This document shows positions 1 through 64,000 of a stretch of 64,000 nucleotides of DNA, in pieces. The notes beneath the pieces were generated by a model. That model did no database searches and had not been told where the DNA came from. It saw nothing but the letters and a program-made list of their open reading frames with translations. The stretch lies in contig JAKPDL010000227.1 in assembly GCA_029552825.1 (NCBI GenBank), positions 62,001 to 126,000 on the forward strand, in the 5' to 3' direction. Position numbers and translations under genes: made by a program. Origin of the DNA: Bacteroidota bacterium (lineage in GTDB: Bacteria; Bacteroidota; Bacteroidia; Bacteroidales; VadinHA17). How positions within the stretch are numbered: position 1 is the stretch's first letter; every line of letters begins with the position of its first letter.

Positions 1-53
1 AGATACAATACAAAAACTGCAGTCCCTGTACTTATTACATGATACATTATCTG

Positions 54-1559
54 TTATTTCTTTTCTTCAAGCACCAGTGCTTCATAAACGTATAATTCTG
101 CATCTTTCCATCCATCCCATCCAAGACCAGCTTTTTCACGGGAGGTATATCCAAGAAACTCCTCAACTGTCCATTTATTCTCTGTAGCCACCTGCGGAAG
201 CATGGTACCTGATCTGAAGTCTTTTTTGATGTAAATGCCGTGTTTTCCGAGTATAATCTCGGAAATGTTGTTAATCCTTTTAAGAGGACCAAGCACAGAT
301 ATTTCAATTTCAATTTTCTTGAATTCTTCCTTTGTCAGTGGCATAAAACGGGTGTCGTTGAAAGCCGATGCAATTGCCATCTGGTTTATGACTTCGTATA
401 GGGGCTCTGACGAAACAAATCTGCCAATACATCCTCTTAGTTTTCCATCAATTCTGAGAGTAACAAAAGCTCCCAGGTTTCTCTTCAGTCCCGGAAGAAT
501 CTCTGAAGGATTCAATACAAGTCTACGGTGTTCATTAAGCATTGTGGCAATTGAATTTCTGGCAATCTTGAACATCTGGTCAATTTCTTCCTGTGTAAAC
601 TGCATTTCCTGCGACTGATTACCGGCTGGTTGTTTATTTTTCTGAACCTCTGCAAGGACTATTGCGTGGTAACCCACAACTTCTTCTTTATTGCCATACT
701 GTGAATCGCCAGAATTACAGTAACTTATTTTTTTGAATACAAGGTTCGGGTCATTGTTCACAAGGTAGAGAAGCATCAACCCCGAAGTCCAGCCACACAT
801 ACTTGTAGCAAGGTTCGGAATTCTTTTTGATGAGTTTTGTGAGAGAGTCTTTAAAAACAATTCAGGATCTTTTGATACTATCGCATCAGCTGTGGCATTA
901 TCCACTTCTTTTGCTTCTTTATATGGTGGGTAGTGGGAGAAATCACTGCTGATAATGAAAAGGTTTTCCGGAGTAAACCATGGTCTTAAAGCTTCGGCAA
1001 TAGTTTTAATGGTATTTTTGTTATTTGTTCCAATAATTATTGGCACAATTTGCTGAAGGTTCTTGAAATAATATTGGATAAATGGAACTTGAACCTCAAG
1101 GCTATGTTCCTGAGAATGAGCATTTTCCTGAAACCTGAAAACGCTGTGCTCTTTTCGAAGTTTTTCTGCAATTTCCTTATTTACTGTAATCTTTCCAAGA
1201 GGAGTTAAAAAATCTCCCGTATAATAAACCGAGGCGCCTTCAAATGCCATAATATGGCTTGAGCCGATAAGAAAAATGTTTTTGAATTTACTATCTGCTG
1301 GTATTGTCGAAAATGCTGAAGCTGCCGTTCTACCTGAGTAAATATAACCAGCGTGGGGGACAATAATTGCTCTTACCTTTAATTTTTCTGGATACTTATC
1401 ACATGATGCAAACATTTGCTCGAGATCGCGAAGCAAAGTTTCACGGCTTGCCGGATAAAACCTTCCTGCTGCAGCAGGTTGACGATCTCCGGTTTTACTC
1501 TGGGAAAACATTTCCATTGTAAATAGTGTTGATATTAATATAATACACAAAAATCGCAT
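54..1559 (-). CDS. Exported MEMO1-AMMECR1 fusion protein (AmmeMemoRadiSam B+A)
   Basis: A 501-residue protein with two domains. Residues about 1-20 form a hydrophobic export signal ending near MFSQ, with no lipobox cysteine. Residues about 25-300 match the MEMO1 family. The metal-site positions of human MEMO1 appear kept: His69 in VPHAGY, His102 in GSSH, and a cysteine in the later MCG motif. Residues about 325-500 match AMMECR1, with the signature GAFVTLRIDGKLRGCIG. In many bacteria and archaea these two domains occur beside a radical-SAM partner, forming the AmmeMemoRadiSam system of unknown reaction; no partner is visible here. The predicted export is odd for a family usually regarded as cytosolic. 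Family identity is firm; substrate and role are unknown. Confidence 0.88.
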   Translation of the reverse strand: MRFLCIILISTLFTMEMFSQSKTGDRQPAAAGRFYPASRETLLRDLEQMFASCDKYPEKLKVRAIIVPHAGYIYSGRTAASAFSTIPADSKFKNIFLIGSSHIMAFEGASVYYTGDFLTPLGKITVNKEIAEKLRKEHSVFRFQENAHSQEHSLEVQVPFIQYYFKNLQQIVPIIIGTNNKNTIKTIAEALRPWFTPENLFIISSDFSHYPPYKEAKEVDNATADAIVSKDPELFLKTLSQNSSKRIPNLATSMCGWTSGLMLLYLVNNDPNLVFKKISYCNSGDSQYGNKEEVVGYHAIVLAEVQKNKQPAGNQSQEMQFTQEEIDQMFKIARNSIATMLNEHRRLVLNPSEILPGLKRNLGAFVTLRIDGKLRGCIGRFVSSEPLYEVINQMAIASAFNDTRFMPLTKEEFKKIEIEISVLGPLKRINNISEIILGKHGIYIKKDFRSGTMLPQVATENKWTVEEFLGYTSREKAGLGWDGWKDAELYVYEALVLEEKK

Positions 1560-1632
1560 ATCGCTGCGCGGTTAAATTTGGTATTAAAATTACTAGAAAA
1601 AAATGAAAAATCCTTGAGATAAAAAGATTGTT

Positions 1633-2091
1633 CTAAACTAGAACCATTGACTCTTTTATGATTTCCCCTTTTTCGTCGGTACCGTATATTTTTATTCCTA
1701 TGCTGATTGTAGCCCCGCCAAGGACATCAATTACCGGACTGATTGCATCCTTAATGTCTTCAGTCTCCATATTGTCAAATTCTTCCACATTGAAATAGAG
1801 ATGAATATAGAGTATTTTATCAGGATCATCCACATGACTCAAAACCTTTACAATTTTGGCCAGCCATATCGAAGAGGCTGTGTTAAAATACTCAAGATTG
1901 AGCCTTAAATTTGTCACCTGTCTGGGATTCTTTGCATACTCCACTATCCAGTTGTATAGTGGTTCATATAAATCGGTTGCATTCTCAGGTATGGACCTTC
2001 CTGACAGGATAAGATTGCCTGTTAATGAGTCAAAATCTACTTCGGGAGTTTTTGAAGTTGGCTCTTTGTAAAGATTTTTTAATTCTTTCAT
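1633..2091 (-). CDS. SiaC-family (DUF1987) regulatory phosphoprotein
   Basis: A 152-residue cytosolic protein. It shows the family pattern: an N-terminal TPEVDFD segment, GRSIPENA at about 31-38, and LEYFNTASS at about 66-74. In Pseudomonas SiaC the threonine of the equivalent NTSS segment is phosphorylated by the kinase SiaB and dephosphorylated by the PP2C-type phosphatase SiaA; Thr71 is the counterpart here. SiaC controls a diguanylate cyclase in Pseudomonas, but no siaA, siaB or GGDEF gene is in this window, so the partner is unknown. It is monocistronic, with a TAnnTTTG-type element about 45 bp upstream. Family assignment is good; the c-di-GMP link is only by analogy. Confidence 0.78.
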   Translation of the reverse strand: MKELKNLYKEPTSKTPEVDFDSLTGNLILSGRSIPENATDLYEPLYNWIVEYAKNPRQVTNLRLNLEYFNTASSIWLAKIVKVLSHVDDPDKILYIHLYFNVEEFDNMETEDIKDAISPVIDVLGGATISIGIKIYGTDEKGEIIKESMVLV

Positions 2092-2135
2092 TACTTGGAT
2101 TATAAAAAACCGGTAAATTTTTAATTATTACAATC

Positions 2136-2143
2136 CAAATATA
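2136..2143 (-). promoter_or_regulatory. Putative -7 promoter element of the SiaC-like gene
   Basis: The minus strand reads TATATTTG, matching the Bacteroidota -7 consensus TAnnTTTG, about 45 bp before the start codon at 2091. I saw no clear -33 TTG at the right distance, so the call rests on the -7 box alone. Confidence 0.4.
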
Positions 2144-2290
2144 AAGTTATTTTATATAGTCAGATAAAACCTTTATCAAAATAAATAATACAATTGTCAA
2201 ATATTTTATGCATTTCACCTAAAATGGGTAAAGATTAAGGTTTAAATGGCCCAAACTTATTTTTACTTTCCCGCAAAAGCATAAAAGAAT

Positions 2291-2298
2291 TATATTTG
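2291..2298 (+). promoter_or_regulatory. Putative -7 promoter element of argS-ffh-folD
   Basis: TATATTTG matches TAnnTTTG and lies 20 bp before the argS start codon, which would give a very short leader. No convincing -33 TTG is visible. The rest of the 2092-2318 gap is AT-rich and shows nothing else. Confidence 0.42.
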
Positions 2299-2318
2299 CC
2301 GCTGAATTTACAAATTTT

Positions 2319-4106
2319 ATGGAATATATTCTCAGGAACAAAATAGCGGAAGCTGTAAGGTCACTCTATAACAAGGATGTTGACTTAAATCTGATTCAAA
2401 TTCAGAAAACCAGAAAAGAATTTAATGGTGATTATACTCTTATTGTTTTTCCATTAATACGATGTTCGAAAAATACCCCTGAGAAGACTGCTGAAGATAT
2501 TGGTAATTTCCTTATTAACAATTTGCCGGCTATTTCTGAATTCAATGTAATAAAAGGATTTCTTAATTTGAAGATTTCCGATAAATGGTGGGCTGATTAT
2601 TTCAAAGATTTCTGTTTCCTGGATGACATCTTTTTACCCTGCAGGGTTGCAAAACCCGAAATTATACTGGTGGAATACTCTTCCCCCAATACCAATAAAC
2701 CTCTCCATCTGGGGCATATACGAAATAATCTTCTTGGATATTCTCTTTACAAAATACTGAAATCATGCGGTCATAATGTTATCAAAACTAATATTGTAAA
2801 TGACCGGGGTATTCATATATGCAAATCAATGCTCGCGTGGCTCAAATGGGGGAACGGTGAAACACCCGAAAGTTCAGGCATGAAAGGCGACCATCTTGTT
2901 GGAAAATACTACGTGTTGTTTGAAAATGAATATAAAAAGCAGGTTGAAGCTTTGATGAAACAGGGGGTTGACGAAGAAACAGCAAGGCAAACAGCTCCAA
3001 TAATCATTGAAGCCAGAGAGATGCTTGTAAAATGGGAAGCCGGCGACACAAAAACCGTTGAGATATGGAAAATGATGAATTCATGGGTCTATCAGGGGTT
3101 TGATGAGACATATAGAAAATTGGGTGTCGACTTTGATAAAATTTATTATGAATCAGATACTTATAAAGATGGAAAAGAACTTGTTCTGAAAGCTCTTGAT
3201 AATAAAATATTTTACAAAAAAGAAGATGGCTCCATATGGGCTGACCTTACTGCCGACGGACTCGATCATAAAGTACTTCTCAGGTCAGACGGAACGGCAG
3301 TTTATATAACCCAGGATATAGGTACTGCTGTTGTAAGACATAATGACTACAAATTTGATAAGTGCATTTATGTTGTTGGTAATGAGCAGAATTATCATTT
3401 CCAGGTCTTGAAAGCTATATTAAAGAAAATGGGTTTTGCATGGGCCGATGGCTTAATACATTATTCCTATGGCATGGTTGAGCTTCCGGAAGGGAAGATG
3501 AAATCACGCGAAGGGACTGTTGTTGATGCAGACGACCTGATTGAAGAAATGATAAATACAGCACGGGATGTGTCGCTGGAACTGGGTAAACTGGATGGTT
3601 ATTCTGAAGAAGAAAAGAATGAAATTTTCAGGAAAGTTGGACTTGGAGCTTTAAAATACTTCATCCTTAAAATTGACCCAAAGAAAAATATGCTTTTCAA
3701 CCCTTCCGAATCAATTGATTTCGACGGTAACACAGGTCCATTTATTCAGTATACTTATGCCAGAATTAGATCGGTGATGCGAAAGGCAATACAGAACAAA
3801 ATAGATCCTGACCCCGAACTTTTGCAATCAGCACAACCAAATGCAAAAGAGATAGAACTTATTAAACTGATTAAAAAATTTTCAGAAACCGTCACAGAAT
3901 CAGCAGTGACTTATAATCCGGCTAATATTGCAAATTACTGTTATGAGCTGGCGAAGGAATTTAATCAGTATTATCACGATTATACAATTCTGGGGGAGAA
4001 AGATCCTGTAACAAGAAATTTCAGACTCATGTTGTCCGACAGAATCGCTTTTGTTCTTTCGGAAGCAATGGGGCTTCTGGGTATTGAAATGCCTGAAAGA
4101 ATGTAG
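2319..4106 (+). CDS. argS: Arginine--tRNA ligase
   Basis: Class I aminoacyl-tRNA synthetase charging tRNA-Arg in the cytosol. The 595 residues fit the family. The N-terminal additional domain covers about residues 1-110. The HIGH motif is HLGH at 130-133, within SSPNTNKPLHLGH. The KMSKS-loop equivalent is KMKSR at 393-397, a common family variant. The anticodon-binding C-terminal domain ends with the typical ALPERM-like tail, here GIEMPERM. It is the first gene of a tight run with ffh (22 bp) and folD (11 bp). The ATG follows a -7 element at 2291-2298. Confidence 0.97.
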   Translation: MEYILRNKIAEAVRSLYNKDVDLNLIQIQKTRKEFNGDYTLIVFPLIRCSKNTPEKTAEDIGNFLINNLPAISEFNVIKGFLNLKISDKWWADYFKDFCFLDDIFLPCRVAKPEIILVEYSSPNTNKPLHLGHIRNNLLGYSLYKILKSCGHNVIKTNIVNDRGIHICKSMLAWLKWGNGETPESSGMKGDHLVGKYYVLFENEYKKQVEALMKQGVDEETARQTAPIIIEAREMLVKWEAGDTKTVEIWKMMNSWVYQGFDETYRKLGVDFDKIYYESDTYKDGKELVLKALDNKIFYKKEDGSIWADLTADGLDHKVLLRSDGTAVYITQDIGTAVVRHNDYKFDKCIYVVGNEQNYHFQVLKAILKKMGFAWADGLIHYSYGMVELPEGKMKSREGTVVDADDLIEEMINTARDVSLELGKLDGYSEEEKNEIFRKVGLGALKYFILKIDPKKNMLFNPSESIDFDGNTGPFIQYTYARIRSVMRKAIQNKIDPDPELLQSAQPNAKEIELIKLIKKFSETVTESAVTYNPANIANYCYELAKEFNQYYHDYTILGEKDPVTRNFRLMLSDRIAFVLSEAMGLLGIEMPERM

Positions 4107-4128
4107 TACCTTTTATAATGAATATAAA

Positions 4129-5448
4129 ATGTTTGAGAATCTGACAGAACGGCTTGAGAGATCATTTAAAATCCTTAAGGGTCAGGGGAGAATAACAGAA
4201 ATAAATGTTGCTGAGACCCTTAAGGATGTAAGGCGTGCATTGCTAGATGCAGATGTCAATTTTAAAATTGCAAAACAGTTTACTGACACAGTTAAGCAGA
4301 AAGCTCTTGGCCAACAGGTTCTGACCGCCGTCAATCCGTCGCAGATGATGATTAAAATCGTCCACGATGAACTGGCTGAACTGATGGGGTCAGAAAAATC
4401 TGACATTAACCTTAAAGCAAATCCTGCAATTATTCTTATTGCCGGTTTACAGGGTTCTGGCAAAACAACATTCAGCGGGAAACTTGCCCAGTGGGTTAAA
4501 AATAAACATAACAAAAAACCTTTGCTTGTTGCCTGTGACATTTATCGTCCGGCAGCTATAGAGCAGCTAAAAATAATAGGAAATCAGATTCAGACACCTG
4601 TTTATACAGGACAACCTGGCCAAAACCCCGTATCGATAGCCATCGAATCAGTAAAGGAGGCAAAACTTAAAGGTTATGACGTACTGATACTCGATACTGC
4701 AGGAAGACTTGCAATTGACGAAGAGATGATGGCTGAAATAGCATCGATACGCGATGCAATCAAACCTGCTGAAATATTGTTCGTGGTCGATTCAATGACA
4801 GGCCAGGATGCTGTGAACACAGCCAGGGAATTTAATGAACGCCTCGATTTTACAGGCGTGGTACTAACAAAACTGGATGGCGACACAAGAGGTGGTGCAG
4901 CCCTGTCAATAAAGGCCGAAGTCAATAAACCGATAAAATTCGTCAGCACAGGAGAAAAGCTCGATTCTATTGACATATTTTATCCGAAAAGAATGGCTGA
5001 CAGAATTCTGGGCATGGGAGACATTGTGACACTGGTTGAAAAAGCCCAGGAACAATACAATATAGAGGAGGCCCGTAAACTACAGAAGAAGCTAGCCAGA
5101 GACCAGTTTGATTTTAACGATTTCATGACTCAGATTCAGCAAATTAAGAAAATGGGTAATGTCAAGGATCTGATTGGCATGATACCGGGTGTGGGAAAAG
5201 CAATTAAAGATCTCGACATAGATGATAAAGCTTTCAAAAGAATTGAAGCCATTATACAGAGCATGACCCCGGAGGAAAGAAGCAATCCCCATATTATTAA
5301 CGGAAGCCGACGCAAAAGAATAGCTGCAGGAAGTGGTACTTCAGTACCTGAAGTGAATAAACTTTTAAGACAATTTGATGAGATGCGAAAAATGATGAAA
5401 ACCATAGCCAAAGGCGGTAATCCGGCAAAACTTATTAATAGGAGATAA
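4129..5448 (+). CDS. ffh: Signal recognition particle protein (SRP54)
   Basis: SRP GTPase that binds signal sequences and 4.5S RNA and targets ribosomes to FtsY at the membrane. I chose the ATG at 4129 ([10 protein letters not shown]), 22 bp after argS, because the longer reading from 4051 adds 26 residues that overlap argS and do not resemble Ffh. This gives 439 residues. The N domain covers about 1-90. The G domain has the P-loop GLQGSGKTT at 106-114, DTAGR at 189-193, and [10 protein letters not shown]. The M domain follows, with [10 protein letters not shown] and [10 protein letters not shown]. The helical tail is short and only moderately methionine-rich. Confidence 0.97.
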
Positions 5449-5459
5449 ACTCATCCATA

Positions 5460-6329
5460 ATGCAGATAATTGACGGTAAAAAAATTGCAGCTGAAATAAA
5501 AAGGGAAATAGCAGCTGAAGTGGATAAAAGAAAATCAAGAGGTCTTAAAATTCCACATCTTGCGGCTATTCTCGTTGGAAATGACCCTTCAAGTGAAATT
5601 TACGTCTCAAACAAGATAAAAGACTGTAAAGAGGTAGGATTCAATTCAACTCTTATAAGATTCGACTCAAATGTTCAGGAGAATGAGTTGATTGATAATA
5701 TAAAAAAACTCAACAGCGATTATGAGGTTGATGGTTTTATTGTACAACTTCCTCTTCCTGACACTATTTCAGAAAATAAGATAATTGAATCCATAGATCC
5801 CTCAAAGGATGTAGATGGTTTTCATCCGGTTAATGTTGGAAAAATGGTTCTGGGTATCCCCTCATTCCTCCCTGCTACTCCTTTCGGGATAATTGAACTG
5901 ATAAAAAGAACAGGAATAAAAACTGCAGGAAAACATTGCGTTGTAGTCGGAAGAAGTAATATTGTTGGCCGGCCAGTAAGTATTCTACTTTCTCTGAAAG
6001 GGATAGATGCCACCGTTACTGTAGTACATAGTAGAACAGAAAACATTAAAGATATTATTTTACAGGCCGACATACTTATAGCAGCACTAGGATCCCCCGG
6101 ATTCGTTAAAGCAGATATGGTAAAAGAGGGCGTTGTAATTATTGATGTCGGAACCACCAGAGTAGTAGCACCTGAAACAAAATCGGGCTGGAAACTTGTT
6201 GGTGATGTTGATTTTGAAAATGTTGCTCCAAAGTGCTCATATATTACTCCAGTTCCAGGTGGAGTTGGTCCTATGACTAGAGTATCACTTTTAAGAAATA
6301 CCCTTCTGGCTGCAAGTCTGAAAGATTAA
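5460..6329 (+). CDS. folD: Bifunctional methylene-THF dehydrogenase / methenyl-THF cyclohydrolase
   Basis: Interconverts 5,10-methylene-THF and 10-formyl-THF with NADP in one-carbon metabolism. The 289 residues match the usual FolD length. Visible signatures are the catalytic YVSNK (Y-x-x-x-K) near residue 50, PATPFGI, the NADP-binding [12 protein letters not shown], and the C-terminal [11 protein letters not shown]. It is the last gene of argS-ffh-folD and converges with the lipoprotein gene at 6335, leaving only a few bases between the stops. Confidence 0.96.
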
Positions 6330-6334
6330 AGAAA

Positions 6335-7360
6335 TCAATAAATAACCCTTGATACGGGTAGGTTGAAACCTGTGAAATAAAGGTCATATCTTCCGCTTCC
6401 ACCCGGTCTGTCGGATGAAAATAATATCGCCTGATTAGAAAAATCTTTATTATAAATTATTACTGGTCTGAATTCATTGTGTGATGAATTAACAGATGGC
6501 CCAAGATTGAAAGGAGAACTCCATTTACCGTTTTTATAAACTGAATAATATAAATCAAACCCGCCTAACCCTCCCGGTCGGTTCGATGCAAAAACCATGA
6601 TATTCATATAAATATATGGAGCCATGTCGTCAAAACTGCTGTTGATACTGTCAACTTTTACTGCCAGTTCGGGAGCCCCAGAAAAAAATAGATCGGTAAC
6701 AATCCCGGCGTTTCTTTTCAAAACATATATATCGTAATTCCCGTCTCTGTCAGAACAAAAATAAATTGAGTCGCCGTTAAAATCAAAAGTTAAATAACTG
6801 TCGTTGAATGAAGTGTTTATTACCGTGATCGGGAAAGGCCCTGTAACATTTGGTGCATTATTCCCAAAACGTGGCAGGTTTTTGACATAAAACAGATCAA
6901 GGCCGTTGTCTGCTGTTTCAGATGCATAAATCATATATTCATAGCCGTCACTCGAACTGAAATAGCTGTAAGGCCCAAAATCATTGAGAGCTGTATTAGC
7001 TTTATTTATGATAGTCGCATAATATATATCGGACGTAATATCGCTGCTAAGCACAAAATTACCTGTCTCTTTATCGAAATCAAACGAAATTACCCCCTGA
7101 ACAAAATCAAATTGCCCTCCCTTGCTTCCCCTGTTGCTTGAAAAAATAACCGGATGTGTACCCGAAACTGAATACAGATTTAGGTTGTAATCATCATATT
7201 CCGAATTCAGCCCTGAGAGGTTATATAGCGAATCAGGAAAAATTCCCATGGGAAACTTTACTGGATTATCCTTTTTTTTGCATCCACTGCTATAAACCAT
7301 CAAGAAAAATGAAAAAGCAGTGAAAATGAATAAATAATTAGGTTTATAAAAGATTTTCAT
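6335..7360 (-). CDS. PD40-type beta-propeller lipoprotein
   Basis: A 341-residue predicted lipoprotein. The N-terminus has a hydrophobic stretch ending in YSSGC, a plausible lipobox. The body contains TolB/PD40-like blades, visible as repeated segments such as IYFCSDRDGNYDIYVL, ASNRPGGLGGFDLYY and SSDRPGGSGRYDLYF. In Bacteroidota such propellers often sit in the periplasm on OmpA-type or gliding/T9SS-associated lipoproteins, but no OmpA domain is present here. Specific role unknown. It is transcribed alone and converges with folD. Confidence 0.72.
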   Translation of the reverse strand: MKIFYKPNYLFIFTAFSFFLMVYSSGCKKKDNPVKFPMGIFPDSLYNLSGLNSEYDDYNLNLYSVSGTHPVIFSSNRGSKGGQFDFVQGVISFDFDKETGNFVLSSDITSDIYYATIINKANTALNDFGPYSYFSSSDGYEYMIYASETADNGLDLFYVKNLPRFGNNAPNVTGPFPITVINTSFNDSYLTFDFNGDSIYFCSDRDGNYDIYVLKRNAGIVTDLFFSGAPELAVKVDSINSSFDDMAPYIYMNIMVFASNRPGGLGGFDLYYSVYKNGKWSSPFNLGPSVNSSHNEFRPVIIYNKDFSNQAILFSSDRPGGSGRYDLYFTGFNLPVSRVIY

Positions 7361-7695
7361 ATTAAAAAATATGTTTCAACAAAATTAAGATTTTATTTTC
7401 TTATCGTGAGAGAAACCCCCTCAAATAATTGAAGAACCGGGTTTGGCCCGGCCCTTCTGCATAGAATTTAGGTTAATTCTAGGGTATATTGGGTATGAGG
7501 GTTTCCAAATATATAGATGATTTTTATTAACCAACGGTTGCGTTGTGTTATTAATAAATAGTTTTTTGTTTCTTTTTGTATTTTATTAACAGATTTTAAT
7601 GTTTATTAAAGTGTTAAAATGTTTATAAATGATATTTGCTTAACAATTTGACGAAAAAAATAATATTAACTTTGAAAAGTTTTACTGAAGATTAA
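7361..7695. other. Divergent intergenic region
   Basis: A 335-bp AT-rich gap between the divergent PD40 lipoprotein and TPR genes. On the minus strand a TAATTTTG element at 7380-7387 could serve the lipoprotein gene. On the plus strand a promoter-like pair lies at 7647-7674. I see no small gene or structured RNA in the rest. Confidence 0.5.
7647..7674 (+). promoter_or_regulatory. Putative promoter of the TPR-comA-aroE operon
   Basis: TTTG at 7647-7650 and TAACTTTG at 7667-7674, 16 bp apart, match the Bacteroidota -33/-7 pattern though the spacing is a little short. The -7 box ends 21 bp before the start codon at 7696. Confidence 0.5.
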
Positions 7696-9114
7696 ATGGA
7701 AGAAGAAAGACACTGGTTTTCACAGGAGGAAGATGAAGTCCAGAAAATCATTCAGAGATTTGAAAGGATGAAAAGAAATAATGAAAATTATTTCTTTGAT
7801 GTTATTGAATTTGAGACAATTATTGATTATTATCTTGAACGGAACAATCAGGCAAGGGCATTTGAAGCAGCTTCAATAGCAAGTAAGCAACATCCTAATT
7901 CAGTACCTATTCTTTTAAGAAATGCAAAAGTATTGCTTGATAGGGGAAGAATAGCTGAATCCCTGCTCATTCTTAAAAAACTTGAGACTATAGAACCTGG
8001 GAATCATGAAATTTTTCTTGTAAAAGGCACTGCTCTTGGTATGATGGGCGACATTCAGGGTGCAAGAAAAATGTTTGACCTTGCCCTTGCAAAAGATTCG
8101 GATGATGTGGAGAATATACTTTTTTCAATAACCTCAATACTGCAAAACCTTAATTACTATAAGGAAGTAATACCTTATCTTGAACGACTTATTGAACTTG
8201 AACCTTACTACCCCGAGCATCTGTATGACATGGCATATGCCTACGAAAAAATCGATGATTTTGAAAACAGTATTAAATATTACACCAGATTTCTCGATGA
8301 AGAACCCTTCTCAGATAGTGCCTGGTATAACCTTGGAATGATCTATAATAAAACGGAACGTCATTACGAAGCCCTCGAAGCATACGATTATGCACTTGCT
8401 ATAAATCCTCAAAATGATTTCGCACTATTTAATAAGGGTGTAGTCCTGGCTTATCTTGGCAAATATGAAGAGGCAATTCATGCATATCAGGAATACCTTC
8501 AGATTGAACCTGAAAGCCATGAGGCCATGACATATATCGCAGAGTGCTACGAAAAAACCGGGAACCCATCTCTTGCAAAAAAATACTACTATGAGGCAAT
8601 TGAACTGGCTCCCGATTTTACTGATGCATGGATTGGACTTGGAATCTCTGAGCTTAATAGCGGCAACGCCGAAAAAAGCCTTGGCTTTTTCAGAAAAGCT
8701 GCCGAAATAGACTCTAGTAATCCAGAACTGTGGTATTTTACTGGAAAGGCTTTTATGCTGACTGGCAATAAGAAACGAGCACTAAGATGTTTTAGGGAAT
8801 CACTTAAAATAGACCCTTATTACCAAGATTCATGGTATGAATTTGGTAAGATAATAATTGAAGAAAAACTTGCCACCAGAACGTTACCTCTTCTAAATAA
8901 AGCATATAAAATAATTGGCGATATACCAGGAATTAACTACCTGATGGCAGCATTATATGTCCAATCAGGAAACAATAAATCAGCCATAGTTCATCTTAAA
9001 AAAGCACTGGAACTTGATAATAAAATATTTGAAAAATTTATTGATTTATTTCCGAAGGAGATTAATAATAAAGATATACGTAGTCTGTTAAAAGGTCTAA
9101 CCAGAAATACTTAA
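7696..9114 (+). CDS. Tetratricopeptide repeat protein
   Basis: A 472-residue protein made almost entirely of TPR units, about ten in tandem from residue 45 onward. Typical segments are AWYNLGMIYNKTERHYEALEA, FNKGVVLAYLGKYEEAI and AWIGLGISELNSGNAEKSL. There is no signal peptide or membrane segment, so it is probably a cytosolic scaffold for protein contacts. It starts a three-gene run with the ComA-like gene (5 bp) and aroE (45 bp), suggesting co-transcription. Partner and function are not recognisable from sequence. Confidence 0.85.
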   Translation: MEEERHWFSQEEDEVQKIIQRFERMKRNNENYFFDVIEFETIIDYYLERNNQARAFEAASIASKQHPNSVPILLRNAKVLLDRGRIAESLLILKKLETIEPGNHEIFLVKGTALGMMGDIQGARKMFDLALAKDSDDVENILFSITSILQNLNYYKEVIPYLERLIELEPYYPEHLYDMAYAYEKIDDFENSIKYYTRFLDEEPFSDSAWYNLGMIYNKTERHYEALEAYDYALAINPQNDFALFNKGVVLAYLGKYEEAIHAYQEYLQIEPESHEAMTYIAECYEKTGNPSLAKKYYYEAIELAPDFTDAWIGLGISELNSGNAEKSLGFFRKAAEIDSSNPELWYFTGKAFMLTGNKKRALRCFRESLKIDPYYQDSWYEFGKIIIEEKLATRTLPLLNKAYKIIGDIPGINYLMAALYVQSGNNKSAIVHLKKALELDNKIFEKFIDLFPKEINNKDIRSLLKGLTRNT

Positions 9115-9119
9115 TCTGT

Positions 9120-9890
9120 ATGAACTTTAAATTGCCCTTTATTCCTGAAAGGCCCTCTAAACCTAGAACCAGAGGACTTACGATGGTAATGGACAAAGGA
9201 CTGAGTGTGAGGGAAGCTGAAGATTTTATGTCGGTAGGGAGTGAATATACCGATTATGTAAAACTCGGCTTTGGAACTTCAATTATCACTCCTGATTTGA
9301 AGAAGAAAATCAAAGTATATAAAAAGGCAGGTGTGATACCATACTTTGGAGGTACGCTTTTTGAAGTATTTCTAATAAGAAACATGTTTGAGGAATTTGT
9401 CAGATTTATTCAGGAATATGAAATTACTATGATTGAGATATCTGACGGTTCATACGATATTGAACATTCCCGGAAACTCGAATATATAAACAAACTCTCA
9501 AAGATAGCTACAGTTATTTCAGAGGTGGGGTCAAAAAAGAAAGAAGTAGTTTATACCCCTGACCAATGGGTAGCAATGATGAAGTCGGAACTTGAAGCCG
9601 GTTCTGTTAAAGTAATTGCAGAAGCACGGGAATCGGGTACAATAGGCATTTATAATGATGATGGATCTATAAATCATGCAGTTGTGGATGCGATATCAAC
9701 CCATGTTAACCTTGATAATGTTATTTGGGAAGCCCCAATGAAATCCCAGCAGGCGTGGTTTATAAAACATTTTGGTGCTAACGTTAATCTTGGAAATATT
9801 CCTCCCAATGAAATAATCCCACTCGAATCACTACGGCTAGGTCTGAGGGGAGATACCTTTTTCCAGTTCCTCCCGGATAATTTAAAATAA
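9120..9890 (+). CDS. Phosphosulfolactate synthase-like protein (ComA family)
   Basis: A 256-residue TIM-barrel protein resembling ComA, which adds sulfite to phosphoenolpyruvate to give phosphosulfolactate, the first step of archaeal coenzyme M synthesis. Family features are RTRGLTMVMDKGLS near the N-terminus, YVKLGFGTS, GVIPYFGGTLFEV, EISDG, and the C-terminal GLRGDT. Bacteroidota do not make coenzyme M by the archaeal route, and no comB or comC gene is nearby, so the product may feed sulfolactate or sulfonolipid metabolism or differ altogether. It lies between a TPR gene and aroE; both ComA and the shikimate pathway start from PEP. Family firm, reaction inferred. Confidence 0.82.
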   Translation: MNFKLPFIPERPSKPRTRGLTMVMDKGLSVREAEDFMSVGSEYTDYVKLGFGTSIITPDLKKKIKVYKKAGVIPYFGGTLFEVFLIRNMFEEFVRFIQEYEITMIEISDGSYDIEHSRKLEYINKLSKIATVISEVGSKKKEVVYTPDQWVAMMKSELEAGSVKVIAEARESGTIGIYNDDGSINHAVVDAISTHVNLDNVIWEAPMKSQQAWFIKHFGANVNLGNIPPNEIIPLESLRLGLRGDTFFQFLPDNLK

Positions 9891-9935
9891 GGCCGATTAA
9901 AAACTACGGGAGAATTTTATTATTTTGTTCATGAA

Positions 9936-10685
9936 ATGAGAAAATATGGCCTGATTGGGTACCCGCTTGAACACTCTTTTTCAAAGAAATACTTTGCCGA
10001 AAAATTCAGAAATGAAGGCATTGAAGATGCTTCATATGATAACTACCCACTGAAAAGTTTAAAGGAATTCGAAAAACTTATCAAAGAAGAAAAAGAATTA
10101 TCTGGACTAAATGTAACAATACCATATAAACAGGAAGTTATTCCTTTTCTCGATTCAGTTGACACTGAAGCATCCGAAGTGGGAGCTGTGAATGTTATTA
10201 AAATATACCGTAACGGTGATAAAATTGTATTGAAAGGTTATAATACTGATATCTATGGTTTCAGGGAGTCATTAAAGCCTTTTTTAAACAGAAAAATTAG
10301 CCATGCATTAGTACTTGGGACAGGTGGTAGTTCAAAGGCTGTTGCCTATGTTCTTGGACAATTGAGCATAAAAGTAATTTTTGTTTCACGTATAAAAAAG
10401 CCGGAATGCATAACCTATGAGGATATTAATGAGGAAGTTATCGACACTACAATGCTGATTGTCAATACCACACCGGTTGGAATGTACCCACTGACTGATA
10501 ATAAACCGGATATACCTTATCATTTGCTTTCCCCGTCACATATTCTGTACGATCTTATTTATAATCCCGAACAAACTCTGTTTCTCAAAGAAGGTTTAAG
10601 AAGAGGGTGTACAATAATAAACGGACTGGAAATGCTGAGGCTGCAGGCTGAAAAATCGTGGGAGATATGGAATAATCCTGATTAG
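9936..10685 (+). CDS. aroE: Shikimate dehydrogenase
   Basis: Reduces 3-dehydroshikimate to shikimate with NADPH in aromatic amino acid synthesis. It has 249 residues, shorter than the roughly 272 of E. coli. Shikimate-binding Ser14 and Ser16 are in LEHSFS, the catalytic Lys65 is in NVTIPYK, and Asp105 is in NTDIYGF. The nucleotide loop is LGTGGSSKA, followed by NTTPVGMYP and DLIYNP. It ends the TPR-comA-aroE run and overlaps the convergent truA by 4 bp. Confidence 0.95.
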   Translation: MRKYGLIGYPLEHSFSKKYFAEKFRNEGIEDASYDNYPLKSLKEFEKLIKEEKELSGLNVTIPYKQEVIPFLDSVDTEASEVGAVNVIKIYRNGDKIVLKGYNTDIYGFRESLKPFLNRKISHALVLGTGGSSKAVAYVLGQLSIKVIFVSRIKKPECITYEDINEEVIDTTMLIVNTTPVGMYPLTDNKPDIPYHLLSPSHILYDLIYNPEQTLFLKEGLRRGCTIINGLEMLRLQAEKSWEIWNNPD

Positions 10686-11437
10686 GAAAAAATGTCTCCC
10701 GGGTATTCAATGTCTTCAAGAAACAAACCTTTTGCCGGAACAGATTTCCCAGCTTTGCATCTGTCGCGGGCATTGATAATCTTTTCAAAATCATCCAGAT
10801 TTATTTTCTTGCGCCCTAATTCAACCATTGTCCCTACAATTGCTCTAACCATATTTCTGAGAAATCTATCGGCTTTAATGGTGAAAATGAGAAGATTATC
10901 TTCATCTTCCCATTTTGCATAATGAATGTTGCAAATATTTGTTTTTGCATTTGAATGCAGCTTACTGAAACTTGTAAAATCTGAATGTTTTGTCAGTATT
11001 AAGCAGGCTTTGTTCATGCAGTCTAAATCAAGATGGTAAGGCACAAACCATGATGTATCTTCACTGAAAGGATCTTTATTCTTGGTTATATAGTATTTGT
11101 ATGTTCTGGAAACTGCGCTATACCTTGCGTGTGCATCATTCCTAACCTTTTTAATTCTTTGTACTGCAATGTCAACAGGGAGAAACCTGTTTAATCTTGT
11201 CAAAAGGTTTTTTCTGGTTTCCAGATCATTATAAATACTGTCGAAATGTGCACAGAAAAATTTCGCATGAACACCCGAATCCGTTCTGCCTGCTCCAATA
11301 GTTGAAATCTTTTCCCTTAGTATGGTACTCAAAGCTTCATCTACAACTTTCTGAACGGTAATTGAGTTGGGCTGAATTTGCCATCCGAAATATTTTGTGC
11401 CTTTGAATGAAAGAAATACGAAGTATCGTGTAGTCAT
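10682..11437 (-). CDS. truA: tRNA pseudouridine(38-40) synthase
   Basis: Isomerises uridines 38-40 in the tRNA anticodon arm. It has 251 residues. The catalytic Asp53 is in GAGRTDSGVHA. Other family segments are YFGWQIQPN near the start, SRTYKYYI, FLRNMVRAIVGTM, and the final PAKGLFLEDIEY. It is transcribed toward aroE and overlaps its stop by 4 bp. Confidence 0.95.
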   Translation of the reverse strand: MTTRYFVFLSFKGTKYFGWQIQPNSITVQKVVDEALSTILREKISTIGAGRTDSGVHAKFFCAHFDSIYNDLETRKNLLTRLNRFLPVDIAVQRIKKVRNDAHARYSAVSRTYKYYITKNKDPFSEDTSWFVPYHLDLDCMNKACLILTKHSDFTSFSKLHSNAKTNICNIHYAKWEDEDNLLIFTIKADRFLRNMVRAIVGTMVELGRKKINLDDFEKIINARDRCKAGKSVPAKGLFLEDIEYPGDIFS

Positions 11438-11777
11438 GTGTTTTATTTACTGTAAATATATTCAATGTATAAATTTCTTTTTTCCGGTTAATTAACAATA
11501 ATTAACTCAAAATGCTTTTCGGAATATCCACAATTTGCTTATTTGCTGAATAACAGATTACTATTGAAATTTGTCCTGATTAATCAATTTTGTATTAAAT
11601 AAATTATAATACTAATAATCAAACAATTATCATAAGGGTCCATTTACTGAAAACAAATATTTTGTTCTCTGGCTATGAAGTAAATAATATTTCAATATTT
11701 TTGAAAATTCATCTTAAAATGTAAATTTACAATCGTTAAAACTAACCAGAACAGTTAAACCTTAAAACTATATCACT
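11438..11777. other. Divergent intergenic region upstream of the sugar permease
   Basis: A 340-bp AT-rich gap between the divergent truA and first MFS gene. I found no exact TAnnTTTG element, no strong hairpin and no small coding frame. It presumably holds both promoters, possibly with sugar-responsive control, but nothing specific can be supported. Confidence 0.35.
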
Positions 11778-13115
11778 ATGACAGAACAAAAAAGTACACA
11801 GGCAGCCGGTATGGCATTTATGGGGATGATTTTTTTCCTTTTTGGTTTTGTAACCACATTTAATATTACACTGGCTGATAAGTTTAAAGCTGTTTTTGAA
11901 TTAACGAATTTCGAGACTCAGCTTGTCAACTTTGCATTCTTTTTGACCTATTTTCTTCTCTCCTTTACTGCAGGGGGGATTATTAAAAAAATCGGGTATA
12001 AAGGAGGTGTTATTCTGGGTCTGTTATTGGTGGCATTAGGTAGTTTTCTGTTTTTCCCTGCCGCCAAAGCTCTTTCTTTTCCTTTCTTCCTGATTGCAAT
12101 TTTCATTATGGCAAGCGGTGTGGTATTTCTGCAGGTAGCAGCCAATCCTTACGTCACGGCTCTTGGACCTTCAGAAACAGCATCAGCAAGGCTGAATCTG
12201 ACACAGGCGCTTAATTCAATTGCAACTTATCTTGCTCCGATCATTGCGAGTGTTTTTGTGTTCAAGACAACCGCTGAAGCAGCACTGAGCGCAGCTGAAG
12301 CTGCCCAGTCGGTTCCAACACCTTTTATTATAATTGCAGTAGTGGTTATTATTATTGCAGTTGCAATCTATTTTATGAAGCTTCCTGTAATACCCACACA
12401 GGGTATCGAAAGAAAAAGTGTGTGGAAATATTCCCATGTTTTACTCGGAGCCGTGGGTATCTTCTGCTACGTGGGTGCTGAGGTTGGCTCTGCTGCAATG
12501 CTTCAGAGGTACTTCCAGGAAGCCATCAATATTGCTCAGTCCGACGCTGCAAAAATGATTGCTCTTTACTGGGGCGGTGCTATGATTGGAAGATTCTATG
12601 GTTCATTTATGTTATCAAAAATTGAGGCATCCAAGAAGTACATGTATACCGCTATTGTAATTGCTTTTGCAATCTTCGTCGGATGGTTCGTAAGGCGCGA
12701 AATTACTGATGGATTAATATTTGCCGGAATAGCAGTTGTAAATTACCTTGCATTTCTGATTGGTAAAGGAAAACCCAACAGGTCACTTGCAGTGTTTGGA
12801 ATTATAGCTGCATTATTATTGCTTGTAGTAATGTTTGCTTCAGGCAATATTATCCTCTGGCTGGGTCTTTCCGTTGGGTTTTTTAACTCAATAATGTTTC
12901 CAAATATCTTTACTCTTGGTGTTGACGGCCTTGATAAGGGAGAACTTAGCATGGCATCAGGTCTTATTAACAGCCTGATAGTTGGTGGCGCTGTTGTTCC
13001 GGTTTTGATGGGAATTGTGGCTGACAGTGCAGGTGTTAGATATGCATTTATTCTTCCTATTATCTGCTACCTGTATATTGTATTCTTTGCTCTTGTGGGA
13101 AGCAAGCATAAATAA
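11778..13115 (+). CDS. Sugar MFS transporter, FHS/GluP family (paralogue 1)
   Basis: A 445-residue inner-membrane permease with about 12 hydrophobic segments. It fits the fucose:H+ / glucose-galactose symporter group: GMIFFLFGFVTTFN in TM1, FLQVAANPYVTALGP with the conserved N-P-Y in TM4, and ETASARLNLTQALNSIAT. Proton-coupled uptake of a hexose is the expected role. The neighbouring galactokinase-type and aldose epimerase genes suggest galactose or a related sugar. The second permease at 15710 shares the same TM4 and following motif, so the two are paralogues. A hairpin at 13153-13189 separates it from galK. Confidence 0.9.
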   Translation: MTEQKSTQAAGMAFMGMIFFLFGFVTTFNITLADKFKAVFELTNFETQLVNFAFFLTYFLLSFTAGGIIKKIGYKGGVILGLLLVALGSFLFFPAAKALSFPFFLIAIFIMASGVVFLQVAANPYVTALGPSETASARLNLTQALNSIATYLAPIIASVFVFKTTAEAALSAAEAAQSVPTPFIIIAVVVIIIAVAIYFMKLPVIPTQGIERKSVWKYSHVLLGAVGIFCYVGAEVGSAAMLQRYFQEAINIAQSDAAKMIALYWGGAMIGRFYGSFMLSKIEASKKYMYTAIVIAFAIFVGWFVRREITDGLIFAGIAVVNYLAFLIGKGKPNRSLAVFGIIAALLLLVVMFASGNIILWLGLSVGFFNSIMFPNIFTLGVDGLDKGELSMASGLINSLIVGGAVVPVLMGIVADSAGVRYAFILPIICYLYIVFFALVGSKHK

Positions 13116-13152
13116 CATCTGTCTTTATTTTTTGGCATCTGATTTTAATTTG

Positions 13153-13189
13153 AAAGAGGTTGTCTGGAGATGTTTTAGACAACCTCTTT
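13153..13189 (+). terminator. Hairpin terminator after the first sugar permease
   Basis: A perfect 13-bp stem (13153-13165 with 13177-13189) closes an 11-nt loop, 37 bp after the permease stop. The following sequence has only a weak T-run, so it could be an attenuator or mRNA-stabilising hairpin rather than a strong terminator. Confidence 0.6.
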
Positions 13190-13213
13190 AACATAATTTT
13201 GTATTTCATATTA

Positions 13214-13221
13214 TATATTTG
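13214..13221 (+). promoter_or_regulatory. Putative -7 element of the galK-galM run
   Basis: TATATTTG matches TAnnTTTG, 30 bp before the galK start and just after the hairpin. No well-spaced -33 element is visible. Confidence 0.4.
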
Positions 13222-13251
13222 TTTTTCCGGATAACATAAAAACATTAAAAA

Positions 13252-14535
13252 ATGAAAACTTCTGAATATCTCATCAAATCAATTAATGGCGGTGATAATA
13301 AAATTTTCCGTGAACTTTACGGTAATGAACCTGCTGAACTGAAAAGACATGCCCGGAGGTATGAAACTCTTTTACGACAGTTCGAAGAAAACTTTGGCAA
13401 AAAAGAAGTTGAAATTTTCAGTTCACCGGGCAGAACAGAAATAGGAGGAAACCATACCGACCATAACTGGGGCAGGGTACTTGCTGGAGCAGTTAATCTC
13501 GATAATATATGTGTGGCAGCTAAAAATAATAAAAACATAATTCGTATTGTATCAGAAGGTTATCCTCGTTTTGAAGTAGATCTGGCTTCCCTTGCACCTG
13601 TTGCTGCCGAGAAATACACCTCTGCAGCACTTGTACGAGGAATATGTTCACGGTTTAAGGAATCAGGCTACAAAATTGGAGGCTTTGATGCATGTATTGA
13701 TGGTGGTGTGCCTAAGGGTTCAGGACTAAGCTCCTCTGCTTCATTTGAAGTTCTTATAGGTGTAATCCTTAATGAACTTTTCAACGACGGAAAAATTGAC
13801 CCCGTTCAAAATGCTATAATCGGACAATATTCCGAAAATAATTATTTTGGTAAACCTTGCGGTCTTATGGATCAGGTTGCAATTGCTATGGGAGGCCTGA
13901 TTACCATTGATTTCAAGGAACCTGCAAATCCAGTTGTGAAAAAAGTCAATTTTGATTTTACTTCAACTGGATATTCACTTGTTATAACTGATACAGGTGG
14001 CAGCCATGCAGATTTGAATGATGAATATGCTTCAATTCCGGCCGACATGAAAGCAGTTGCCGCTGAACTGGGTGCAAAAGTGCTCAGACAGGTAACTCTC
14101 GACCAGATAATTGAAATTGCTCCCAGAATAAGGGAAAAAGTAGGTGATAGAGCAATACTTCGTGCGATACACTTCCAGAAAGATAACCAGAGAGTAGTTG
14201 ACCAGGTTAATGCACTTGAAAGAAATGATTTCCATGCATTTCTGGAAATGGTTGTAGAATCAGGTTACAGCTCTTACATGTATAATCAGAACATTTTTGC
14301 TGTTATAAATCCCAGAGAACAGGGGGTCTCTCTTGCTCTTGCATTGAGTGAACTTGTACTGAAAGGCGAGGGTGCATGGCGTGTTCATGGAGGCGGATTT
14401 GCCGGAACTATTCAGGCGTTTGTTCCCAAAAACCTTCTCGAAAAATATTTAAATACACTTGAACACTTTTTCGGGAAAGGTGCATGCAAAACTCTGTTTA
14501 TCAGACACCAGGGCGCTTGTAAAGTAGAACTATAA
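13252..14535 (+). CDS. galK: Galactokinase-type GHMP kinase
   Basis: Predicted to phosphorylate galactose, or a related hexose, at C1. The 427 residues are longer than classical GalK (about 385), with an N-terminal extension of about 40 residues. The galactokinase signature appears as SPGRTEIGGNHTDHN at about 58-72; the usual EHTD is NHTD, a variant I associate with a Firmicutes/Bacteroidota subgroup. The GHMP ATP loop is GVPKGSGLSSSAS at about 150-162, and motif 3 is RVHGGGFAG. Flanking epimerase and permease genes support a sugar pathway, but no galT or galE is in the window. Confidence 0.85.
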   Translation: MKTSEYLIKSINGGDNKIFRELYGNEPAELKRHARRYETLLRQFEENFGKKEVEIFSSPGRTEIGGNHTDHNWGRVLAGAVNLDNICVAAKNNKNIIRIVSEGYPRFEVDLASLAPVAAEKYTSAALVRGICSRFKESGYKIGGFDACIDGGVPKGSGLSSSASFEVLIGVILNELFNDGKIDPVQNAIIGQYSENNYFGKPCGLMDQVAIAMGGLITIDFKEPANPVVKKVNFDFTSTGYSLVITDTGGSHADLNDEYASIPADMKAVAAELGAKVLRQVTLDQIIEIAPRIREKVGDRAILRAIHFQKDNQRVVDQVNALERNDFHAFLEMVVESGYSSYMYNQNIFAVINPREQGVSLALALSELVLKGEGAWRVHGGGFAGTIQAFVPKNLLEKYLNTLEHFFGKGACKTLFIRHQGACKVEL

Positions 14536-14542
14536 TTAACTA

Positions 14543-15607
14543 ATGTCAATTAGTATGAAAATAATTCCGGAAGAATCATTCAAAACAGTCCATAATGAAA
14601 AACCCGTAAACCTTTATACTTTAAAAAATAAAAATGGACTGATTGCCCAGATTACCAATTACGGTGCTATTATTGTTAGTATATTCATTCCTGATAAAAA
14701 CGGAAATTTTGCCGACATTGTTCAGGGTTATGATACTGCAAAAGAATATATCATGGGAAACGGTCCTTATATGGGAGCAGTTTGTGGCAGGTGTGCCAAC
14801 AGAATAGGAGGAGGAAAATTTATTCTTGGTGACAGGGAATATAAACTGGCAGTAAATAATGGACCGAATCACCTGCATGGAGGCTTAATCGGATTCAATA
14901 AAGTATTATGGGATGTAGTATCCTCAAATAATTCATCGGTAGAAATGCAATATTTATCCCGCGATGGGGAGGAGGGTTATCCTGGTAATCTGAATGTTAA
15001 AGTAAAATATTCTCTTACAGATGAAAATGAATTAAGAATTGATTATAATGCTTCTACTGATAAGTCTACGGTTGTCAATCTTACCAGTCATTCCTATTTC
15101 AACCTTGCTGGAGAAGGTTCAGGTCCAGTTTATGACCATGAGCTTATGATAAATGCAAGGTATTTCACTCCTACTGATGAAACAAATCTGCCTACCGGAG
15201 AAATACTGAGTGTTAAAGGAACTCCCATGGATTTTACTTCACCAAGGAAAATAGGAGAGGGGATTGACAGCGACTATATCCATATAAAATATGGTGCAGG
15301 TTATGATCATAACTGGGTATTGAGTCACCGCTGCGGTACACTTGGACTCGCTGCAATAGCTCGTGATCCAAAGTCGGGTCGTATTATGGAAGTCTATACA
15401 ACACAACCCGGACTACAGCTTTATACTGCAAACTGGATAGATAATGAAAGGGGGAAAGGTGGAAAAATATACGGAAGACGATGGGCATTTTGCCTTGAAA
15501 CACAGCATTTTCCAGATGCAATCAATAAGCCTCATTTCCCTTCTGTAATATTGAATCCGGGTGAAACCTACAGGCATACGTGTATTTATAAATTTAAAGC
15601 TGAATAA
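14543..15607 (+). CDS. galM: Aldose 1-epimerase (mutarotase)
   Basis: Interconverts alpha and beta anomers of galactose or glucose, supplying the alpha form to galactokinase. The 354 residues carry GALM-family features: TNYGAIIVSI, NHLHGG with the active-site histidine, NLTSHSYFNLAGEG with the second histidine, YDHNWVL, and the catalytic-glutamate region FCLETQHFPDAIN. It starts 7 bp after galK, so the two are probably co-translated. An internal ATG at 14555 is an equally plausible start. There is no signal peptide, so it is cytosolic. Confidence 0.94.
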   Translation: MSISMKIIPEESFKTVHNEKPVNLYTLKNKNGLIAQITNYGAIIVSIFIPDKNGNFADIVQGYDTAKEYIMGNGPYMGAVCGRCANRIGGGKFILGDREYKLAVNNGPNHLHGGLIGFNKVLWDVVSSNNSSVEMQYLSRDGEEGYPGNLNVKVKYSLTDENELRIDYNASTDKSTVVNLTSHSYFNLAGEGSGPVYDHELMINARYFTPTDETNLPTGEILSVKGTPMDFTSPRKIGEGIDSDYIHIKYGAGYDHNWVLSHRCGTLGLAAIARDPKSGRIMEVYTTQPGLQLYTANWIDNERGKGGKIYGRRWAFCLETQHFPDAINKPHFPSVILNPGETYRHTCIYKFKAE

Positions 15608-15709
15608 ATAATATGATTGTGCTGGGCTATGTTTTTGAACTATAAATAAAATACAAAAACCGATTCTGAATGTAAACAGTTAACCTTTAATTTGTTAAAA
15701 AATAAAACT

Positions 15710-16915
15710 ATGACAAACGAAAAAAACAAATTTCTGTTTCCGTTAATTGTAATGGCCTCACTATTCTTTTTGTTTGGCTTTATTACAACGATGAATAACT
15801 CGCTAATAAACTATCTTAAAGACGCTTTTGGTCTTAATGAAGTAGAGAAGCAGCTTCCCAACACTTTCTTTTATGGGGCTTACATTTTTTCAATTCCTGT
15901 TGGTTACCTTCTAAACAGGATTGGTTACAAAAACGGAGTACTTTCAGGCCTCGCTCTGGTGAGCCTTGGTTTTTTCCTGTGTATACCGGGTGTAACACTG
16001 GGTTATTACGGGTTCCTCAGCGCTGTTTCAGTATTTGCAATAGGGGTGGTATTGCTGCAGGTAGCTGCTAATCCATATGTAAATGCGCTTGGTAAACCAG
16101 AAACAGCAGCCAGTCGTCTGACCCTTACTAATGCACTTAACTCACTGGCTACTGTAATTGCTCCTATATTCGTTTCGATGCTTATTGTATCGTCTTCAAG
16201 CGGGGCCTCAGCAGATCCAAAGGCAGTCCAGGGACCATTCGCCGGAATTGGAATTGTAACGCTGGTTATTGTGATAATTATGTTCTTTCTTAAACTGCCA
16301 GAAATAAAAGAAGGAGAAGAAACTGAAGGAGTTGTACAGGAATATAAATCGAGTGCTTACAAATATCCACACATGTGGCTTGGATCACTTGCAATTTTCT
16401 TTTATATGGGTGTGGAAGTCGGAATTCCTAGCTTCTTTGCTGATTATTCTGCAAAGCTGGGATTTTCGTATGATGGTGAGATGAGAACAAAACTGCTGGC
16501 ATACTACTGGGCAGGTCTTATGGTAGGCCGTATAGCAGGCATATTCATTCTTAGAAAATATTCTGCAAGACAAATACTTAGTTTCAATGCTACTTTTGGA
16601 GCTCTAATGTTGCTTCTTTCCCTCGTTCTGGGTTCATTTGGAATGAATTCGGCAGCTCTTGTCTTATTCCTTGGAACAGGCTTGATGCACTCAATTATGT
16701 GGCCATGTATTTATAATCTGGCACTTGAAGATCTCGGACCTCATACCAAGGTAGGGTCAGGAGTTATTGCCACCTCTGTGATAGGCGCAGCCTTGCTGCC
16801 AATTATGATGGGAGGCATTCAGAAGAGCGTCGGACTAATTGCAGCAATATGCTGTCTGTTTGTTTATTATGCTTACATTACATATTTTGCATTAAAAGGT
16901 TCAAGGATCAGATAA
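15710..16915 (+). CDS. Sugar MFS transporter, FHS/GluP family (paralogue 2)
   Basis: A 401-residue inner-membrane permease with about 12 hydrophobic segments, from the same family as the gene at 11778. Shared motifs are FFLFGFITTMNN in TM1, LLQVAANPYVNALG, and ETAASRLTLTNALNSLAT. I chose the ATG at 15710 over an in-frame TTG at 15692 because the N-terminus then matches the family. Its stop TAA is followed directly by the GTG of the threonine aldolase gene, implying co-translation. Two permeases around one kinase and one epimerase may reflect different affinities or substrates. Confidence 0.9.
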   Translation: MTNEKNKFLFPLIVMASLFFLFGFITTMNNSLINYLKDAFGLNEVEKQLPNTFFYGAYIFSIPVGYLLNRIGYKNGVLSGLALVSLGFFLCIPGVTLGYYGFLSAVSVFAIGVVLLQVAANPYVNALGKPETAASRLTLTNALNSLATVIAPIFVSMLIVSSSSGASADPKAVQGPFAGIGIVTLVIVIIMFFLKLPEIKEGEETEGVVQEYKSSAYKYPHMWLGSLAIFFYMGVEVGIPSFFADYSAKLGFSYDGEMRTKLLAYYWAGLMVGRIAGIFILRKYSARQILSFNATFGALMLLLSLVLGSFGMNSAALVLFLGTGLMHSIMWPCIYNLALEDLGPHTKVGSGVIATSVIGAALLPIMMGGIQKSVGLIAAICCLFVYYAYITYFALKGSRIR

Positions 16916-17974
16916 GTGCAGGATAATTTGATTAAGAGGGGGTTTGCAAGCGACAACAATTCAGGAGTCCACCCCCTTATTCTTGAAGAGATACACGCTG
17001 TTAACCAGGGGCATGCGCTGGGTTATGGTGCTGATGTTTACACATCGCAGGCAGAAGTAATTTTTAAGCAACATTTTGGCGAAGACACCGAAGTATACTT
17101 TGTGTTTAATGGAACTGCGGCAAATGTTCTTGGTATTACAGGGGTACTAAAGCCATGGAATTCTGTCATAACTGCTTATACTTCTCATATTGAGCAGGAT
17201 GAATGCGGGGCTCTTGAGAACTTTGCAGGGTGTAAGGTCCTTACCGTTGATACTGATGACGGTAAAATAAACCCGGAGATGCTTCATAAGCATATGCACG
17301 GATTTGGATTTGAACATCATTCCCAGCCAAAGGTTGTTTCAATAACCCAGTCTACAGAAATGGGTACTGTTTATACACCGGAAGAAATTAAATCTCTTGC
17401 CGATTATGTGCACAAACATGACATGCTGTTGCATATGGATGGGGCAAGAATTGCAAATGCAGCTGTTTATCTTGGTCTGCCTTTCAGGAATTTTACAACT
17501 GATGCAGGAGTCGATTTGTTGACATTTGGCGGTACCAAGAATGGTATGATGTATGGCGAAGCAATATGTTTTCTGCGTCAGGGACTGGCACCAGATTTCA
17601 AATATGTACGAAAACAGGGCATGCATCTTGCCTCGAAAATGAGATATATAGCAGCGCAATATATTGCATACTTCAGAAATAATTTATGGTATGAGCTTGC
17701 GAGTCATTCAAACAGAATGGCAGGGATATTATATAATAGAATTAAGGATATTGAAGGTATAATAATTACTCAGCCTGTACAGTCGAATGGGGTTTTCATA
17801 ATTATGCCGCCTGAGGTGGCTGAGAGAATTCAAAAGAAGTATTTTTTCTATACATGGAATGAGAAAAAGAATGAATACAGGCTGATGACAACCTGGGACA
17901 CAACTGAAGAAGATATTAATCTGTTTTCGGAGCTATTGAGATCAGAAATGGAGAGTTACATAAAAAGATTATGA
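16916..17974 (+). CDS. ltaE: Low-specificity threonine aldolase
   Basis: PLP enzyme predicted to cleave threonine or allo-threonine to glycine and acetaldehyde. The 352 residues show the family landmarks: FASDNNSGVHP near the N-terminus, VFNGTAANVL, LHMDGARIANAA, and the PLP-lysine segment FGGTKNGMMYGE. It starts with GTG immediately after the permease stop, with no gap. It ends at a strong hairpin shared with tonB. Family members also act on other beta-hydroxy amino acids, so exact specificity is open. Confidence 0.92.
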   Translation: MQDNLIKRGFASDNNSGVHPLILEEIHAVNQGHALGYGADVYTSQAEVIFKQHFGEDTEVYFVFNGTAANVLGITGVLKPWNSVITAYTSHIEQDECGALENFAGCKVLTVDTDDGKINPEMLHKHMHGFGFEHHSQPKVVSITQSTEMGTVYTPEEIKSLADYVHKHDMLLHMDGARIANAAVYLGLPFRNFTTDAGVDLLTFGGTKNGMMYGEAICFLRQGLAPDFKYVRKQGMHLASKMRYIAAQYIAYFRNNLWYELASHSNRMAGILYNRIKDIEGIIITQPVQSNGVFIIMPPEVAERIQKKYFFYTWNEKKNEYRLMTTWDTTEEDINLFSELLRSEMESYIKRL

Positions 17975-17986
17975 ATGATAGGAAAT

Positions 17987-18016
17987 AAAAAAGGGGCTTT
18001 AATCAGCCCCTTTTTT
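17987..18016. terminator. Bidirectional terminator between ltaE and tonB
   Basis: A 12-bp perfect stem (17987-17998 with 18005-18016) with a 6-nt loop. The GC core is flanked by A6 on the left and a T-run on the right, so it works as a Rho-independent terminator on both strands for the two convergent genes. Confidence 0.9.
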
Positions 18017-18034
18017 ATTTTATGCTTTCCTTGT

Positions 18035-18823
18035 TTATTTCAACTGGAAGTTAATAGGCACACTGTACCAAACATTGACAGGTTTACCACCCTGTTTTCC
18101 GGGTTTCCATGTAGGCAGCATTTTAATAACCCTGATAGCTTCATTATCAAGCGATGGGTCAACGCCTTTGATTATGGATACCTGATCCACTGTTCCCTTA
18201 TAGGTTACGCAGAATCTTACCACAACTCTTCCCTGTATATTGTTCTCTTTTGCAATTTCAGGGTATTCGATGTGGGAATAGATGAATTCCATAAGTGCCT
18301 GATCACCACCCGGGAAAGAAGGCATTTCTTCAACAACCACAAACACTTCTGTTGGAGCCTCTTCCTCCTTAACCTCTTCCTGAACTTCTTCCACTACTTC
18401 AACAAGTGAAACATCTTCGTCTTTAACTTCCACTCTTGCTTCGTCAGCGGTCATAAGCTGTTTTGCTTCCTCTGGTTTTACAGAGTCAACAACAACTGGT
18501 GCAACATATCTGGTTGTCTGAACGGCTTCCTCAGGTGGAGGTGATGGAGGTGGAGGAGGTGCTTCTATTTCGTTTTGAGGTTGATCAATATTTTCCATCT
18601 GAATTTCAACCTGCCTTTCAGCTCTTTTCTTATAGCTTTCCTGGGCTTTTGCATTTATGTATGGCCCTATAATCGCAGCGCTTGTCACAAAAACACCTAT
18701 AAGAAATCCTACTGTCAGATGTTTAACGTACTTTTTACGCAAAACATAAGCGCCATACTCCTTATTTCTATTCTCAAATACTATTTCATCAAAAGGAGGG
18801 GCCTTGATTTTTTCTTTTGCCAT
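18035..18823 (-). CDS. tonB: Energy transducer TonB
   Basis: Carries proton-motive energy from ExbB/ExbD to outer-membrane receptors. It has 262 residues: a cytosolic N-terminus, one membrane helix at about 37-54, a proline-rich stretch at 89-97, an acidic Glu/Val-rich periplasmic linker at about 115-160, and a C-terminal TonB domain. That domain contains FPGGDQALMEFI, YPEIAKENNIQGRVVVRF and LPTWKPGKQGGKPVNVWY, as in Bacteroidota TonB proteins. It is last in exbB-exbD-exbD-tonB, 25 bp after the second exbD. Confidence 0.95.
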   Translation of the reverse strand: MAKEKIKAPPFDEIVFENRNKEYGAYVLRKKYVKHLTVGFLIGVFVTSAAIIGPYINAKAQESYKKRAERQVEIQMENIDQPQNEIEAPPPPPSPPPEEAVQTTRYVAPVVVDSVKPEEAKQLMTADEARVEVKDEDVSLVEVVEEVQEEVKEEEAPTEVFVVVEEMPSFPGGDQALMEFIYSHIEYPEIAKENNIQGRVVVRFCVTYKGTVDQVSIIKGVDPSLDNEAIRVIKMLPTWKPGKQGGKPVNVWYSVPINFQLK

Positions 18824-18848
18824 ATTTCCTTTAATTTAAATGTTTCTT

Positions 18849-19517
18849 CTACTGAGCTGATCCGGGAGTGATGCCGAGTGTTTTCTCGACCATTTGCTCT
18901 TCGATCCAGTTAATATCGACAATTGCATAACGTGCTATACCTACTATAGACATTTCATCGAGAATATCGACGAAATTACCATAATTTGAGGTTTTGTACG
19001 CCTTAATCAGTACAATCGGACCAGTATCATCTTCTTTCTTCAACCGTGTAACAGCAGCTTCAATAGAATCTAAGGGCATTTTAATTTTACCGGAAATGAC
19101 ATCGTTGTTAAATTGTTCAATTTTCCGGAAAAGAGCCCTGTTTCTCTCAAGGAGAAGTGCGCGTATCCCTGTAGGACTAAAGTCGGTGACCTGAAGTGGC
19201 GGAGGATTCTTTGGATCGTCCACTGCTCCAGTATACCACAGCACTTTGTTCTCGGGACCAAGAATTACATTCAAGGTACGGCTTTTAGCAATTTTTGGAG
19301 CCTCTTCTTTTTCCTTCTCCTTTTTAATTTTTTCAGGAAGTACGATCTCCATTATTTTAGGCTTGCTAAAAGCAGTTGTAAGCATGAAAAACGTGATCAA
19401 AAGACACATGAGGTCAACCATTGGTGTCATATCGACACGCACTACGCCCCTACGGCCCGGTCGTCTTTTTTTACCGCCTTTTTTTCCGGTTTCTTGTGCA
19501 CCACCAATATCTGCCAT
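18849..19517 (-). CDS. exbD: ExbD/TolR-family protein (distal copy)
   Basis: A 222-residue inner-membrane subunit of the TonB motor. After a Lys/Arg/Gly-rich N-terminus comes the single helix VDMTPMVDLMCLLITFFML, whose aspartate is the proton-carrying residue of ExbD. The periplasmic part is longer than in E. coli ExbD (141 residues) and includes a Lys/Glu-rich stretch. It starts 12 bp after the previous exbD. Bacteroidota commonly have two non-identical ExbD proteins in one operon. Confidence 0.93.
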   Translation of the reverse strand: MADIGGAQETGKKGGKKRRPGRRGVVRVDMTPMVDLMCLLITFFMLTTAFSKPKIMEIVLPEKIKKEKEKEEAPKIAKSRTLNVILGPENKVLWYTGAVDDPKNPPPLQVTDFSPTGIRALLLERNRALFRKIEQFNNDVISGKIKMPLDSIEAAVTRLKKEDDTGPIVLIKAYKTSNYGNFVDILDEMSIVGIARYAIVDINWIEEQMVEKTLGITPGSAQ

Positions 19518-19529
19518 ATCACTTCTTAT

Positions 19530-20189
19530 TTATTTGTTTTCTGTGTCTTCAACTTTTACAGCTCTGAGGCTGGTAACCAGGTTAAACCTGTTAACGTTTT
19601 TATCCTGCAATATGTCGAGTATTCTTCTCACGGTCGGAAACTCAGTTCTTGCGTCACCTTTCAGACTTGCCATTACGGCAGGATTTATCTGTCTGGCACA
19701 TAGAACCCATACTTCCAATTGGTTGTTGAGCGAATCGTAAGGAATTCCTGTCTGAAGAGCCTCTCTTAAACTTGGATCTTCAGCGTTAAGAAACTCTTTC
19801 ATTTTTTCAATAGGAACGCCTATTGAAGTATTATACTTCTCGAATTTCCTCAGCTCTTCAGGTGTAAATTCAATATTAAAACGCTGGCCAACACACTCGA
19901 GAATTTTAGGTCTGAATTTAAGAAGTGTATCAGGACCATTGTCAATATTAAAGAATACACGATTATCGCTTGAAAAAACGATAGTCATGTTGTTAAAATC
20001 AGGTGTTGGTTTCTCTGATATTGAAAAAGGCGTATCAACAGGAGCCGGTTCCTGTGCCCTGAAAGTTCCTGTAAGCAGGAAAAAAATCAACAGGATTGAG
20101 AACAGGTCGACCATCGGCGTCATGTCGATAAAGGGCTGCTTTGTTGGTAATTTAATCTTTGGCATCTTTTTAATTTTTATTTTGACCAA
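19530..20189 (-). CDS. exbD: ExbD/TolR-family protein (proximal copy)
   Basis: A 219-residue second ExbD subunit. The membrane segment FIDMTPMVDLFSILLIFFLL keeps the key aspartate. The periplasmic part is distinct from the other copy and contains two cysteines, one in LECVGQR and one in VLCARQ. It lies 15 bp after exbB. Its difference from the downstream copy suggests the two form a heteromeric ExbD pair, which is inference. Confidence 0.93.
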   Translation of the reverse strand: MVKIKIKKMPKIKLPTKQPFIDMTPMVDLFSILLIFFLLTGTFRAQEPAPVDTPFSISEKPTPDFNNMTIVFSSDNRVFFNIDNGPDTLLKFRPKILECVGQRFNIEFTPEELRKFEKYNTSIGVPIEKMKEFLNAEDPSLREALQTGIPYDSLNNQLEVWVLCARQINPAVMASLKGDARTEFPTVRRILDILQDKNVNRFNLVTSLRAVKVEDTENK

Positions 20190-20204
20190 AAGATAAAACC
20201 CACC

Positions 20205-21020
20205 TTAGCTTTTCAATGATGCTGCAAACGTCTGTACCAGGCTGAAACCAGCTTCATCAATCTTGAAGGTGAAATTATCGATTTTGTTTGAGAAAAAGTT
20301 GTATGCAAAAAGTGCAAGAACTGAACCTGCGATACCGAACACTGTATTGATAAGTGCTTCCGATATACCTGTTGAAAGTGCAATTGCATCAGGAGCACCT
20401 GCACGTGCAAGCGCTGCGAAAGCACGAATCATACCAAGCACAGTTCCTGAAAGACCTATAAGAACTGTTCCTGGTGCAAGAGTTGCAAAGAAAACCATGT
20501 TTTTGCTCAGCATCGGCAGTTCAAGGGCAGTAGCTTCCTCAAAAGCTTTCTGAATTGAAAGAATCTTCTGATCTTTCATCAGGGTCTTGTCATTCTGCAG
20601 TTCACGCCAGCGGATAAGTCCAGCTTTCATAACATTTGCAAGTGAACCTTTCTGCCTGTCGCATTCTTCAATAGCTTCTTCTATTTTATCTTCAGCAAGA
20701 AGAGTCTGAAGTTTGCGGACAAAAACATTTAATCTGCCCCTGCCTTTTACTCTTGTAAGAGTAATCCATCTTTCAATTGCCATGATGATAACTACCATAA
20801 CGCAGGTCATCAGCAATGGGACTATAAAACCACCCTTATAAATAATACCGAGGTAGTTGCCCGCAAGTGGTTGCCCTTCAGGATTTCCACCTTCAAAGTT
20901 GGCAGGATTACCCATTACCTGTATGTACAAATAAACCGATAATAAGAATGCTATCAAAATAGCACTTGTTGCAAATATGCTCTGCAACACATCCTTAAAT
21001 GAACTTCCTTGTTTACTCAT
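20205..21020 (-). CDS. exbB: MotA/TolQ/ExbB proton channel family protein
   Basis: A 271-residue inner-membrane channel subunit, first gene of the motor operon. There is a hydrophobic segment near 15-35, a second near 62-85 (IVPLLMTCVMVVIIMAIERW), a cytosolic helical region, and two C-terminal helices. The family core is visible as LAPGTVLIGLSGTVLGMIRAF and GISEALINTVFGIAGSVLALF. A promoter with both -33 and -7 elements lies at 21080-21110. The extra N-terminal helix is usual for Bacteroidota ExbB. Confidence 0.94.
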   Translation of the reverse strand: MSKQGSSFKDVLQSIFATSAILIAFLLSVYLYIQVMGNPANFEGGNPEGQPLAGNYLGIIYKGGFIVPLLMTCVMVVIIMAIERWITLTRVKGRGRLNVFVRKLQTLLAEDKIEEAIEECDRQKGSLANVMKAGLIRWRELQNDKTLMKDQKILSIQKAFEEATALELPMLSKNMVFFATLAPGTVLIGLSGTVLGMIRAFAALARAGAPDAIALSTGISEALINTVFGIAGSVLALFAYNFFSNKIDNFTFKIDEAGFSLVQTFAASLKS

Positions 21021-21079
21021 TTTTTCAATCTGTTTTTAGTTAAATTTAATTTTATCAGGTTTTTAAATTTTATGATTCG

Positions 21080-21110
21080 CAAATATATACTATAATTGAT
21101 AAATTCCAAA
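21080..21110 (-). promoter_or_regulatory. Promoter of exbB-exbD-exbD-tonB
   Basis: On the minus strand TTTG (21107-21110) and TATATTTG (21080-21087) are separated by 19 bp, matching the Bacteroidota -33/-7 consensus. The -7 box ends 59 bp before the exbB start. The rest of the 190-bp gap to the TPR gene is AT-rich. Confidence 0.7.
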
Positions 21111-21210
21111 AATGAACTTAAAAATGTTTTTATAAATTTTATAATTTTTCTTTGATCTTATTATCACGTTAACTTATTATTACAGTCACTTGTTAAATAA
21201 TATTAAATTA

Positions 21211-23463
21211 TTATTGTTCAAGAGTAATAGTTAGCGGTTTTAAAGGTCTCACTATTGGTATCTCCTTTGGCTGGAAGCCCGGAGCTGAGACTATCAATGC
21301 TTCAGAAGCCTGCGGTATTTCAAATTTGAATTCACCTTTAGTATTTGTGTAAGTTTCGGCCGCAGTATCTTTAACTCTTACTGAAGCATTTGCAATTGGT
21401 TGTCCTGATGCAGTTTTAACTATTCCCTTAAGCTCGTTCGGATTAATACCTTTCTTTACCTGAGCCTCGTAATCCTGAGTCCATTTCAGTAAACTCTTTG
21501 CCTGCTCATTACTGGAGTCGTAAGCCAAAATTTGCTTATAATAATCCTGCGCATGGCTCAGGAATGGAAGTTTGCCTTCAATTGTCTTTTCATTTATGGC
21601 AAGATCTACTTCAATGCTTGCAAGCCCCAGATATCCCTTAGTTTTATTGTCGTTATTATTTGAATTCAGGTTGATCATCCTGTTATAATAATCCCTCGCT
21701 TTCTGGTAATTGCCGTTTGATTTATAGTAATATGCAAGATATCCAAACGCTTCAATCATTTCCGCTTCATTTTTAAGCGAGTCTGAAGCAGCTACCTGTA
21801 TAACTTTTTCAAACTTGGGTTTTGCCAATCCTTCTTTTGGCTCTTTCTCCATTTTTGAATATGTTCTTGCGATATACAGGTGAGCTTGCAGGTAATCAGG
21901 CTGAATTTTTGTAACTATGCTGAATATCGAATCAGCTGATTTATAATTTTCAGCCACATAAAATGCTCTTCCAACTCTCATATAATCATTTACATCGTTC
22001 TTACCTAGCTGTATAAGCTTTGCCCACATCCTTGCAGCATCTTCATACTTTCTAAAATCATAATAATTTATTGCTATTTCATTAATAAGTGCAATATCTT
22101 CAGGATCATATGAAAGTGCTTTATTGTAAGCATCAAATGCTCTGTCAATTTCTTTTTCAGCATTTGATATCTGTCGGTTTATTCTTGTCATCTGGGCATT
22201 AAGAGTGTCTACCAGTGGCTTCATTTTTGCCTTCTCAGCAGCTGAGGCAGCATTATACCTGCTCCTCTCTTTATCAAGCTGGGTTTTGAGTCTCTCACTT
22301 TCTTTAATTAGATTCTGGTAATTAGCATTTTTCTTTAATAGAATTTTTGCAAGATAAGTATAATCCCTTTTTATTATCAGCTCTGGAGAAACCTTTTCAA
22401 ATAAGGTTTCCATATATTTAAGAGCTTTATCATAATCAGGATTCTTGTTTTCATAGCACGAATAGGCTGCCAGACGGTTAAGATAAGCTTTTGACTGATC
22501 AACAGCAAAAATCTCATCCACATTCTTTATTACCTGATCGTATTCACCGGCAAAATATAGAGATCTTACATAACTGATTTTTGCAGGTATATTACCTTTA
22601 GTTAGCTCAAGATATTTTTCATAGTATTGCTTTGCCTGATCATACCTTCTTGCCATTGAATAAAGAGAGCCAAGTTCCCTGTAGGCAGGAGCATAATTTG
22701 GATCAAGGTTAATAGCGTTTTCAAAATATGGAATGGCTGCCTGAAGATTCTTTGCCCGTACATAAATACTTCCGATTTTCATATTGGCAGTAGGGGAGGT
22801 GGGATCATAATCCTGAGCGAGATTATAATTTTTCACAGCATTTGAGCCATCATTTACAAGATTATAAATATCACCTGCAATAATATATATTTCCGGATTT
22901 TTGTAATCTATTCTAAGCGCTTCCCTAATAAGTGGCAAAGCTTTTGAAGTGTCAACCTGGAATTTTACATTAATATATGATTCAGCCATTTTAGCAAGCG
23001 TTAGAGCATAATCCTTTGCAGGTGGCTGCAGCTTTTTAATGTTTTTATTAGGAATTAGGAGACTTCTGGCTTTAGCCCTCATCTCATCGGCCGTTTTATT
23101 GTCTCCCATATAAAATGCTACTTTGGCCAGACCTACATAGTTCAAAGGAAAATTTGGGTTTGCACTCACTCCTTTTTCAAAAAGAGCTTTTGCTTCTTTC
23201 ATGTATGCAGGAAGTGAGTTGGAGATAGTGTCAGAGAAATAATCATATATCCAGTTTTCTCCATAATAAAAATAGTACCTGCTATTATTTGGCTCATTCT
23301 GAATCAATTGTTTAAAAACTTCCTGAGCCCGGTCATAGGCTTCACTTTTTGTGTAATGAATTGCCGTATTTAAATCCTGACTGTAAAGACTTGAAATACT
23401 TGTGAATATCAGTCCTATGACGCTAATAATTAAAATTTTTCTTGTCCACATTTTCTTTTTCAT
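21211..23463 (-). CDS. TPR protein with C-terminal carboxypeptidase-regulatory-like domain
   Basis: A 750-residue exported protein. The N-terminal hydrophobic stretch ends near SSLYSQ. Residues about 30-670 hold many TPR units, interrupted by a coiled-coil-like Lys/Glu/Arg-rich region at about 390-440. The C-terminal 70 residues (GIVKTASGQPIANASVRV onward) look like a CarboxypepD_reg beta-sandwich. It lies 34 bp after the pstS-like gene and just ahead of exbB, an association I recall from other Bacteroidota. It may act in the periplasm with the TonB system, but no specific function is established. Confidence 0.82.
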   Translation of the reverse strand: MKKKMWTRKILIISVIGLIFTSISSLYSQDLNTAIHYTKSEAYDRAQEVFKQLIQNEPNNSRYYFYYGENWIYDYFSDTISNSLPAYMKEAKALFEKGVSANPNFPLNYVGLAKVAFYMGDNKTADEMRAKARSLLIPNKNIKKLQPPAKDYALTLAKMAESYINVKFQVDTSKALPLIREALRIDYKNPEIYIIAGDIYNLVNDGSNAVKNYNLAQDYDPTSPTANMKIGSIYVRAKNLQAAIPYFENAINLDPNYAPAYRELGSLYSMARRYDQAKQYYEKYLELTKGNIPAKISYVRSLYFAGEYDQVIKNVDEIFAVDQSKAYLNRLAAYSCYENKNPDYDKALKYMETLFEKVSPELIIKRDYTYLAKILLKKNANYQNLIKESERLKTQLDKERSRYNAASAAEKAKMKPLVDTLNAQMTRINRQISNAEKEIDRAFDAYNKALSYDPEDIALINEIAINYYDFRKYEDAARMWAKLIQLGKNDVNDYMRVGRAFYVAENYKSADSIFSIVTKIQPDYLQAHLYIARTYSKMEKEPKEGLAKPKFEKVIQVAASDSLKNEAEMIEAFGYLAYYYKSNGNYQKARDYYNRMINLNSNNNDNKTKGYLGLASIEVDLAINEKTIEGKLPFLSHAQDYYKQILAYDSSNEQAKSLLKWTQDYEAQVKKGINPNELKGIVKTASGQPIANASVRVKDTAAETYTNTKGEFKFEIPQASEALIVSAPGFQPKEIPIVRPLKPLTITLEQ

Positions 23464-23497
23464 TTCGTTTGGTTTTATTATTTATACTTTATTTTAT

Positions 23498-24454
23498 TTA
23501 TTGTGTCTTTATTTGCACCAGTCTTATTGGCATGGTAGCAGGTACCAGACCTGATTTCAGGACAATCCTTTGTCCCTGCTCAGCACATGCCCAGCTGATA
23601 AAACCGGAGCCAAGCCCCAGATGAGATTCTCTTTTTATAAGGTAAATTTCCCTGGTAAAGGGATAGGATTTATCATAGATCGACCCCTGATAAGGACGAT
23701 AATAAGTGCCTTTTTCAAAAAATGGATGGGAAATAGCCGCTACTTTTATTTTGTTGATAAAACTCATACTTAATGAATCATCAGGGTCACTTATCCAGTT
23801 TACACTTACAATACCAAGAGCATTTTTGTTTTTTTCAACATAATCAATTACCTCCGGATTTGAGTTTACTGCGTAAAAATTTGAAGGCAAAGGATCATAG
23901 TAATCAAACTTTTCCCTGAAGTACCTGATGTTTCCCGATTTTGCATTATCAAAAATGACGTAGATATTCCCCAGCGGGGATTTATTGTTTATTTCTTTCC
24001 AGCTTTTGATTTTGCCCGTAAAGATATTCTTCACATCTTCATACTCCAGAAGGGAGTCAGGATTCGCTTTGTTAAGTATTATGGCTATTCCATCATATGC
24101 AAAAGTGGTTGTTCGTGCAATTATAAGAGAATCACGTAGATATTTGATCTGATCATCTGTGAGTTTTCTGCTGGTTACCATTACCTTTCCGGAATCTCTC
24201 AGGAATTCATTAATTACATCTACTTCTGGTTTATATGATGGAATAATTGTTGCATTTCTGTACAATTCTGTAAATACTGCTATTTCTGCTTCAAGCAGAG
24301 GTTTAAAAGAATCATCAACAAGTATTTTCAGATGCCCACTGGTGGGTGTATCAGTGGGATATGATTTATTGCTTCCTCCAATACATGAATGCAAGGAAAT
24401 AAGTAAAACTGGTACTATAAAGATTCTGAATATTATTTCAGAATTATGATTCAT
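23498..24454 (-). CDS. PstS-like substrate-binding lipoprotein
   Basis: A 318-residue protein resembling phosphate ABC-transporter binding proteins: ILVDDSFKPLLEAEIAVF at the start of the mature domain, YDGIAIILNK, and VKNIFTGKIKSWKEI. I chose the ATG at 24454, which places a lipobox (ISLHSC) at residues 15-20; the in-frame ATG at 24529 would add 25 residues ahead of it. No pstABC genes are nearby; it precedes the TPR and exbB-tonB genes. It may bind phosphate or another ligand for TonB-linked uptake. Ligand unproven. Confidence 0.82.
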   Translation of the reverse strand: MNHNSEIIFRIFIVPVLLISLHSCIGGSNKSYPTDTPTSGHLKILVDDSFKPLLEAEIAVFTELYRNATIIPSYKPEVDVINEFLRDSGKVMVTSRKLTDDQIKYLRDSLIIARTTTFAYDGIAIILNKANPDSLLEYEDVKNIFTGKIKSWKEINNKSPLGNIYVIFDNAKSGNIRYFREKFDYYDPLPSNFYAVNSNPEVIDYVEKNKNALGIVSVNWISDPDDSLSMSFINKIKVAAISHPFFEKGTYYRPYQGSIYDKSYPFTREIYLIKRESHLGLGSGFISWACAEQGQRIVLKSGLVPATMPIRLVQIKTQ

Positions 24455-24623
24455 AAAAGCTTTATAATGTGGTTTTATTAAATGGCATGCAATAATAATA
24501 AAATTTTGAATATATGAAACTATCTTCATGGCTTTCTGTTTTAAATTTTAAGTAACTCTGTTTTCATAATAAGCAAAGAGCATGCCATATCCAATTAAAT
24601 GAATTAATCTTCAACAGAATTAC

Positions 24624-24875
24624 TTAAAAGTAATCTTCTCTCTCATTATTTCTTCTGCCTTTTCCAAAAAAAGCTTCCTTTATTTTCAAATAGGAGACAT
24701 ATCCTCTATACAAACTGAAAATAAGAAAAGATATTCCGACGATATTCCTGATCAAACTGTCTATATAATATAAACTCTTAGCATATATGAAAAAAATTCC
24801 CACAATAATGTAAAAAAAAGTCATAAATATGCCAAAAATGGCACTAATCTGATCCATTATTTTCCTTTGTTTCAT
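24624..24875 (-). CDS. Small two-helix membrane protein, unknown function
   Basis: An 83-residue frame encoding two hydrophobic helices, about 10-31 and 38-60, then a basic tail rich in Lys/Arg ending in EREDYF. It lies 68 bp after the queA-like gene on the same strand. I do not recognise the family. The clear helix-loop-helix pattern and lack of any overlapping gene make it likely real. An internal Met at residue 7 (24857) is an alternative start. Confidence 0.6.
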   Translation of the reverse strand: MKQRKIMDQISAIFGIFMTFFYIIVGIFFIYAKSLYYIDSLIRNIVGISFLIFSLYRGYVSYLKIKEAFFGKGRRNNEREDYF

Positions 24876-24943
24876 TCCTGAAAATTTTGGCGAGCAAGTA
24901 AATAAAAATCATATTAAAAACAAATAAAATTACTAATTAATTA

Positions 24944-26197
24944 TCAAAAGATTACATCTTTTCTGAATAACAGTGAGGCGTCTCCGTAACTAAGAAATCT
25001 GTAATTGTTTCCCAATGCATATTCATAAATTTTCTTCCAGTCAGACCCTGTAAATGCAGCCACCAGCATCAGCAGTGTGCTTTTGGGTAAATGAAAGTTG
25101 GTCAGTAGAATATCAGAAAACATAAATTTATAACCAGGAAAAATAAAAAGTTTTGTTAATGCTGATAATCTTCCGGTTTTGTTTTTTTCCATCCATTCCA
25201 GTAAAACTTCCAGTGATTCTTCTGGTTTTAATTTACATTTCAATAAATAAGGGTCCCACTGGTCTATATAAAGTGAGTCAGGATCTGTATCAGGCTTCAT
25301 CTTTAACTTTATACCTGCCCAGTAAAGACTTTCCAGAACCCTAAGAGAAGTAGTTCCCACAGACACAATTGGACCTTTATTACTTAACAGATGGATAATA
25401 ATCTCTTTTTCAACAAAAAACAATTCCGAGTGCATCTCATGACCCTGAATGCTTTTTGATTTTACCGGTCTGAATGTACCTGCACTCACATGAAGTGTTA
25501 CATTAAGTTGACGTATGCCTTTTGAATTCAGCTTTTCCAGAACTCTATCCGTGAAATGCAATCCAGCAGTAGGAGCTGCTACCGAGCCATCCACAGATGA
25601 ATATATTGTCTGATACCATTTCCTGTCAGATGGTTCGTCAGGCCTTATTATATAAGGAGGAAGAGGTACGTGACCTGCCGAATCAATAAATTCTTTGAAT
25701 GTAAAGTTCCCGGAATCCCATGTAAATCTTACTATCCATGTGTTATCCTCTCCAGGATATAATTTTTCGGCCCAAACAATATAACTATCTCCGGCAGTTT
25801 TATATTGACATTTTATTTTACCTTGTTTCCATTTTTTAAGATTCCCTATTATACATTTCCACTCTGTTTCTCCTTTCGATTCCATTGCAGCGGAAAAATC
25901 GGCAGGCATAACAGGCTCAAGGCAGAAAATTTCAATAATTGAACCTGTTTGTTTCTCGAAAAAAAGCCTTGCTTTTATAACTCGTGAGTTATTAAATATC
26001 ATCACGCTACCTGAGGGTATCTCTTTATCAATATCTGAAAAAACTGTTTCCGAAATAAAGCCGTTTTTATAAATAAGTAACTTTGATTTGTCCCTTTCGG
26101 GCAAAGGATATTGTGCAATACGGTTCTGTGGAAGATCGTACTTAAAGTTTTCAATATCGATATCCGGTAAACCTCTCCGTTTTCGTTCCCCTGTCAC
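24944..26197 (-). CDS. queA: QueA-like S-adenosylmethionine:tRNA ribosyltransferase-isomerase
   Basis: Predicted to transfer and isomerise the ribose of SAM onto 7-aminomethyl-deazaguanine in tRNA, forming epoxyqueuosine. QueA features are FKYDLPQNRIAQYPLPERDKS, MIFNNSRVIKARL, GSVAAPTAGLHFT, LHVSAGTFRPV and TNFHLPKSTLLMLV. I start it at the GTG at 26197 (417 residues): the family begins about 10 residues before the DLP motif, and the 36 residues added by the ATG at 26305 are hydrophobic and unlike QueA. It resembles the longer, divergent Bacteroidota QueA paralogue more than the 350-residue canonical enzyme, so activity is less certain than the fold. Confidence 0.85.
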   Translation of the reverse strand: MTGERKRRGLPDIDIENFKYDLPQNRIAQYPLPERDKSKLLIYKNGFISETVFSDIDKEIPSGSVMIFNNSRVIKARLFFEKQTGSIIEIFCLEPVMPADFSAAMESKGETEWKCIIGNLKKWKQGKIKCQYKTAGDSYIVWAEKLYPGEDNTWIVRFTWDSGNFTFKEFIDSAGHVPLPPYIIRPDEPSDRKWYQTIYSSVDGSVAAPTAGLHFTDRVLEKLNSKGIRQLNVTLHVSAGTFRPVKSKSIQGHEMHSELFFVEKEIIIHLLSNKGPIVSVGTTSLRVLESLYWAGIKLKMKPDTDPDSLYIDQWDPYLLKCKLKPEESLEVLLEWMEKNKTGRLSALTKLFIFPGYKFMFSDILLTNFHLPKSTLLMLVAAFTGSDWKKIYEYALGNNYRFLSYGDASLLFRKDVIF

Positions 26198-26365
26198 TGC
26201 TTTTTTTAAAAGTGGCGTAAAGTTATAAATTTTTATCGGTAGCAATTTTGTTATTATTAACAAGAAGAAAGTCTTATTAAATAATATTGGATTTGGAATG
26301 AACATAACAGGTTGATAATGAATTATTTATTTAATAATAAAACTTTACTCTCTTCAAGAATAATG

Positions 26366-26396
26366 TTGTAAAACAGGCATATTTTTATTAATTTTG
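26366..26396 (+). promoter_or_regulatory. Promoter of rnpB
   Basis: TTG (26366-26368) and TAATTTTG (26389-26396) are separated by 20 bp, matching the Bacteroidota consensus. The expected start falls about 5-7 nt downstream, where the P1 helix of the RNA begins at 26401-26402. Confidence 0.75.
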
Positions 26397-26400
26397 CAAC

Positions 26401-26776
26401 TGCAGCAGGCCGTTCCATCGTTCCGCCGACAGGCGGAAAGGAAAGTCCGGGCAACACAGAGCACCATACTTCCTAACCGGAAGATACCCGTGAGGGTATA
26501 GAAGTGCAACAGAAAATAACCGTCCCGACCCTGTCGGGATAAGGGTGAAAAGGTGAGGTAAGAGCTCACCGGTTCCTGTGGTGACACAGGAAGCCGTGCA
26601 CCTTATGGGTTGAAAGACCATGTATACCGGCGCCTGAGGACTGCTCGTCCGATGCCGGGGGGTAGGTCGTATGATCCCGCCAGCAATGACGGGACCAGAT
26701 AGATGATGGAAAGGGATTCCGGGCTCTCGAGTAGAAGAAAGAATCCCTACAGAACCCGGCTTACAGGCCAGCTGCA
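26401..26776 (+). ncRNA. rnpB: RNase P RNA (bacterial class A)
   Basis: About 376 nt. The ends pair to form P1: TGCAGC at 26401-26406 with GCTGCA at 26771-26776, extended by GGCC pairing. The universally conserved 5' core GGAAAGTCCGGGC lies at about 26440-26452. The central region holds AAGGGTGAAAAGGTGAGGTA with GGTAAGAGCTCACC (P8-P9 and J11/12). The 3' core ACAGAACCCGGCTTAC is at about 26750-26765. It is the catalytic RNA that removes tRNA 5' leaders. The promoter upstream and hairpin downstream agree with these ends. Long antisense reading frames across it are not genes. Confidence 0.96.
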
Positions 26777-26777
26777 T

Positions 26778-26814
26778 AAACAACAAAAGGGAGAATTCTC
26801 CCTTTTGGTTGTTT
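26778..26814 (+). terminator. Terminator of rnpB
   Basis: An 18/19-nt hairpin with one bulged base (26778-26795 with 26796-26814), starting 2 nt after the RNase P RNA. The stem contains AAAGGGAGAA paired with TTCTCCCTTT and ends in a T-containing stretch. It lies just before the convergent lolA-like stop, so it may serve both strands. Confidence 0.8.
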
Positions 26815-26828
26815 ACCCGGAAATAAAT

Positions 26829-27518
26829 TCAGATTTTAAACAAACTATCTTCAAGCGGAATATTGATTTCCGCTTTTTCTATTTTAATTGTGATTTCAAT
26901 ATTTCCAGCTTTTGTGGTTGAAACTTTTGGTAGAATGATACCGTCAAGATCACCCCATTCTTGAAAAGTATCGACATTTATTCCATTCTGAATTACTGTC
27001 GTTTTAACCGGTAGCCATGAGCTTTTATCAATAAAGAAATACATAATAGTGCCACCATCAACGGCCTTTATCTTGAAAGCAGGTTTATCATTAACATTTT
27101 CGGTGCCTTCGAGTGTTAATTTTCCTTCCTTGAGATAGCGTGCCAGCGGACTTCTGAAAGTGCTGTTGTTTTTCAGGTTTGCAGCCTGATCAGGTGAAAG
27201 TTCCTGAGGGGCTCCTCCAGCCATCGGATTTATTAAATAAGCTTTATTCCCATCGTATAACTGAATTACTTCCTGTCCATTAAAGGAAAGGGCTATTCTC
27301 GATTTTTCAGGAAATTTATAATAAGTTGTCATTCCGATAATCATACCTGACTGGCTAAGATTTCCTGTAATTTTCAATGTCTTGATATTATCAAAAGCCT
27401 CTTCTTTCAATGCCTGCGACTGCCTCTTTACAATTTCTTCCAGGGATTGTGCCTGAACTGCTGCAAGTGCAGCCAGAAAGATTAAAATAATAAGAACAGA
27501 TTTTTTCATAAATTTCAT
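26829..27518 (-). CDS. LolA-like outer-membrane lipoprotein carrier family protein
   Basis: A 229-residue periplasmic protein. The signal peptide covers about 1-23 and ends in AVQAQ. The mature part has the LolA/LolB-like half-barrel pattern: IKTLKITGNLSQSGMIIGM, YYKFPEKSRIALSFNGQEVI, LYDGNKAYLINP, and FIDKSSWLPVKTTV. Related Bacteroidota proteins are annotated as outer-membrane lipoprotein-sorting proteins. Whether it truly chaperones lipoproteins is not known. It lies 22 bp after kdsA, so it is probably co-transcribed. Confidence 0.75.
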   Translation of the reverse strand: MKFMKKSVLIILIFLAALAAVQAQSLEEIVKRQSQALKEEAFDNIKTLKITGNLSQSGMIIGMTTYYKFPEKSRIALSFNGQEVIQLYDGNKAYLINPMAGGAPQELSPDQAANLKNNSTFRSPLARYLKEGKLTLEGTENVNDKPAFKIKAVDGGTIMYFFIDKSSWLPVKTTVIQNGINVDTFQEWGDLDGIILPKVSTTKAGNIEITIKIEKAEINIPLEDSLFKI

Positions 27519-27540
27519 TTTTAATTTGTAAATAATTAAT

Positions 27541-28353
27541 TTAGAATGATATAACGGTTCTTCTTATAGCGACAAGTTTTGCTAACAATTTTTCCATTTC
27601 TGATAGTTTAAGCATGTTGGCACCGTCTGACAGAGCACTTGCTGGGTCGGGATGAGTTTCCATGAATACGCCATCGGCTCCAGCGGCTATAGCAGCTCTT
27701 CCGAGTGTTTCTATCATTTCTGGCCTGCCTCCGCTTACACCCGACTCCTGGTTGGGCTGCTGAACCGAATGTGTTATATCAACAATCACCGGAACACCTA
27801 TACTTTTCATTTCAGGAATGTTACGGAAATCCACAACGAGATCATTATAACCAAATGAATTGCCTCTTTCAGTCAGCATTATATTATTATTACCTGCATT
27901 ACGAATTTTTTCCACTGCAAAACGCATTGATCTGCCTGAAACAAACTGACCTTTTTTGATATTTATCCATTTACCCGTCATTGCAGCAGCTACCAGAAGA
28001 TCTGTTTGCCTGCATAAAAAAGCCGGAATCTGCAGAACATCAACATATTTAGCTGCAATACTGGCTTCATGAGGATTGTGAATATCAGTTATTACAGGAA
28101 CAGAAAACTCTTTACGCACTTCTGCGAGAATTTCTAAAGCAGGAATATCACCAATCCCTGTGAATGAGTCAGATTTTGACCTGTTAGCTTTTCGGTATGA
28201 AGATTTAAAAATAAACGGAACAGAATACTTTTCGGCAAGCTCTGTAAGAAAAGATGCAGTAGTAAATGTAACTTCCCTGTTTTCAACCACACAGGGTCCG
28301 GCTATCAGAAGAAAATTTCCGGAATCCAGATATTTAATGTTAGGTATATTCAA
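27541..28353 (-). CDS. kdsA: 3-deoxy-8-phosphooctulonate synthase (KDO8P synthase), metal-dependent type
   Basis: Condenses PEP and arabinose 5-phosphate to KDO 8-phosphate for the lipopolysaccharide inner core. The 270 residues fit. Motifs are IAGPCVVEN near the N-terminus, FKSSYRKANRS, GKWINIKKGQF, ITHSVQQPN and METHPDPASALSDG. Cys21 in GPCVVEN is the position of the metal-ligand cysteine in the Aquifex enzyme; E. coli has Asn there. This copy is therefore predicted to be the metal-dependent class. It is followed by the lolA-like gene. Confidence 0.95.
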   Translation of the reverse strand: MNIPNIKYLDSGNFLLIAGPCVVENREVTFTTASFLTELAEKYSVPFIFKSSYRKANRSKSDSFTGIGDIPALEILAEVRKEFSVPVITDIHNPHEASIAAKYVDVLQIPAFLCRQTDLLVAAAMTGKWINIKKGQFVSGRSMRFAVEKIRNAGNNNIMLTERGNSFGYNDLVVDFRNIPEMKSIGVPVIVDITHSVQQPNQESGVSGGRPEMIETLGRAAIAAGADGVFMETHPDPASALSDGANMLKLSEMEKLLAKLVAIRRTVISF

Positions 28354-28403
28354 TTGTAAATTTCTTTTTTAAGCAGGTAAAGGTAATCAAAAAAACTTAC
28401 CAG

Positions 28404-29708
28404 TTAAATTTCCGGTTTGTAATTGTAAAAGTCTTTCCACATTGAAGCAATCTTTTTTCTTATTTCTGCTTCTCTGGGATTCTCACCTGGTTCGTAAAAT
28501 ATTGTACCTTTAATTTCTTCGGGTAAAAAATTATCCCTTATAAAATTACCATCATAATCGTGAGCGTATTTGTATTCCTTACCGTAACCAAGTTCTTTCA
28601 TAAGTCTTGTTGGAGCATTTCTTATATGAAGTGGTACAGAAAGGTCGCCTGTTTCTCTTACTTTACTCTGGGCTTTCTCAATAGCCATATAGGATGAATT
28701 ACTTTTAGGCGACACAGCAAGATAAATGGCTGCTTCAGAAAGAATTATTCTGGCTTCGGGCCAACCTATTACATTGACAGCTTCAAAACATGTTTGGGCC
28801 ATTAACAGAGCGTTGGGATTTGCCAGTCCTATATCTTCTGCAGCAAGAATTACCATCCTTCTGGCAATAAATAACGGATCTTCACCTCCTTCTACCATTC
28901 TTGCAAGCCAGTATACAGCAGCATTAGGGTCGCTTCCCCTGATAGATTTTATGAATGCTGATATAATGTCATAATGCTGATCACCGCCTTTATCATATAA
29001 AGCAAGGTTTTTCTGGATAACTGCTTTCACTTTTTCGTTTGTAATTCTTATATCGCCATCAGGGTGCTCATCAAGCTCAGATGTTACAACTAGCTCAAGT
29101 GCATTATACAGTTTTCTTGCGTCACCTGCGGCTGCTCTTAAAAGTGCTTCTGTTTCTTCAATGTGTATTTTGTATTTTGACAGGTATGGATCTTTTATTA
29201 TCGCTTTGTTTATGAGCTTTATAAGGTCTTCATCTGTAAGTGGATTCATAATATATACCTGGCAACGGGAGAGGAGAGGGGAAATAACTTCAAAAGATGG
29301 ATTTTCCGTTGTTGCTCCTATCAGTGTAAGTATCCCTTTTTCAACAGCATTCAGAAGTGAATCCTGCTGTGATTTATTGAATCGGTGGATTTCATCAATG
29401 AACAAGATAGGATTCGGTCTGTTGAAAAATTGTTGTTTTTTTGCTTTTTCTATTGTTTCTCTAACTTCCTTCACTCCTGAATGTACTGCACTTAGCTGGT
29501 AGAAAGGACGTTTTAACCTGTTTGCAATAATCCATGCAAGAGTAGTTTTACCAACACCGGGAGGACCCCATATAATAAAAGAAGGTATATTTCCTGTTTC
29601 AATAGCTTTCCGCAATACTGAGTTCTCACCCACAAGGTGTTCCTGGCCACAAAACTCATCAAGGTCCTGAGGCCTCATCCTGTCGGCTAATGGTTGATTG
29701 GCTAACAT
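28404..29708 (-). CDS. rarA: Replication-associated recombination protein A (RarA/MgsA AAA ATPase)
   Basis: AAA+ ATPase acting at stalled replication forks, related to clamp loaders. It has 434 residues. Walker A is GPPGVGKTT at 48-56, Walker B is ILFIDEIHRF at 101-110, and GATTENPSFEVISPLLSRC is the sensor/arginine-finger region. The C-terminal MgsA region includes RGSDPNAAVYWLARM and EDIGLANP. It is monocistronic, divergent from the ggt gene. Confidence 0.95.
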   Translation of the reverse strand: MLANQPLADRMRPQDLDEFCGQEHLVGENSVLRKAIETGNIPSFIIWGPPGVGKTTLAWIIANRLKRPFYQLSAVHSGVKEVRETIEKAKKQQFFNRPNPILFIDEIHRFNKSQQDSLLNAVEKGILTLIGATTENPSFEVISPLLSRCQVYIMNPLTDEDLIKLINKAIIKDPYLSKYKIHIEETEALLRAAAGDARKLYNALELVVTSELDEHPDGDIRITNEKVKAVIQKNLALYDKGGDQHYDIISAFIKSIRGSDPNAAVYWLARMVEGGEDPLFIARRMVILAAEDIGLANPNALLMAQTCFEAVNVIGWPEARIILSEAAIYLAVSPKSNSSYMAIEKAQSKVRETGDLSVPLHIRNAPTRLMKELGYGKEYKYAHDYDGNFIRDNFLPEEIKGTIFYEPGENPREAEIRKKIASMWKDFYNYKPEI

Positions 29709-29844
29709 CTTTACTTATTATCCATGTAAAAGTATTAAAAACACTTTTTATTTCAGCAGGAATTAATATAATCACAAATTTAAGAGATACAAAGCAACTT
29801 TTTTTACATATTTACAGACATTTATTAAATACTGTAGAATCATC

Positions 29845-31566
29845 ATGAGCTTTTGTAAAGGAATTATCTGTATTTCAGTTCTTTTTGTATTACTAATTTC
29901 TGGATGCAGCAGGAATGAGGCTGATAATTCAAATAGTCTGTTTAGTGAAGGGCAGTTCATTACTTCAGATAGTGGGATGGTTGTTTCTGCTCATCCAGAG
30001 AGCTCAAAAGTAGGTATAAACATCCTCAGGAAAGGCGGGAATGCTATGGATGCAGCTGCTGCTGTTGAATTTGCCCTGGCTGTATGTTATCCTGAAGCAG
30101 GAAATTTAGGGGGAGGTGGGTTCATGGTAATTAGAAAAGCCAGCGGTGAAACCGATGCTATAGATTACAGAGAAAAAGCCCCGGCTGCGTCAAGGCGTGA
30201 TATGTTTCTTGATTCTGCCGGTAACGTTATAAGAGGATTGAGTACAAATTCCCACCTTGCTTGCGGAGTACCGGGTACTGTCGACGGGATAATAAAAGTA
30301 CATTCAAAATATGGAAAGCTTCCTTTTAATGAGATAATTCAGCCAGCTATTGATCTCGCTGAGAAGGGATTTCCTGTTACTGCAGTTCAGGCAAAATCGC
30401 TTAATGCCAACAGAATAAATTTTATTGAACGAAACCGAATCAGGCCTGCCTTTGTGAAAGATTCATTGTGGAAAGAAGGAGACACATTGATACAACCGGA
30501 ACTGGCAAATACTCTTAAACTTATACGTGATTATGGTCGTGACGGTTTTTATAAAGGAATAACAGCACAACGAATTGAGGCTGAAATGAAAAGAGGTAAT
30601 GGGTTAATTACGTCTGAGGACCTTGCCTCATACGATGCACAATGGAGAGAACCTGTTACCGGTACATATCGTGGATACAGAATTATCGCGGCACCCCCAC
30701 CTTCAGGAGGGGGAATAATACTCCTTCAATTACTTGGCATGGTTGAAAATTTCCCTTTAAGAAAATGGGGTTTTCATTCTGCTAAAGCAATCCATATAAT
30801 GATTGAAGCCGAAAAAAGAGCATTTGCCGATAGAGCTGAATTCCTGGGAGATCCGGATTATGTTAAAATACCGGTAAATGGACTGATTAATAAAAGATAT
30901 CTGAAAGGAAGAATAAGCAATGTCGACATGAGAAAAGCTTCATCGCCAGAGGAAATCACAGCCGGAAATCCTGAATGGATAGAATCAGAGGAAACTACTC
31001 ATTATTCAGTTGTTGATGCATTTGGGAATGCCGTAGCGGCAACCACAACCCTTAACGCAACCTTCGGAACATCTATAGTAGTTGAAGGAGCTGGATTTCT
31101 GCTTAATAATCAGATGGACGATTTTTCAATAAAACCAGGTTATCCAAATATTTATGGACTTACCGGCAGTGAGGCCAATTCAATACAACCTGGCAAGAGA
31201 ATGCTGAGTTCGATGACACCGGCAATAGTTGAAAAAAACAAAAAGCTTTTTCTGATTCTCGGCTCACCTGGAGGTTCAACAATTCCAACATCAGTGTTTC
31301 AGGTTATCGTGAATGTGATTGATTTCAGGATGAGCATAAAAGATGCTGTTATCGCAGGACGTTTCCATAACCAATGGCTTCCCGACCAGACTGATATGGA
31401 AAAAGAAAGCATTGATTCATTAACAATAGCTGTTTTACGTAATTTAGGGCATAAATTTTATACCCGTTCTGCCATTGGTAGAGTAAATGCGATTATGATT
31501 GATAAAAATGGGTTACGTCATTCGGGAGCTGACCCGAGAGGAAATAATGTTGCTTGTGGATATTGA
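29845..31566 (+). CDS. ggt: Gamma-glutamyltransferase, lipoprotein form
   Basis: N-terminal nucleophile hydrolase that cleaves or transfers the gamma-glutamyl group of glutathione. The 573-residue precursor starts with a hydrophobic stretch and lipobox LISGC, so it is predicted to be a membrane-anchored lipoprotein. Large-subunit features include GGNAMDAAAAVEFALAV and GNLGGGGFMV. The autoprocessing nucleophile is Thr384 in ETTHYSVVD, followed by DAFGNAVAATTTLN, SSMTPAI and GSPGGSTIPT. All key residues appear intact. Confidence 0.94.
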   Translation: MSFCKGIICISVLFVLLISGCSRNEADNSNSLFSEGQFITSDSGMVVSAHPESSKVGINILRKGGNAMDAAAAVEFALAVCYPEAGNLGGGGFMVIRKASGETDAIDYREKAPAASRRDMFLDSAGNVIRGLSTNSHLACGVPGTVDGIIKVHSKYGKLPFNEIIQPAIDLAEKGFPVTAVQAKSLNANRINFIERNRIRPAFVKDSLWKEGDTLIQPELANTLKLIRDYGRDGFYKGITAQRIEAEMKRGNGLITSEDLASYDAQWREPVTGTYRGYRIIAAPPPSGGGIILLQLLGMVENFPLRKWGFHSAKAIHIMIEAEKRAFADRAEFLGDPDYVKIPVNGLINKRYLKGRISNVDMRKASSPEEITAGNPEWIESEETTHYSVVDAFGNAVAATTTLNATFGTSIVVEGAGFLLNNQMDDFSIKPGYPNIYGLTGSEANSIQPGKRMLSSMTPAIVEKNKKLFLILGSPGGSTIPTSVFQVIVNVIDFRMSIKDAVIAGRFHNQWLPDQTDMEKESIDSLTIAVLRNLGHKFYTRSAIGRVNAIMIDKNGLRHSGADPRGNNVACGY

Positions 31567-31729
31567 TTGGTAATATGTTAATTATTTTTTACTAAATTGG
31601 TAGAAAATTTTTTTCTTTACTGAAAATAAATTAATACTTTTAACAATTAAATTTTGATATTTTAAGGTTGTTTGACCTAAATGCATTGAAAATCAAGGTA
31701 TTTGAATTATTTCAAATATTATTTCAGTT

Positions 31730-32896
31730 ATGAAAAAAACTTTAATTATTCTAGTCATTATTCTGGGACTGCTCCTTCTCATTCCTGCTATTAGCTATCT
31801 AAGCTGGTTTTTTCAGGAGAAAAAGCCGATAGGAATGATTATCCTTGACAAGACAGTACCCAATATGGAAAGACTACACCACAAATCTTTAATGTGGGTC
31901 CTAACCAATGAAAGATTTACAAAGAAAAAAGGTGGCAGTTATTCATTCAGAAAAGATTATTTCGGATTTTATCCCACCAGACCTCTGAGAAAAAAAGGCT
32001 GGAAACAGGTTAATCTCCGGCTTACTGATATAATGGAAGTTACCGACTCGGTAGACGCATTATATTATACTGACACCTACGGCGTTTACATGAATGACTG
32101 GTACAGAGGAATAAGCAAAAGCCGCAGGTCACGAAAACTTTACGGAGGACTTAATAATACAGACTATCTCTATCTTGTTGAGATGCAGCTTAGAAATAAG
32201 CTCTGTATTCTTGAGTATAATACACTTGATTACCCCACAGCGGATCTGGAAAGATATAAACTCAAGGAAAAATTGGGCATTGAATTTGATGGCTGGACCG
32301 GAAAATATTTCAGTTCACTCGACACCGCAGCAAAAATAAATAAGGACAACTTCCCGATATGGATGACTGCAATGTACAGAAGACAATATATGAAACCCTG
32401 GACATTCACGAAACCAGGCATTGTATTTCTTAAAGGTATAAATATAGTTGTTCTTGAAGAGGGTACTCATCTAAAATCAGCTTTACCTTTTATAGTAACA
32501 GATTCAACGTACACAAAAAAATATGGGATGATTGATAAAGTTGGTTTTGAAGGCTGGTTTGATATAATTGACCCAAAAGACAATGAAGTTGTTTCAAAAT
32601 ATCGCCTTGAAACATTGCCACCTGGAGACTCATTGCTTGAAGATAATGGTTTGCAGAAAGAATTTCCAGCTGTTATTGTTAGCCCTGAAAATCACAGGAC
32701 TTATTATTTCTGCGGTGATTTCACTGCAAACAAGGTGAATAGTTGCCTGTCACGTTTTAATGGAATTGAAAAACTTAAAGGTATTCTCTATTCAAGCAAA
32801 GAAAATGACCCAAGAAGATTTTTCTGGCTTTATTACAGACCTCTTATAAATAGTATATTTACAGATTATTATAATTCATTAGAGAAGAAGAAATAG
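31730..32896 (+). CDS. Membrane-anchored protein of unknown function
   Basis: A 388-residue protein with one N-terminal hydrophobic helix (about 3-27), then a basic, aromatic-rich domain predicted outside the cytosol. It has many Tyr/Trp/Lys residues, for example KKGGSYSFRKDYFGFYP and DALYYTDTYGVYMNDWYRG near 60-125. I recognise no domain or catalytic motif. It is a single gene 163 bp after ggt and converges with the FAD/Fe-S gene. It may be a Bacteroidota-specific surface or periplasmic protein. Coding looks firm; function unknown. Confidence 0.7.
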   Translation: MKKTLIILVIILGLLLLIPAISYLSWFFQEKKPIGMIILDKTVPNMERLHHKSLMWVLTNERFTKKKGGSYSFRKDYFGFYPTRPLRKKGWKQVNLRLTDIMEVTDSVDALYYTDTYGVYMNDWYRGISKSRRSRKLYGGLNNTDYLYLVEMQLRNKLCILEYNTLDYPTADLERYKLKEKLGIEFDGWTGKYFSSLDTAAKINKDNFPIWMTAMYRRQYMKPWTFTKPGIVFLKGINIVVLEEGTHLKSALPFIVTDSTYTKKYGMIDKVGFEGWFDIIDPKDNEVVSKYRLETLPPGDSLLEDNGLQKEFPAVIVSPENHRTYYFCGDFTANKVNSCLSRFNGIEKLKGILYSSKENDPRRFFWLYYRPLINSIFTDYYNSLEKKK

Positions 32897-32954
32897 CGAA
32901 TAAAATCTCATTAACAAGCTTAACAGGAGTTATTTTTATTCTGTACACTTAATT

Positions 32955-35885
32955 TCATTTCATTAGAGCATCATAGAGTATTTCAGCAGGATGTAGCGCC
33001 TTTCTGCCAGTACCTTCTTTTATATGATGTCTGCAACTTGTTCCAGGGGCACAAATAATTGTATTTTCAGGAGCATTTCTAACTTCAGGAAACAAAATAA
33101 GTTCTCCAATTTTATTAGATAGTTCATAATGTTCCTTTTCATATCCAAAAGAACCTGCCATTCCACAGCATCCTGATGGAATCTCTTTTATTGTATAACC
33201 AGGTATTGACAAACTTTCAATAAGCGAAGCTGACGAAGCAATTGATTTCTGCTGGCAATGTGTATGCACAAGCACTGTCTTCCCTTCTCTGCAGAATCTT
33301 TCTTTGCTTATATTACCTTTTTTATGTTCAAGTGCAATAAATTCATCAAAGAGATAAGTGTTCAGGGCGATCCTTTTTGCATCTTCTTTGTATTTAATAC
33401 TTGCAAGTTCCGGGTATTCGTCCCTGAATCCTAAAATTGCAGAAGGTTCTATGCCTACCAGGGGTACTCTCTCATTTACTATGTCACTTAGAACCAATAT
33501 ATTCCTATTAATCCGCCTTCTTGCTTTTTTAAGAAATCCCTTCGACAGAAATGTCCGGGCACTTACTGTATGATCTGCAACAACAATTTTATAATTAAGA
33601 GATGTTAGAAGCTTCACTGCTTTAATCCCGATTTCTGTATCGTTTAAATCTGTAAATTCATCAATAAACAGGCATACTGTACCAATCGGATTGACAGGGT
33701 TAATCTTTTCAAGATTCTTTTTTAACCATTTTCTTAATGTTACACGATATACACCCGGTATAGATCTTTTAACGGAAAACCTTAGAATTCTTTTTATTAA
33801 ACTTGAGAAAACCTTATTTGTTACAAAGTAATTAAACAAAGATGGGGCTAGAGCACCTAATCTGGTCAGATAAGGCATGTATGCCACTGCAATACTTCTT
33901 AATGGTGCTCCATGGCGGTGATACCAGTGCTGCAGAAATTCTGCTTTTAATTTGGCAATATCAACATTTGAAGGACATTCCGATTTACATCCCTTACATG
34001 ACAGGCATAAATCCAGTATCTCGTAAATTTCCCGGCTGTTCCATGAATTGCCATTTTCTTTTGACAGGAACTCTCTGAGTACATTTGCCCTCGCTCTGGT
34101 GGTGTTCTTTTCTTCTTTTGTGGCCATATAGCTGGGACACATAACTCCTCCTATTATTGCTGATTTTCGACAATCAGCTGAACCATTGCAGCTCTCTGCT
34201 GCCCTTATTACACCATCGGTCGAAGAAAAATCAAAGTATGTTTTAAGGTCAGGGGTCTTTTGGCCGGGCTTATATCTTAGAAAGGTATCCATTGGAGGGG
34301 TGTCGATTATTTTCCCCGGATTGAGAATATTTTGAGGGTCCCAGCATGACTTTATTTGTTTAAGGAGATTGTAGTTGTGTTCACCTATTATTATTGGTAC
34401 AAATTCTCCTCTCAATCTGCCGTCTCCATGCTCTCCACTCATCGAACCCCTGTATTTTTTTACAAGTTTCGCAGTTTCAAGTCCTATAGTGCGGAAAAGT
34501 TTTACATCACCTGGGTCTTTCAGATTAAGAATTGGCCGGGTATGCAATTCTCCTGTACCGATATGGGCATGATATACGCATTCTTTTCCATACTTTTTGA
34601 GCATTTTTTCAAATTCCTCCATATATGCAGGCAATGTTTCAACATTGAGAGCAGAATCTTCGATGAGCGATACAGGTTTCGCATCACCTTTCAAGTTTGA
34701 AAGTACTCCCAGACCTGCTTTCCTTAAATCCCATACTTTTGAAATATCTTTGCCCTGTATTACCGGAAAATGATAACCAAAGCCTGAATTTTTCATATCC
34801 TCAATCATCACCTCAATAGCTTCTGTAAGTTGCTCCGGTGTATCTCTAATAAATTCTACAATAAGGATAGCACCTGGCTCACCTTTAATGAAAAACCTGT
34901 TTTTTCTCTGTGTAATATTTCCTTTCGTGAGCTCCAGTATCCTGTCGTCCATCATTTCAACAGCAGAAGGATGATGTCTCAGGGCAACAAGATTGGCAAG
35001 AAATGCTTCATTTCTCTTATGCAGATGTATACATACCAGTGCTTTATGAGGTGAGGGAAGGGGTAGCAGGTTAAGTTTTAATTCAGTTATTATTGCGAGT
35101 GTTCCTTCAGAACCAGCAATGAGCTTCGAGAAATTAAACAGGTTGGCAGAGTTTCTGTCAAAAACTGAATTTTCAAGCAAAAGGTCGAGTGCATATCCTG
35201 TGTTTCTCCTGGTAATAGACCTATCCGGATATTCTTCAATAATAATTTTTTTGTTCAACGGATTGGAAAGTATATCGAAAATGTTACGATAAATCTTCCC
35301 TTCGAGATTGTTGTATTTACATTTTTCATTAAAAGTTTCTTGATTTACCGGCCCGAAAACAACTTCACTTCCGTCGGAAAGTACAGCTTTTAGCTCAATG
35401 ATATGATCCCTTGTTGAACCGTAAATCAGGGAATGAAGTCCACAAGCATTATTGCCTGCCATTCCCCCTATGTTACAACGGTTTGCTGTTGAGGTTTCAG
35501 GTCCAAAAAACAACCCATATTTTCTGAGAAAAATATTAAGTTCGTCAAGGACAACGCCCGGTTCAACTCTAACATATCTTTCTTCTGGGTTTACTTCAAG
35601 AATTCTGTTCATGTGCCTTGAAATATCCACAATTATCCCTTTTCCTACGACCTGACCTGCAAGGGATGTCCCTGCCGCTCTGGGTATTACTGCAATTTTT
35701 TCATTTCCTGCGAACTTTATGATTTTTTTTATGTCGTCAATACCGTGTGGCCATGTAACACATAAAGGAACTTCTCTGTAAACAGAGGCATCAGTTGAAT
35801 ATATAGTCCTTGTTATAGTGTCGTATCTCAATTCGCCTTCAATATCTCTTTTTAACTGGTCAAATTTTTTAAAAAGACTTTTCAT
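32955..35885 (-). CDS. FAD-linked D-2-hydroxyacid dehydrogenase with Fe-S domain (YdiJ-like, GlcD-GlcF fusion)
   Basis: A 976-residue fusion. The N-terminal half is an FAD-binding PCMH/GlcD-type oxidase: VIPRAAGTSLAGQVVG, GMAGNNACGLHSLIYGSTRDH, FSKLIAGSEGTLAIITEL, and the FAD-oxidase C domain with HAHIGTGELH and GEHGDGR. Next is a ferredoxin-like region with a CLSCKGCKSECP cluster motif near residue 640, then a CCG-type (heterodisulfide-reductase-like) domain with GCCGMAGSFGYEKEHYE near the end. Size and order match E. coli YdiJ. The likely substrate is D-lactate, D-2-hydroxyglutarate or glycolate, which cannot be distinguished here. Electrons probably pass to quinone at the membrane. Confidence 0.88.
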   Translation of the reverse strand: MKSLFKKFDQLKRDIEGELRYDTITRTIYSTDASVYREVPLCVTWPHGIDDIKKIIKFAGNEKIAVIPRAAGTSLAGQVVGKGIIVDISRHMNRILEVNPEERYVRVEPGVVLDELNIFLRKYGLFFGPETSTANRCNIGGMAGNNACGLHSLIYGSTRDHIIELKAVLSDGSEVVFGPVNQETFNEKCKYNNLEGKIYRNIFDILSNPLNKKIIIEEYPDRSITRRNTGYALDLLLENSVFDRNSANLFNFSKLIAGSEGTLAIITELKLNLLPLPSPHKALVCIHLHKRNEAFLANLVALRHHPSAVEMMDDRILELTKGNITQRKNRFFIKGEPGAILIVEFIRDTPEQLTEAIEVMIEDMKNSGFGYHFPVIQGKDISKVWDLRKAGLGVLSNLKGDAKPVSLIEDSALNVETLPAYMEEFEKMLKKYGKECVYHAHIGTGELHTRPILNLKDPGDVKLFRTIGLETAKLVKKYRGSMSGEHGDGRLRGEFVPIIIGEHNYNLLKQIKSCWDPQNILNPGKIIDTPPMDTFLRYKPGQKTPDLKTYFDFSSTDGVIRAAESCNGSADCRKSAIIGGVMCPSYMATKEEKNTTRARANVLREFLSKENGNSWNSREIYEILDLCLSCKGCKSECPSNVDIAKLKAEFLQHWYHRHGAPLRSIAVAYMPYLTRLGALAPSLFNYFVTNKVFSSLIKRILRFSVKRSIPGVYRVTLRKWLKKNLEKINPVNPIGTVCLFIDEFTDLNDTEIGIKAVKLLTSLNYKIVVADHTVSARTFLSKGFLKKARRRINRNILVLSDIVNERVPLVGIEPSAILGFRDEYPELASIKYKEDAKRIALNTYLFDEFIALEHKKGNISKERFCREGKTVLVHTHCQQKSIASSASLIESLSIPGYTIKEIPSGCCGMAGSFGYEKEHYELSNKIGELILFPEVRNAPENTIICAPGTSCRHHIKEGTGRKALHPAEILYDALMK

Positions 35886-36007
35886 TACACTTAATTTTAT
35901 TTACATCCAGGCTGCTAAAATAAAAAATGTTTCATGTAAACTCTTAAAATTATTATAACTTTTAGTTAAATGCATAAAATACAAAAGATTATATTAAACA
36001 TGATTTT

Positions 36008-36015
36008 TACATTTG
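36008..36015 (+). promoter_or_regulatory. Possible -7 element of the pta operon
   Basis: TACATTTG matches TAnnTTTG, 65 bp before pta. No clear -33 element. A weaker near-match (TACATTTA) lies near 36037. Confidence 0.3.
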
Positions 36016-36080
36016 TTTAAAAGATATTTTTTTTCGTACATTTAGAAAAAATTTCTATAAACTTAAATTATTGATTTACA

Positions 36081-37085
36081 ATGGAATTGTTAGATAAGAT
36101 AAAAGAGAATGCAAAAAGGCTCAGGAAAAAAATTGTATTGCCTGAAGGATACGAAGAACGCACTTTAAAAGCAGCGGATATTTGTATTGAAGAGGGCATA
36201 GCATCGATTGTACTCATAGGGAATCCAGATGAGGTTCATGCACATGCAAAATCACTCGGATTGAAGAATATTGATAAGGCAGAGATTGTTGATCCTAAGA
36301 AACATCCGAAGAAAGAGCAGTATATTAACCTTATGGTGGAATTGCGCAAGCACAAAGGAATGACTTATGAAGAGGCCTCCAGACTTATTGAAGATCCTCT
36401 TTATCTTGGTGTATTGATGATTAAGAGTGGTGATGCAGATGGAGAGGTATCAGGAGCTGATCATGCAACAGGTGATGTGCTGAGGCCTGCATTTCATTAT
36501 ATTAAAACATCTCCGGGAATTTCAGTTGTTTCAGGAGCATTTATTATGATTTTGCCCGATAAAAATTTTGGTGAGAATGGTATACTTGTCTATGCCGATG
36601 GTGCAGTACATCCTGATCCCAATGAGCGTGAACTGGCTGAGATAGCGGTAACTACGGCAAAAACGACCAGGGCTATCTGTGGTTTTGAACCAAAGATTGC
36701 CATGTTAAGTTTTTCAACAATGGGTAGTGCTTCACATCCGATGGTTGATAAAGTGGTTAACGCAACAAAAATAGCCAGAGAGATGGCTCCCGACCTGCTT
36801 ATTGAAGGAGAACTACAGGCAGATGCCGCCCTTATAGAGTCAATAGGACAGAAAAAGGCTCCGGGTAGCAAGATAGCTGGTAAAGCCAATGTCCTCATTT
36901 TCCCCGATCTTAATTGCGGGAATATTGCATATAAATTAACCCAACGTCTTGCTCATGCCGAAGCAATAGGCCCAATATTGCAGGGCATGGCTGCACCTGT
37001 AAATGATCTGTCAAGAGGTTGTTCAGTTAGCGATATAGTGAGCGTAATTGCAATTACTGCAAATCAGGCCGGTGCTATTAAATAA
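36081..37085 (+). CDS. pta: Phosphate acetyltransferase
   Basis: Converts acetyl-CoA and phosphate to acetyl phosphate and CoA. The 334 residues match the short, single-domain Pta. Visible features are KKIVLPEGYEERTLKAA, SGADHATGDVLRP, AMLSFSTMGSASHPMVDKV, GELQADAAL and VLIFPDLNCGNIAYK. It starts a five-gene same-strand run (pta-ackA-ptb-ptb-buk). With AckA downstream it yields ATP from acetyl-CoA during fermentation. Confidence 0.95.
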   Translation: MELLDKIKENAKRLRKKIVLPEGYEERTLKAADICIEEGIASIVLIGNPDEVHAHAKSLGLKNIDKAEIVDPKKHPKKEQYINLMVELRKHKGMTYEEASRLIEDPLYLGVLMIKSGDADGEVSGADHATGDVLRPAFHYIKTSPGISVVSGAFIMILPDKNFGENGILVYADGAVHPDPNERELAEIAVTTAKTTRAICGFEPKIAMLSFSTMGSASHPMVDKVVNATKIAREMAPDLLIEGELQADAALIESIGQKKAPGSKIAGKANVLIFPDLNCGNIAYKLTQRLAHAEAIGPILQGMAAPVNDLSRGCSVSDIVSVIAITANQAGAIK

Positions 37086-37130
37086 CAATAACCTGTAAAT
37101 AAATTTATTTTTTAATAAATAATTGAAATA

Positions 37131-38336
37131 ATGATAATTCTTGTACTTAATTGCGGAAGTTCATCAATTAAATATCAGGTTTTTGATTTTTCAGACGGCG
37201 CAAATATGCTTGCAAAAGGCCTTCTGGAAAGAATAGGACTAAACGATTCAATCTTTACTCATAAACCCACCGGCAAAGAGCAATACAGAATTATTACTGA
37301 TATTCCTGACCATACTGTCGGAATAAATATGGTGATTGATGCACTCATTGATCATGAGCATGGAGTGATTAAAAGCATTGATGAAATTACGGCAGTAGGG
37401 CACCGGGTGGTACAGGGCGGCGAAAAATTTCAGAAAAGCGTTTTAATTGACGAAGATGTTAAAAAAGCTATAGAGATATATTGTGAACTTGCTCCGCTCC
37501 ATAACCCGGCAAATCTGAAAGGTATCCTTTCAGTTGAAAAACTGTTACCTCATGTTCCCCAGGTTGCAGTGTTTGATACATCCTTCCATCAAACCATGCC
37601 AGATTATGCTTATATGTATGCTATTCCGTATGAGTACTATGAGAAATACAGAATAAGAAAATACGGATATCATGGAACCAGTCACAAATTTGTTGCCAGT
37701 AAAGCGGCCGGTATTCTCGGCAGGGATATAAAAGAGCTTAAAATCATTACCTGCCACCTTGGAAATGGCTCATCAATGACCGCCATAAAAAATGGAATCT
37801 CAATAGATACCTCTATGGGTTTCACCCCGGTTGACGGACTGATTATGGGAACCCGTACAGGAGATATCGATGCAGGTGTGCTTCTGTATCTAGCTGATAA
37901 AGAACATCTTAATCTTGCAGGTATTAACAATCTGATAAATAAAAAAAGCGGCGTTCTCGGAATTTCAGGAATATCTTCAGATATGAGAGATCTGGAGCAA
38001 GCTGCAGCAGACGGTAATCCGAGGGCAATACTGGCTTTAAAAATGTTTGCCTACAGAGTTAAAAAGTATATTGGTGCTTATACTGCAGCAATGAATGGCC
38101 TTGACCTTTTAATATTTACCGGGGGAATCGGTGAGAATGATTTCAATATGAGAAAGTTGATCTGCACCGGTATGGAATATATTGGAATAGTGTTCAATGA
38201 AGAAGTAAATGAAGGAGCGAGAGGGAAAGACCTGATATTGTCAAAACCTGAATCTAGAGTTACCGTGATGTCAATAACTACAGATGAAGAATTTGTAATA
38301 GCATCTGATACAAAAAGTATTGTGGAAAAATTATAA
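37131..38336 (+). CDS. ackA: Acetate kinase
   Basis: Transfers phosphate from acetyl phosphate to ADP, making acetate and ATP. The 401 residues match. Motifs are LVLNCGSSSIKYQVF at the N-terminus, GHRVVQGG, the catalytic FDTSFHQTMP, YGYHGTSHKFV, HLGNGSSMTAI, MGTRTGDIDAGV and FTGGIGEN. It lies 45 bp after pta and 23 bp before the first ptb. Confidence 0.96.
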   Translation: MIILVLNCGSSSIKYQVFDFSDGANMLAKGLLERIGLNDSIFTHKPTGKEQYRIITDIPDHTVGINMVIDALIDHEHGVIKSIDEITAVGHRVVQGGEKFQKSVLIDEDVKKAIEIYCELAPLHNPANLKGILSVEKLLPHVPQVAVFDTSFHQTMPDYAYMYAIPYEYYEKYRIRKYGYHGTSHKFVASKAAGILGRDIKELKIITCHLGNGSSMTAIKNGISIDTSMGFTPVDGLIMGTRTGDIDAGVLLYLADKEHLNLAGINNLINKKSGVLGISGISSDMRDLEQAAADGNPRAILALKMFAYRVKKYIGAYTAAMNGLDLLIFTGGIGENDFNMRKLICTGMEYIGIVFNEEVNEGARGKDLILSKPESRVTVMSITTDEEFVIASDTKSIVEKL

Positions 38337-38359
38337 AAGCCTTTAGTAATTATCAGGTC

Positions 38360-39268
38360 ATGTTGAAAAAGCTTGATGAAATTAGAACAATAATTGCAAA
38401 TGAGCCTGTTAAAAAACTGGTTCTAGCAGCAGCCAATGATCATGATTCACTTAGTGCAGTTTTACGAGCTGCAAAAGATGGTATCGTAATTCCGATTCTT
38501 GTGGGCGACAAGGAAGCTATACAAAATATAGCATCATCATATGGATATGATATATCTGACCTGCGAATAGTTCATGAACCAGACACCGAAAAGGCAGTTG
38601 AGATAGCTGTAAAAATGGCAAGCAGCAAACAGGCTGAAATACTTATGAAAGGGAAGGTCGGTACATCAACGCTGCTGAAAAGTGTTCTCAACAGGGAATG
38701 GGGACTACGTACAGGCAAATTGCTCTCACATTTTGCCCTGTTTGAAGTTGAGACATACCACAAACTGATTGCAGTTACTGATGTGGCAATGAACATAGCA
38801 CCAAATCTTCAGGAAAAAATTGCAATTATTAATAATTCGATTGATTGTCTGCACAAACTGGGTATAGCACTTCCAAAAGTGGCAGTTCTGGGAGCTGTAG
38901 AAATGGTCAATGAAAATATGTCAGCCACACTCGATGCTGCTTTGCTTTCAAAAATGAACCAGAGAGACCAGATAAAAGGCTGTATTATTGATGGTCCACT
39001 GGCTTTTGATAATGCAGTAAGTGTTGAAAGTGCGCGTCATAAGGGTATTAAAAGCGAGGTGGCAGGCGATACTGACCTTTTGCTTATGCCTGATATTGAG
39101 GTGGGTAATGTCCTATATAAATCACTGGTATTCTTCGCCAAAGCAAAAGTGGCTTCAGTAATATTAGGAGCTGCTGTTCCTATTGTGCTTACATCACGTT
39201 CCGATTCGGAGCAGGCCAAATACGACAGTATAATGCTTGCAACCGCAGTTAGCAGGAAGCAACAATGA
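38360..39268 (+). CDS. ptb: Phosphate butyryltransferase-like protein (copy 1)
   Basis: A 302-residue member of the phosphate acetyl/butyryltransferase fold: ILMKGKVGTSTLLKSVLNRE, TDVAMNIAPNL, LGAVEMVNENM, IIDGPLAFDNAVS and DLLLMPDIEVGNVLYKSL. It is predicted to exchange CoA for phosphate on butyryl-CoA or a branched acyl-CoA. Its stop overlaps the next start by 4 bp (ATGA), so the two are translationally coupled. Exact acyl specificity cannot be read. Confidence 0.88.
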   Translation: MLKKLDEIRTIIANEPVKKLVLAAANDHDSLSAVLRAAKDGIVIPILVGDKEAIQNIASSYGYDISDLRIVHEPDTEKAVEIAVKMASSKQAEILMKGKVGTSTLLKSVLNREWGLRTGKLLSHFALFEVETYHKLIAVTDVAMNIAPNLQEKIAIINNSIDCLHKLGIALPKVAVLGAVEMVNENMSATLDAALLSKMNQRDQIKGCIIDGPLAFDNAVSVESARHKGIKSEVAGDTDLLLMPDIEVGNVLYKSLVFFAKAKVASVILGAAVPIVLTSRSDSEQAKYDSIMLATAVSRKQQ

Positions 39269-40179
39269 TAAGAACCCTCGATGAAATGGTCGATGTGGTG
39301 CTTTCTTTTCGAAAAAAGCACCGGCTGGCTGTTGCCTGGGCACATGATAATAATACCATTGAGGCTGTGGGCAATGCTGTAATTAACGGACTTGCAGAAG
39401 CAGTTCTGATAGGTCACAAAAAAGAAATTATTAGAACATGCGAAGCTGAATCAATCGACTATTCAATATTCACGATTACTGAATCGAAAAACGAAATCAC
39501 CGCTTCACAGGAAGCAGTTTCCATGGTTAAAACAGGAGAAGCCGACATAGTCATGAAAGGATTGGTCAGCACCGATAAATTCCTTAAGGCTGTGATGGAC
39601 AAGGAAAACGGAATTATGAAACCTGGTGCAGTTCTTTCATATGTATGTGCTGTACAGATTCCATCGTACCATAAGCTTCTTTTTATTACCGACCCTGCAG
39701 TAATCCCTTTTCCAGACCTTGACCAGAAAATTGCCATGGCAGAATATGCCATTGAAATGGCAAATACTTTCGGAATAGAAAAACCCAGGGTGGCATTGAT
39801 CGGAGCATCAGAGAAAATCTCCAGGCACTCGGAAAATTCTATTCATTACGCAGTTATGTGTAAAATGGCTGAACGAGGTCAGATTAAAAACTGCATTATG
39901 GATGGTCCGCTGGATATTTTTCTCGCCTGTGACAGGAAAAGCCAGGAGTTGAAACAGGTCGATACTCCTATTTGTGGTGATGCTGATATTCTTCTTTTTC
40001 CTTCGCTTGAATCATGCAATCCGTTTTATAAAGGACTTATGCTTTTTGCGGGAGGTGAACTGGCCGGTCTTATAAGAGGCACATCAAAACCTGTTGTATT
40101 AATGTCGAGAAGTGAAAAAAAGAAGTCAAAATACTATTGCATAGCCCTTGCTTGCCTGCTGGCTGAAAGAAATATATAA
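39265..40179 (+). CDS. Phosphate butyryltransferase-like protein (copy 2)
   Basis: A 304-residue paralogue of the previous gene. It keeps the fold motifs: IVMKGLVSTDKFLKAVMDKE, TDPAVIPFPDL, LIGASEKISRHSEN, IMDGPLDIFLACD and ILLFPSLESCNPFYKGL. The sequence differs strongly: TDPAVIPF replaces TDVAMNIA, and DGPLDIF replaces DGPLAFD. It could have a different acyl specificity or form a heteromer with copy 1; both are inference. It is followed 21 bp later by buk. Confidence 0.82.
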   Translation: MIRTLDEMVDVVLSFRKKHRLAVAWAHDNNTIEAVGNAVINGLAEAVLIGHKKEIIRTCEAESIDYSIFTITESKNEITASQEAVSMVKTGEADIVMKGLVSTDKFLKAVMDKENGIMKPGAVLSYVCAVQIPSYHKLLFITDPAVIPFPDLDQKIAMAEYAIEMANTFGIEKPRVALIGASEKISRHSENSIHYAVMCKMAERGQIKNCIMDGPLDIFLACDRKSQELKQVDTPICGDADILLFPSLESCNPFYKGLMLFAGGELAGLIRGTSKPVVLMSRSEKKKSKYYCIALACLLAERNI

Positions 40180-40200
40180 ACAAATAGTTCAGCTATTGGA

Positions 40201-41277
40201 ATGAAAAAATCACTGATTATTGCAATTAATCCAGGTTCTACTTCCACTAAAATTGCTGTATTTGAAGAGGAAAACCTTCTTTTTGAAAAAACAATCAGAC
40301 ATTCAACAGAAGAGCTTCAAAGATTTTCCAGGATAACTGACCAGTTCCATTTTCGTAAAGATCTGATTATGAAAGAACTGGAACATTATAAAATTGATTT
40401 TTCAAGGGTTGCAGCAGTTGTAGGAAGGGGTGGGCTTGTAAAGCCTATTGAATCGGGAGTTTACAGGGTGAATGAGAGAATGAAAAAAGATCTGAGAGAA
40501 AGTCCAATGGGAGAGCATGCCAGCAATCTAGGAGCTCTTATTGCGGATGATATAGCTTCTGAATTACAAGATGTTCCTGCATTTATTGTTGATCCTGTTG
40601 TTGTAGATGAAATGGAACCTGTTGCCAGACTATCAGGTCATCCTGAAATTAAACGGCTCTCGATTTTCCATGCGCTCAACCAGAAGGCGGTCGCAAGGCT
40701 TTATGCAGCCTCTAAGGGAAAAGAGTATGAAAAGTTGAATCTTATAGTTGTTCACATGGGAGGTGGAATAAGTGTAGGAGCTCACAAGCAGGGGCGGGTA
40801 GTTGATGTCAACAATGCACTAGGTGGAGATGGACCTTTCTCTCCGGAACGGTCAGGAGGACTCCCTTCAAAACAATTGGTCGATCTCTGCTTCAGTGGTA
40901 AATATACTTACGAGCAGATTAATTCAATGCTTATCGGCAAAGGCGGGATGGTAGCATACCTCGGAACAAATGATTTCAGAGATATCTCCAGGAGGGCTGA
41001 AGAAGGAGATGAGTCAGCATTGCTGGTTATAGATGCAGCTGCGTACCAGATTTCAAAGGAAATAGGCAGTATGGCTGCAGTTCTCGAAGGAAAAGTTGAT
41101 TCAATAATTCTTACGGGTGGAATGGCTTATCAAAAATCATTCAATGAAAAAATAATATCCCGTGTAAGCTTTATTGCTGAGGTTGTAATATATCCTGGTG
41201 AAGATGAAATGAAAGCACTTGCTTTTAATGTGATTCTTGCTTTACGGGGTCAACTACAGATAAAGGAATACTTCTGA
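40201..41277 (+). CDS. buk: Butyrate kinase
   Basis: Acetate-kinase-fold enzyme making butyrate, or a branched-chain acid such as isobutyrate or isovalerate, and ATP from the acyl phosphate. The 358 residues fit Buk rather than AckA. Motifs are IAINPGSTSTKIAVFEEE, VVGRGGLVKPI, HMGGGISVGAHKQGRVVDV, DGPFSPERSGGLP and ILTGGMAY. It closes the pta-ackA-ptb-ptb-buk run and converges with the SDR gene at 41310. Confidence 0.94.
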   Translation: MKKSLIIAINPGSTSTKIAVFEEENLLFEKTIRHSTEELQRFSRITDQFHFRKDLIMKELEHYKIDFSRVAAVVGRGGLVKPIESGVYRVNERMKKDLRESPMGEHASNLGALIADDIASELQDVPAFIVDPVVVDEMEPVARLSGHPEIKRLSIFHALNQKAVARLYAASKGKEYEKLNLIVVHMGGGISVGAHKQGRVVDVNNALGGDGPFSPERSGGLPSKQLVDLCFSGKYTYEQINSMLIGKGGMVAYLGTNDFRDISRRAEEGDESALLVIDAAAYQISKEIGSMAAVLEGKVDSIILTGGMAYQKSFNEKIISRVSFIAEVVIYPGEDEMKALAFNVILALRGQLQIKEYF

Positions 41278-41309
41278 TAAACCAAGATAACATCGTGTTT
41301 TTAAAATAT

Positions 41310-42005
41310 TTATGGTGATACCATTGCAACCGGTATTATTTTGCCGTTGAAATATCTGTGGCCGTTGATAGCAAACCATGCCAGGAATTTGCCCATTTCT
41401 TCAGCGCTTAAATTTGCCTTTTGACCTGGAAAAGCTCTGTCAAACATTTCTGTCTGAACACTCCCCGGTGCAATACAGTTAACATAAATTTCCCTGTCTA
41501 TCAACTCTGTTGCAAGGCATTCAGTTAAACATGCTATTGCTGCTTTGGAGGCACTATAATATGAGAGGCCCGGAAATTTCTGACTACCCTGGTACCCACC
41601 CATACTTGAGATATTTACTATATGAGAACCTCTGTGAAACAAAGGAAGAAAAAGACGTATCAGCATTGCGGGGACAAAAAAATTTATCTCCATCATTAAT
41701 CTGGCCTCTTTTTCATCTGTTTCATCAAATTTTCTGGCATACAAATATCCGGCATTATTAATAAGTATATCGATTTTGTCAAAATATTTTCGTACAAATT
41801 TTAATATTGATTCTGAATTACTTGCGAGAGTTGTGAAATCTGTTATTAGAGGGATAATATTGTGGTAAGGCGAATAATCCGAAACTTTTTTAAGAGCCGT
41901 TTCATTTCTACCTGTTACAATTATGTTGATTTCTTTGTTTTCGGATAAAACTTTCGCTGTTTCTAAGCCAATTCCGCTAGAGCCTCCGGTAATAATGATG
42001 TTCAT
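41310..42005 (-). CDS. Short-chain dehydrogenase/reductase
   Basis: A 231-residue Rossmann-fold oxidoreductase. Cofactor motif TGGSSGIG at about 6-13, NNAG in the middle, catalytic Ser in NISSMGG, and the Y-x-x-x-K pair in YSASKAA. Followed by APGSVQTEMF. Substrate unknown. It stands alone and converges with buk. Confidence 0.88.
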   Translation of the reverse strand: MNIIITGGSSGIGLETAKVLSENKEINIIVTGRNETALKKVSDYSPYHNIIPLITDFTTLASNSESILKFVRKYFDKIDILINNAGYLYARKFDETDEKEARLMMEINFFVPAMLIRLFLPLFHRGSHIVNISSMGGYQGSQKFPGLSYYSASKAAIACLTECLATELIDREIYVNCIAPGSVQTEMFDRAFPGQKANLSAEEMGKFLAWFAINGHRYFNGKIIPVAMVSP

Positions 42006-42078
42006 ATTTAAAGTTTCTTTACTGGATAAAAGAGTTTTTTCGTTTATTTGTATGTATCAAATATACAACTTTTAAGAA

Positions 42079-42666
42079 ATGAAGAGAGGCAGGAAAGTCG
42101 TCGCTGGAATTTTGCTTACATTATTTTTTAGTCTATATACTGCTGATAAACTGATTGCTCAGGATAAAAATAATGAAAGACCTCCCTTTAAGGAGAGGTT
42201 ATTCTGGGGTGGAAGCTTTTCCCTTCAGCTGGGGACTCTTACAGATATTGAGATAGCCCCCGTGGTCGGAGTCTGGCTTTTACCACGTCTGGCAATTGCT
42301 GGAGGACCAAATTACAGATTTTACAAATTTCTCGGAGAGCAAACTGATATATACGGAATTCAATCTTATTTACAGGTAGTGCTCCTGCGAGACATTGATA
42401 AATTAATTCCAATCGGATCTCATACCAGCATTGTGCTTCAAGTCGATAATGAGCTCCTTTCCCTTGAATCGAGTTTCTGGAAAGGATCCTCTTATATCCC
42501 GGGTGAATCAAAAAGATTTCTTGTGAACACACCTCTTATAGGTGGCGGACTCAGTCAGCAGATTGGAAGAAGAGCAAGCATAAACTTCATAGTTTTATGG
42601 GCATTAAGTGATTCAGGATATGCTTTATACAGCAATCCAGAAATAAGGATAAGTTTTATTTTCTGA
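42079..42666 (+). CDS. Small outer-membrane beta-barrel-like protein
   Basis: A 195-residue exported protein. The signal peptide covers about 1-28, ending near KLIAQ. The mature part has alternating amphipathic strands (FWGGSFSLQLGTLTDIEIAP, LPRLAIAGGPNYRFYKF) and ends in ISFIF with a terminal Phe, as outer-membrane barrels often do. I recognise no specific family. Likely an outer-membrane protein of unknown role. Confidence 0.66.
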   Translation: MKRGRKVVAGILLTLFFSLYTADKLIAQDKNNERPPFKERLFWGGSFSLQLGTLTDIEIAPVVGVWLLPRLAIAGGPNYRFYKFLGEQTDIYGIQSYLQVVLLRDIDKLIPIGSHTSIVLQVDNELLSLESSFWKGSSYIPGESKRFLVNTPLIGGGLSQQIGRRASINFIVLWALSDSGYALYSNPEIRISFIF

Positions 42667-42772
42667 ATTATTATCAGGGAATTTGTTGAACATTATTTAA
42701 ATGTTAATGTTTTATAATTGAGAAATATTTTGAATTAATTATTCTACATTTACAAAAACAAATTTTTATTAA

Positions 42773-43249
42773 ATGAAAATCAAAGAGAATTTATTGGTTT
42801 CCCTTGTTTATGAACTAAGAGAGACTGACAGTAATGGACCTGTAATTGAAAAAGTTGAATCTGACAATCCATTTCAGTTTATCTATGGAACGGGCCGTCT
42901 GTTGCAATCATTCGAATCAGCCCTGAGCAATTTATCTGAAGGAGATGAATTCCAGTTCACAATTAAATCCAGAGATGCTTACGGAGAGAGGAGGGAAGAT
43001 CTGATAATAGATATTCCTATTTCAGCCTTTGAGATTGACGGAAAAGTAGACGAGGAAGTATGCAGGGTAGGTAATGAAATTCCGATGACTGATGGTTCGG
43101 GAAAACAATTTATTGGAGTAATAAATGAGATTTCCGGAGATATTGTAAAAATGGATTTTAATCATCCCATGGCAGGCGTTGATCTATACTTTACAGGGAA
43201 AGTAATAGGTGTTCGTGAACCTACTGCCGAGGAACTTGAGAATATCTGA
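42773..43249 (+). CDS. FKBP-type peptidyl-prolyl isomerase (SlyD-like)
   Basis: A 158-residue cytosolic prolyl isomerase with chaperone-type insert. Family segments are VSLVYELRETD, FQFIYGTGRLLQSFESAL, LSEGDEFQFTI, AYGERRED, and DFNHPMAGVDLYFTGKVI. It lacks the histidine/cysteine-rich metal-binding tail of E. coli SlyD, so nickel storage is not expected. Followed by a hairpin terminator at 43283. Confidence 0.9.
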   Translation: MKIKENLLVSLVYELRETDSNGPVIEKVESDNPFQFIYGTGRLLQSFESALSNLSEGDEFQFTIKSRDAYGERREDLIIDIPISAFEIDGKVDEEVCRVGNEIPMTDGSGKQFIGVINEISGDIVKMDFNHPMAGVDLYFTGKVIGVREPTAEELENI

Positions 43250-43282
43250 CAATCTGATTAACCAACAAGTTTGAATTATTCC

Positions 43283-43319
43283 ATACTTCATGGCTCTATT
43301 AAAGCTGTGAAGTATTTTC
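43283..43319 (+). terminator. Terminator after the SlyD-like gene
   Basis: A 13-bp stem with two G-U pairs (43283-43295 with 43303-43315) and a 7-nt loop, followed by TTTCT. It lies 33 bp after the stop codon. Confidence 0.65.
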
Positions 43320-43373
43320 TATTTAGGATTTAGAAGTTCTAAGCTACCTTTTTGAAAGTTATAAGACGGTCAA

Positions 43374-44612
43374 TTAAATAGAGAGTTTTTCTCCTTCTGA
43401 CTTTGCAATTATTACAGCAGCGCATGTATCCCCATATACATTTAAAGCTGTTCTGAACATATCAAGGATGCGGTCCACGGCAAGTACCAGACCTATTCCT
43501 TCAAGCGGTAAACCTACTGCTTTAAGCACGACGGCCATCATCACAAGTCCTGCCATTGGGATGCCAGCTGCACCTATTGCAGCAAGCAATGCAGTAAAAA
43601 TTACAATTAGCTGCTGTGTCAAACTCAGATCAACACCATAAGCCTGGGCTATAAACATTACTGCCACACATTCATACAAAGCTGTTCCGTTCATATTTAT
43701 TGTTGCTCCCAGCGGAAGTGTAAAACTGGCTATTTTTCCTGAAACGCCGTCCTTGTTCTGAACAGCCTCAAGTGTAAGGGGAAGGGTTGCATTGGATGAT
43801 GATGTAGTAAAAGCTGTGAGCAAAGGAGTCATCATGTTTTTAAGATGCTTGAATGGATTAGCTTTACCCAGCACTTTAACCATTAGTGGAAGTGTAATAA
43901 ATCCATGAATCAATAATCCTGCAAGTACAGTCAGGAAATATAATCCAAGCCGGCTAATAACTTCGCTGATGTCATTTCCAATAGATATCTGCTGAGCAAT
44001 AACTTTTGCTGTAATGCTGAATATTCCCAGGGGAGTAAATTTTATTATAAAAAGAGTCAGTTTCATTATAACATCGAGCGCAGCAGAGATTATGCCGGTT
44101 AAAAGAGTACGCCGGTCTTCATTAAGTTTTGTAATGAAATAACCAAATAGAATAGAGAAAAGAATTATTCCAAGCATCTGACCCTGAGCAAGGGCTTCGA
44201 AAATATTTGAAGGAATGATTCTAATGAGTGTTTGCCCGAAATTGTCAGATGCGGCTGCAATGTTTTCAACATTCATAGTTAATCCAAGTTCAGCACCTGT
44301 TCCTGGTTTAATGGCAGTCACCAGAACAAAACCTGTAATGATAGCTATCAAAGTTGAAAGGATATAGAACCCGATAGTTTTAAAACCAAGTCTTCCAAGA
44401 TTTTCTCCGCTTCCAACACTTGCAACTCCATTGGTTATTGAGCACAGAATAAGAGGAACTATAATCATATTCAGCGCACGCAGAAAAATATCACCTATCC
44501 AGTTAGTATATTTTACCGCACCGTGAAAAAAATAACCAAACAAACCTCCTGCAATAATTGCAATAAGAATCTGATAGTGTAGGGGAAATGAAAAACGTTT
44601 ATTTGAAGTCAT
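43374..44612 (-). CDS. Dicarboxylate/amino acid:cation symporter (DAACS family)
   Basis: A 412-residue inner-membrane transporter of the GltP/DctA/GltPh fold. Hallmarks are the serine-rich re-entrant loop TTSSSNATLPLTLEAV, LPLGATINMNGTALYE in TM7, and AVDRILDMFRTALNVYGDT in TM8. It is predicted to take up glutamate, aspartate or C4-dicarboxylates with Na+ or H+. It faces the HTH gene across a 540-bp gap with TTACAnnTGTAA sites. The motif order fits amino acid and C4-acid carriers equally. Confidence 0.92.
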   Translation of the reverse strand: MTSNKRFSFPLHYQILIAIIAGGLFGYFFHGAVKYTNWIGDIFLRALNMIIVPLILCSITNGVASVGSGENLGRLGFKTIGFYILSTLIAIITGFVLVTAIKPGTGAELGLTMNVENIAAASDNFGQTLIRIIPSNIFEALAQGQMLGIILFSILFGYFITKLNEDRRTLLTGIISAALDVIMKLTLFIIKFTPLGIFSITAKVIAQQISIGNDISEVISRLGLYFLTVLAGLLIHGFITLPLMVKVLGKANPFKHLKNMMTPLLTAFTTSSSNATLPLTLEAVQNKDGVSGKIASFTLPLGATINMNGTALYECVAVMFIAQAYGVDLSLTQQLIVIFTALLAAIGAAGIPMAGLVMMAVVLKAVGLPLEGIGLVLAVDRILDMFRTALNVYGDTCAAVIIAKSEGEKLSI

Positions 44613-44634
44613 CTATTCCAGTTATTATTTCCGG

Positions 44635-44642
44635 CAAATATA
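44635..44642 (-). promoter_or_regulatory. Putative -7 element of the DAACS gene
   Basis: The minus strand reads TATATTTG, matching TAnnTTTG, 22 bp before the start at 44612. No matching -33 element is visible. Confidence 0.42.
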
Positions 44643-44735
44643 TCATTTTAAAAATCTGAATTAAAATTAAGATGATTTAAGATTTATAACCAAAAAGAAT
44701 TCTACAGAATCATTTTACACGAAAAGGCGATGTTT

Positions 44736-44815
44736 TTACAAAAGTAAAATAAACAATAATGAATTAAAACTAGTCGATTTTACATGTGTAAGTTATCATT
44801 TATTTACAAATGTAA
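44736..44815. promoter_or_regulatory. Distal cluster of TTACAnnTGTAA palindromes
   Basis: Exact copies at 44780-44791 and 44804-44815, with centres 24 bp apart, plus an imperfect copy TTACAAAAGTAA at 44736-44747 and a lone TTACA half-site at 44715-44719. Each exact copy is a 12-bp dyad with T/A flanks. The 44804 copy contains CAAATGTA, which on the minus strand is a TAnnTTTG -7 match, so it could cover a second promoter toward the DAACS gene. Confidence 0.68.
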
Positions 44816-45089
44816 TGTTAATTTAATAAGTAAATAATAATTTATTAAAAGTCTGTTTATCTGCATATTAAAATATATTATATAAATAATAAATCGAAAT
44901 AAAAAGTAATGATACCAATAAAAATTTTTAGAATATTAATGTCTTTATATATTATATTATTATAAATCAATGTTTTAAATACCTAAATTCAAGAAAAAGT
45001 TGAAGATAATTGATATTTATACTAGTTTGGAAATAAACTGTTTAATCAATTAACGAATTATGCATACCTGGCGAATAAATTAACTTATT

Positions 45090-45148
45090 TTACAGATGTA
45101 AATTAGATTATTTTACACATGTAATTCAAATTTTTATTACATTTGTAA
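45090..45148. promoter_or_regulatory. Proximal cluster of TTACAnnTGTAA palindromes at the HTH gene
   Basis: Three exact copies at 45090-45101, 45113-45124 and 45137-45148, with centres 23 and 24 bp apart, ending 4 bp before the ATG of the HTH gene. The third copy contains TACATTTG (45138-45145), a -7 match, so a protein bound there would cover the promoter. Same-face spacing suggests cooperative binding by a dimeric regulator; the adjacent HTH protein is the natural candidate. The 44816-45089 stretch between clusters is AT-rich with no other structure seen. Confidence 0.75.
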
Positions 45149-45152
45149 AAAC

Positions 45153-45587
45153 ATGAACATGAAAGAAAGGATAGAGGAATTTCTCAGGAGAGAAAACAAA
45201 ACCTACATTCAATTTGCTCAGGAAATAGGAGTTCAGCCATCTAGTATATCTCATATCCTATCAGGAAGAAATAAGCCAAGTCTTGACTTTGTACTGAAGA
45301 TGCTCTCAAGATATAAAAACATTTCTCCATCATGGCTGTTATTCGGCAAAGGTGAAATGTATACAGATAATGTATCGTCCCTGTTTGATAATGGAATTAT
45401 GAAAGATGATGATAAAGAATCTCTTATTGAAATCCAGCCATCTGAATCATCAGTACAAAACAAAATTTCCTTTGATGAAAAAGACAAAATAGAAATAAAA
45501 ACTGAAAGTAAAGTCCCGAAAAAACCGGCACGCAGGATAATTATTTTCTATGATGACAATACTTTTGACGAATATTTTCCGGATTGA
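45153..45587 (+). CDS. XRE-type helix-turn-helix regulator
   Basis: A 144-residue protein. The N-terminal HTH covers about 5-65: TYIQFAQEIGVQPSSISHI as helix-turn-helix, then LSGRNKPSLDFVLKML and SPSWLLFGKG. A Ser/Asp/Glu-rich linker follows, then a conserved C-terminal patch RRIIIFYDDNTFDEYFPD that I recall from other Bacteroidota HTH proteins of this size. The second half has no known ligand domain. It lies directly behind three TTACAnnTGTAA palindromes, one over its promoter, so negative autoregulation is likely. The Met at residue 3 (45159) is an alternative start. Confidence 0.85.
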   Translation: MNMKERIEEFLRRENKTYIQFAQEIGVQPSSISHILSGRNKPSLDFVLKMLSRYKNISPSWLLFGKGEMYTDNVSSLFDNGIMKDDDKESLIEIQPSESSVQNKISFDEKDKIEIKTESKVPKKPARRIIIFYDDNTFDEYFPD

Positions 45588-45632
45588 TGTATTTTAATAT
45601 TTCCCTATTCACGGATATATTTATTATAAATT

Positions 45633-45640
45633 TATCTTTG
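45633..45640 (+). promoter_or_regulatory. Putative -7 element of pyrK-pyrD
   Basis: TATCTTTG matches TAnnTTTG, 18 bp before the pyrK ATG. No clear -33 element; the leader would be very short. Confidence 0.42.
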
Positions 45641-45658
45641 TCATAAATAATATTTCTA

Positions 45659-46426
45659 ATGGCAAAGTTAATCCGGGACTTTAAAGTTTTAAATAATACT
45701 AAAATTACTCAAGATTATTTCATTCTTGAATTAGTCTCGCCGGAAAAGCTACAGAATTTAATGCCCGGACAGTTTGTTCAGGTGAGGATAGATGGCAGCA
45801 GGGAGACGTTTCTGAGGCGTCCTTTTTCAGTTCATGATTTAGATTACGATAAAAATTCAATAAAGATTCTGGTCCAGATTGCCGGAAAGGGAACAGAAAA
45901 AATGTCAAAACTCCTGCCTGGTGAAATTCTAAATATCATTTATCCTCTTGGCAGGCCTTTCAGTGAACCTAATAAAGGTGAGAATATCCTCCTTGTTGGC
46001 GGAGGTTCCGGTGTAGCACCTCTTCTTTTTCTGGCAAAACACATCAAGCAATTAGAGATAAATCCTGATATTCTTTTAGGTTTTAAAAGCCAACAACGTA
46101 TCATAGAAACTGAAGAATTTGAAAAATACGGCCGGGTTTTTATTACAACCGACGACGGATCTGCAGGAAGAGAGGGTTTGGTTACGGAACATCCTTTACT
46201 TCTTAAAGGTAAATACGACAGAATATATTGCTGTGGACCTGAAGCTATGATGAAAGCAGTAGTATCATTGGCAAAGTCGCGTAACATATTTTGTGAAGTA
46301 TCTCTTGAACACCTCATGGCATGTGGAATAGGCATATGCCTTTGCTGTATTGTAAAAACAACCAGGGGTAATATTTGTACATGCACTGAAGGTCCAGTTA
46401 TCAATGCAAATGAACTATTATGGTAA
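45659..46426 (+). CDS. pyrK: Dihydroorotate dehydrogenase electron-transfer subunit
   Basis: FAD and 2Fe-2S subunit that passes electrons from PyrD to NAD+. The 255 residues show [10 protein letters not shown] for FAD binding, [17 protein letters not shown] for NAD binding, [12 protein letters not shown], and the cluster motif [13 protein letters not shown] with a further cysteine in CTCTEG. It overlaps pyrD by 7 bp, so the subunits are translationally coupled in a class 1B heterotetramer. Confidence 0.95.
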
Positions 46427-47337
46427 ACCTTAGTTTCAAAATAGGAAATCTCAGCTTTAAGAATCCTGTTATAACAGCTTCAGGTACATGTGGATATGGC
46501 ATAGAACTTGAAGATTTTATTTCACTTGAGAAACTGGGTGGAATTATCGTTAAGGGAATGACATTAAAACCACGAGAGGGAAATCCTTATCCAAGAATGG
46601 TTGAGACACCCTCAGGGATGCTTAATTCAGTGGGATTACAGAACAACGGGATTGAATATTTCGAAAAGCATATTTATCCAAGACTTACAGGTCTGGATAC
46701 AAATGTCATGATAAATGTAAATGGCAGTACAATCGAGGAATATGTTGAACTTGCTGAAAGGATATCTCATCTTGAAAAAATACCTGCAATTGAGTTAAAC
46801 ATTTCCTGTCCCAACGTTAAAATGGGAGGCATGGCCTTTGGTACAAATCCGGTTACTGCACGGGAGGTCATTAAATCAGTAAGAAAAGTTTATTCGCGGA
46901 TTCTGATTGTTAAACTTTCTCCTAATGTCACCTCGATAGAAGAGTTTGCAAAAATTGCCGAAGACGAAGGTGCTGATGCGATATCACTCGTAAATACTTT
47001 GCTGGGAATGGCAATAGATGTTAAAAAAATGAAACCTTCACTGGCTACAATTACCGGGGGACTATCTGGACCAGCCATTAAACCGGTTGCTGTAAGAATG
47101 GTATGGCAGGCAGCAAAAACGGTAAAAATACCAGTTATTGGAATAGGGGGAATTATGAATGAAATAGATGCTCTTGAATTTATAATGGCTGGAGCTACAG
47201 CTATCCAGGTTGGAACAGCATTATTTATCGATCCTTCAGTACCCTGTAAAATAATAACAGGCATAGAACAATTTCTGGTGGAAAGAGGTTTTGAAGATTA
47301 TTCCCTGCTGATAGGTTATATAAATAAGAATTTTTAA
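46420..47337 (+). CDS. pyrD: Dihydroorotate dehydrogenase, class 1B catalytic subunit
   Basis: Oxidises dihydroorotate to orotate in pyrimidine synthesis using FMN. It has 305 residues. The N-terminus has [10 protein letters not shown], the catalytic base is Cys130 in [10 protein letters not shown] (a cysteine marks class 1; class 2 has serine), and the FMN-phosphate region is [14 protein letters not shown] with [12 protein letters not shown]. Pairing with pyrK makes it the NAD-linked class 1B. Confidence 0.96.
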
Positions 47338-47484
47338 CATAGTTAAGGTACTTGTTAATCAATAAATTGATAAATTAATACTTATTTTTACCAAATTATT
47401 TGTTGAATAAATTTAAAATTTATAATTTTCAAACGATATTTTTAAAAATTATTAATCGATTAATAATATAAAAATCAAAACGTC

Positions 47485-47955
47485 ATGGCTGAAAATTTAC
47501 AGATAGATAACCTTGACAGGAAAATTCTGGATATAATTACAAAAAATGCCAGGATACCCTATCTGGAAGTTGCCAGAGAATGCGGGGTATCGGGGGCTGC
47601 AATTCATCAGCGTGTTCAAAGGCTGATCAGAATAGGAGTTATTAAAGGTTCAGAATTTAAAGTTGACCCGATAATGGTTGGTTTCAGAACCTGTGCCTAT
47701 ATTGGCATTTTCCTCGATCATCCAGGTGAATACAGGAATGTAGTTAAAAAATTCAAAGAGATTCCGGAGATAATCGAATGCCACTACACTACAGGAAATT
47801 ACTCTCTGTTTATCAAAGTTTATACACGTGATAACGAACACCTGAGGACAATTCTTACTGACAAAATTCAAACCATTCCGGGTGTTACCCGTACTGAAAC
47901 TCTTATCTCACTGGAAGAGTCAATCAACCGGCAGATTCCGGTTTTATCTGAGTAA
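47485..47955 (+). CDS. Lrp/AsnC-family transcriptional regulator
   Basis: A 156-residue protein. The N-terminal HTH is at about 8-60 (DNLDRKILDIITKNARIPYL, VSGAAIHQRVQRL), followed by an RAM/AsnC ligand-binding domain (TCAYIGIFLD, YTTGNYSLFIKVY). It probably senses an amino acid and binds DNA as a dimer or octamer. It ends at a strong palindromic terminator. Confidence 0.9.
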   Translation: MAENLQIDNLDRKILDIITKNARIPYLEVARECGVSGAAIHQRVQRLIRIGVIKGSEFKVDPIMVGFRTCAYIGIFLDHPGEYRNVVKKFKEIPEIIECHYTTGNYSLFIKVYTRDNEHLRTILTDKIQTIPGVTRTETLISLEESINRQIPVLSE

Positions 47956-47971
47956 TATAATTTGCACATTA

Positions 47972-48009
47972 AAAATAAAAAACAACCTGATCAGGTTGTT
48001 TTTTATTTT
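47972..48009. terminator. Perfect 38-nt palindromic terminator shared by lrp and tRNA-Lys
   Basis: Two 19-nt arms, 47972-47990 and 47991-48009, are exact reverse complements with core AACAACCTGATCAGGTTGTT. A-runs on the left and T-runs on the right give a terminator on both strands. It ends 2 nt from the 3' end of the tRNA. Confidence 0.88.
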
Positions 48010-48010
48010 G

Positions 48011-48083
48011 TGATCCAGCTGGGAATCGAACCCAGGACCCCATCCTTAAAAGGGATGTGCTCTACCGACTGAGCTACTGAATC
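48011..48083 (-). tRNA. tRNA-Lys (UUU)
   Basis: 73 nt on the minus strand. The acceptor arms GATTCAG and CTGGATC pair with one G-U, with an A discriminator. The D-arm region is TAGCTCAGTCGGTAGAGCA, and the anticodon arm is CATCC-CTTTTAA-GGATG, giving anticodon TTT. The T-arm is CTGGG-TTCGATT-CCCAG. CCA is not encoded. A promoter lies upstream and a palindromic terminator just downstream. Confidence 0.96.
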
Positions 48084-48103
48084 TTTAAAAATTTTTGCGA
48101 GTG

Positions 48104-48133
48104 CAAAGTTAGGATATTTTTACTAAAATCAAA
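48104..48133 (-). promoter_or_regulatory. Promoter of tRNA-Lys
   Basis: On the minus strand TTTG (48130-48133) and TAACTTTG (48104-48111) are 18 bp apart, matching the -33/-7 consensus. The -7 box lies 20 bp before the mature 5' end. Confidence 0.68.
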
Positions 48134-48221
48134 ATAAGAATAATTTTTCAATTGTTAATTTTAGTATTTTTCACCCATTAAATTTTAATTAAAATTCTGA
48201 CAAACAACATTCATTGCATAC

Positions 48222-49040
48222 ATGAAAAAATTCTTTAACGATAAGGTTGTGATAGTGACCGGAGCTTCCTCCGGGATCGGAAAGGCATTAGCATTTGAAT
48301 TTGCCAGAAACGGCAGTATTGTTGTGCTGGCCGCAAGGTCTGAAGACAAAATTGCTGAAATTGAAAAGCAGATAAGAGATAATGGAATGAAGGCCATGGC
48401 AGTTAAAACTGATGTTACCAGCAGGGAAGATTGCAGGATATTAATTGAAAAGAGTGTTAAAGAATTTGGAGGAATTGACATACTTGTTAATAACGCAGGC
48501 ATTTCAATGAAGGCTCTGTTTCATGAAACAGACATTAAAGTACTTCAAAGAGTCATGGATGTCAATTTCTGGGGTTCTGTGCACTGTGCTCAGTTTGCAT
48601 TGCCTTATCTTATTGAGCGTAAAGGAACGCTTGTTGGAATATCATCAATAGGAGGCTTCCATGGTTTGCCCGGAAGGGCTGGATATTCTGCATCAAAATC
48701 AGCACTTCATGGCCTTTACGAAAGCATACGTGTTGAGAACATAAAGAAAGGATTGAACGTACTTATTTTTGCACCAGGATTTACTGCTTCAGAAATCAGA
48801 AAAAATGCTTTGCTGGCCGATGGTTCAATACAGGGTGGATCTCCCCGCAATGAGGAAAAACTTGTCCAGCCGGAATATGTTGCCCAAAAGATTCTTAAAA
48901 GCATTTTAAGGAAGAATAAATATAAAATTATGACTATCGAAGGATATCTGACTGTACTGTTAAAAGTTTTTCTTCCAAACCTGGTCGATCGTGGTTATTA
49001 TAATGAATTTGCAAAAGAGCCGGATAATATCTTAAAATAA
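48222..49040 (+). CDS. Short-chain dehydrogenase/reductase (DHRS7-like)
   Basis: A 272-residue SDR. Cofactor motif TGASSGIG at about 14-21, NNAG in the middle, catalytic Ser in GISSIGG, and Y-x-x-x-K in YSASKSA, then FAPGFTASEIR. The C-terminus has a hydrophobic stretch GYLTVLLKVFLPNLVD that could contact the membrane. Substrate not identifiable. Not close kin to the SDR at 41310. Confidence 0.9.
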   Translation: MKKFFNDKVVIVTGASSGIGKALAFEFARNGSIVVLAARSEDKIAEIEKQIRDNGMKAMAVKTDVTSREDCRILIEKSVKEFGGIDILVNNAGISMKALFHETDIKVLQRVMDVNFWGSVHCAQFALPYLIERKGTLVGISSIGGFHGLPGRAGYSASKSALHGLYESIRVENIKKGLNVLIFAPGFTASEIRKNALLADGSIQGGSPRNEEKLVQPEYVAQKILKSILRKNKYKIMTIEGYLTVLLKVFLPNLVDRGYYNEFAKEPDNILK

Positions 49041-49132
49041 AGCCTAAATGTGAACGTTTTATAATAAAAGTAATTTTATACATTCATTTTCAGGATAAAT
49101 AAATTATTGAATAAAAACTTAAATTCAATCTT

Positions 49133-50215
49133 ATGAATAATTTTAAAATCAGATGGTTATTATCGATAATTATTCTGTTGCCATTTACTTTAAGTATTTC
49201 TATGGCTCAGATAGATAATGTTGAATTTCTAAGGGCCGGGGCAACAGATGGTATCAAAATTATTGAGGCTTATATGACACCCTGGGCAAATGCTTTTGGT
49301 GCAGGGCTGAACGGTAGCTGGTATAATACTGCAAAACCTCATAAATTTGGAGGATTTGATATCACAGCCGGCATAAATGTGGGAGTGGTTCCGAAGTCAG
49401 CAGGAACATACAATGTCTCAGATCTTGGACTTACAACTTTAACAGGTTCAGGTACAGCTTCTACTGTATCAGGACCCGATGTTAATGGTCCGCAGCTTAC
49501 AAAAGAGGCTTCATACGAGTCAACCACCGTAACATTGGCTTCTTTTTCACTTCCTCCAGGAACAAATTGGAGGTATATACCTGTCCCGACACTTCAGGCA
49601 GGTATAGGATTACCTCTCGGCACAGAGCTGAAAGCAAGGTATATTCCAAAAATTAATATTAAAGATGATGGAAATATTTCACTCTGGGGTATAGGATTAA
49701 TGCACAGCATAATGCAATATATTCCAGGTAACAAGCTGCTGCCAATTGATGTGTCGTTGTTCGGAGGCTATACCAAATTGCAAGGAAATGTAGCAGTGAG
49801 CCTTCAGCCGAAAGAGCCACAGAATTATTCAACCTATAACCCGGCAATAGCATTCAACGACCAGAAAATTGCAGCTACAGTTAATGCATTAAATATTGGT
49901 GTGGTTGCTTCAGTCAATGTCCCAGTTATTACTATTTATGGCGGACTTGGTTACAGCAAAACACAAACCAAAATTTCCCTCGAAGGAAATTTCCCAACGC
50001 CTGTTCTCGTTGCAACACCTACACCACATGCAGAATACAATGACTCAGGAGTGATTAAAGGTAGTTCAATACAACCTATAGATATTAAGAATTTTTCAGG
50101 TTTAAGAGCGAACGTGGGAATCAGAATAAAACTGGCTGTTATAACAATTCATGCTGATTATACAAGGGCTCAGTATAATGTATTGTCAGCTGGATTTGGG
50201 GTTTCATTCAGATAA
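49133..50215 (+). CDS. DUF6588-family exported protein
   Basis: A 360-residue protein with a signal peptide (about 1-25, ending SISMAQ). The body is rich in Gly, Thr and aromatic residues with alternating strands, including AYMTPWANAFGAGLNGSWYN, KFGGFDITAGINVGV and GIGLMHSIMQYIPG. It ends in AGFGVSFR, consistent with an outer-membrane barrel. I assign it to DUF6588 by recollection of the N-terminal pattern. Role unknown. Followed by a terminator. Confidence 0.74.
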   Translation: MNNFKIRWLLSIIILLPFTLSISMAQIDNVEFLRAGATDGIKIIEAYMTPWANAFGAGLNGSWYNTAKPHKFGGFDITAGINVGVVPKSAGTYNVSDLGLTTLTGSGTASTVSGPDVNGPQLTKEASYESTTVTLASFSLPPGTNWRYIPVPTLQAGIGLPLGTELKARYIPKINIKDDGNISLWGIGLMHSIMQYIPGNKLLPIDVSLFGGYTKLQGNVAVSLQPKEPQNYSTYNPAIAFNDQKIAATVNALNIGVVASVNVPVITIYGGLGYSKTQTKISLEGNFPTPVLVATPTPHAEYNDSGVIKGSSIQPIDIKNFSGLRANVGIRIKLAVITIHADYTRAQYNVLSAGFGVSFR

Positions 50216-50237
50216 TAAATATTTAACAATATACTTG

Positions 50238-50277
50238 ACCCCGGTACTCAAAGCATAAGTCCGGGGTAATTTTTTTC
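50238..50277 (+). terminator. Terminator after the DUF6588 gene
   Basis: A 7-bp GC-rich stem (ACCCCGG at 50238-50244 with CCGGGGT at 50261-50267), a 16-nt loop, then AA and a T7 run. It lies 22 bp after the stop. Confidence 0.75.
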
Positions 50278-50325
50278 ATGTATTTTGATTATATTTATTT
50301 GACCTAAAATGAAGATTTATCACAG

Positions 50326-52512
50326 GTGCTTTCAAGGGAAATATATTCACGATACCGTACACTCTTATATGCATCCAGGCGTTCATTACCTGAGAAAGAT
50401 ATTCCTATTATCAGAAAAGCACTGGATATTCTGGTGGAGCATTGCAGCGACAGAAAAACATTAACCGGTAATTCAGTTATCATTCATGCGCTTGATGTCG
50501 CGAATATTGTGGTTTCTGAAATCGGACTGGGGATTTCAGCCGTTGCAGGTACACTTATTCATTATGTATACGATTCGGTTAAAAATAGAAAAGAAGAGCT
50601 TTTAAATACCTTCGGGCAGGGTACTATAAATATACTTGAAGGGCTTTCAAAGATATCTGTTATTGAATCAGCCAGGATTTCATATGAATCAGAAAACTTT
50701 CGCAAGCTTCTTTTAAGTCTGGCAGATGATGTCAGAGTTATTCTTATCAAACTGGCTGAAAGGCTTGTAGTAATGAGAAACCTTGACAGTGCAGAGGAAA
50801 AAACAAAACTTTCACTCTCTTCTGAAACTTATTTTCTTTATGCTCCTCTTGCTCACCGGCTGGGATTATATAATATTAAATCAGACCTTGAGGATCTTTC
50901 AATAAAATACCTTGAACCTGATCAGTATAATTACATTAGTGAGAAGCTTAAGAAAACAGCTGTTTCACGTAATAGATTTATTAAGGAATTTACCACTCCC
51001 ATCAAGGAAAGACTTCTAAAGAATGGCTTTAAGTTCAGTATAAAAAGTCGCACAAAATCAATTCATTCTATTCTCAGTAAAATGAGAAAGCAGGGTATTG
51101 ATTTTGATGAAGTTTATGACATTTTTGCTGTGAGGATCATTATAGAAAGTAAACCTGAAAATGAAAAATCAGATTGCTGGCAGGTATATTCAATAGTTAC
51201 AGATTTATATCAGCCCAATCCCAGCCGTCTTCGTGATTGGATTTCGGTTCCGAAGTCAAATGGTTACGAATCGCTTCATACAACTGTTATAGGTCCGGGA
51301 GGCAGGTGGGTGGAGGTGCAGATAAGGACAACAAGGATGGATGAGATTGCGGAAAAAGGACTTGCTGCACATTATAAATACAAAGGTTTGAGGGATGGTG
51401 AATCGGGTCTTGATCAATGGCTTGCGAGGATGCGGGAGATACTTGAGACAAGTGACAAAGATGATTCTTTTATTGATCAGGTAAGGTCGGGGCTCTATTC
51501 GGACGAAGTATTTGTTTTTACACCAAAAGGAGAACTTCGACAGCTACCGGCAGGAGCAACGGTTCTCGATTTTGCATTTGATATTCATACTGAAGTTGGC
51601 CGGACCTGCGTTGGAGCCAAAGTCAACGGCAGGAATGTAACATTGAGGTATGTACTGCAAAATGGAGATCAGGTCTCGGTGCTCACATCCAGGAATCAGA
51701 AACCGACACATAATTGGCTCTCGTTTGTAATAACCTCAAAGGCAAAAGCTAAAATTAAGCAGGCACTTAACGAAGAGAAAACACTTCATGCAGCAGAAGG
51801 AAAGGAGATGCTTATGCGCCGCCTTAAGAACTGGAAAATACCTTTCGGAGACGCAGTGATAAATAAACTCCTTTCGCACTACCAGTTAAAATCGGCACAG
51901 GACCTTTATTATCAAATTGCTCTTGAGAAAATTAATCTACTGGATATAAAAGATTTACTAACAAAACCTGAAGTAAAAGATAAGGCAGAGAAAGATAATG
52001 TTGAAACAGATAGCAGCACCGTTATTGAAGACCGTTTATCGCAATTATATACAGATTACCTTGTTATTGATGAAAAAATAGAAGGACTTGATTATAAGCT
52101 TGCGAAATGTTGCAATCCAGTTTTTGGTGACAGGATTTTTGGGTTTGTTACAGTTTCAGATGGCATAAAAATCCACAGAACTTCATGCCCTAATGCCCAG
52201 TATATGTTATTGAGATATCCATATAGATACGTATCAGCCAGGTGGACCAAAACAAGCGATATGCCTGATTTCAGGGCATCGGTAAAAGTTACAGGCATTG
52301 CAGAAGTTGGGATTATAAACAGGATTGCTGATGTAATTACTGAAAACAGAATTGTATTGCGAAGTTTTAATTATAAAATGAATGAAGGAATGTTTGAAGG
52401 TATGCTTCAGATAATGGTGCCTAATAATGATGTATTACAAAGTATTATAAAAAAGATTTTGTCAATTAAAGGAGTTCTGAAGGCTGTAAGGACTGAGAGC
52501 GGAGAGTGGTAA
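50326..52512 (+). CDS. relA: RelA/SpoT-family (p)ppGpp synthetase with degenerate hydrolase domain
   Basis: A 728-residue alarmone synthetase starting with GTG; the only nearby ATG at 50309 is out of frame. The N-terminal HD region appears inactive: the usual HDVVED is HYVYDS, and LADRLHNMR is LAERLVVMR. The synthetase domain looks intact: RTKSIHSILSKM, DIFAVRIII, NGYESLHTTVIGP, VQIRTTRMDEIAEKGLAAHY. A TGS domain follows (VFTPKGELRQLPAGATVLDF), then the zinc-finger-like CCNPVFGD...RTSCPNA, and a C-terminal ACT domain. It is probably the synthesis-only Rel of Bacteroidota, with a bifunctional SpoT elsewhere. Confidence 0.9.
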   Translation: MLSREIYSRYRTLLYASRRSLPEKDIPIIRKALDILVEHCSDRKTLTGNSVIIHALDVANIVVSEIGLGISAVAGTLIHYVYDSVKNRKEELLNTFGQGTINILEGLSKISVIESARISYESENFRKLLLSLADDVRVILIKLAERLVVMRNLDSAEEKTKLSLSSETYFLYAPLAHRLGLYNIKSDLEDLSIKYLEPDQYNYISEKLKKTAVSRNRFIKEFTTPIKERLLKNGFKFSIKSRTKSIHSILSKMRKQGIDFDEVYDIFAVRIIIESKPENEKSDCWQVYSIVTDLYQPNPSRLRDWISVPKSNGYESLHTTVIGPGGRWVEVQIRTTRMDEIAEKGLAAHYKYKGLRDGESGLDQWLARMREILETSDKDDSFIDQVRSGLYSDEVFVFTPKGELRQLPAGATVLDFAFDIHTEVGRTCVGAKVNGRNVTLRYVLQNGDQVSVLTSRNQKPTHNWLSFVITSKAKAKIKQALNEEKTLHAAEGKEMLMRRLKNWKIPFGDAVINKLLSHYQLKSAQDLYYQIALEKINLLDIKDLLTKPEVKDKAEKDNVETDSSTVIEDRLSQLYTDYLVIDEKIEGLDYKLAKCCNPVFGDRIFGFVTVSDGIKIHRTSCPNAQYMLLRYPYRYVSARWTKTSDMPDFRASVKVTGIAEVGIINRIADVITENRIVLRSFNYKMNEGMFEGMLQIMVPNNDVLQSIIKKILSIKGVLKAVRTESGEW

Positions 52513-52527
52513 AAACATTATTAAAAA

Positions 52528-55467
52528 TCAAACCGAACGTGGATCTTTTTTTACCGGCAGTTTTGCCATTTTCTCAACTTCTATGGAGGGGAAACCAAAA
52601 TCCACAACAACCTTGCCTGCTATTAGATATATGCCACTTCCTTTGAAAGGATAATTTTTCAGTGATTGTGGAAAATGCACTGTGTCAAAAAAGTTTCCTT
52701 CTGCATCAATAAAGCATCCGAAGTTCATCCATTCGTTTTTTACTGTTTTAATGTATTTTACGGTAACAAGTTGTCCTACCATTTTTACTTTTTTCCCTTC
52801 ATATTTATTTAATTCATGCGCAAATATTTCTCCCCGGAATGATGTTTCCAGCATATCGAACCAGGAAACAGATACGGGGAATCCTATAAGTTCGATTTCG
52901 TCGTAAGCATCGGAAAGCTTGTCATATTCAAGTTCGGGGAGTGAATACATCCTTGCAGGAGAGAAGAAGAGCGGCTTAGTAGGTTCCGGCTTACTCTTAT
53001 TCATCAGCATGTGTGCTTCCCACAGAAGTGAGGCTTTCGGTTTTCCTGTAAACCTGAAGGCGCCGGCCCGTATAAGAAGAATAAGCTGTTCAAGACCGGG
53101 GTTAACACGGTTAATAAAGTCGTTCAGACTGTTAAATGGACCGCCCGTTTGTCTCTCTTCTTCGATCAGTCTGGCAATTTTTTCTTCAAGGTTCTGTATA
53201 TGAATAAAACCCAGATATATATCCTTTCCATAAATAGTTGTCTTATAGGTACTTTTGTTTACACAGGGCAGATTAATTTTACCTCCGTATCTTTTTGCTT
53301 CATGGACATAAACCCAGGCAGAGTAAAACCCTCCGAAATTATTAATAACAGCTACCATAAATTCAAGCGGGAAATGAGCTTTCAGGTAAAGGCTCTGGAG
53401 GCTCTCAACGGCGTATGATGCAGAGTGTGCCTTGGAAAAGGAATATCCGGCAAATGACTCTATCTGGCGCCAGACCTCTTTGGTAATTTCTTCATTGTAA
53501 CCTTTTTCCCTGCAGTTTGAGAAAAACTTGTTCATTATTCTCTTCATTTCCTGTTTCGACCGGTATTTTCCGCTCATTGCGCGCCTGAGAATGTCTGCAT
53601 CGGCCAGATCCAGACCTGCGAAATGGTGGCATATTTTAATTACATCTTCCTGATAAATCATTACACCGAATGTCTCTTCCAGTTGTTCTTTCATAACAGG
53701 ATGGAGATATTCAAACTTACCCGGGTTATGAAAACGGTAAATATATTCTCTCATCATGCCAGAGCGTGCAACACCAGGTCTTATCACAGAGCTGGCAGCA
53801 ACAAGAGTTTTGTAATCTTTACATTTTAGTTTTTTGAGAAGTCCCCGCATTGCCGGACTTTCAATATAAAAGCATCCTTTGGTTTCACCTTTTCTTAGGA
53901 ATTCTTTCACAAGGGGGTCTTGTTTGAATTTATCGATGTCGTATATATCCACTTTAATGTTTCTGTTTTTAAGGATTATTTCGGCGCTTTCGCGGATATG
54001 CCCAATACCTCTCTGGCTTAGTATGTCGAGCTTTTCAAAGCCTATCTCTTCAGCAGTGTACATGTCCCACTGTGTGGTTTGAAAGCCTTTGGGCGGAAAA
54101 TCAAGTGCTGTATAATAGGTAACCGGCTCTTCAGAGATTATAACGCCTCCGGCATGAATGCTTCTGATGTTGGGGAAGTCGGCAATTTTAAGTCCTGTTT
54201 CGAAAATCTTATCGGCTATTCCGTTGCGGTTAATATCGGCACAGGGGTTATCTATCAGGTTATCAATTTCTTCCTTGGGTAGGCCATATATTTTCCCCAG
54301 TTCTCTTACAATAGATTTACCCCTGAAAGTATTTATTGTGCCTATGAGTGCGGTATGGCGGTATCCGTATCTTTTGAAAATGTAGTCGAGCACTTCATCT
54401 CTTTCTTTCCATGAGTAATCAATATCGAAGTCGGGCGGGCTGCTTCTGCGGGGGTTGATGAACCGTTCAAAGTAAAGGTTCAGGTCGATAGGGTCAACGT
54501 TGGTGATTTTCAGACAATAAGCAACTATTGAATTGGCACCGCTACCTCTGCCGACGTGGTAAAAGCCTCTCGACATTGAGTACCGTACGATATCCCAGGT
54601 AATCAGGAAATAGGCAGAAAAGCCGAGTTTGTCGATTATTTCAAGCTCGTGTTTAATTCTCCGCTTTGCTTCTTCGTTATTGTTGCCGTACCTGTAAAGC
54701 ATGCCGTCCCATGCAAGTTTCTCAAGTAGCAGTTTGTCGTCGTAACGGCTTGCTGAGTACACTTTTTTATTTTTGTTGCTTTCAAGGTCGGGTGAGAAAT
54801 CAGAGTTACTGATCAGTTTTTCAGTAGTTTCAATCAGTTCGGGGAAGGATTTGAAGATGTTTATTATTTCATCCTTTGTGCGGAATATTTCATCGTTGGG
54901 GGCGCATTGTGAGGGCTGGAGATGGCTCAGGAGTATGTTATTGTCGATGGCCCTCAGGCTTTTGTGGATCTGGTAATCATCACTTGCAGCAAAAGTTACA
55001 GGATTGATTATTAACATTTTCGAGCGTTTAAGGGCAGGGGGGAAGCTGATAAGGCGGTTTACTTCTTTTGGCCGTATGCCTATGTACTCATTTTCGTAAA
55101 GTTTGCGTCCCGGAATTTTACCGACTGAATAAATTATGCAGGCATTATTGAATCGTGGCGCAGGGAATTCGATTGGCATGCCATTGATATTATGGCTGGT
55201 CAGGAATTCATTCAGTTCCCGGAAACCTTCATTATTCATTGCGATGCCAGTGTACAGGAACTCGTTTCCGTTTCTGAACTCAATGCCAGCAAGAGGCTTT
55301 ATGTTTTTTTCTCTGCAGAGTTTAACGAATTCAAGTACGCCTGTGGAGTTGTTTATATCGGTAAGGGCAATTGCCTCTGCACGGTATTCAGCAGCTTTGC
55401 TTACAAGTTGTTCGACAGACATTGTTCCGTAGCGCAGGCTGTAATATGAATGGCAATTCAGAAACAT
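52528..55467 (-). CDS. Short DNA polymerase III alpha-type subunit (DnaE2/ImuC-like)
   Basis: A 979-residue C-family polymerase, about 180-250 residues shorter than a replicative DnaE. The PHP domain is at about 1-230; its first His-x-His position reads NCHS, so metal-dependent proofreading may be lost. The polymerase core has HVGRGSGANSIVAYCL, the catalytic PPDFDIDYSWKERD, GVMIYQEDV, and FSKAHSASYAVESL. An OB-fold follows near 870-970 (KVKMVGQLVTVKYIKT). It lies 70 bp after dinB, opposite a LexA-like repressor, so it is probably the damage-inducible translesion polymerase rather than the replicase. Confidence 0.9.
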   Translation of the reverse strand: MFLNCHSYYSLRYGTMSVEQLVSKAAEYRAEAIALTDINNSTGVLEFVKLCREKNIKPLAGIEFRNGNEFLYTGIAMNNEGFRELNEFLTSHNINGMPIEFPAPRFNNACIIYSVGKIPGRKLYENEYIGIRPKEVNRLISFPPALKRSKMLIINPVTFAASDDYQIHKSLRAIDNNILLSHLQPSQCAPNDEIFRTKDEIINIFKSFPELIETTEKLISNSDFSPDLESNKNKKVYSASRYDDKLLLEKLAWDGMLYRYGNNNEEAKRRIKHELEIIDKLGFSAYFLITWDIVRYSMSRGFYHVGRGSGANSIVAYCLKITNVDPIDLNLYFERFINPRRSSPPDFDIDYSWKERDEVLDYIFKRYGYRHTALIGTINTFRGKSIVRELGKIYGLPKEEIDNLIDNPCADINRNGIADKIFETGLKIADFPNIRSIHAGGVIISEEPVTYYTALDFPPKGFQTTQWDMYTAEEIGFEKLDILSQRGIGHIRESAEIILKNRNIKVDIYDIDKFKQDPLVKEFLRKGETKGCFYIESPAMRGLLKKLKCKDYKTLVAASSVIRPGVARSGMMREYIYRFHNPGKFEYLHPVMKEQLEETFGVMIYQEDVIKICHHFAGLDLADADILRRAMSGKYRSKQEMKRIMNKFFSNCREKGYNEEITKEVWRQIESFAGYSFSKAHSASYAVESLQSLYLKAHFPLEFMVAVINNFGGFYSAWVYVHEAKRYGGKINLPCVNKSTYKTTIYGKDIYLGFIHIQNLEEKIARLIEEERQTGGPFNSLNDFINRVNPGLEQLILLIRAGAFRFTGKPKASLLWEAHMLMNKSKPEPTKPLFFSPARMYSLPELEYDKLSDAYDEIELIGFPVSVSWFDMLETSFRGEIFAHELNKYEGKKVKMVGQLVTVKYIKTVKNEWMNFGCFIDAEGNFFDTVHFPQSLKNYPFKGSGIYLIAGKVVVDFGFPSIEVEKMAKLPVKKDPRSV

Positions 55468-55537
55468 TGTTTTTGTCTTTTGTTACTTAGCCAGCATACA
55501 GCATACAAGGTACTGTGCTGTTTTTTGTGTTTATTTT

Positions 55538-56800
55538 TCACCACCAGTACCTTTTCAGTCTTTCCTCCATCATTTTATGCTCGTTAAGGGCATTTTCAAG
55601 CCGTTTTAAGGCTTTTTCCTCTCTTTCCTGTACTGTCATAACCCCTGATGCTCTTTGAACGGCATATCGCCCGAAACGCTTTCTAAGCCTGTCCATTGCC
55701 ATGTACAGATTTACTTTTTCAGGGGTATCGTCGAACATGTCGAGTTGTTGAACGCCCCTTACAAGGTGGCTGAACCGTACCCCGATAAGTCTGATGAGCA
55801 TACGGCGCTGCCAGAGTCTTTCAAAAAGTTCTTTTGCAGCGCTTATCAGGATATGGTCGAATGCGGTGTAGGGGATACGTTTCTGAATTGTATAAGTATC
55901 GAAGTTGGAATATCTGATTTTTACTGTTACACACGAAGTGAGTTTTTCCTGGCTTCTCATCTCAAATGCTATTTTTTCGACCATGCTTACAAGAGTCTGG
56001 TTGAGCACTTTCACGTCGGTAGTATCTTTTTCGAATGTATGTTCTGTGCTTATTGATTTCTGTTCTGAATAGCTTATGACAGGGGTGGGGTCTATTCCGT
56101 TTGCCCTTTTCCAGATTTCAATACCGTTTTTTCCCATCAATCTTTCGAGCATTTCGGGAGGGATATTTCTCAGTGTGTATATTGTTGATATTCCCATAGC
56201 TCTCAGTATCTGGTATGTTTTCTGTCCTATCATAGGTATTTTTTTGATTGAGAGCGGATCGAGGAAAGGGATAACTATGTCTTTTGCCACTTCTTTTTCG
56301 CCGTTTGGTTTAGCTTCATCGGCAGCTATTTTTGAAACGGTTTTGTTGACAGAAAGTCCCATTGATACAGGCAGGCCTGTTTCTTTTATTATATATCTGC
56401 GAAGTTCATGAGCCCACCGGCTGCATCCGAAAAACCTGTCCATTCCGGTAAGATCTATATAATGTTCATCAATCGAAGCTTTTTCATAAAGAGGCGCCCT
56501 TTCGGCAATTATTTCCGTAACTATATTTGAGTACTTACTGTAAAGCTCCATATCGCCGCGTATGACTATCGCGTCGGGGCAAAGATTCATAGCAAGCTTC
56601 ATTGGCATGGCTGAGCTCACACCATATTGTCTTGCTTCATAACTGCAGCTTGCCACAACTCCACGGTCTGACAGGCTTCCGACTATCACCGGTTTGCCGT
56701 TCAGCCTGCTGTTCCTCAACCTCTCCACCGAAACAAAAAAGGTGTCGAGGTCAAGGTGCAAAACCGCTCTCTCTGTATTGCCAGCAATCATGGCATTCAT
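55538..56800 (-). CDS. dinB: DNA polymerase IV (Y-family, DinB/ImuB-like)
   Basis: A 420-residue translesion polymerase. Catalytic residues are Asp17 in LHLDLDTFFVSVE and the Asp-Glu of SIDEHYIDLT. The finger segment is SYEARQYGVSSAMP and the steric-gate aromatics are FF at 21-22. The little-finger domain is about 245-355. After it, QQLDMF fits the beta-clamp-binding consensus. The catalytic acids are present, unlike inactive ImuB. Met at residue 4 (56791) is an alternative start. First gene of the dinB-dnaE pair, divergent from the LexA-like gene. Confidence 0.94.
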   Translation of the reverse strand: MNAMIAGNTERAVLHLDLDTFFVSVERLRNSRLNGKPVIVGSLSDRGVVASCSYEARQYGVSSAMPMKLAMNLCPDAIVIRGDMELYSKYSNIVTEIIAERAPLYEKASIDEHYIDLTGMDRFFGCSRWAHELRRYIIKETGLPVSMGLSVNKTVSKIAADEAKPNGEKEVAKDIVIPFLDPLSIKKIPMIGQKTYQILRAMGISTIYTLRNIPPEMLERLMGKNGIEIWKRANGIDPTPVISYSEQKSISTEHTFEKDTTDVKVLNQTLVSMVEKIAFEMRSQEKLTSCVTVKIRYSNFDTYTIQKRIPYTAFDHILISAAKELFERLWQRRMLIRLIGVRFSHLVRGVQQLDMFDDTPEKVNLYMAMDRLRKRFGRYAVQRASGVMTVQEREEKALKRLENALNEHKMMEERLKRYWW

Positions 56801-56814
56801 TTTTTAAAAAATTA

Positions 56815-56846
56815 TTTGGTTATATCAAAAATCTATTTTAATTTTG
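56815..56846 (+). promoter_or_regulatory. Promoter of the LexA-like gene
   Basis: TTTG at 56815-56818 and TAATTTTG at 56839-56846, 20 bp apart, form a full Bacteroidota promoter, 48 bp before the ATG. The -7 box overlaps the large inverted repeat at 56842-56864, so a bound repressor would block it. Confidence 0.7.
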
Positions 56847-56894
56847 ATTAAAAATTAATCAAAATTCTGACTATAATATAATCAAATTTTTGAT
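56842..56894. promoter_or_regulatory. Candidate operators of the LexA-like/dinB divergon
   Basis: Two inverted repeats share an ATCAAA/TTTGAT core. The first is a 23-bp dyad at 56842-56864 with 10-nt arms TTTTGATTAA/TTAATCAAAA around AAA. The second is ATCAAA-TT-TTTGAT at 56881-56894, touching the start codon of the LexA-like gene. A further ATCAAAA half-site is at 56824-56830, nearer dinB. Together they cover the 94-bp divergent region. Confidence 0.68.
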
Positions 56895-57728
56895 ATGTAC
56901 TTCGCCAGCAACATAAAAATTTTAAGAAAGAGGAAGGGGAGGACCCAGGATGAAGTTGCCTGTGCCCTTAACCTTAAGCGCTCAACACTGAGCGGGTATG
57001 AGAATGGCATTGCCCAGCCTGATATTGAAACACTGATTTCATTTTCAAGCTATTTCAATGTTTCAATAGACACACTTCTCCGAGTTGATATTTCGAAGCT
57101 TTCCGACAGTCAGCTCGGTGAGCTTGAACGGGGTTACGATGCCTATATCAGGGGAAGCAATCTCAGAGTGCTTGCCACAACTGTCGACAGAAGCAATAAG
57201 GAAAACATTGAACTGGTAAATGAAAAAGCGAAGGCTGGCTATACAACAGGTTATGCAGATCCTGAATATATAGGAAGCCTGCCGGTGTTTAACCTGCCTT
57301 TTCTTTCAGAAAACAGAAAATACCGGACTTTTCAGCTTACAGGCGATTCAATGTTGCCCATACCCGACGGCTCATATGTTACCGGCGAATTCCTTCAGGA
57401 CTGGAGGAATATCATAACCGGCAATGCATATATTATTTTAACTCTCGATGATGGTATAGTTTTTAAAGTAGTGGAAAATAACATTGAAAAAAACGGCAAG
57501 CTGGTTCTTTATTCACTGAACCCTCTGTATGAGCCTTATGAAGTGCATGTTAATGAAGTAAAGGAAGTCTGGAAATTTGTTCATTATATAAGCAGCAAGC
57601 TTCCTGACCCCTTAATACCGGAAAAACAGCTCCTGAAAACAGTAGCTACAATAAAACGTGATCTCGAGCGCCTTAAAGCAAAGTTGGGAACTGAAATAAT
57701 TGATATTACTGAAGAAGCAAGCCAGTAA
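56895..57728 (+). CDS. LexA-like XRE-S24 autoproteolytic repressor
   Basis: A 277-residue protein. The N-terminal XRE HTH is at about 6-62 (RTQDEVACALNLKRSTLSGY). The C-terminal S24 peptidase has a cleavable Ala114-Gly115 bond in KAKAGYTTGY, the nucleophile Ser152 in TGDSMLP, and the general base Lys191 in GIVFKVVE. A basic tail with coiled-coil character follows (240-270). All residues for RecA-stimulated self-cleavage are present. It faces dinB-dnaE across a 94-bp region with inverted repeats over its own promoter. It is probably the SOS-type repressor of those polymerases; it is not a classical winged-helix LexA. Confidence 0.9.
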   Translation: MYFASNIKILRKRKGRTQDEVACALNLKRSTLSGYENGIAQPDIETLISFSSYFNVSIDTLLRVDISKLSDSQLGELERGYDAYIRGSNLRVLATTVDRSNKENIELVNEKAKAGYTTGYADPEYIGSLPVFNLPFLSENRKYRTFQLTGDSMLPIPDGSYVTGEFLQDWRNIITGNAYIILTLDDGIVFKVVENNIEKNGKLVLYSLNPLYEPYEVHVNEVKEVWKFVHYISSKLPDPLIPEKQLLKTVATIKRDLERLKAKLGTEIIDITEEASQ

Positions 57729-58265
57729 CTACTCCTTTGTCAGCTCAATTATCAGCTGTATTACTTTTTCTATTTCGTTATCTGGAACTTTACCCCTGTA
57801 AATAGCCCTGCAGACTCTGTTCTTATCCAGGATAATTATGCTGTAACTATCGCGGGGAAGTCCCCATAATTTCTGAAGTGTAGCATCATAGTCGAATAGA
57901 ATGGTAGTATCATATTTTTTGGCTTTGTTGCCTGCTATCACCCTTATCAGACTGTTGGGTTTCCAGGTTGATTTGCAGTCGACTATACCAAAACCCTTAA
58001 AATGATCCCTGCTTATTCTTTTATCAACATCCACAGCCTTATCAATGGCTTCATTGAATGGTTCATTCAGATCCTGCTCATCGGGATCCACATAATTTAT
58101 CTGCAGTACCTTGCCAGGCCATGAATCGAGAGAAAACTCTTTCTTCTGAGCGTCGGTAAGAACAAAATTGGGGGCCTTTACTCCAACTTCAAGGTTTACA
58201 GCTTGCCCTTTAAGACTTAATGAAGCAATAATGATGCTTAATGAAACAATAATTTTCCTTTTCAT
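57729..58265 (-). CDS. YtfJ-like exported thioredoxin-fold protein
   Basis: A 178-residue predicted periplasmic protein. The signal peptide covers about 1-21. The mature part resembles YtfJ/peroxiredoxin-like folds: VGVKAPNFVLTDAQKKEFSL, SWPGKVLQINYVDPDEQDLN, and SYSIIILDKNRVCRAIYRGKV. It lacks a CxxC pair, so it is unlikely to be a thiol oxidoreductase. Its stop is adjacent to the stop of the convergent LexA-like gene, with no gap. Role unknown. Confidence 0.7.
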   Translation of the reverse strand: MKRKIIVSLSIIIASLSLKGQAVNLEVGVKAPNFVLTDAQKKEFSLDSWPGKVLQINYVDPDEQDLNEPFNEAIDKAVDVDKRISRDHFKGFGIVDCKSTWKPNSLIRVIAGNKAKKYDTTILFDYDATLQKLWGLPRDSYSIIILDKNRVCRAIYRGKVPDNEIEKVIQLIIELTKE

Positions 58266-58358
58266 ATCTGCTGTTTTATAATTTTAACGAATATAGAAAT
58301 TTTTTATAATAACTTTTTACTGATTTTCAAATCCATAAGTTTGACATGAAATGATTTG

Positions 58359-59027
58359 TTATACAGCACATTCATTGAAAAAATCATTAAAAGGTTTGAG
58401 AACTTCTGCCACCTTAACTGCATAATCAAGATAATCAGGACTCAGCACCTTCTTTTCACTTATATAATTTACAACTGTATAGCTTTTAAACTTCAGTAAT
58501 TCGATATAAGGGTGGTCAGGACTGAAGCCCCTGGGAGCACTCTTAAGTTTTTCATCATCAAGTTCTCCGAAATACTTTTTAAAATCTTTATTTTCAATGA
58601 TTTTTAAAAATTCCTCAGGTTTTTCAGCTATTTTTTCCCTTATAGCCGCCAGCCATTCAGGAGGCGGTAAATAAGCACCCCCAGCGATCATATATTCTCC
58701 TGGTTCAAGATGAATATAATATCCTGCAAATCTGTGAATGTTTTTCCTGCCACCTCTGATAATGAGGGCTCCGAAATTTGTCTTATATGGAGATTTATCG
58801 TTTGAAAATCGTATATCACGGTTAATCCTGAAGATACAGGATTTAGCCTCGAGTCCTTTCAAAACCGGATCAAATTCAGTTATTCTGTCAATGAATGCCT
58901 GAACAAATGCCTCAAAATTCTTCCTGGAAGTTTCATAATTAACACGGTGTGCTTCAAACCAATCTCGGTTGTTATTCAATGCAAGTGCTTTAAGAAATTC
59001 AACCGTATTTTTCTGGATAGCAACCAT
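58359..59027 (-). CDS. DUF2461-family protein
   Basis: A 222-residue cytosolic protein with the DUF2461 pattern: LKALALNNNRDWFEAHRVNY near the N-terminus, RINRDIRFSNDKSPYKTNFG, and GGAYLPPPEWLAAIR. Widespread in bacteria and yeast but functionally uncharacterised. It stands alone; the 233 bp upstream, to the CotH gene, are AT-rich with nothing recognisable. Confidence 0.86.
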   Translation of the reverse strand: MVAIQKNTVEFLKALALNNNRDWFEAHRVNYETSRKNFEAFVQAFIDRITEFDPVLKGLEAKSCIFRINRDIRFSNDKSPYKTNFGALIIRGGRKNIHRFAGYYIHLEPGEYMIAGGAYLPPPEWLAAIREKIAEKPEEFLKIIENKDFKKYFGELDDEKLKSAPRGFSPDHPYIELLKFKSYTVVNYISEKKVLSPDYLDYAVKVAEVLKPFNDFFNECAV

Positions 59028-59260
59028 ATTGTTATTGTTCTGGTTTCGAAATATAGAAAATAATAGATAAAAACTTACTCATATTTTAAACCTTCCTGTA
59101 TTTATCTATTTTTTAAAATAAATTGCTTATAAAAAAGTTTAAAGATTAAGTCAAAGCAGGGTCAATTTAAATATTCATGGTGTAATGTAAATAGGATATT
59201 GAATTATAATGATTAATTTAATCACTTTGTAATTTTTAAATGTAGTGTTTCAATAAGATA

Positions 59261-61477
59261 TTGATTAACAATTTTTTAAAGATATTATTTATTGTTGCAG
59301 TTCTGACACTTAAGTATTCAGTCTGCAATTTTGCCCAGGAAATTGATCACTGGGAAACTCTTGTTATGTCGAATGACATATGGAAATATTTCATAGGCAA
59401 TGTTGAACCTCCATCCAACTGGGCCGCTACAGAATTTGATGATTCATCGTGGTTGAACGGCAAAGGAGGGATTGGATATGGCGACGGTGATGATTCTACG
59501 GTTATTTCCCCGGCAGGCTCTGTATATATGAGGATTAAGTTCAATGTTTATGATGCTGATGCTGTAGGTGCTGCGATTCTTTTTGTAGATTTTGACGATG
59601 GTTTTGTTGCTTACCTGAATGATCACGAAATAGCAAGAGAAAACATTGGGACACCAGGCGTGAGGCCATCCCATGATGAATATGCCATACTGACATCTTA
59701 TGAAGCACAGATGCTCTCGGGAGGTTTGCCTGCAAGGTTTGTTATTAATTATGATACATTATTAAAATATCTCAGAACCGGCGAGAATGTCTTAGCCCTT
59801 CAGGTACATAACTGTAATTCAACCTCTTCAGATCTATCTTCGACTACATTTCTGATTTTCGGAATTAAATCAGAGGAGAGGCTTTACAGGCCTGCGCCTT
59901 CCTGGTTTATAGAACCAAAAAATGATCTTACCCATCTTCCTATTATTGTAATAGATACTAAAAACCAGGAAATTCCTGATGAACCTAAAATTATTGTCAA
60001 TCTGAAAGTTATTAACAACGGACCGGGTACGATGAATTCGTGGCTTCAGCCGGGAACTGACTTTGATGGTCAGGCCAGTATAGAAATCCATGGACAATCG
60101 ACACAAATGTTTCCCAAAAAAAGTTATTCAATTGAACTTAAAGATTACCAGGGTAATGATATTAGTGTACCTCTTCTGGGAATGCCTGCGGAAGAAGACT
60201 GGATACTTCATGCTCATTACACTGATAAGACGATGATAAGATATGCACTTACCCTGCATCTTGGAAGTAAGATGGGATCATGGCAGCCCAGATTCAGATA
60301 TTGTGTTGTTTATTTGAATGGAGAGTATAATGGTGTTTATCTTTTAATTGAAAAAATAAAAAGGGATAAGGAACGGCTTGATATCAGCCGTCTGAGAAGG
60401 GAAGATGTTGCAGGAGATGAAGTGACAGGAGGATATATTTTAAAAGTTGACAAAATTGGCGGGCTGACATCCAATGACTATTTTGTATCATATCCTTATA
60501 TAATTTATCCTAATTCAAGAAATTACAAGTTTACATACGTTTATCCAAAATCAGATTCGATTGTTTATGAGCAAAGAGAATATATTAAAAAGTATATTAC
60601 AGATTTTCAGAATGTTTTGAACGATAAAGATTTTAAAGACCCCTTTACAGGTTACAAAAAGTACATTGATCCTTCATCTTTCATTGATTTTCAGATAATA
60701 CAGGAACTTACAAATAATGTAGACGGTTACCGCTTCAGTACATTTTTTTATAAAAAGAAAGACACACAGGGTGGTAAACTTTATGCCGGGCCTTTATGGG
60801 ATTTTGATTTGTGCTATGGAAATGTGAATTATTCTGATTATAACCTTTCAACATCGGGATGGCTTTATCCTCATTGCGGGCCGACGGATGCGTATACGAT
60901 GCACTGGTGGAAGCGATTGATGGAAGATCCTGATTATGTAAGGAATTTCATAATGAGGTGGAATGAACTTAGGAAAACATATTTTTCAACAGAGAATATA
61001 ATGCAATTTATAGACAGTATTGTATTGTATCTGGGCCCGGAAATAGACCGAAATTATCAGAAATGGCCTATTTTGGGCAAATATGTATGGCCAAATTATT
61101 TTATCGGGAAAACATATGAAGAGGAAATTAATTACCTGAAACAGTGGATAAATGACAGGCTTACCTGGATGGATGCACAAACTGGCTTAAACTCAAGTCT
61201 TTATAATGATGCTTTTGATAGTGAGTTTATTGCTTACCCAAATCCTTTTGATGAAAAGATAAAGTTAATTTTCTCAACACGGAGCACATTGCCTGTATCA
61301 ATGGAAATTTACGATTTTATGGGTCGTATGTGCCTGAATGACAAAATAATACCTGAATATTCAGGAATTCAACAAATAGAAAAGGATTTCTCAGAATTAA
61401 ATAATGGAGTATACATTATTATTCTGAAACAGAGTAACAGAATAATTGGCAAAAGGATTGTAATTAAGAGGTTGTAA
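59261..61477 (+). CDS. CotH-family secreted protein with T9SS sorting domain
   Basis: A 738-residue secreted protein. The only in-frame start ahead of the signal peptide (about 1-25, ending NFAQE) is TTG at 59261. Residues about 35-200 form a galactose-binding-like beta-sandwich (GGIGYGDGDD). Residues about 230-600 resemble the CotH kinase fold: IEIHGQSTQMFPKKSYSIEL, EEDWILHAHYTDKTMIR, GVYLLIEKIKRDKERLDI, and LWDFDLCYGN, whose Asp may bind metal. The last 75 residues (YPNPFDEKIKLIFS to the final KRL) are a type A T9SS sorting signal. It is therefore exported and probably cell-surface. Whether it phosphorylates proteins as spore CotH does is unknown. Confidence 0.85.
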   Translation: MINNFLKILFIVAVLTLKYSVCNFAQEIDHWETLVMSNDIWKYFIGNVEPPSNWAATEFDDSSWLNGKGGIGYGDGDDSTVISPAGSVYMRIKFNVYDADAVGAAILFVDFDDGFVAYLNDHEIARENIGTPGVRPSHDEYAILTSYEAQMLSGGLPARFVINYDTLLKYLRTGENVLALQVHNCNSTSSDLSSTTFLIFGIKSEERLYRPAPSWFIEPKNDLTHLPIIVIDTKNQEIPDEPKIIVNLKVINNGPGTMNSWLQPGTDFDGQASIEIHGQSTQMFPKKSYSIELKDYQGNDISVPLLGMPAEEDWILHAHYTDKTMIRYALTLHLGSKMGSWQPRFRYCVVYLNGEYNGVYLLIEKIKRDKERLDISRLRREDVAGDEVTGGYILKVDKIGGLTSNDYFVSYPYIIYPNSRNYKFTYVYPKSDSIVYEQREYIKKYITDFQNVLNDKDFKDPFTGYKKYIDPSSFIDFQIIQELTNNVDGYRFSTFFYKKKDTQGGKLYAGPLWDFDLCYGNVNYSDYNLSTSGWLYPHCGPTDAYTMHWWKRLMEDPDYVRNFIMRWNELRKTYFSTENIMQFIDSIVLYLGPEIDRNYQKWPILGKYVWPNYFIGKTYEEEINYLKQWINDRLTWMDAQTGLNSSLYNDAFDSEFIAYPNPFDEKIKLIFSTRSTLPVSMEIYDFMGRMCLNDKIIPEYSGIQQIEKDFSELNNGVYIIILKQSNRIIGKRIVIKRL

Positions 61478-61553
61478 TTAATTGGTGTGTCAATATCTGG
61501 ATGCCGGTTACTGGTTGTCAGATTCAGAAATATCCCAGGTTAAAGTTATGCGG

Positions 61554-61765
61554 ATGTTAACCAGCAAAGCTGGAAGGGAAAAAATCGTACCGTTCCGGTG
61601 CCAGAGGCCCCGGAACTGATTTTATGTTAACCAGCAAAGCTGGACGGAAAAATATAAAAGAGGTATGAAGAAATTTCCTTTAACATAAAATCGTACCGTT
61701 CCGGTGCCAGAGGCCCCGGAACTGATTTTATGTTAACCAGCAAAGCTGGACGGAAATTTCTTCAT
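61554..61765. repeat. Nested inverted-repeat element (REP/MITE-like)
   Basis: A 70-nt sequence occurs twice exactly (61581-61650 and 61687-61756), and its last part, ATGTTAACCAGCAAAGCTGGA, a third time at 61554-61574. Each unit holds two hairpins: GTTCCGGTGCC-AGA-GGCCCCGGAAC (one mismatch) and CCAGC-AAA-GCTGG. In the second copy these nest in longer arms: 61680-61692 pairs with 61724-61736 (13 nt), and 61665-61678 pairs with 61752-61765 (14 nt). It is GC-rich beside AT-rich flanks and carries no reading frame. It resembles a REP or small transposable palindrome, but no family can be named. Confidence 0.8.
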
Positions 61766-61813
61766 GATTCCCATAATTAATATTATGTTAAATAGTATTT
61801 TTATTCATAAAGG

Positions 61814-61855
61814 AATTCTATATTAATAATTTAATTCTATATTAATAATTTAATT
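61814..61855. repeat. Short AT-rich tandem repeat
   Basis: A 19-nt unit AATTCTATATTAATAATTT is repeated 2.2 times without mismatch. It could be slippage; no function is implied. The remaining 61478-61932 gap contains the palindromic element and a terminator only. Confidence 0.8.
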
Positions 61856-61885
61856 ACCTAACTCTCCCCTTTTTCGCAGGAATAA

Positions 61886-61914
61886 AAAACGCGGTTGAGT
61901 CACAACCGCGTTTT
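61886..61914 (-). terminator. Terminator of the TPR gene at 61933
   Basis: A 12-bp stem (61886-61897 with 61903-61914) with a 5-nt loop and a GC core CGCGGTTG. On the minus strand it is followed by a T-run, placing it 19 bp after the TPR stop. It may also stop transcripts from the CotH side. Confidence 0.88.
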
Positions 61915-61932
61915 AATTATTTATATTCGTTT

Positions 61933-63102
61933 TTACTGAATCTGTTCAAGCTTCTTTACTACCTCGTTGTATTTTGCTTCAAATTCAGGATTAACTGTTC
62001 TAAGTCTGAAATAGAGTTCCTTCAAATTTCTCAGAGAGTCTGGATCGTCTTTCTTGAGCTCAGCTGCTTTTTCAAAATAAGGCACAGCCTGGATAAATAC
62101 TGCATTTGCTTCTGCTATTGCAGCATTATATTTTGCAACATCCATAATTTCGTTTGCTTTCTGAAACATTGCAACAGCCTTATTGTAATAACAGACTCCA
62201 AGATTAAACTGAGTATTATACTCATCCCCTTTCAATTCAATGGATTTTTTAAGACTTGCTATTGCTTCATCATATTTTTCCTGCTTCATGTATAATACTC
62301 CTTCAGCCCAATAGAGTGTGTAATCGTTTTCTTTTTGACTTTTTGCCATGTTCAGATATGAGAAGGCTTCATCAAGCTTATCAGTTGTCATGTAGAAATC
62401 AACCAGGTTAAGTATAACATCCTGATTGTTAGGATATAATTCGAATGCTTTTTTCAGGGTAGCCTCAGCATTTGCAAGGTCATTCATTTCCTTGTAGCAG
62501 CTGTAGATAAGGAAATATGGCATCGGGCCTTCATATTTCATATCAGCACATTTCTGAAAATGTACTATTGCCCTGTCATACATTTTTGCATTGTAAGCTG
62601 CAAGACCTGCGTTGAAATAGATGCCCGTATCAGGAACTCCGATATATAGTGGACTGGTAGCAACTTTAATATTATTTTCAAATGATTTCAGAGCACCTGC
62701 AAAATCCTGAGCTTCAAATCTTTGAACTCCCTGAGTTATAAAGTCGTTTCCAAGAAGCACATATGTATTATTAAGCTTGAGCTGCTTGTCGATAGTACCC
62801 TTGGGATCAAGTTCAAGGGCCTTTTCATAAGCTGCCAGAGCTTCTTCAAGAGGATCAGCATAAAACGCTTTAAACTTGGGATTATCTGATCTGAAACATT
62901 CCTGTGCCAGCCTACCTTTGGCAACCCAGGTTTTAGGATTATTTTTTGATTTTTCATTAACCAGAGCCTGGTCAAGAGCTTCTTTTGCCTTATCGAGCAG
63001 TCCCTGATCAATATAACTCAGCGCACTGGTTACTTTCCCCATCTGGGCCAAAGCACCGTAAGTAATTGAAATCGAAACAAATATTGCTATTAACTTTTTC
63101 AT
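61933..63102 (-). CDS. Exported TPR protein
   Basis: A 389-residue predicted periplasmic protein. The signal peptide covers about 1-19, ending YGALAQ. About eight TPR units fill residues 25-370, for example PLEEALAAYEKALELDPKGT, AGLAAYNAKMYDRAIVHFQK and EGVLYMKQEKYDEAIASLKK. No catalytic domain. It lies 49 bp after gyrA on the same strand and has its own putative promoter within the gyrA end. Likely a scaffold of unknown partner. Confidence 0.86.
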   Translation of the reverse strand: MKKLIAIFVSISITYGALAQMGKVTSALSYIDQGLLDKAKEALDQALVNEKSKNNPKTWVAKGRLAQECFRSDNPKFKAFYADPLEEALAAYEKALELDPKGTIDKQLKLNNTYVLLGNDFITQGVQRFEAQDFAGALKSFENNIKVATSPLYIGVPDTGIYFNAGLAAYNAKMYDRAIVHFQKCADMKYEGPMPYFLIYSCYKEMNDLANAEATLKKAFELYPNNQDVILNLVDFYMTTDKLDEAFSYLNMAKSQKENDYTLYWAEGVLYMKQEKYDEAIASLKKSIELKGDEYNTQFNLGVCYYNKAVAMFQKANEIMDVAKYNAAIAEANAVFIQAVPYFEKAAELKKDDPDSLRNLKELYFRLRTVNPEFEAKYNEVVKKLEQIQ

Positions 63103-63131
63103 GGTTTAAATTTTAGTTATAAAAATCGCTT

Positions 63132-63166
63132 CAAATTTAAAACACTTTTAATTAAAATTCATCAAA
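63132..63166 (-). promoter_or_regulatory. Putative promoter of the exported TPR gene
   Basis: On the minus strand TTTG (63163-63166) and TAAATTTG (63132-63139) are 23 bp apart, at the long end of the consensus range. The -7 box is 29 bp before the ATG at 63102; the -33 box lies inside the 3' end of gyrA. Confidence 0.42.
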
Positions 63167-64000
63167 ATCTTTGCCATTTTCATTTGATGGTGAAAAATTT
63201 TCATCATCATAATCAGCTTCTTCCCCACCATCCTCTTCATTAATTTCCACACATGCAACAGATGCTATTGAATCATTTTCTCTAAGATTTATGAGCTTAA
63301 CACCCTGTGTTGCCCTTCCCATCAGTCTGATTCCCGATACAGGTATCCTGAGGATATTTCCATTCAATGTTATTATCATAAGATCATCATTATCAGTAAC
63401 ATCTTTAAGGGCGATAAGTGAGCCGGTTTTTTCAGTGATATTTATGGTTTTCACACCCTTTCCTCCCCTGTTTGTAATTCTATAACTATCTATGCTAGTA
63501 CGTTTCCCATTTCCTTTTTCCGAAACAACCAGAACATCTTTCTCCTTGTTTTCGATTGTAATCATACCAATAACAATATCATCATCCGAAGCAAGTTTTA
63601 TACCTCTTACTCCTGAAGCCGTTCTTCCCATTGGTCGAACACTGCTCTCGTGAAATCTGATTGCCCTTCCCGATTTTACAGCAAGCATTATTTCATGATT
63701 TCCATTAGTAAGGCGAGCTTCAATAAGTTCATCTCCATCTCTTACAGTTATGGCATTAACCCCCGAACTTCTTGGTCGTGAATAGGCCTCAAGTGACGTT
63801 TTTTTAATAATTCCCTTCGCAGTGCATAAAACAATGTAATTGTTTTTTATGTATTTCTCGTCATCAAGGGTTTTAACATTAATGAATGCTCTGATATTGT
63901 CATCAGGTTCAATATTTATTAGATTCTGTATAGCTCTTCCTTTAGAGGTTCTTGTGCCTTCCGGGATATTATATACTTTAAGCCAGTAACATTTCCCCTT
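63152..64000 (-). CDS. gyrA: DNA gyrase subunit A, C-terminal part (5' end outside window)
   Basis: The last 282 residues of GyrA, read in frame from the window edge (KGKCYWLKVYNIPEGTRTSK). This is the beta-pinwheel that wraps DNA: repeated blades such as CTAKGIIKKTSLEAYSRPRS, AVKSGRAIRFHESSVRPMGR, VVSEKGNGKRTSIDSYRI and ISGIRLMGRATQGVKLINL-type segments. The GyrA-box position reads NRGGKG rather than QRRGGKG. It ends in an acidic Asp/Glu tail (GGEEADYDDENFSP). The stop is at 63152. The catalytic tyrosine domain lies outside the window. Confidence 0.95.
   Translation of the reverse strand, partial: KGKCYWLKVYNIPEGTRTSKGRAIQNLINIEPDDNIRAFINVKTLDDEKYIKNNYIVLCTAKGIIKKTSLEAYSRPRSSGVNAITVRDGDELIEARLTNGNHEIMLAVKSGRAIRFHESSVRPMGRTASGVRGIKLASDDDIVIGMITIENKEKDVLVVSEKGNGKRTSIDSYRITNRGGKGVKTINITEKTGSLIALKDVTDNDDLMIITLNGNILRIPVSGIRLMGRATQGVKLINLRENDSIASVACVEINEEDGGEEADYDDENFSPSNENGKDFDEF

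Follow-up and report, generated by a model that had tools for sequence, protein, structure and literature searches.

A conserved two-cluster palindrome array is a probable autoregulatory operator region of an XRE-type regulator in Bacteroidia

Introduction

The window analysed here is a stretch of 64,000 nucleotides from a Bacteroidota genome. In the gap between a gene for a DAACS symporter and a divergent gene for a 144-residue XRE-type regulator it carries an array of palindromes, which raises the question of which gene the array serves and in what manner. The original prediction was a cooperative, autoregulated switch run by the XRE protein, possibly also controlling the DAACS carrier. On the basis of sequence comparisons we consider it highly probable that the adjacent XRE regulator controls its own gene through this array, by autorepression and with the distal cluster as an auxiliary operator, possibly via a loop. 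The sites, their association with the XRE gene in the order and in some other members of the class, and a fixed -7 box in the site nearest the gene were established directly; binding by the XRE protein, repression, cooperativity and looping are what we infer from them.

Results

Five exact copies of the palindrome TTACAnnTGTAA lie upstream of the XRE gene (45153..45587, plus strand), with starts at 44780, 44804, 45090, 45113 and 45137. A sixth copy with one mismatch (TTACAAAAGTAA) starts at 44736. A pattern search of the window returned all six copies at the positions described before. The palindrome unit comprises 12 bases and the copies form two clusters. The proximal cluster consists of O1 (TTACATTTGTAA, 45137..45148, plus strand), O2 (TTACACATGTAA, 45113..45124) and O3 (TTACAGATGTAA, 45090..45101), and the distal cluster of D1 (TTACAAATGTAA, 44804..44815), D2 (TTACATGTGTAA, 44780..44791) and the imperfect D3 (44736..44747). 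The coordinates agree with the near-constant step that had been described: 24 bp in the exact distal pair and 23 and 24 bp in the proximal trio. The imperfect copy is 44 bp away from its nearest neighbour. Recurrence beyond chance was likewise confirmed, since the window contains 14 matches with at most one mismatch compared to 3.99 expected, and none of 100 shuffles reached 14.

The XRE gene is single-copy in this genome. Its product matches Pfam HTH_3 (PF01381) over residues 9-62 (36.4 bits, cut-off 23); the Pfam search of the protein returned helix-turn-helix families only and no C-terminal peptidase or dimerisation domain. Scores stayed below the NCBIfam cut-offs for RstR (26.2 vs 80 bits), DicA (22.2 vs 101 bits) and HigA (20.6 vs 47.7 bits). 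The predicted structure has a high-confidence N-terminal helix-turn-helix, a disordered linker and a short C-terminal beta-hairpin. The domains matched by structure comparison were those of repressors such as 434 and P22, with no match below E = 0.001. The likely start codon is the ATG at 45159, from which the orthologues align. Three loci (L275, L282 and L283) encode related XRE proteins whose C-terminus differs and is coiled-coil-like, and exact copies adjoin the start there too. Because these loci also carry copies, the operator may predate the C-terminal hairpin.

Gene and array are conserved together. The XRE protein was found in 62 of 65 good genomes of the family and in 218 of 244 good genomes of the order, mostly once, and orthologues of ∼40-60% identity across family and order retain the array. 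Within 450 bp upstream, 98 exact sites were counted at 29 family loci (0.2 expected from dinucleotide shuffles) and 38 at 25 more distant loci of the order (0.25 expected). Of 79 named genome loci for which 100 bp or more of upstream sequence was available, 72 had at least two copies with at most one mismatch within 450 bp. In a class sample of 30 loci, which was picked by protein regardless of the motif, about half had exact copies upstream; among these are a few related XRE proteins that differ in their C-terminus. The presence of the motif upstream of orthologues, on which the original prediction was to be judged, thus extends across the order and, further out, to part of the class. In two genomes (G081 and G082) two XRE copies are located on different contigs, each with an array of its own.

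The association was also recovered by a search blind to the gene, in which two copies 6 to 36 bp apart were sought. Within the genus 42 of 60 genomes matched, every match being located at the XRE locus (control: 0), and no pair was found in those members of the genus that lacked a good XRE match (G055, G056, G058, G065 and G088). Of 296 genomes of the phylum 15 matched, and in 13 of these, this genome counted, the match lies upstream of an XRE orthologue; the other two (L195 and L196) had no XRE match.

The layout of the copies was compared at 45 family loci, where positions were counted from O1, the copy nearest the gene. Copies recur at -24 (O2; 33 loci), at -46/-47 (O3; 44 loci) and near -328, -362 and -396 (D1, D2 and D3, respectively). 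The centre of O1 is TT in all 45 loci and forms the -7 box TACATTTG, while the middle bases of O2, O3 and D1-D3 vary. In Bacteroidota the sigma-A -7 box is TAnnTTTG at -12 to -5 (PMC9723704, PMC7366714). O1 contains such a box at 45138-45145, as had been noticed for the last copy next to the helix-turn-helix gene, and from its placement transcription of the XRE gene is predicted to start near 45150. At the expected position of the -33 element no clear TTTG is present; O2 occupies this region. Because O1 always carries TACATTTG and the other copies vary centrally, we read the palindromes as the XRE gene's own operator region.

Neighbouring copies are preferentially 12-13, 22-24, 33-36 or 43-47 bp apart, in and outside the family; the counts were drawn from related sequences and are not independent events. 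The classes are roughly one DNA turn apart. The preferred steps of ∼12, 23-24, 34-35 and 46 bp suggest cooperative contacts between dimers. The predicted cooperative, autoregulated switch therefore stands in so far as the sites overlap the XRE promoter and are conserved with the gene, while cooperative switching is plausible from the steps.

In the whole genome (3.38 Mb, 237 contigs) 13 exact copies were counted compared to 4 for a reversed-pattern control. Five of these form the array and the remaining eight all lie inside long ORFs, which makes the array the sole intergenic cluster of exact copies found. A motif equally frequent in all intergenic DNA would have spoken against the original prediction; exact intergenic copies are confined to the array. 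Site-to-gene mapping covered the surroundings of the exact sites, and a search for a regulon via these sites found none in this genome. The sites might still represent a broad regulon of the XRE protein or of another factor, with the array merely its densest point, and one-mismatch copies are indeed somewhat commoner genome-wide than those of the control (281 vs 193). We regard this as unlikely, given the intragenic position of the other eight exact copies and the finding that, within the genus, site clusters occur at the XRE gene only. In two relatives, moreover, just two sites beyond the array were not located within an ORF; the first is close to a contig end and the second precedes nadB. 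The latter, an isolated exact copy 25 bp upstream of nadB in G049 (L215 / L222), was considered as a second target and rejected. It is missing from a 95%-identical relative and from 28 of 29 other relatives, the exception (L246) having a one-mismatch copy, and is probably due to chance. Another reading assigns the distal cluster to the divergent DAACS symporter, so that the XRE protein would control both genes from a shared region. The divergent orientation in the window is compatible with this, as is the minus-strand -7 match within the 44804 copy. This match is present as described, but it is not conserved in relatives, in which the D1 centre is not fixed. The symporter has its own -7 box nearer its start (TATATTTG, 44635-44642), many array loci lack a symporter, and in relatives such as L017, L025, L029, L030, L032 and L041 the symporter points in the XRE direction, yet the distal cluster is kept. 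Because the symporter is reversed or absent at array loci and its own -7 box is nearer, the suggested control of the carrier was not supported; the symporter is probably not a target, and joint control of both genes appears improbable.

A link to the downstream genes was rejected as well, since these vary among pyrK-pyrD, a PyrD-like gene, presumably a dus homologue, and an ndk-like gene in opposite direction. A role tied to chromosome position was also discarded: the coordinates in single-contig genomes share no common place, a weak comparison as origins were not located. Elsewhere in the window, consecutive ORFs at 37131-41277 resemble genes for an acetate kinase, two phosphate acyltransferases and a butyrate kinase.

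In the family, and in those class loci that were selected by the motif, the distal cluster is strong. Elsewhere in the order it is weaker, and outside the family much weaker overall, with at least two distal sites at 4 of 25 order loci and at 10 of 46 far named loci. The two-cluster layout recurs in class members beyond the order, where the spacer is near 190-200 bp. In the family the distal step is usually 34-35 bp, compared to 24 bp in the window, and the spacer of the window (44804 to 45090, 286 bp) is ∼4-5 bp longer than the family norm of ∼281-283 bp. Because both values are off the family norm, strict phasing of a loop is argued against. For a loop between the clusters as such, we see the chances as evenly balanced.

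The sequence between the clusters (44816..45089) is AT-rich and contains conserved short boxes. The IHF consensus is WATCARNNNNTTR, and a box resembling it, AATCAATGTTTTA, is located at 44965..44977 (plus strand). IHF-like boxes occur 13 times in the family spacers compared to 1.6 expected, mostly at one place, and HU/IHF-type genes are present in the genome. The family alignment further revealed the boxes TTTAGAA and TCTAAACT, inverted and ∼45 bp apart, as well as TATACCA. Conserved boxes and a near-constant spacer length in the family would also be in keeping with a separate spacer transcript, e.g. a small RNA, which the distal cluster drives or represses. Against this, the spacer matched no Rfam family, neither a consensus structure nor covariation was found, and the only plus-strand TAnnTTTG box in 44816-45152 is that of O1. 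A small RNA was rejected on the lack of an Rfam match and of a consensus fold, and a separate spacer transcript seems very unlikely.

Discussion

In the proposed mechanism, dimers of the XRE protein would bind each TTACAnnTGTAA copy. Dimers at O1, over the -7 box, and at O2, over the predicted -33 region, would block sigma-A RNA polymerase, and the XRE protein would thereby limit its own synthesis, with O3 and the distal cluster helping. Neighbouring dimers at the preferred steps would make cooperative contacts. The distal cluster would serve as an auxiliary operator of the same promoter, perhaps via a loop of ∼280 bp, assisted by an IHF/HU-type bend. The XRE protein could conversely activate its own promoter, for which the upstream O3 and the distal cluster might be suited. 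However, O1 on the -7 box and O2 on the predicted -33 region occupy what would normally be polymerase-blocking positions, and we consider autoactivation to be quite unlikely compared to autorepression.

The arrangement resembles phage and plasmid systems. Lambda CI acts on three promoter operators and a second distant cluster (OR/OL) and combines a helix-turn-helix with a linker and a C-terminal element. The locus described here likewise has three operators over the promoter region at steps of 23-24 bp, a second distant cluster and a protein with helix-turn-helix, linker and C-terminal element. In contrast to lambda CI, the C-terminal peptidase/dimerisation domain has no counterpart here, its place being taken by the short predicted beta-hairpin; there is one promoter, and no prophage context was seen. 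By structure comparison the DNA-binding domains of the 434 and P22 c2 repressors share the helix-turn-helix fold, although identity is ∼23-26% over the aligned part, the operator sequence differs and no phage genes were seen nearby. RcoLS20 of the Bacillus plasmid pLS20 is an XRE-type regulator with loop-mediated repression and a bent AT-rich spacer (PMC4207663). As for RcoLS20 (PMC4207663), the repeated motif forms two clusters, one over the promoter and the other distant; in the family, one of the two putative operator clusters covers the regulator's -7 box. RcoLS20, whose looping has been demonstrated, uses the 8-bp motif CAGTGAAA with a spacer of 75 bp at overlapping divergent promoters of a plasmid conjugation operon, whereas here a palindrome with a spacer of ∼280 bp, for which looping is proposed from sequence, precedes a chromosomal gene conserved across the order.

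A literature search for the motif and for an autoregulated Bacteroidota XRE regulator, with most subscription journals outside its coverage, returned nothing relevant. Clustered operators in front of an autoregulated XRE gene are known as such; the TTACAnnTGTAA operator and its distribution seem not to have been described in the literature searched. A more far-reaching and distinctly tentative interpretation, which we think possible but less likely than not to hold in full, is that of a chromosomally fixed XRE regulator throughout Bacteroidia with its own promoter as main or sole target and a two-cluster, looped operator with an IHF/HU-type bend, i.e. a domesticated phage-repressor-like switch.

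The findings provide a concrete operator sequence for a regulator that about nine in ten good sampled genomes of the order encode and that also occurs in some of the remaining class, which makes its binding, regulon and signal directly testable. They also provide an example, located on the chromosome and retained despite long divergence, of a putative autoregulatory region with multiple sites in two clusters that resembles the switches of phages and plasmids.
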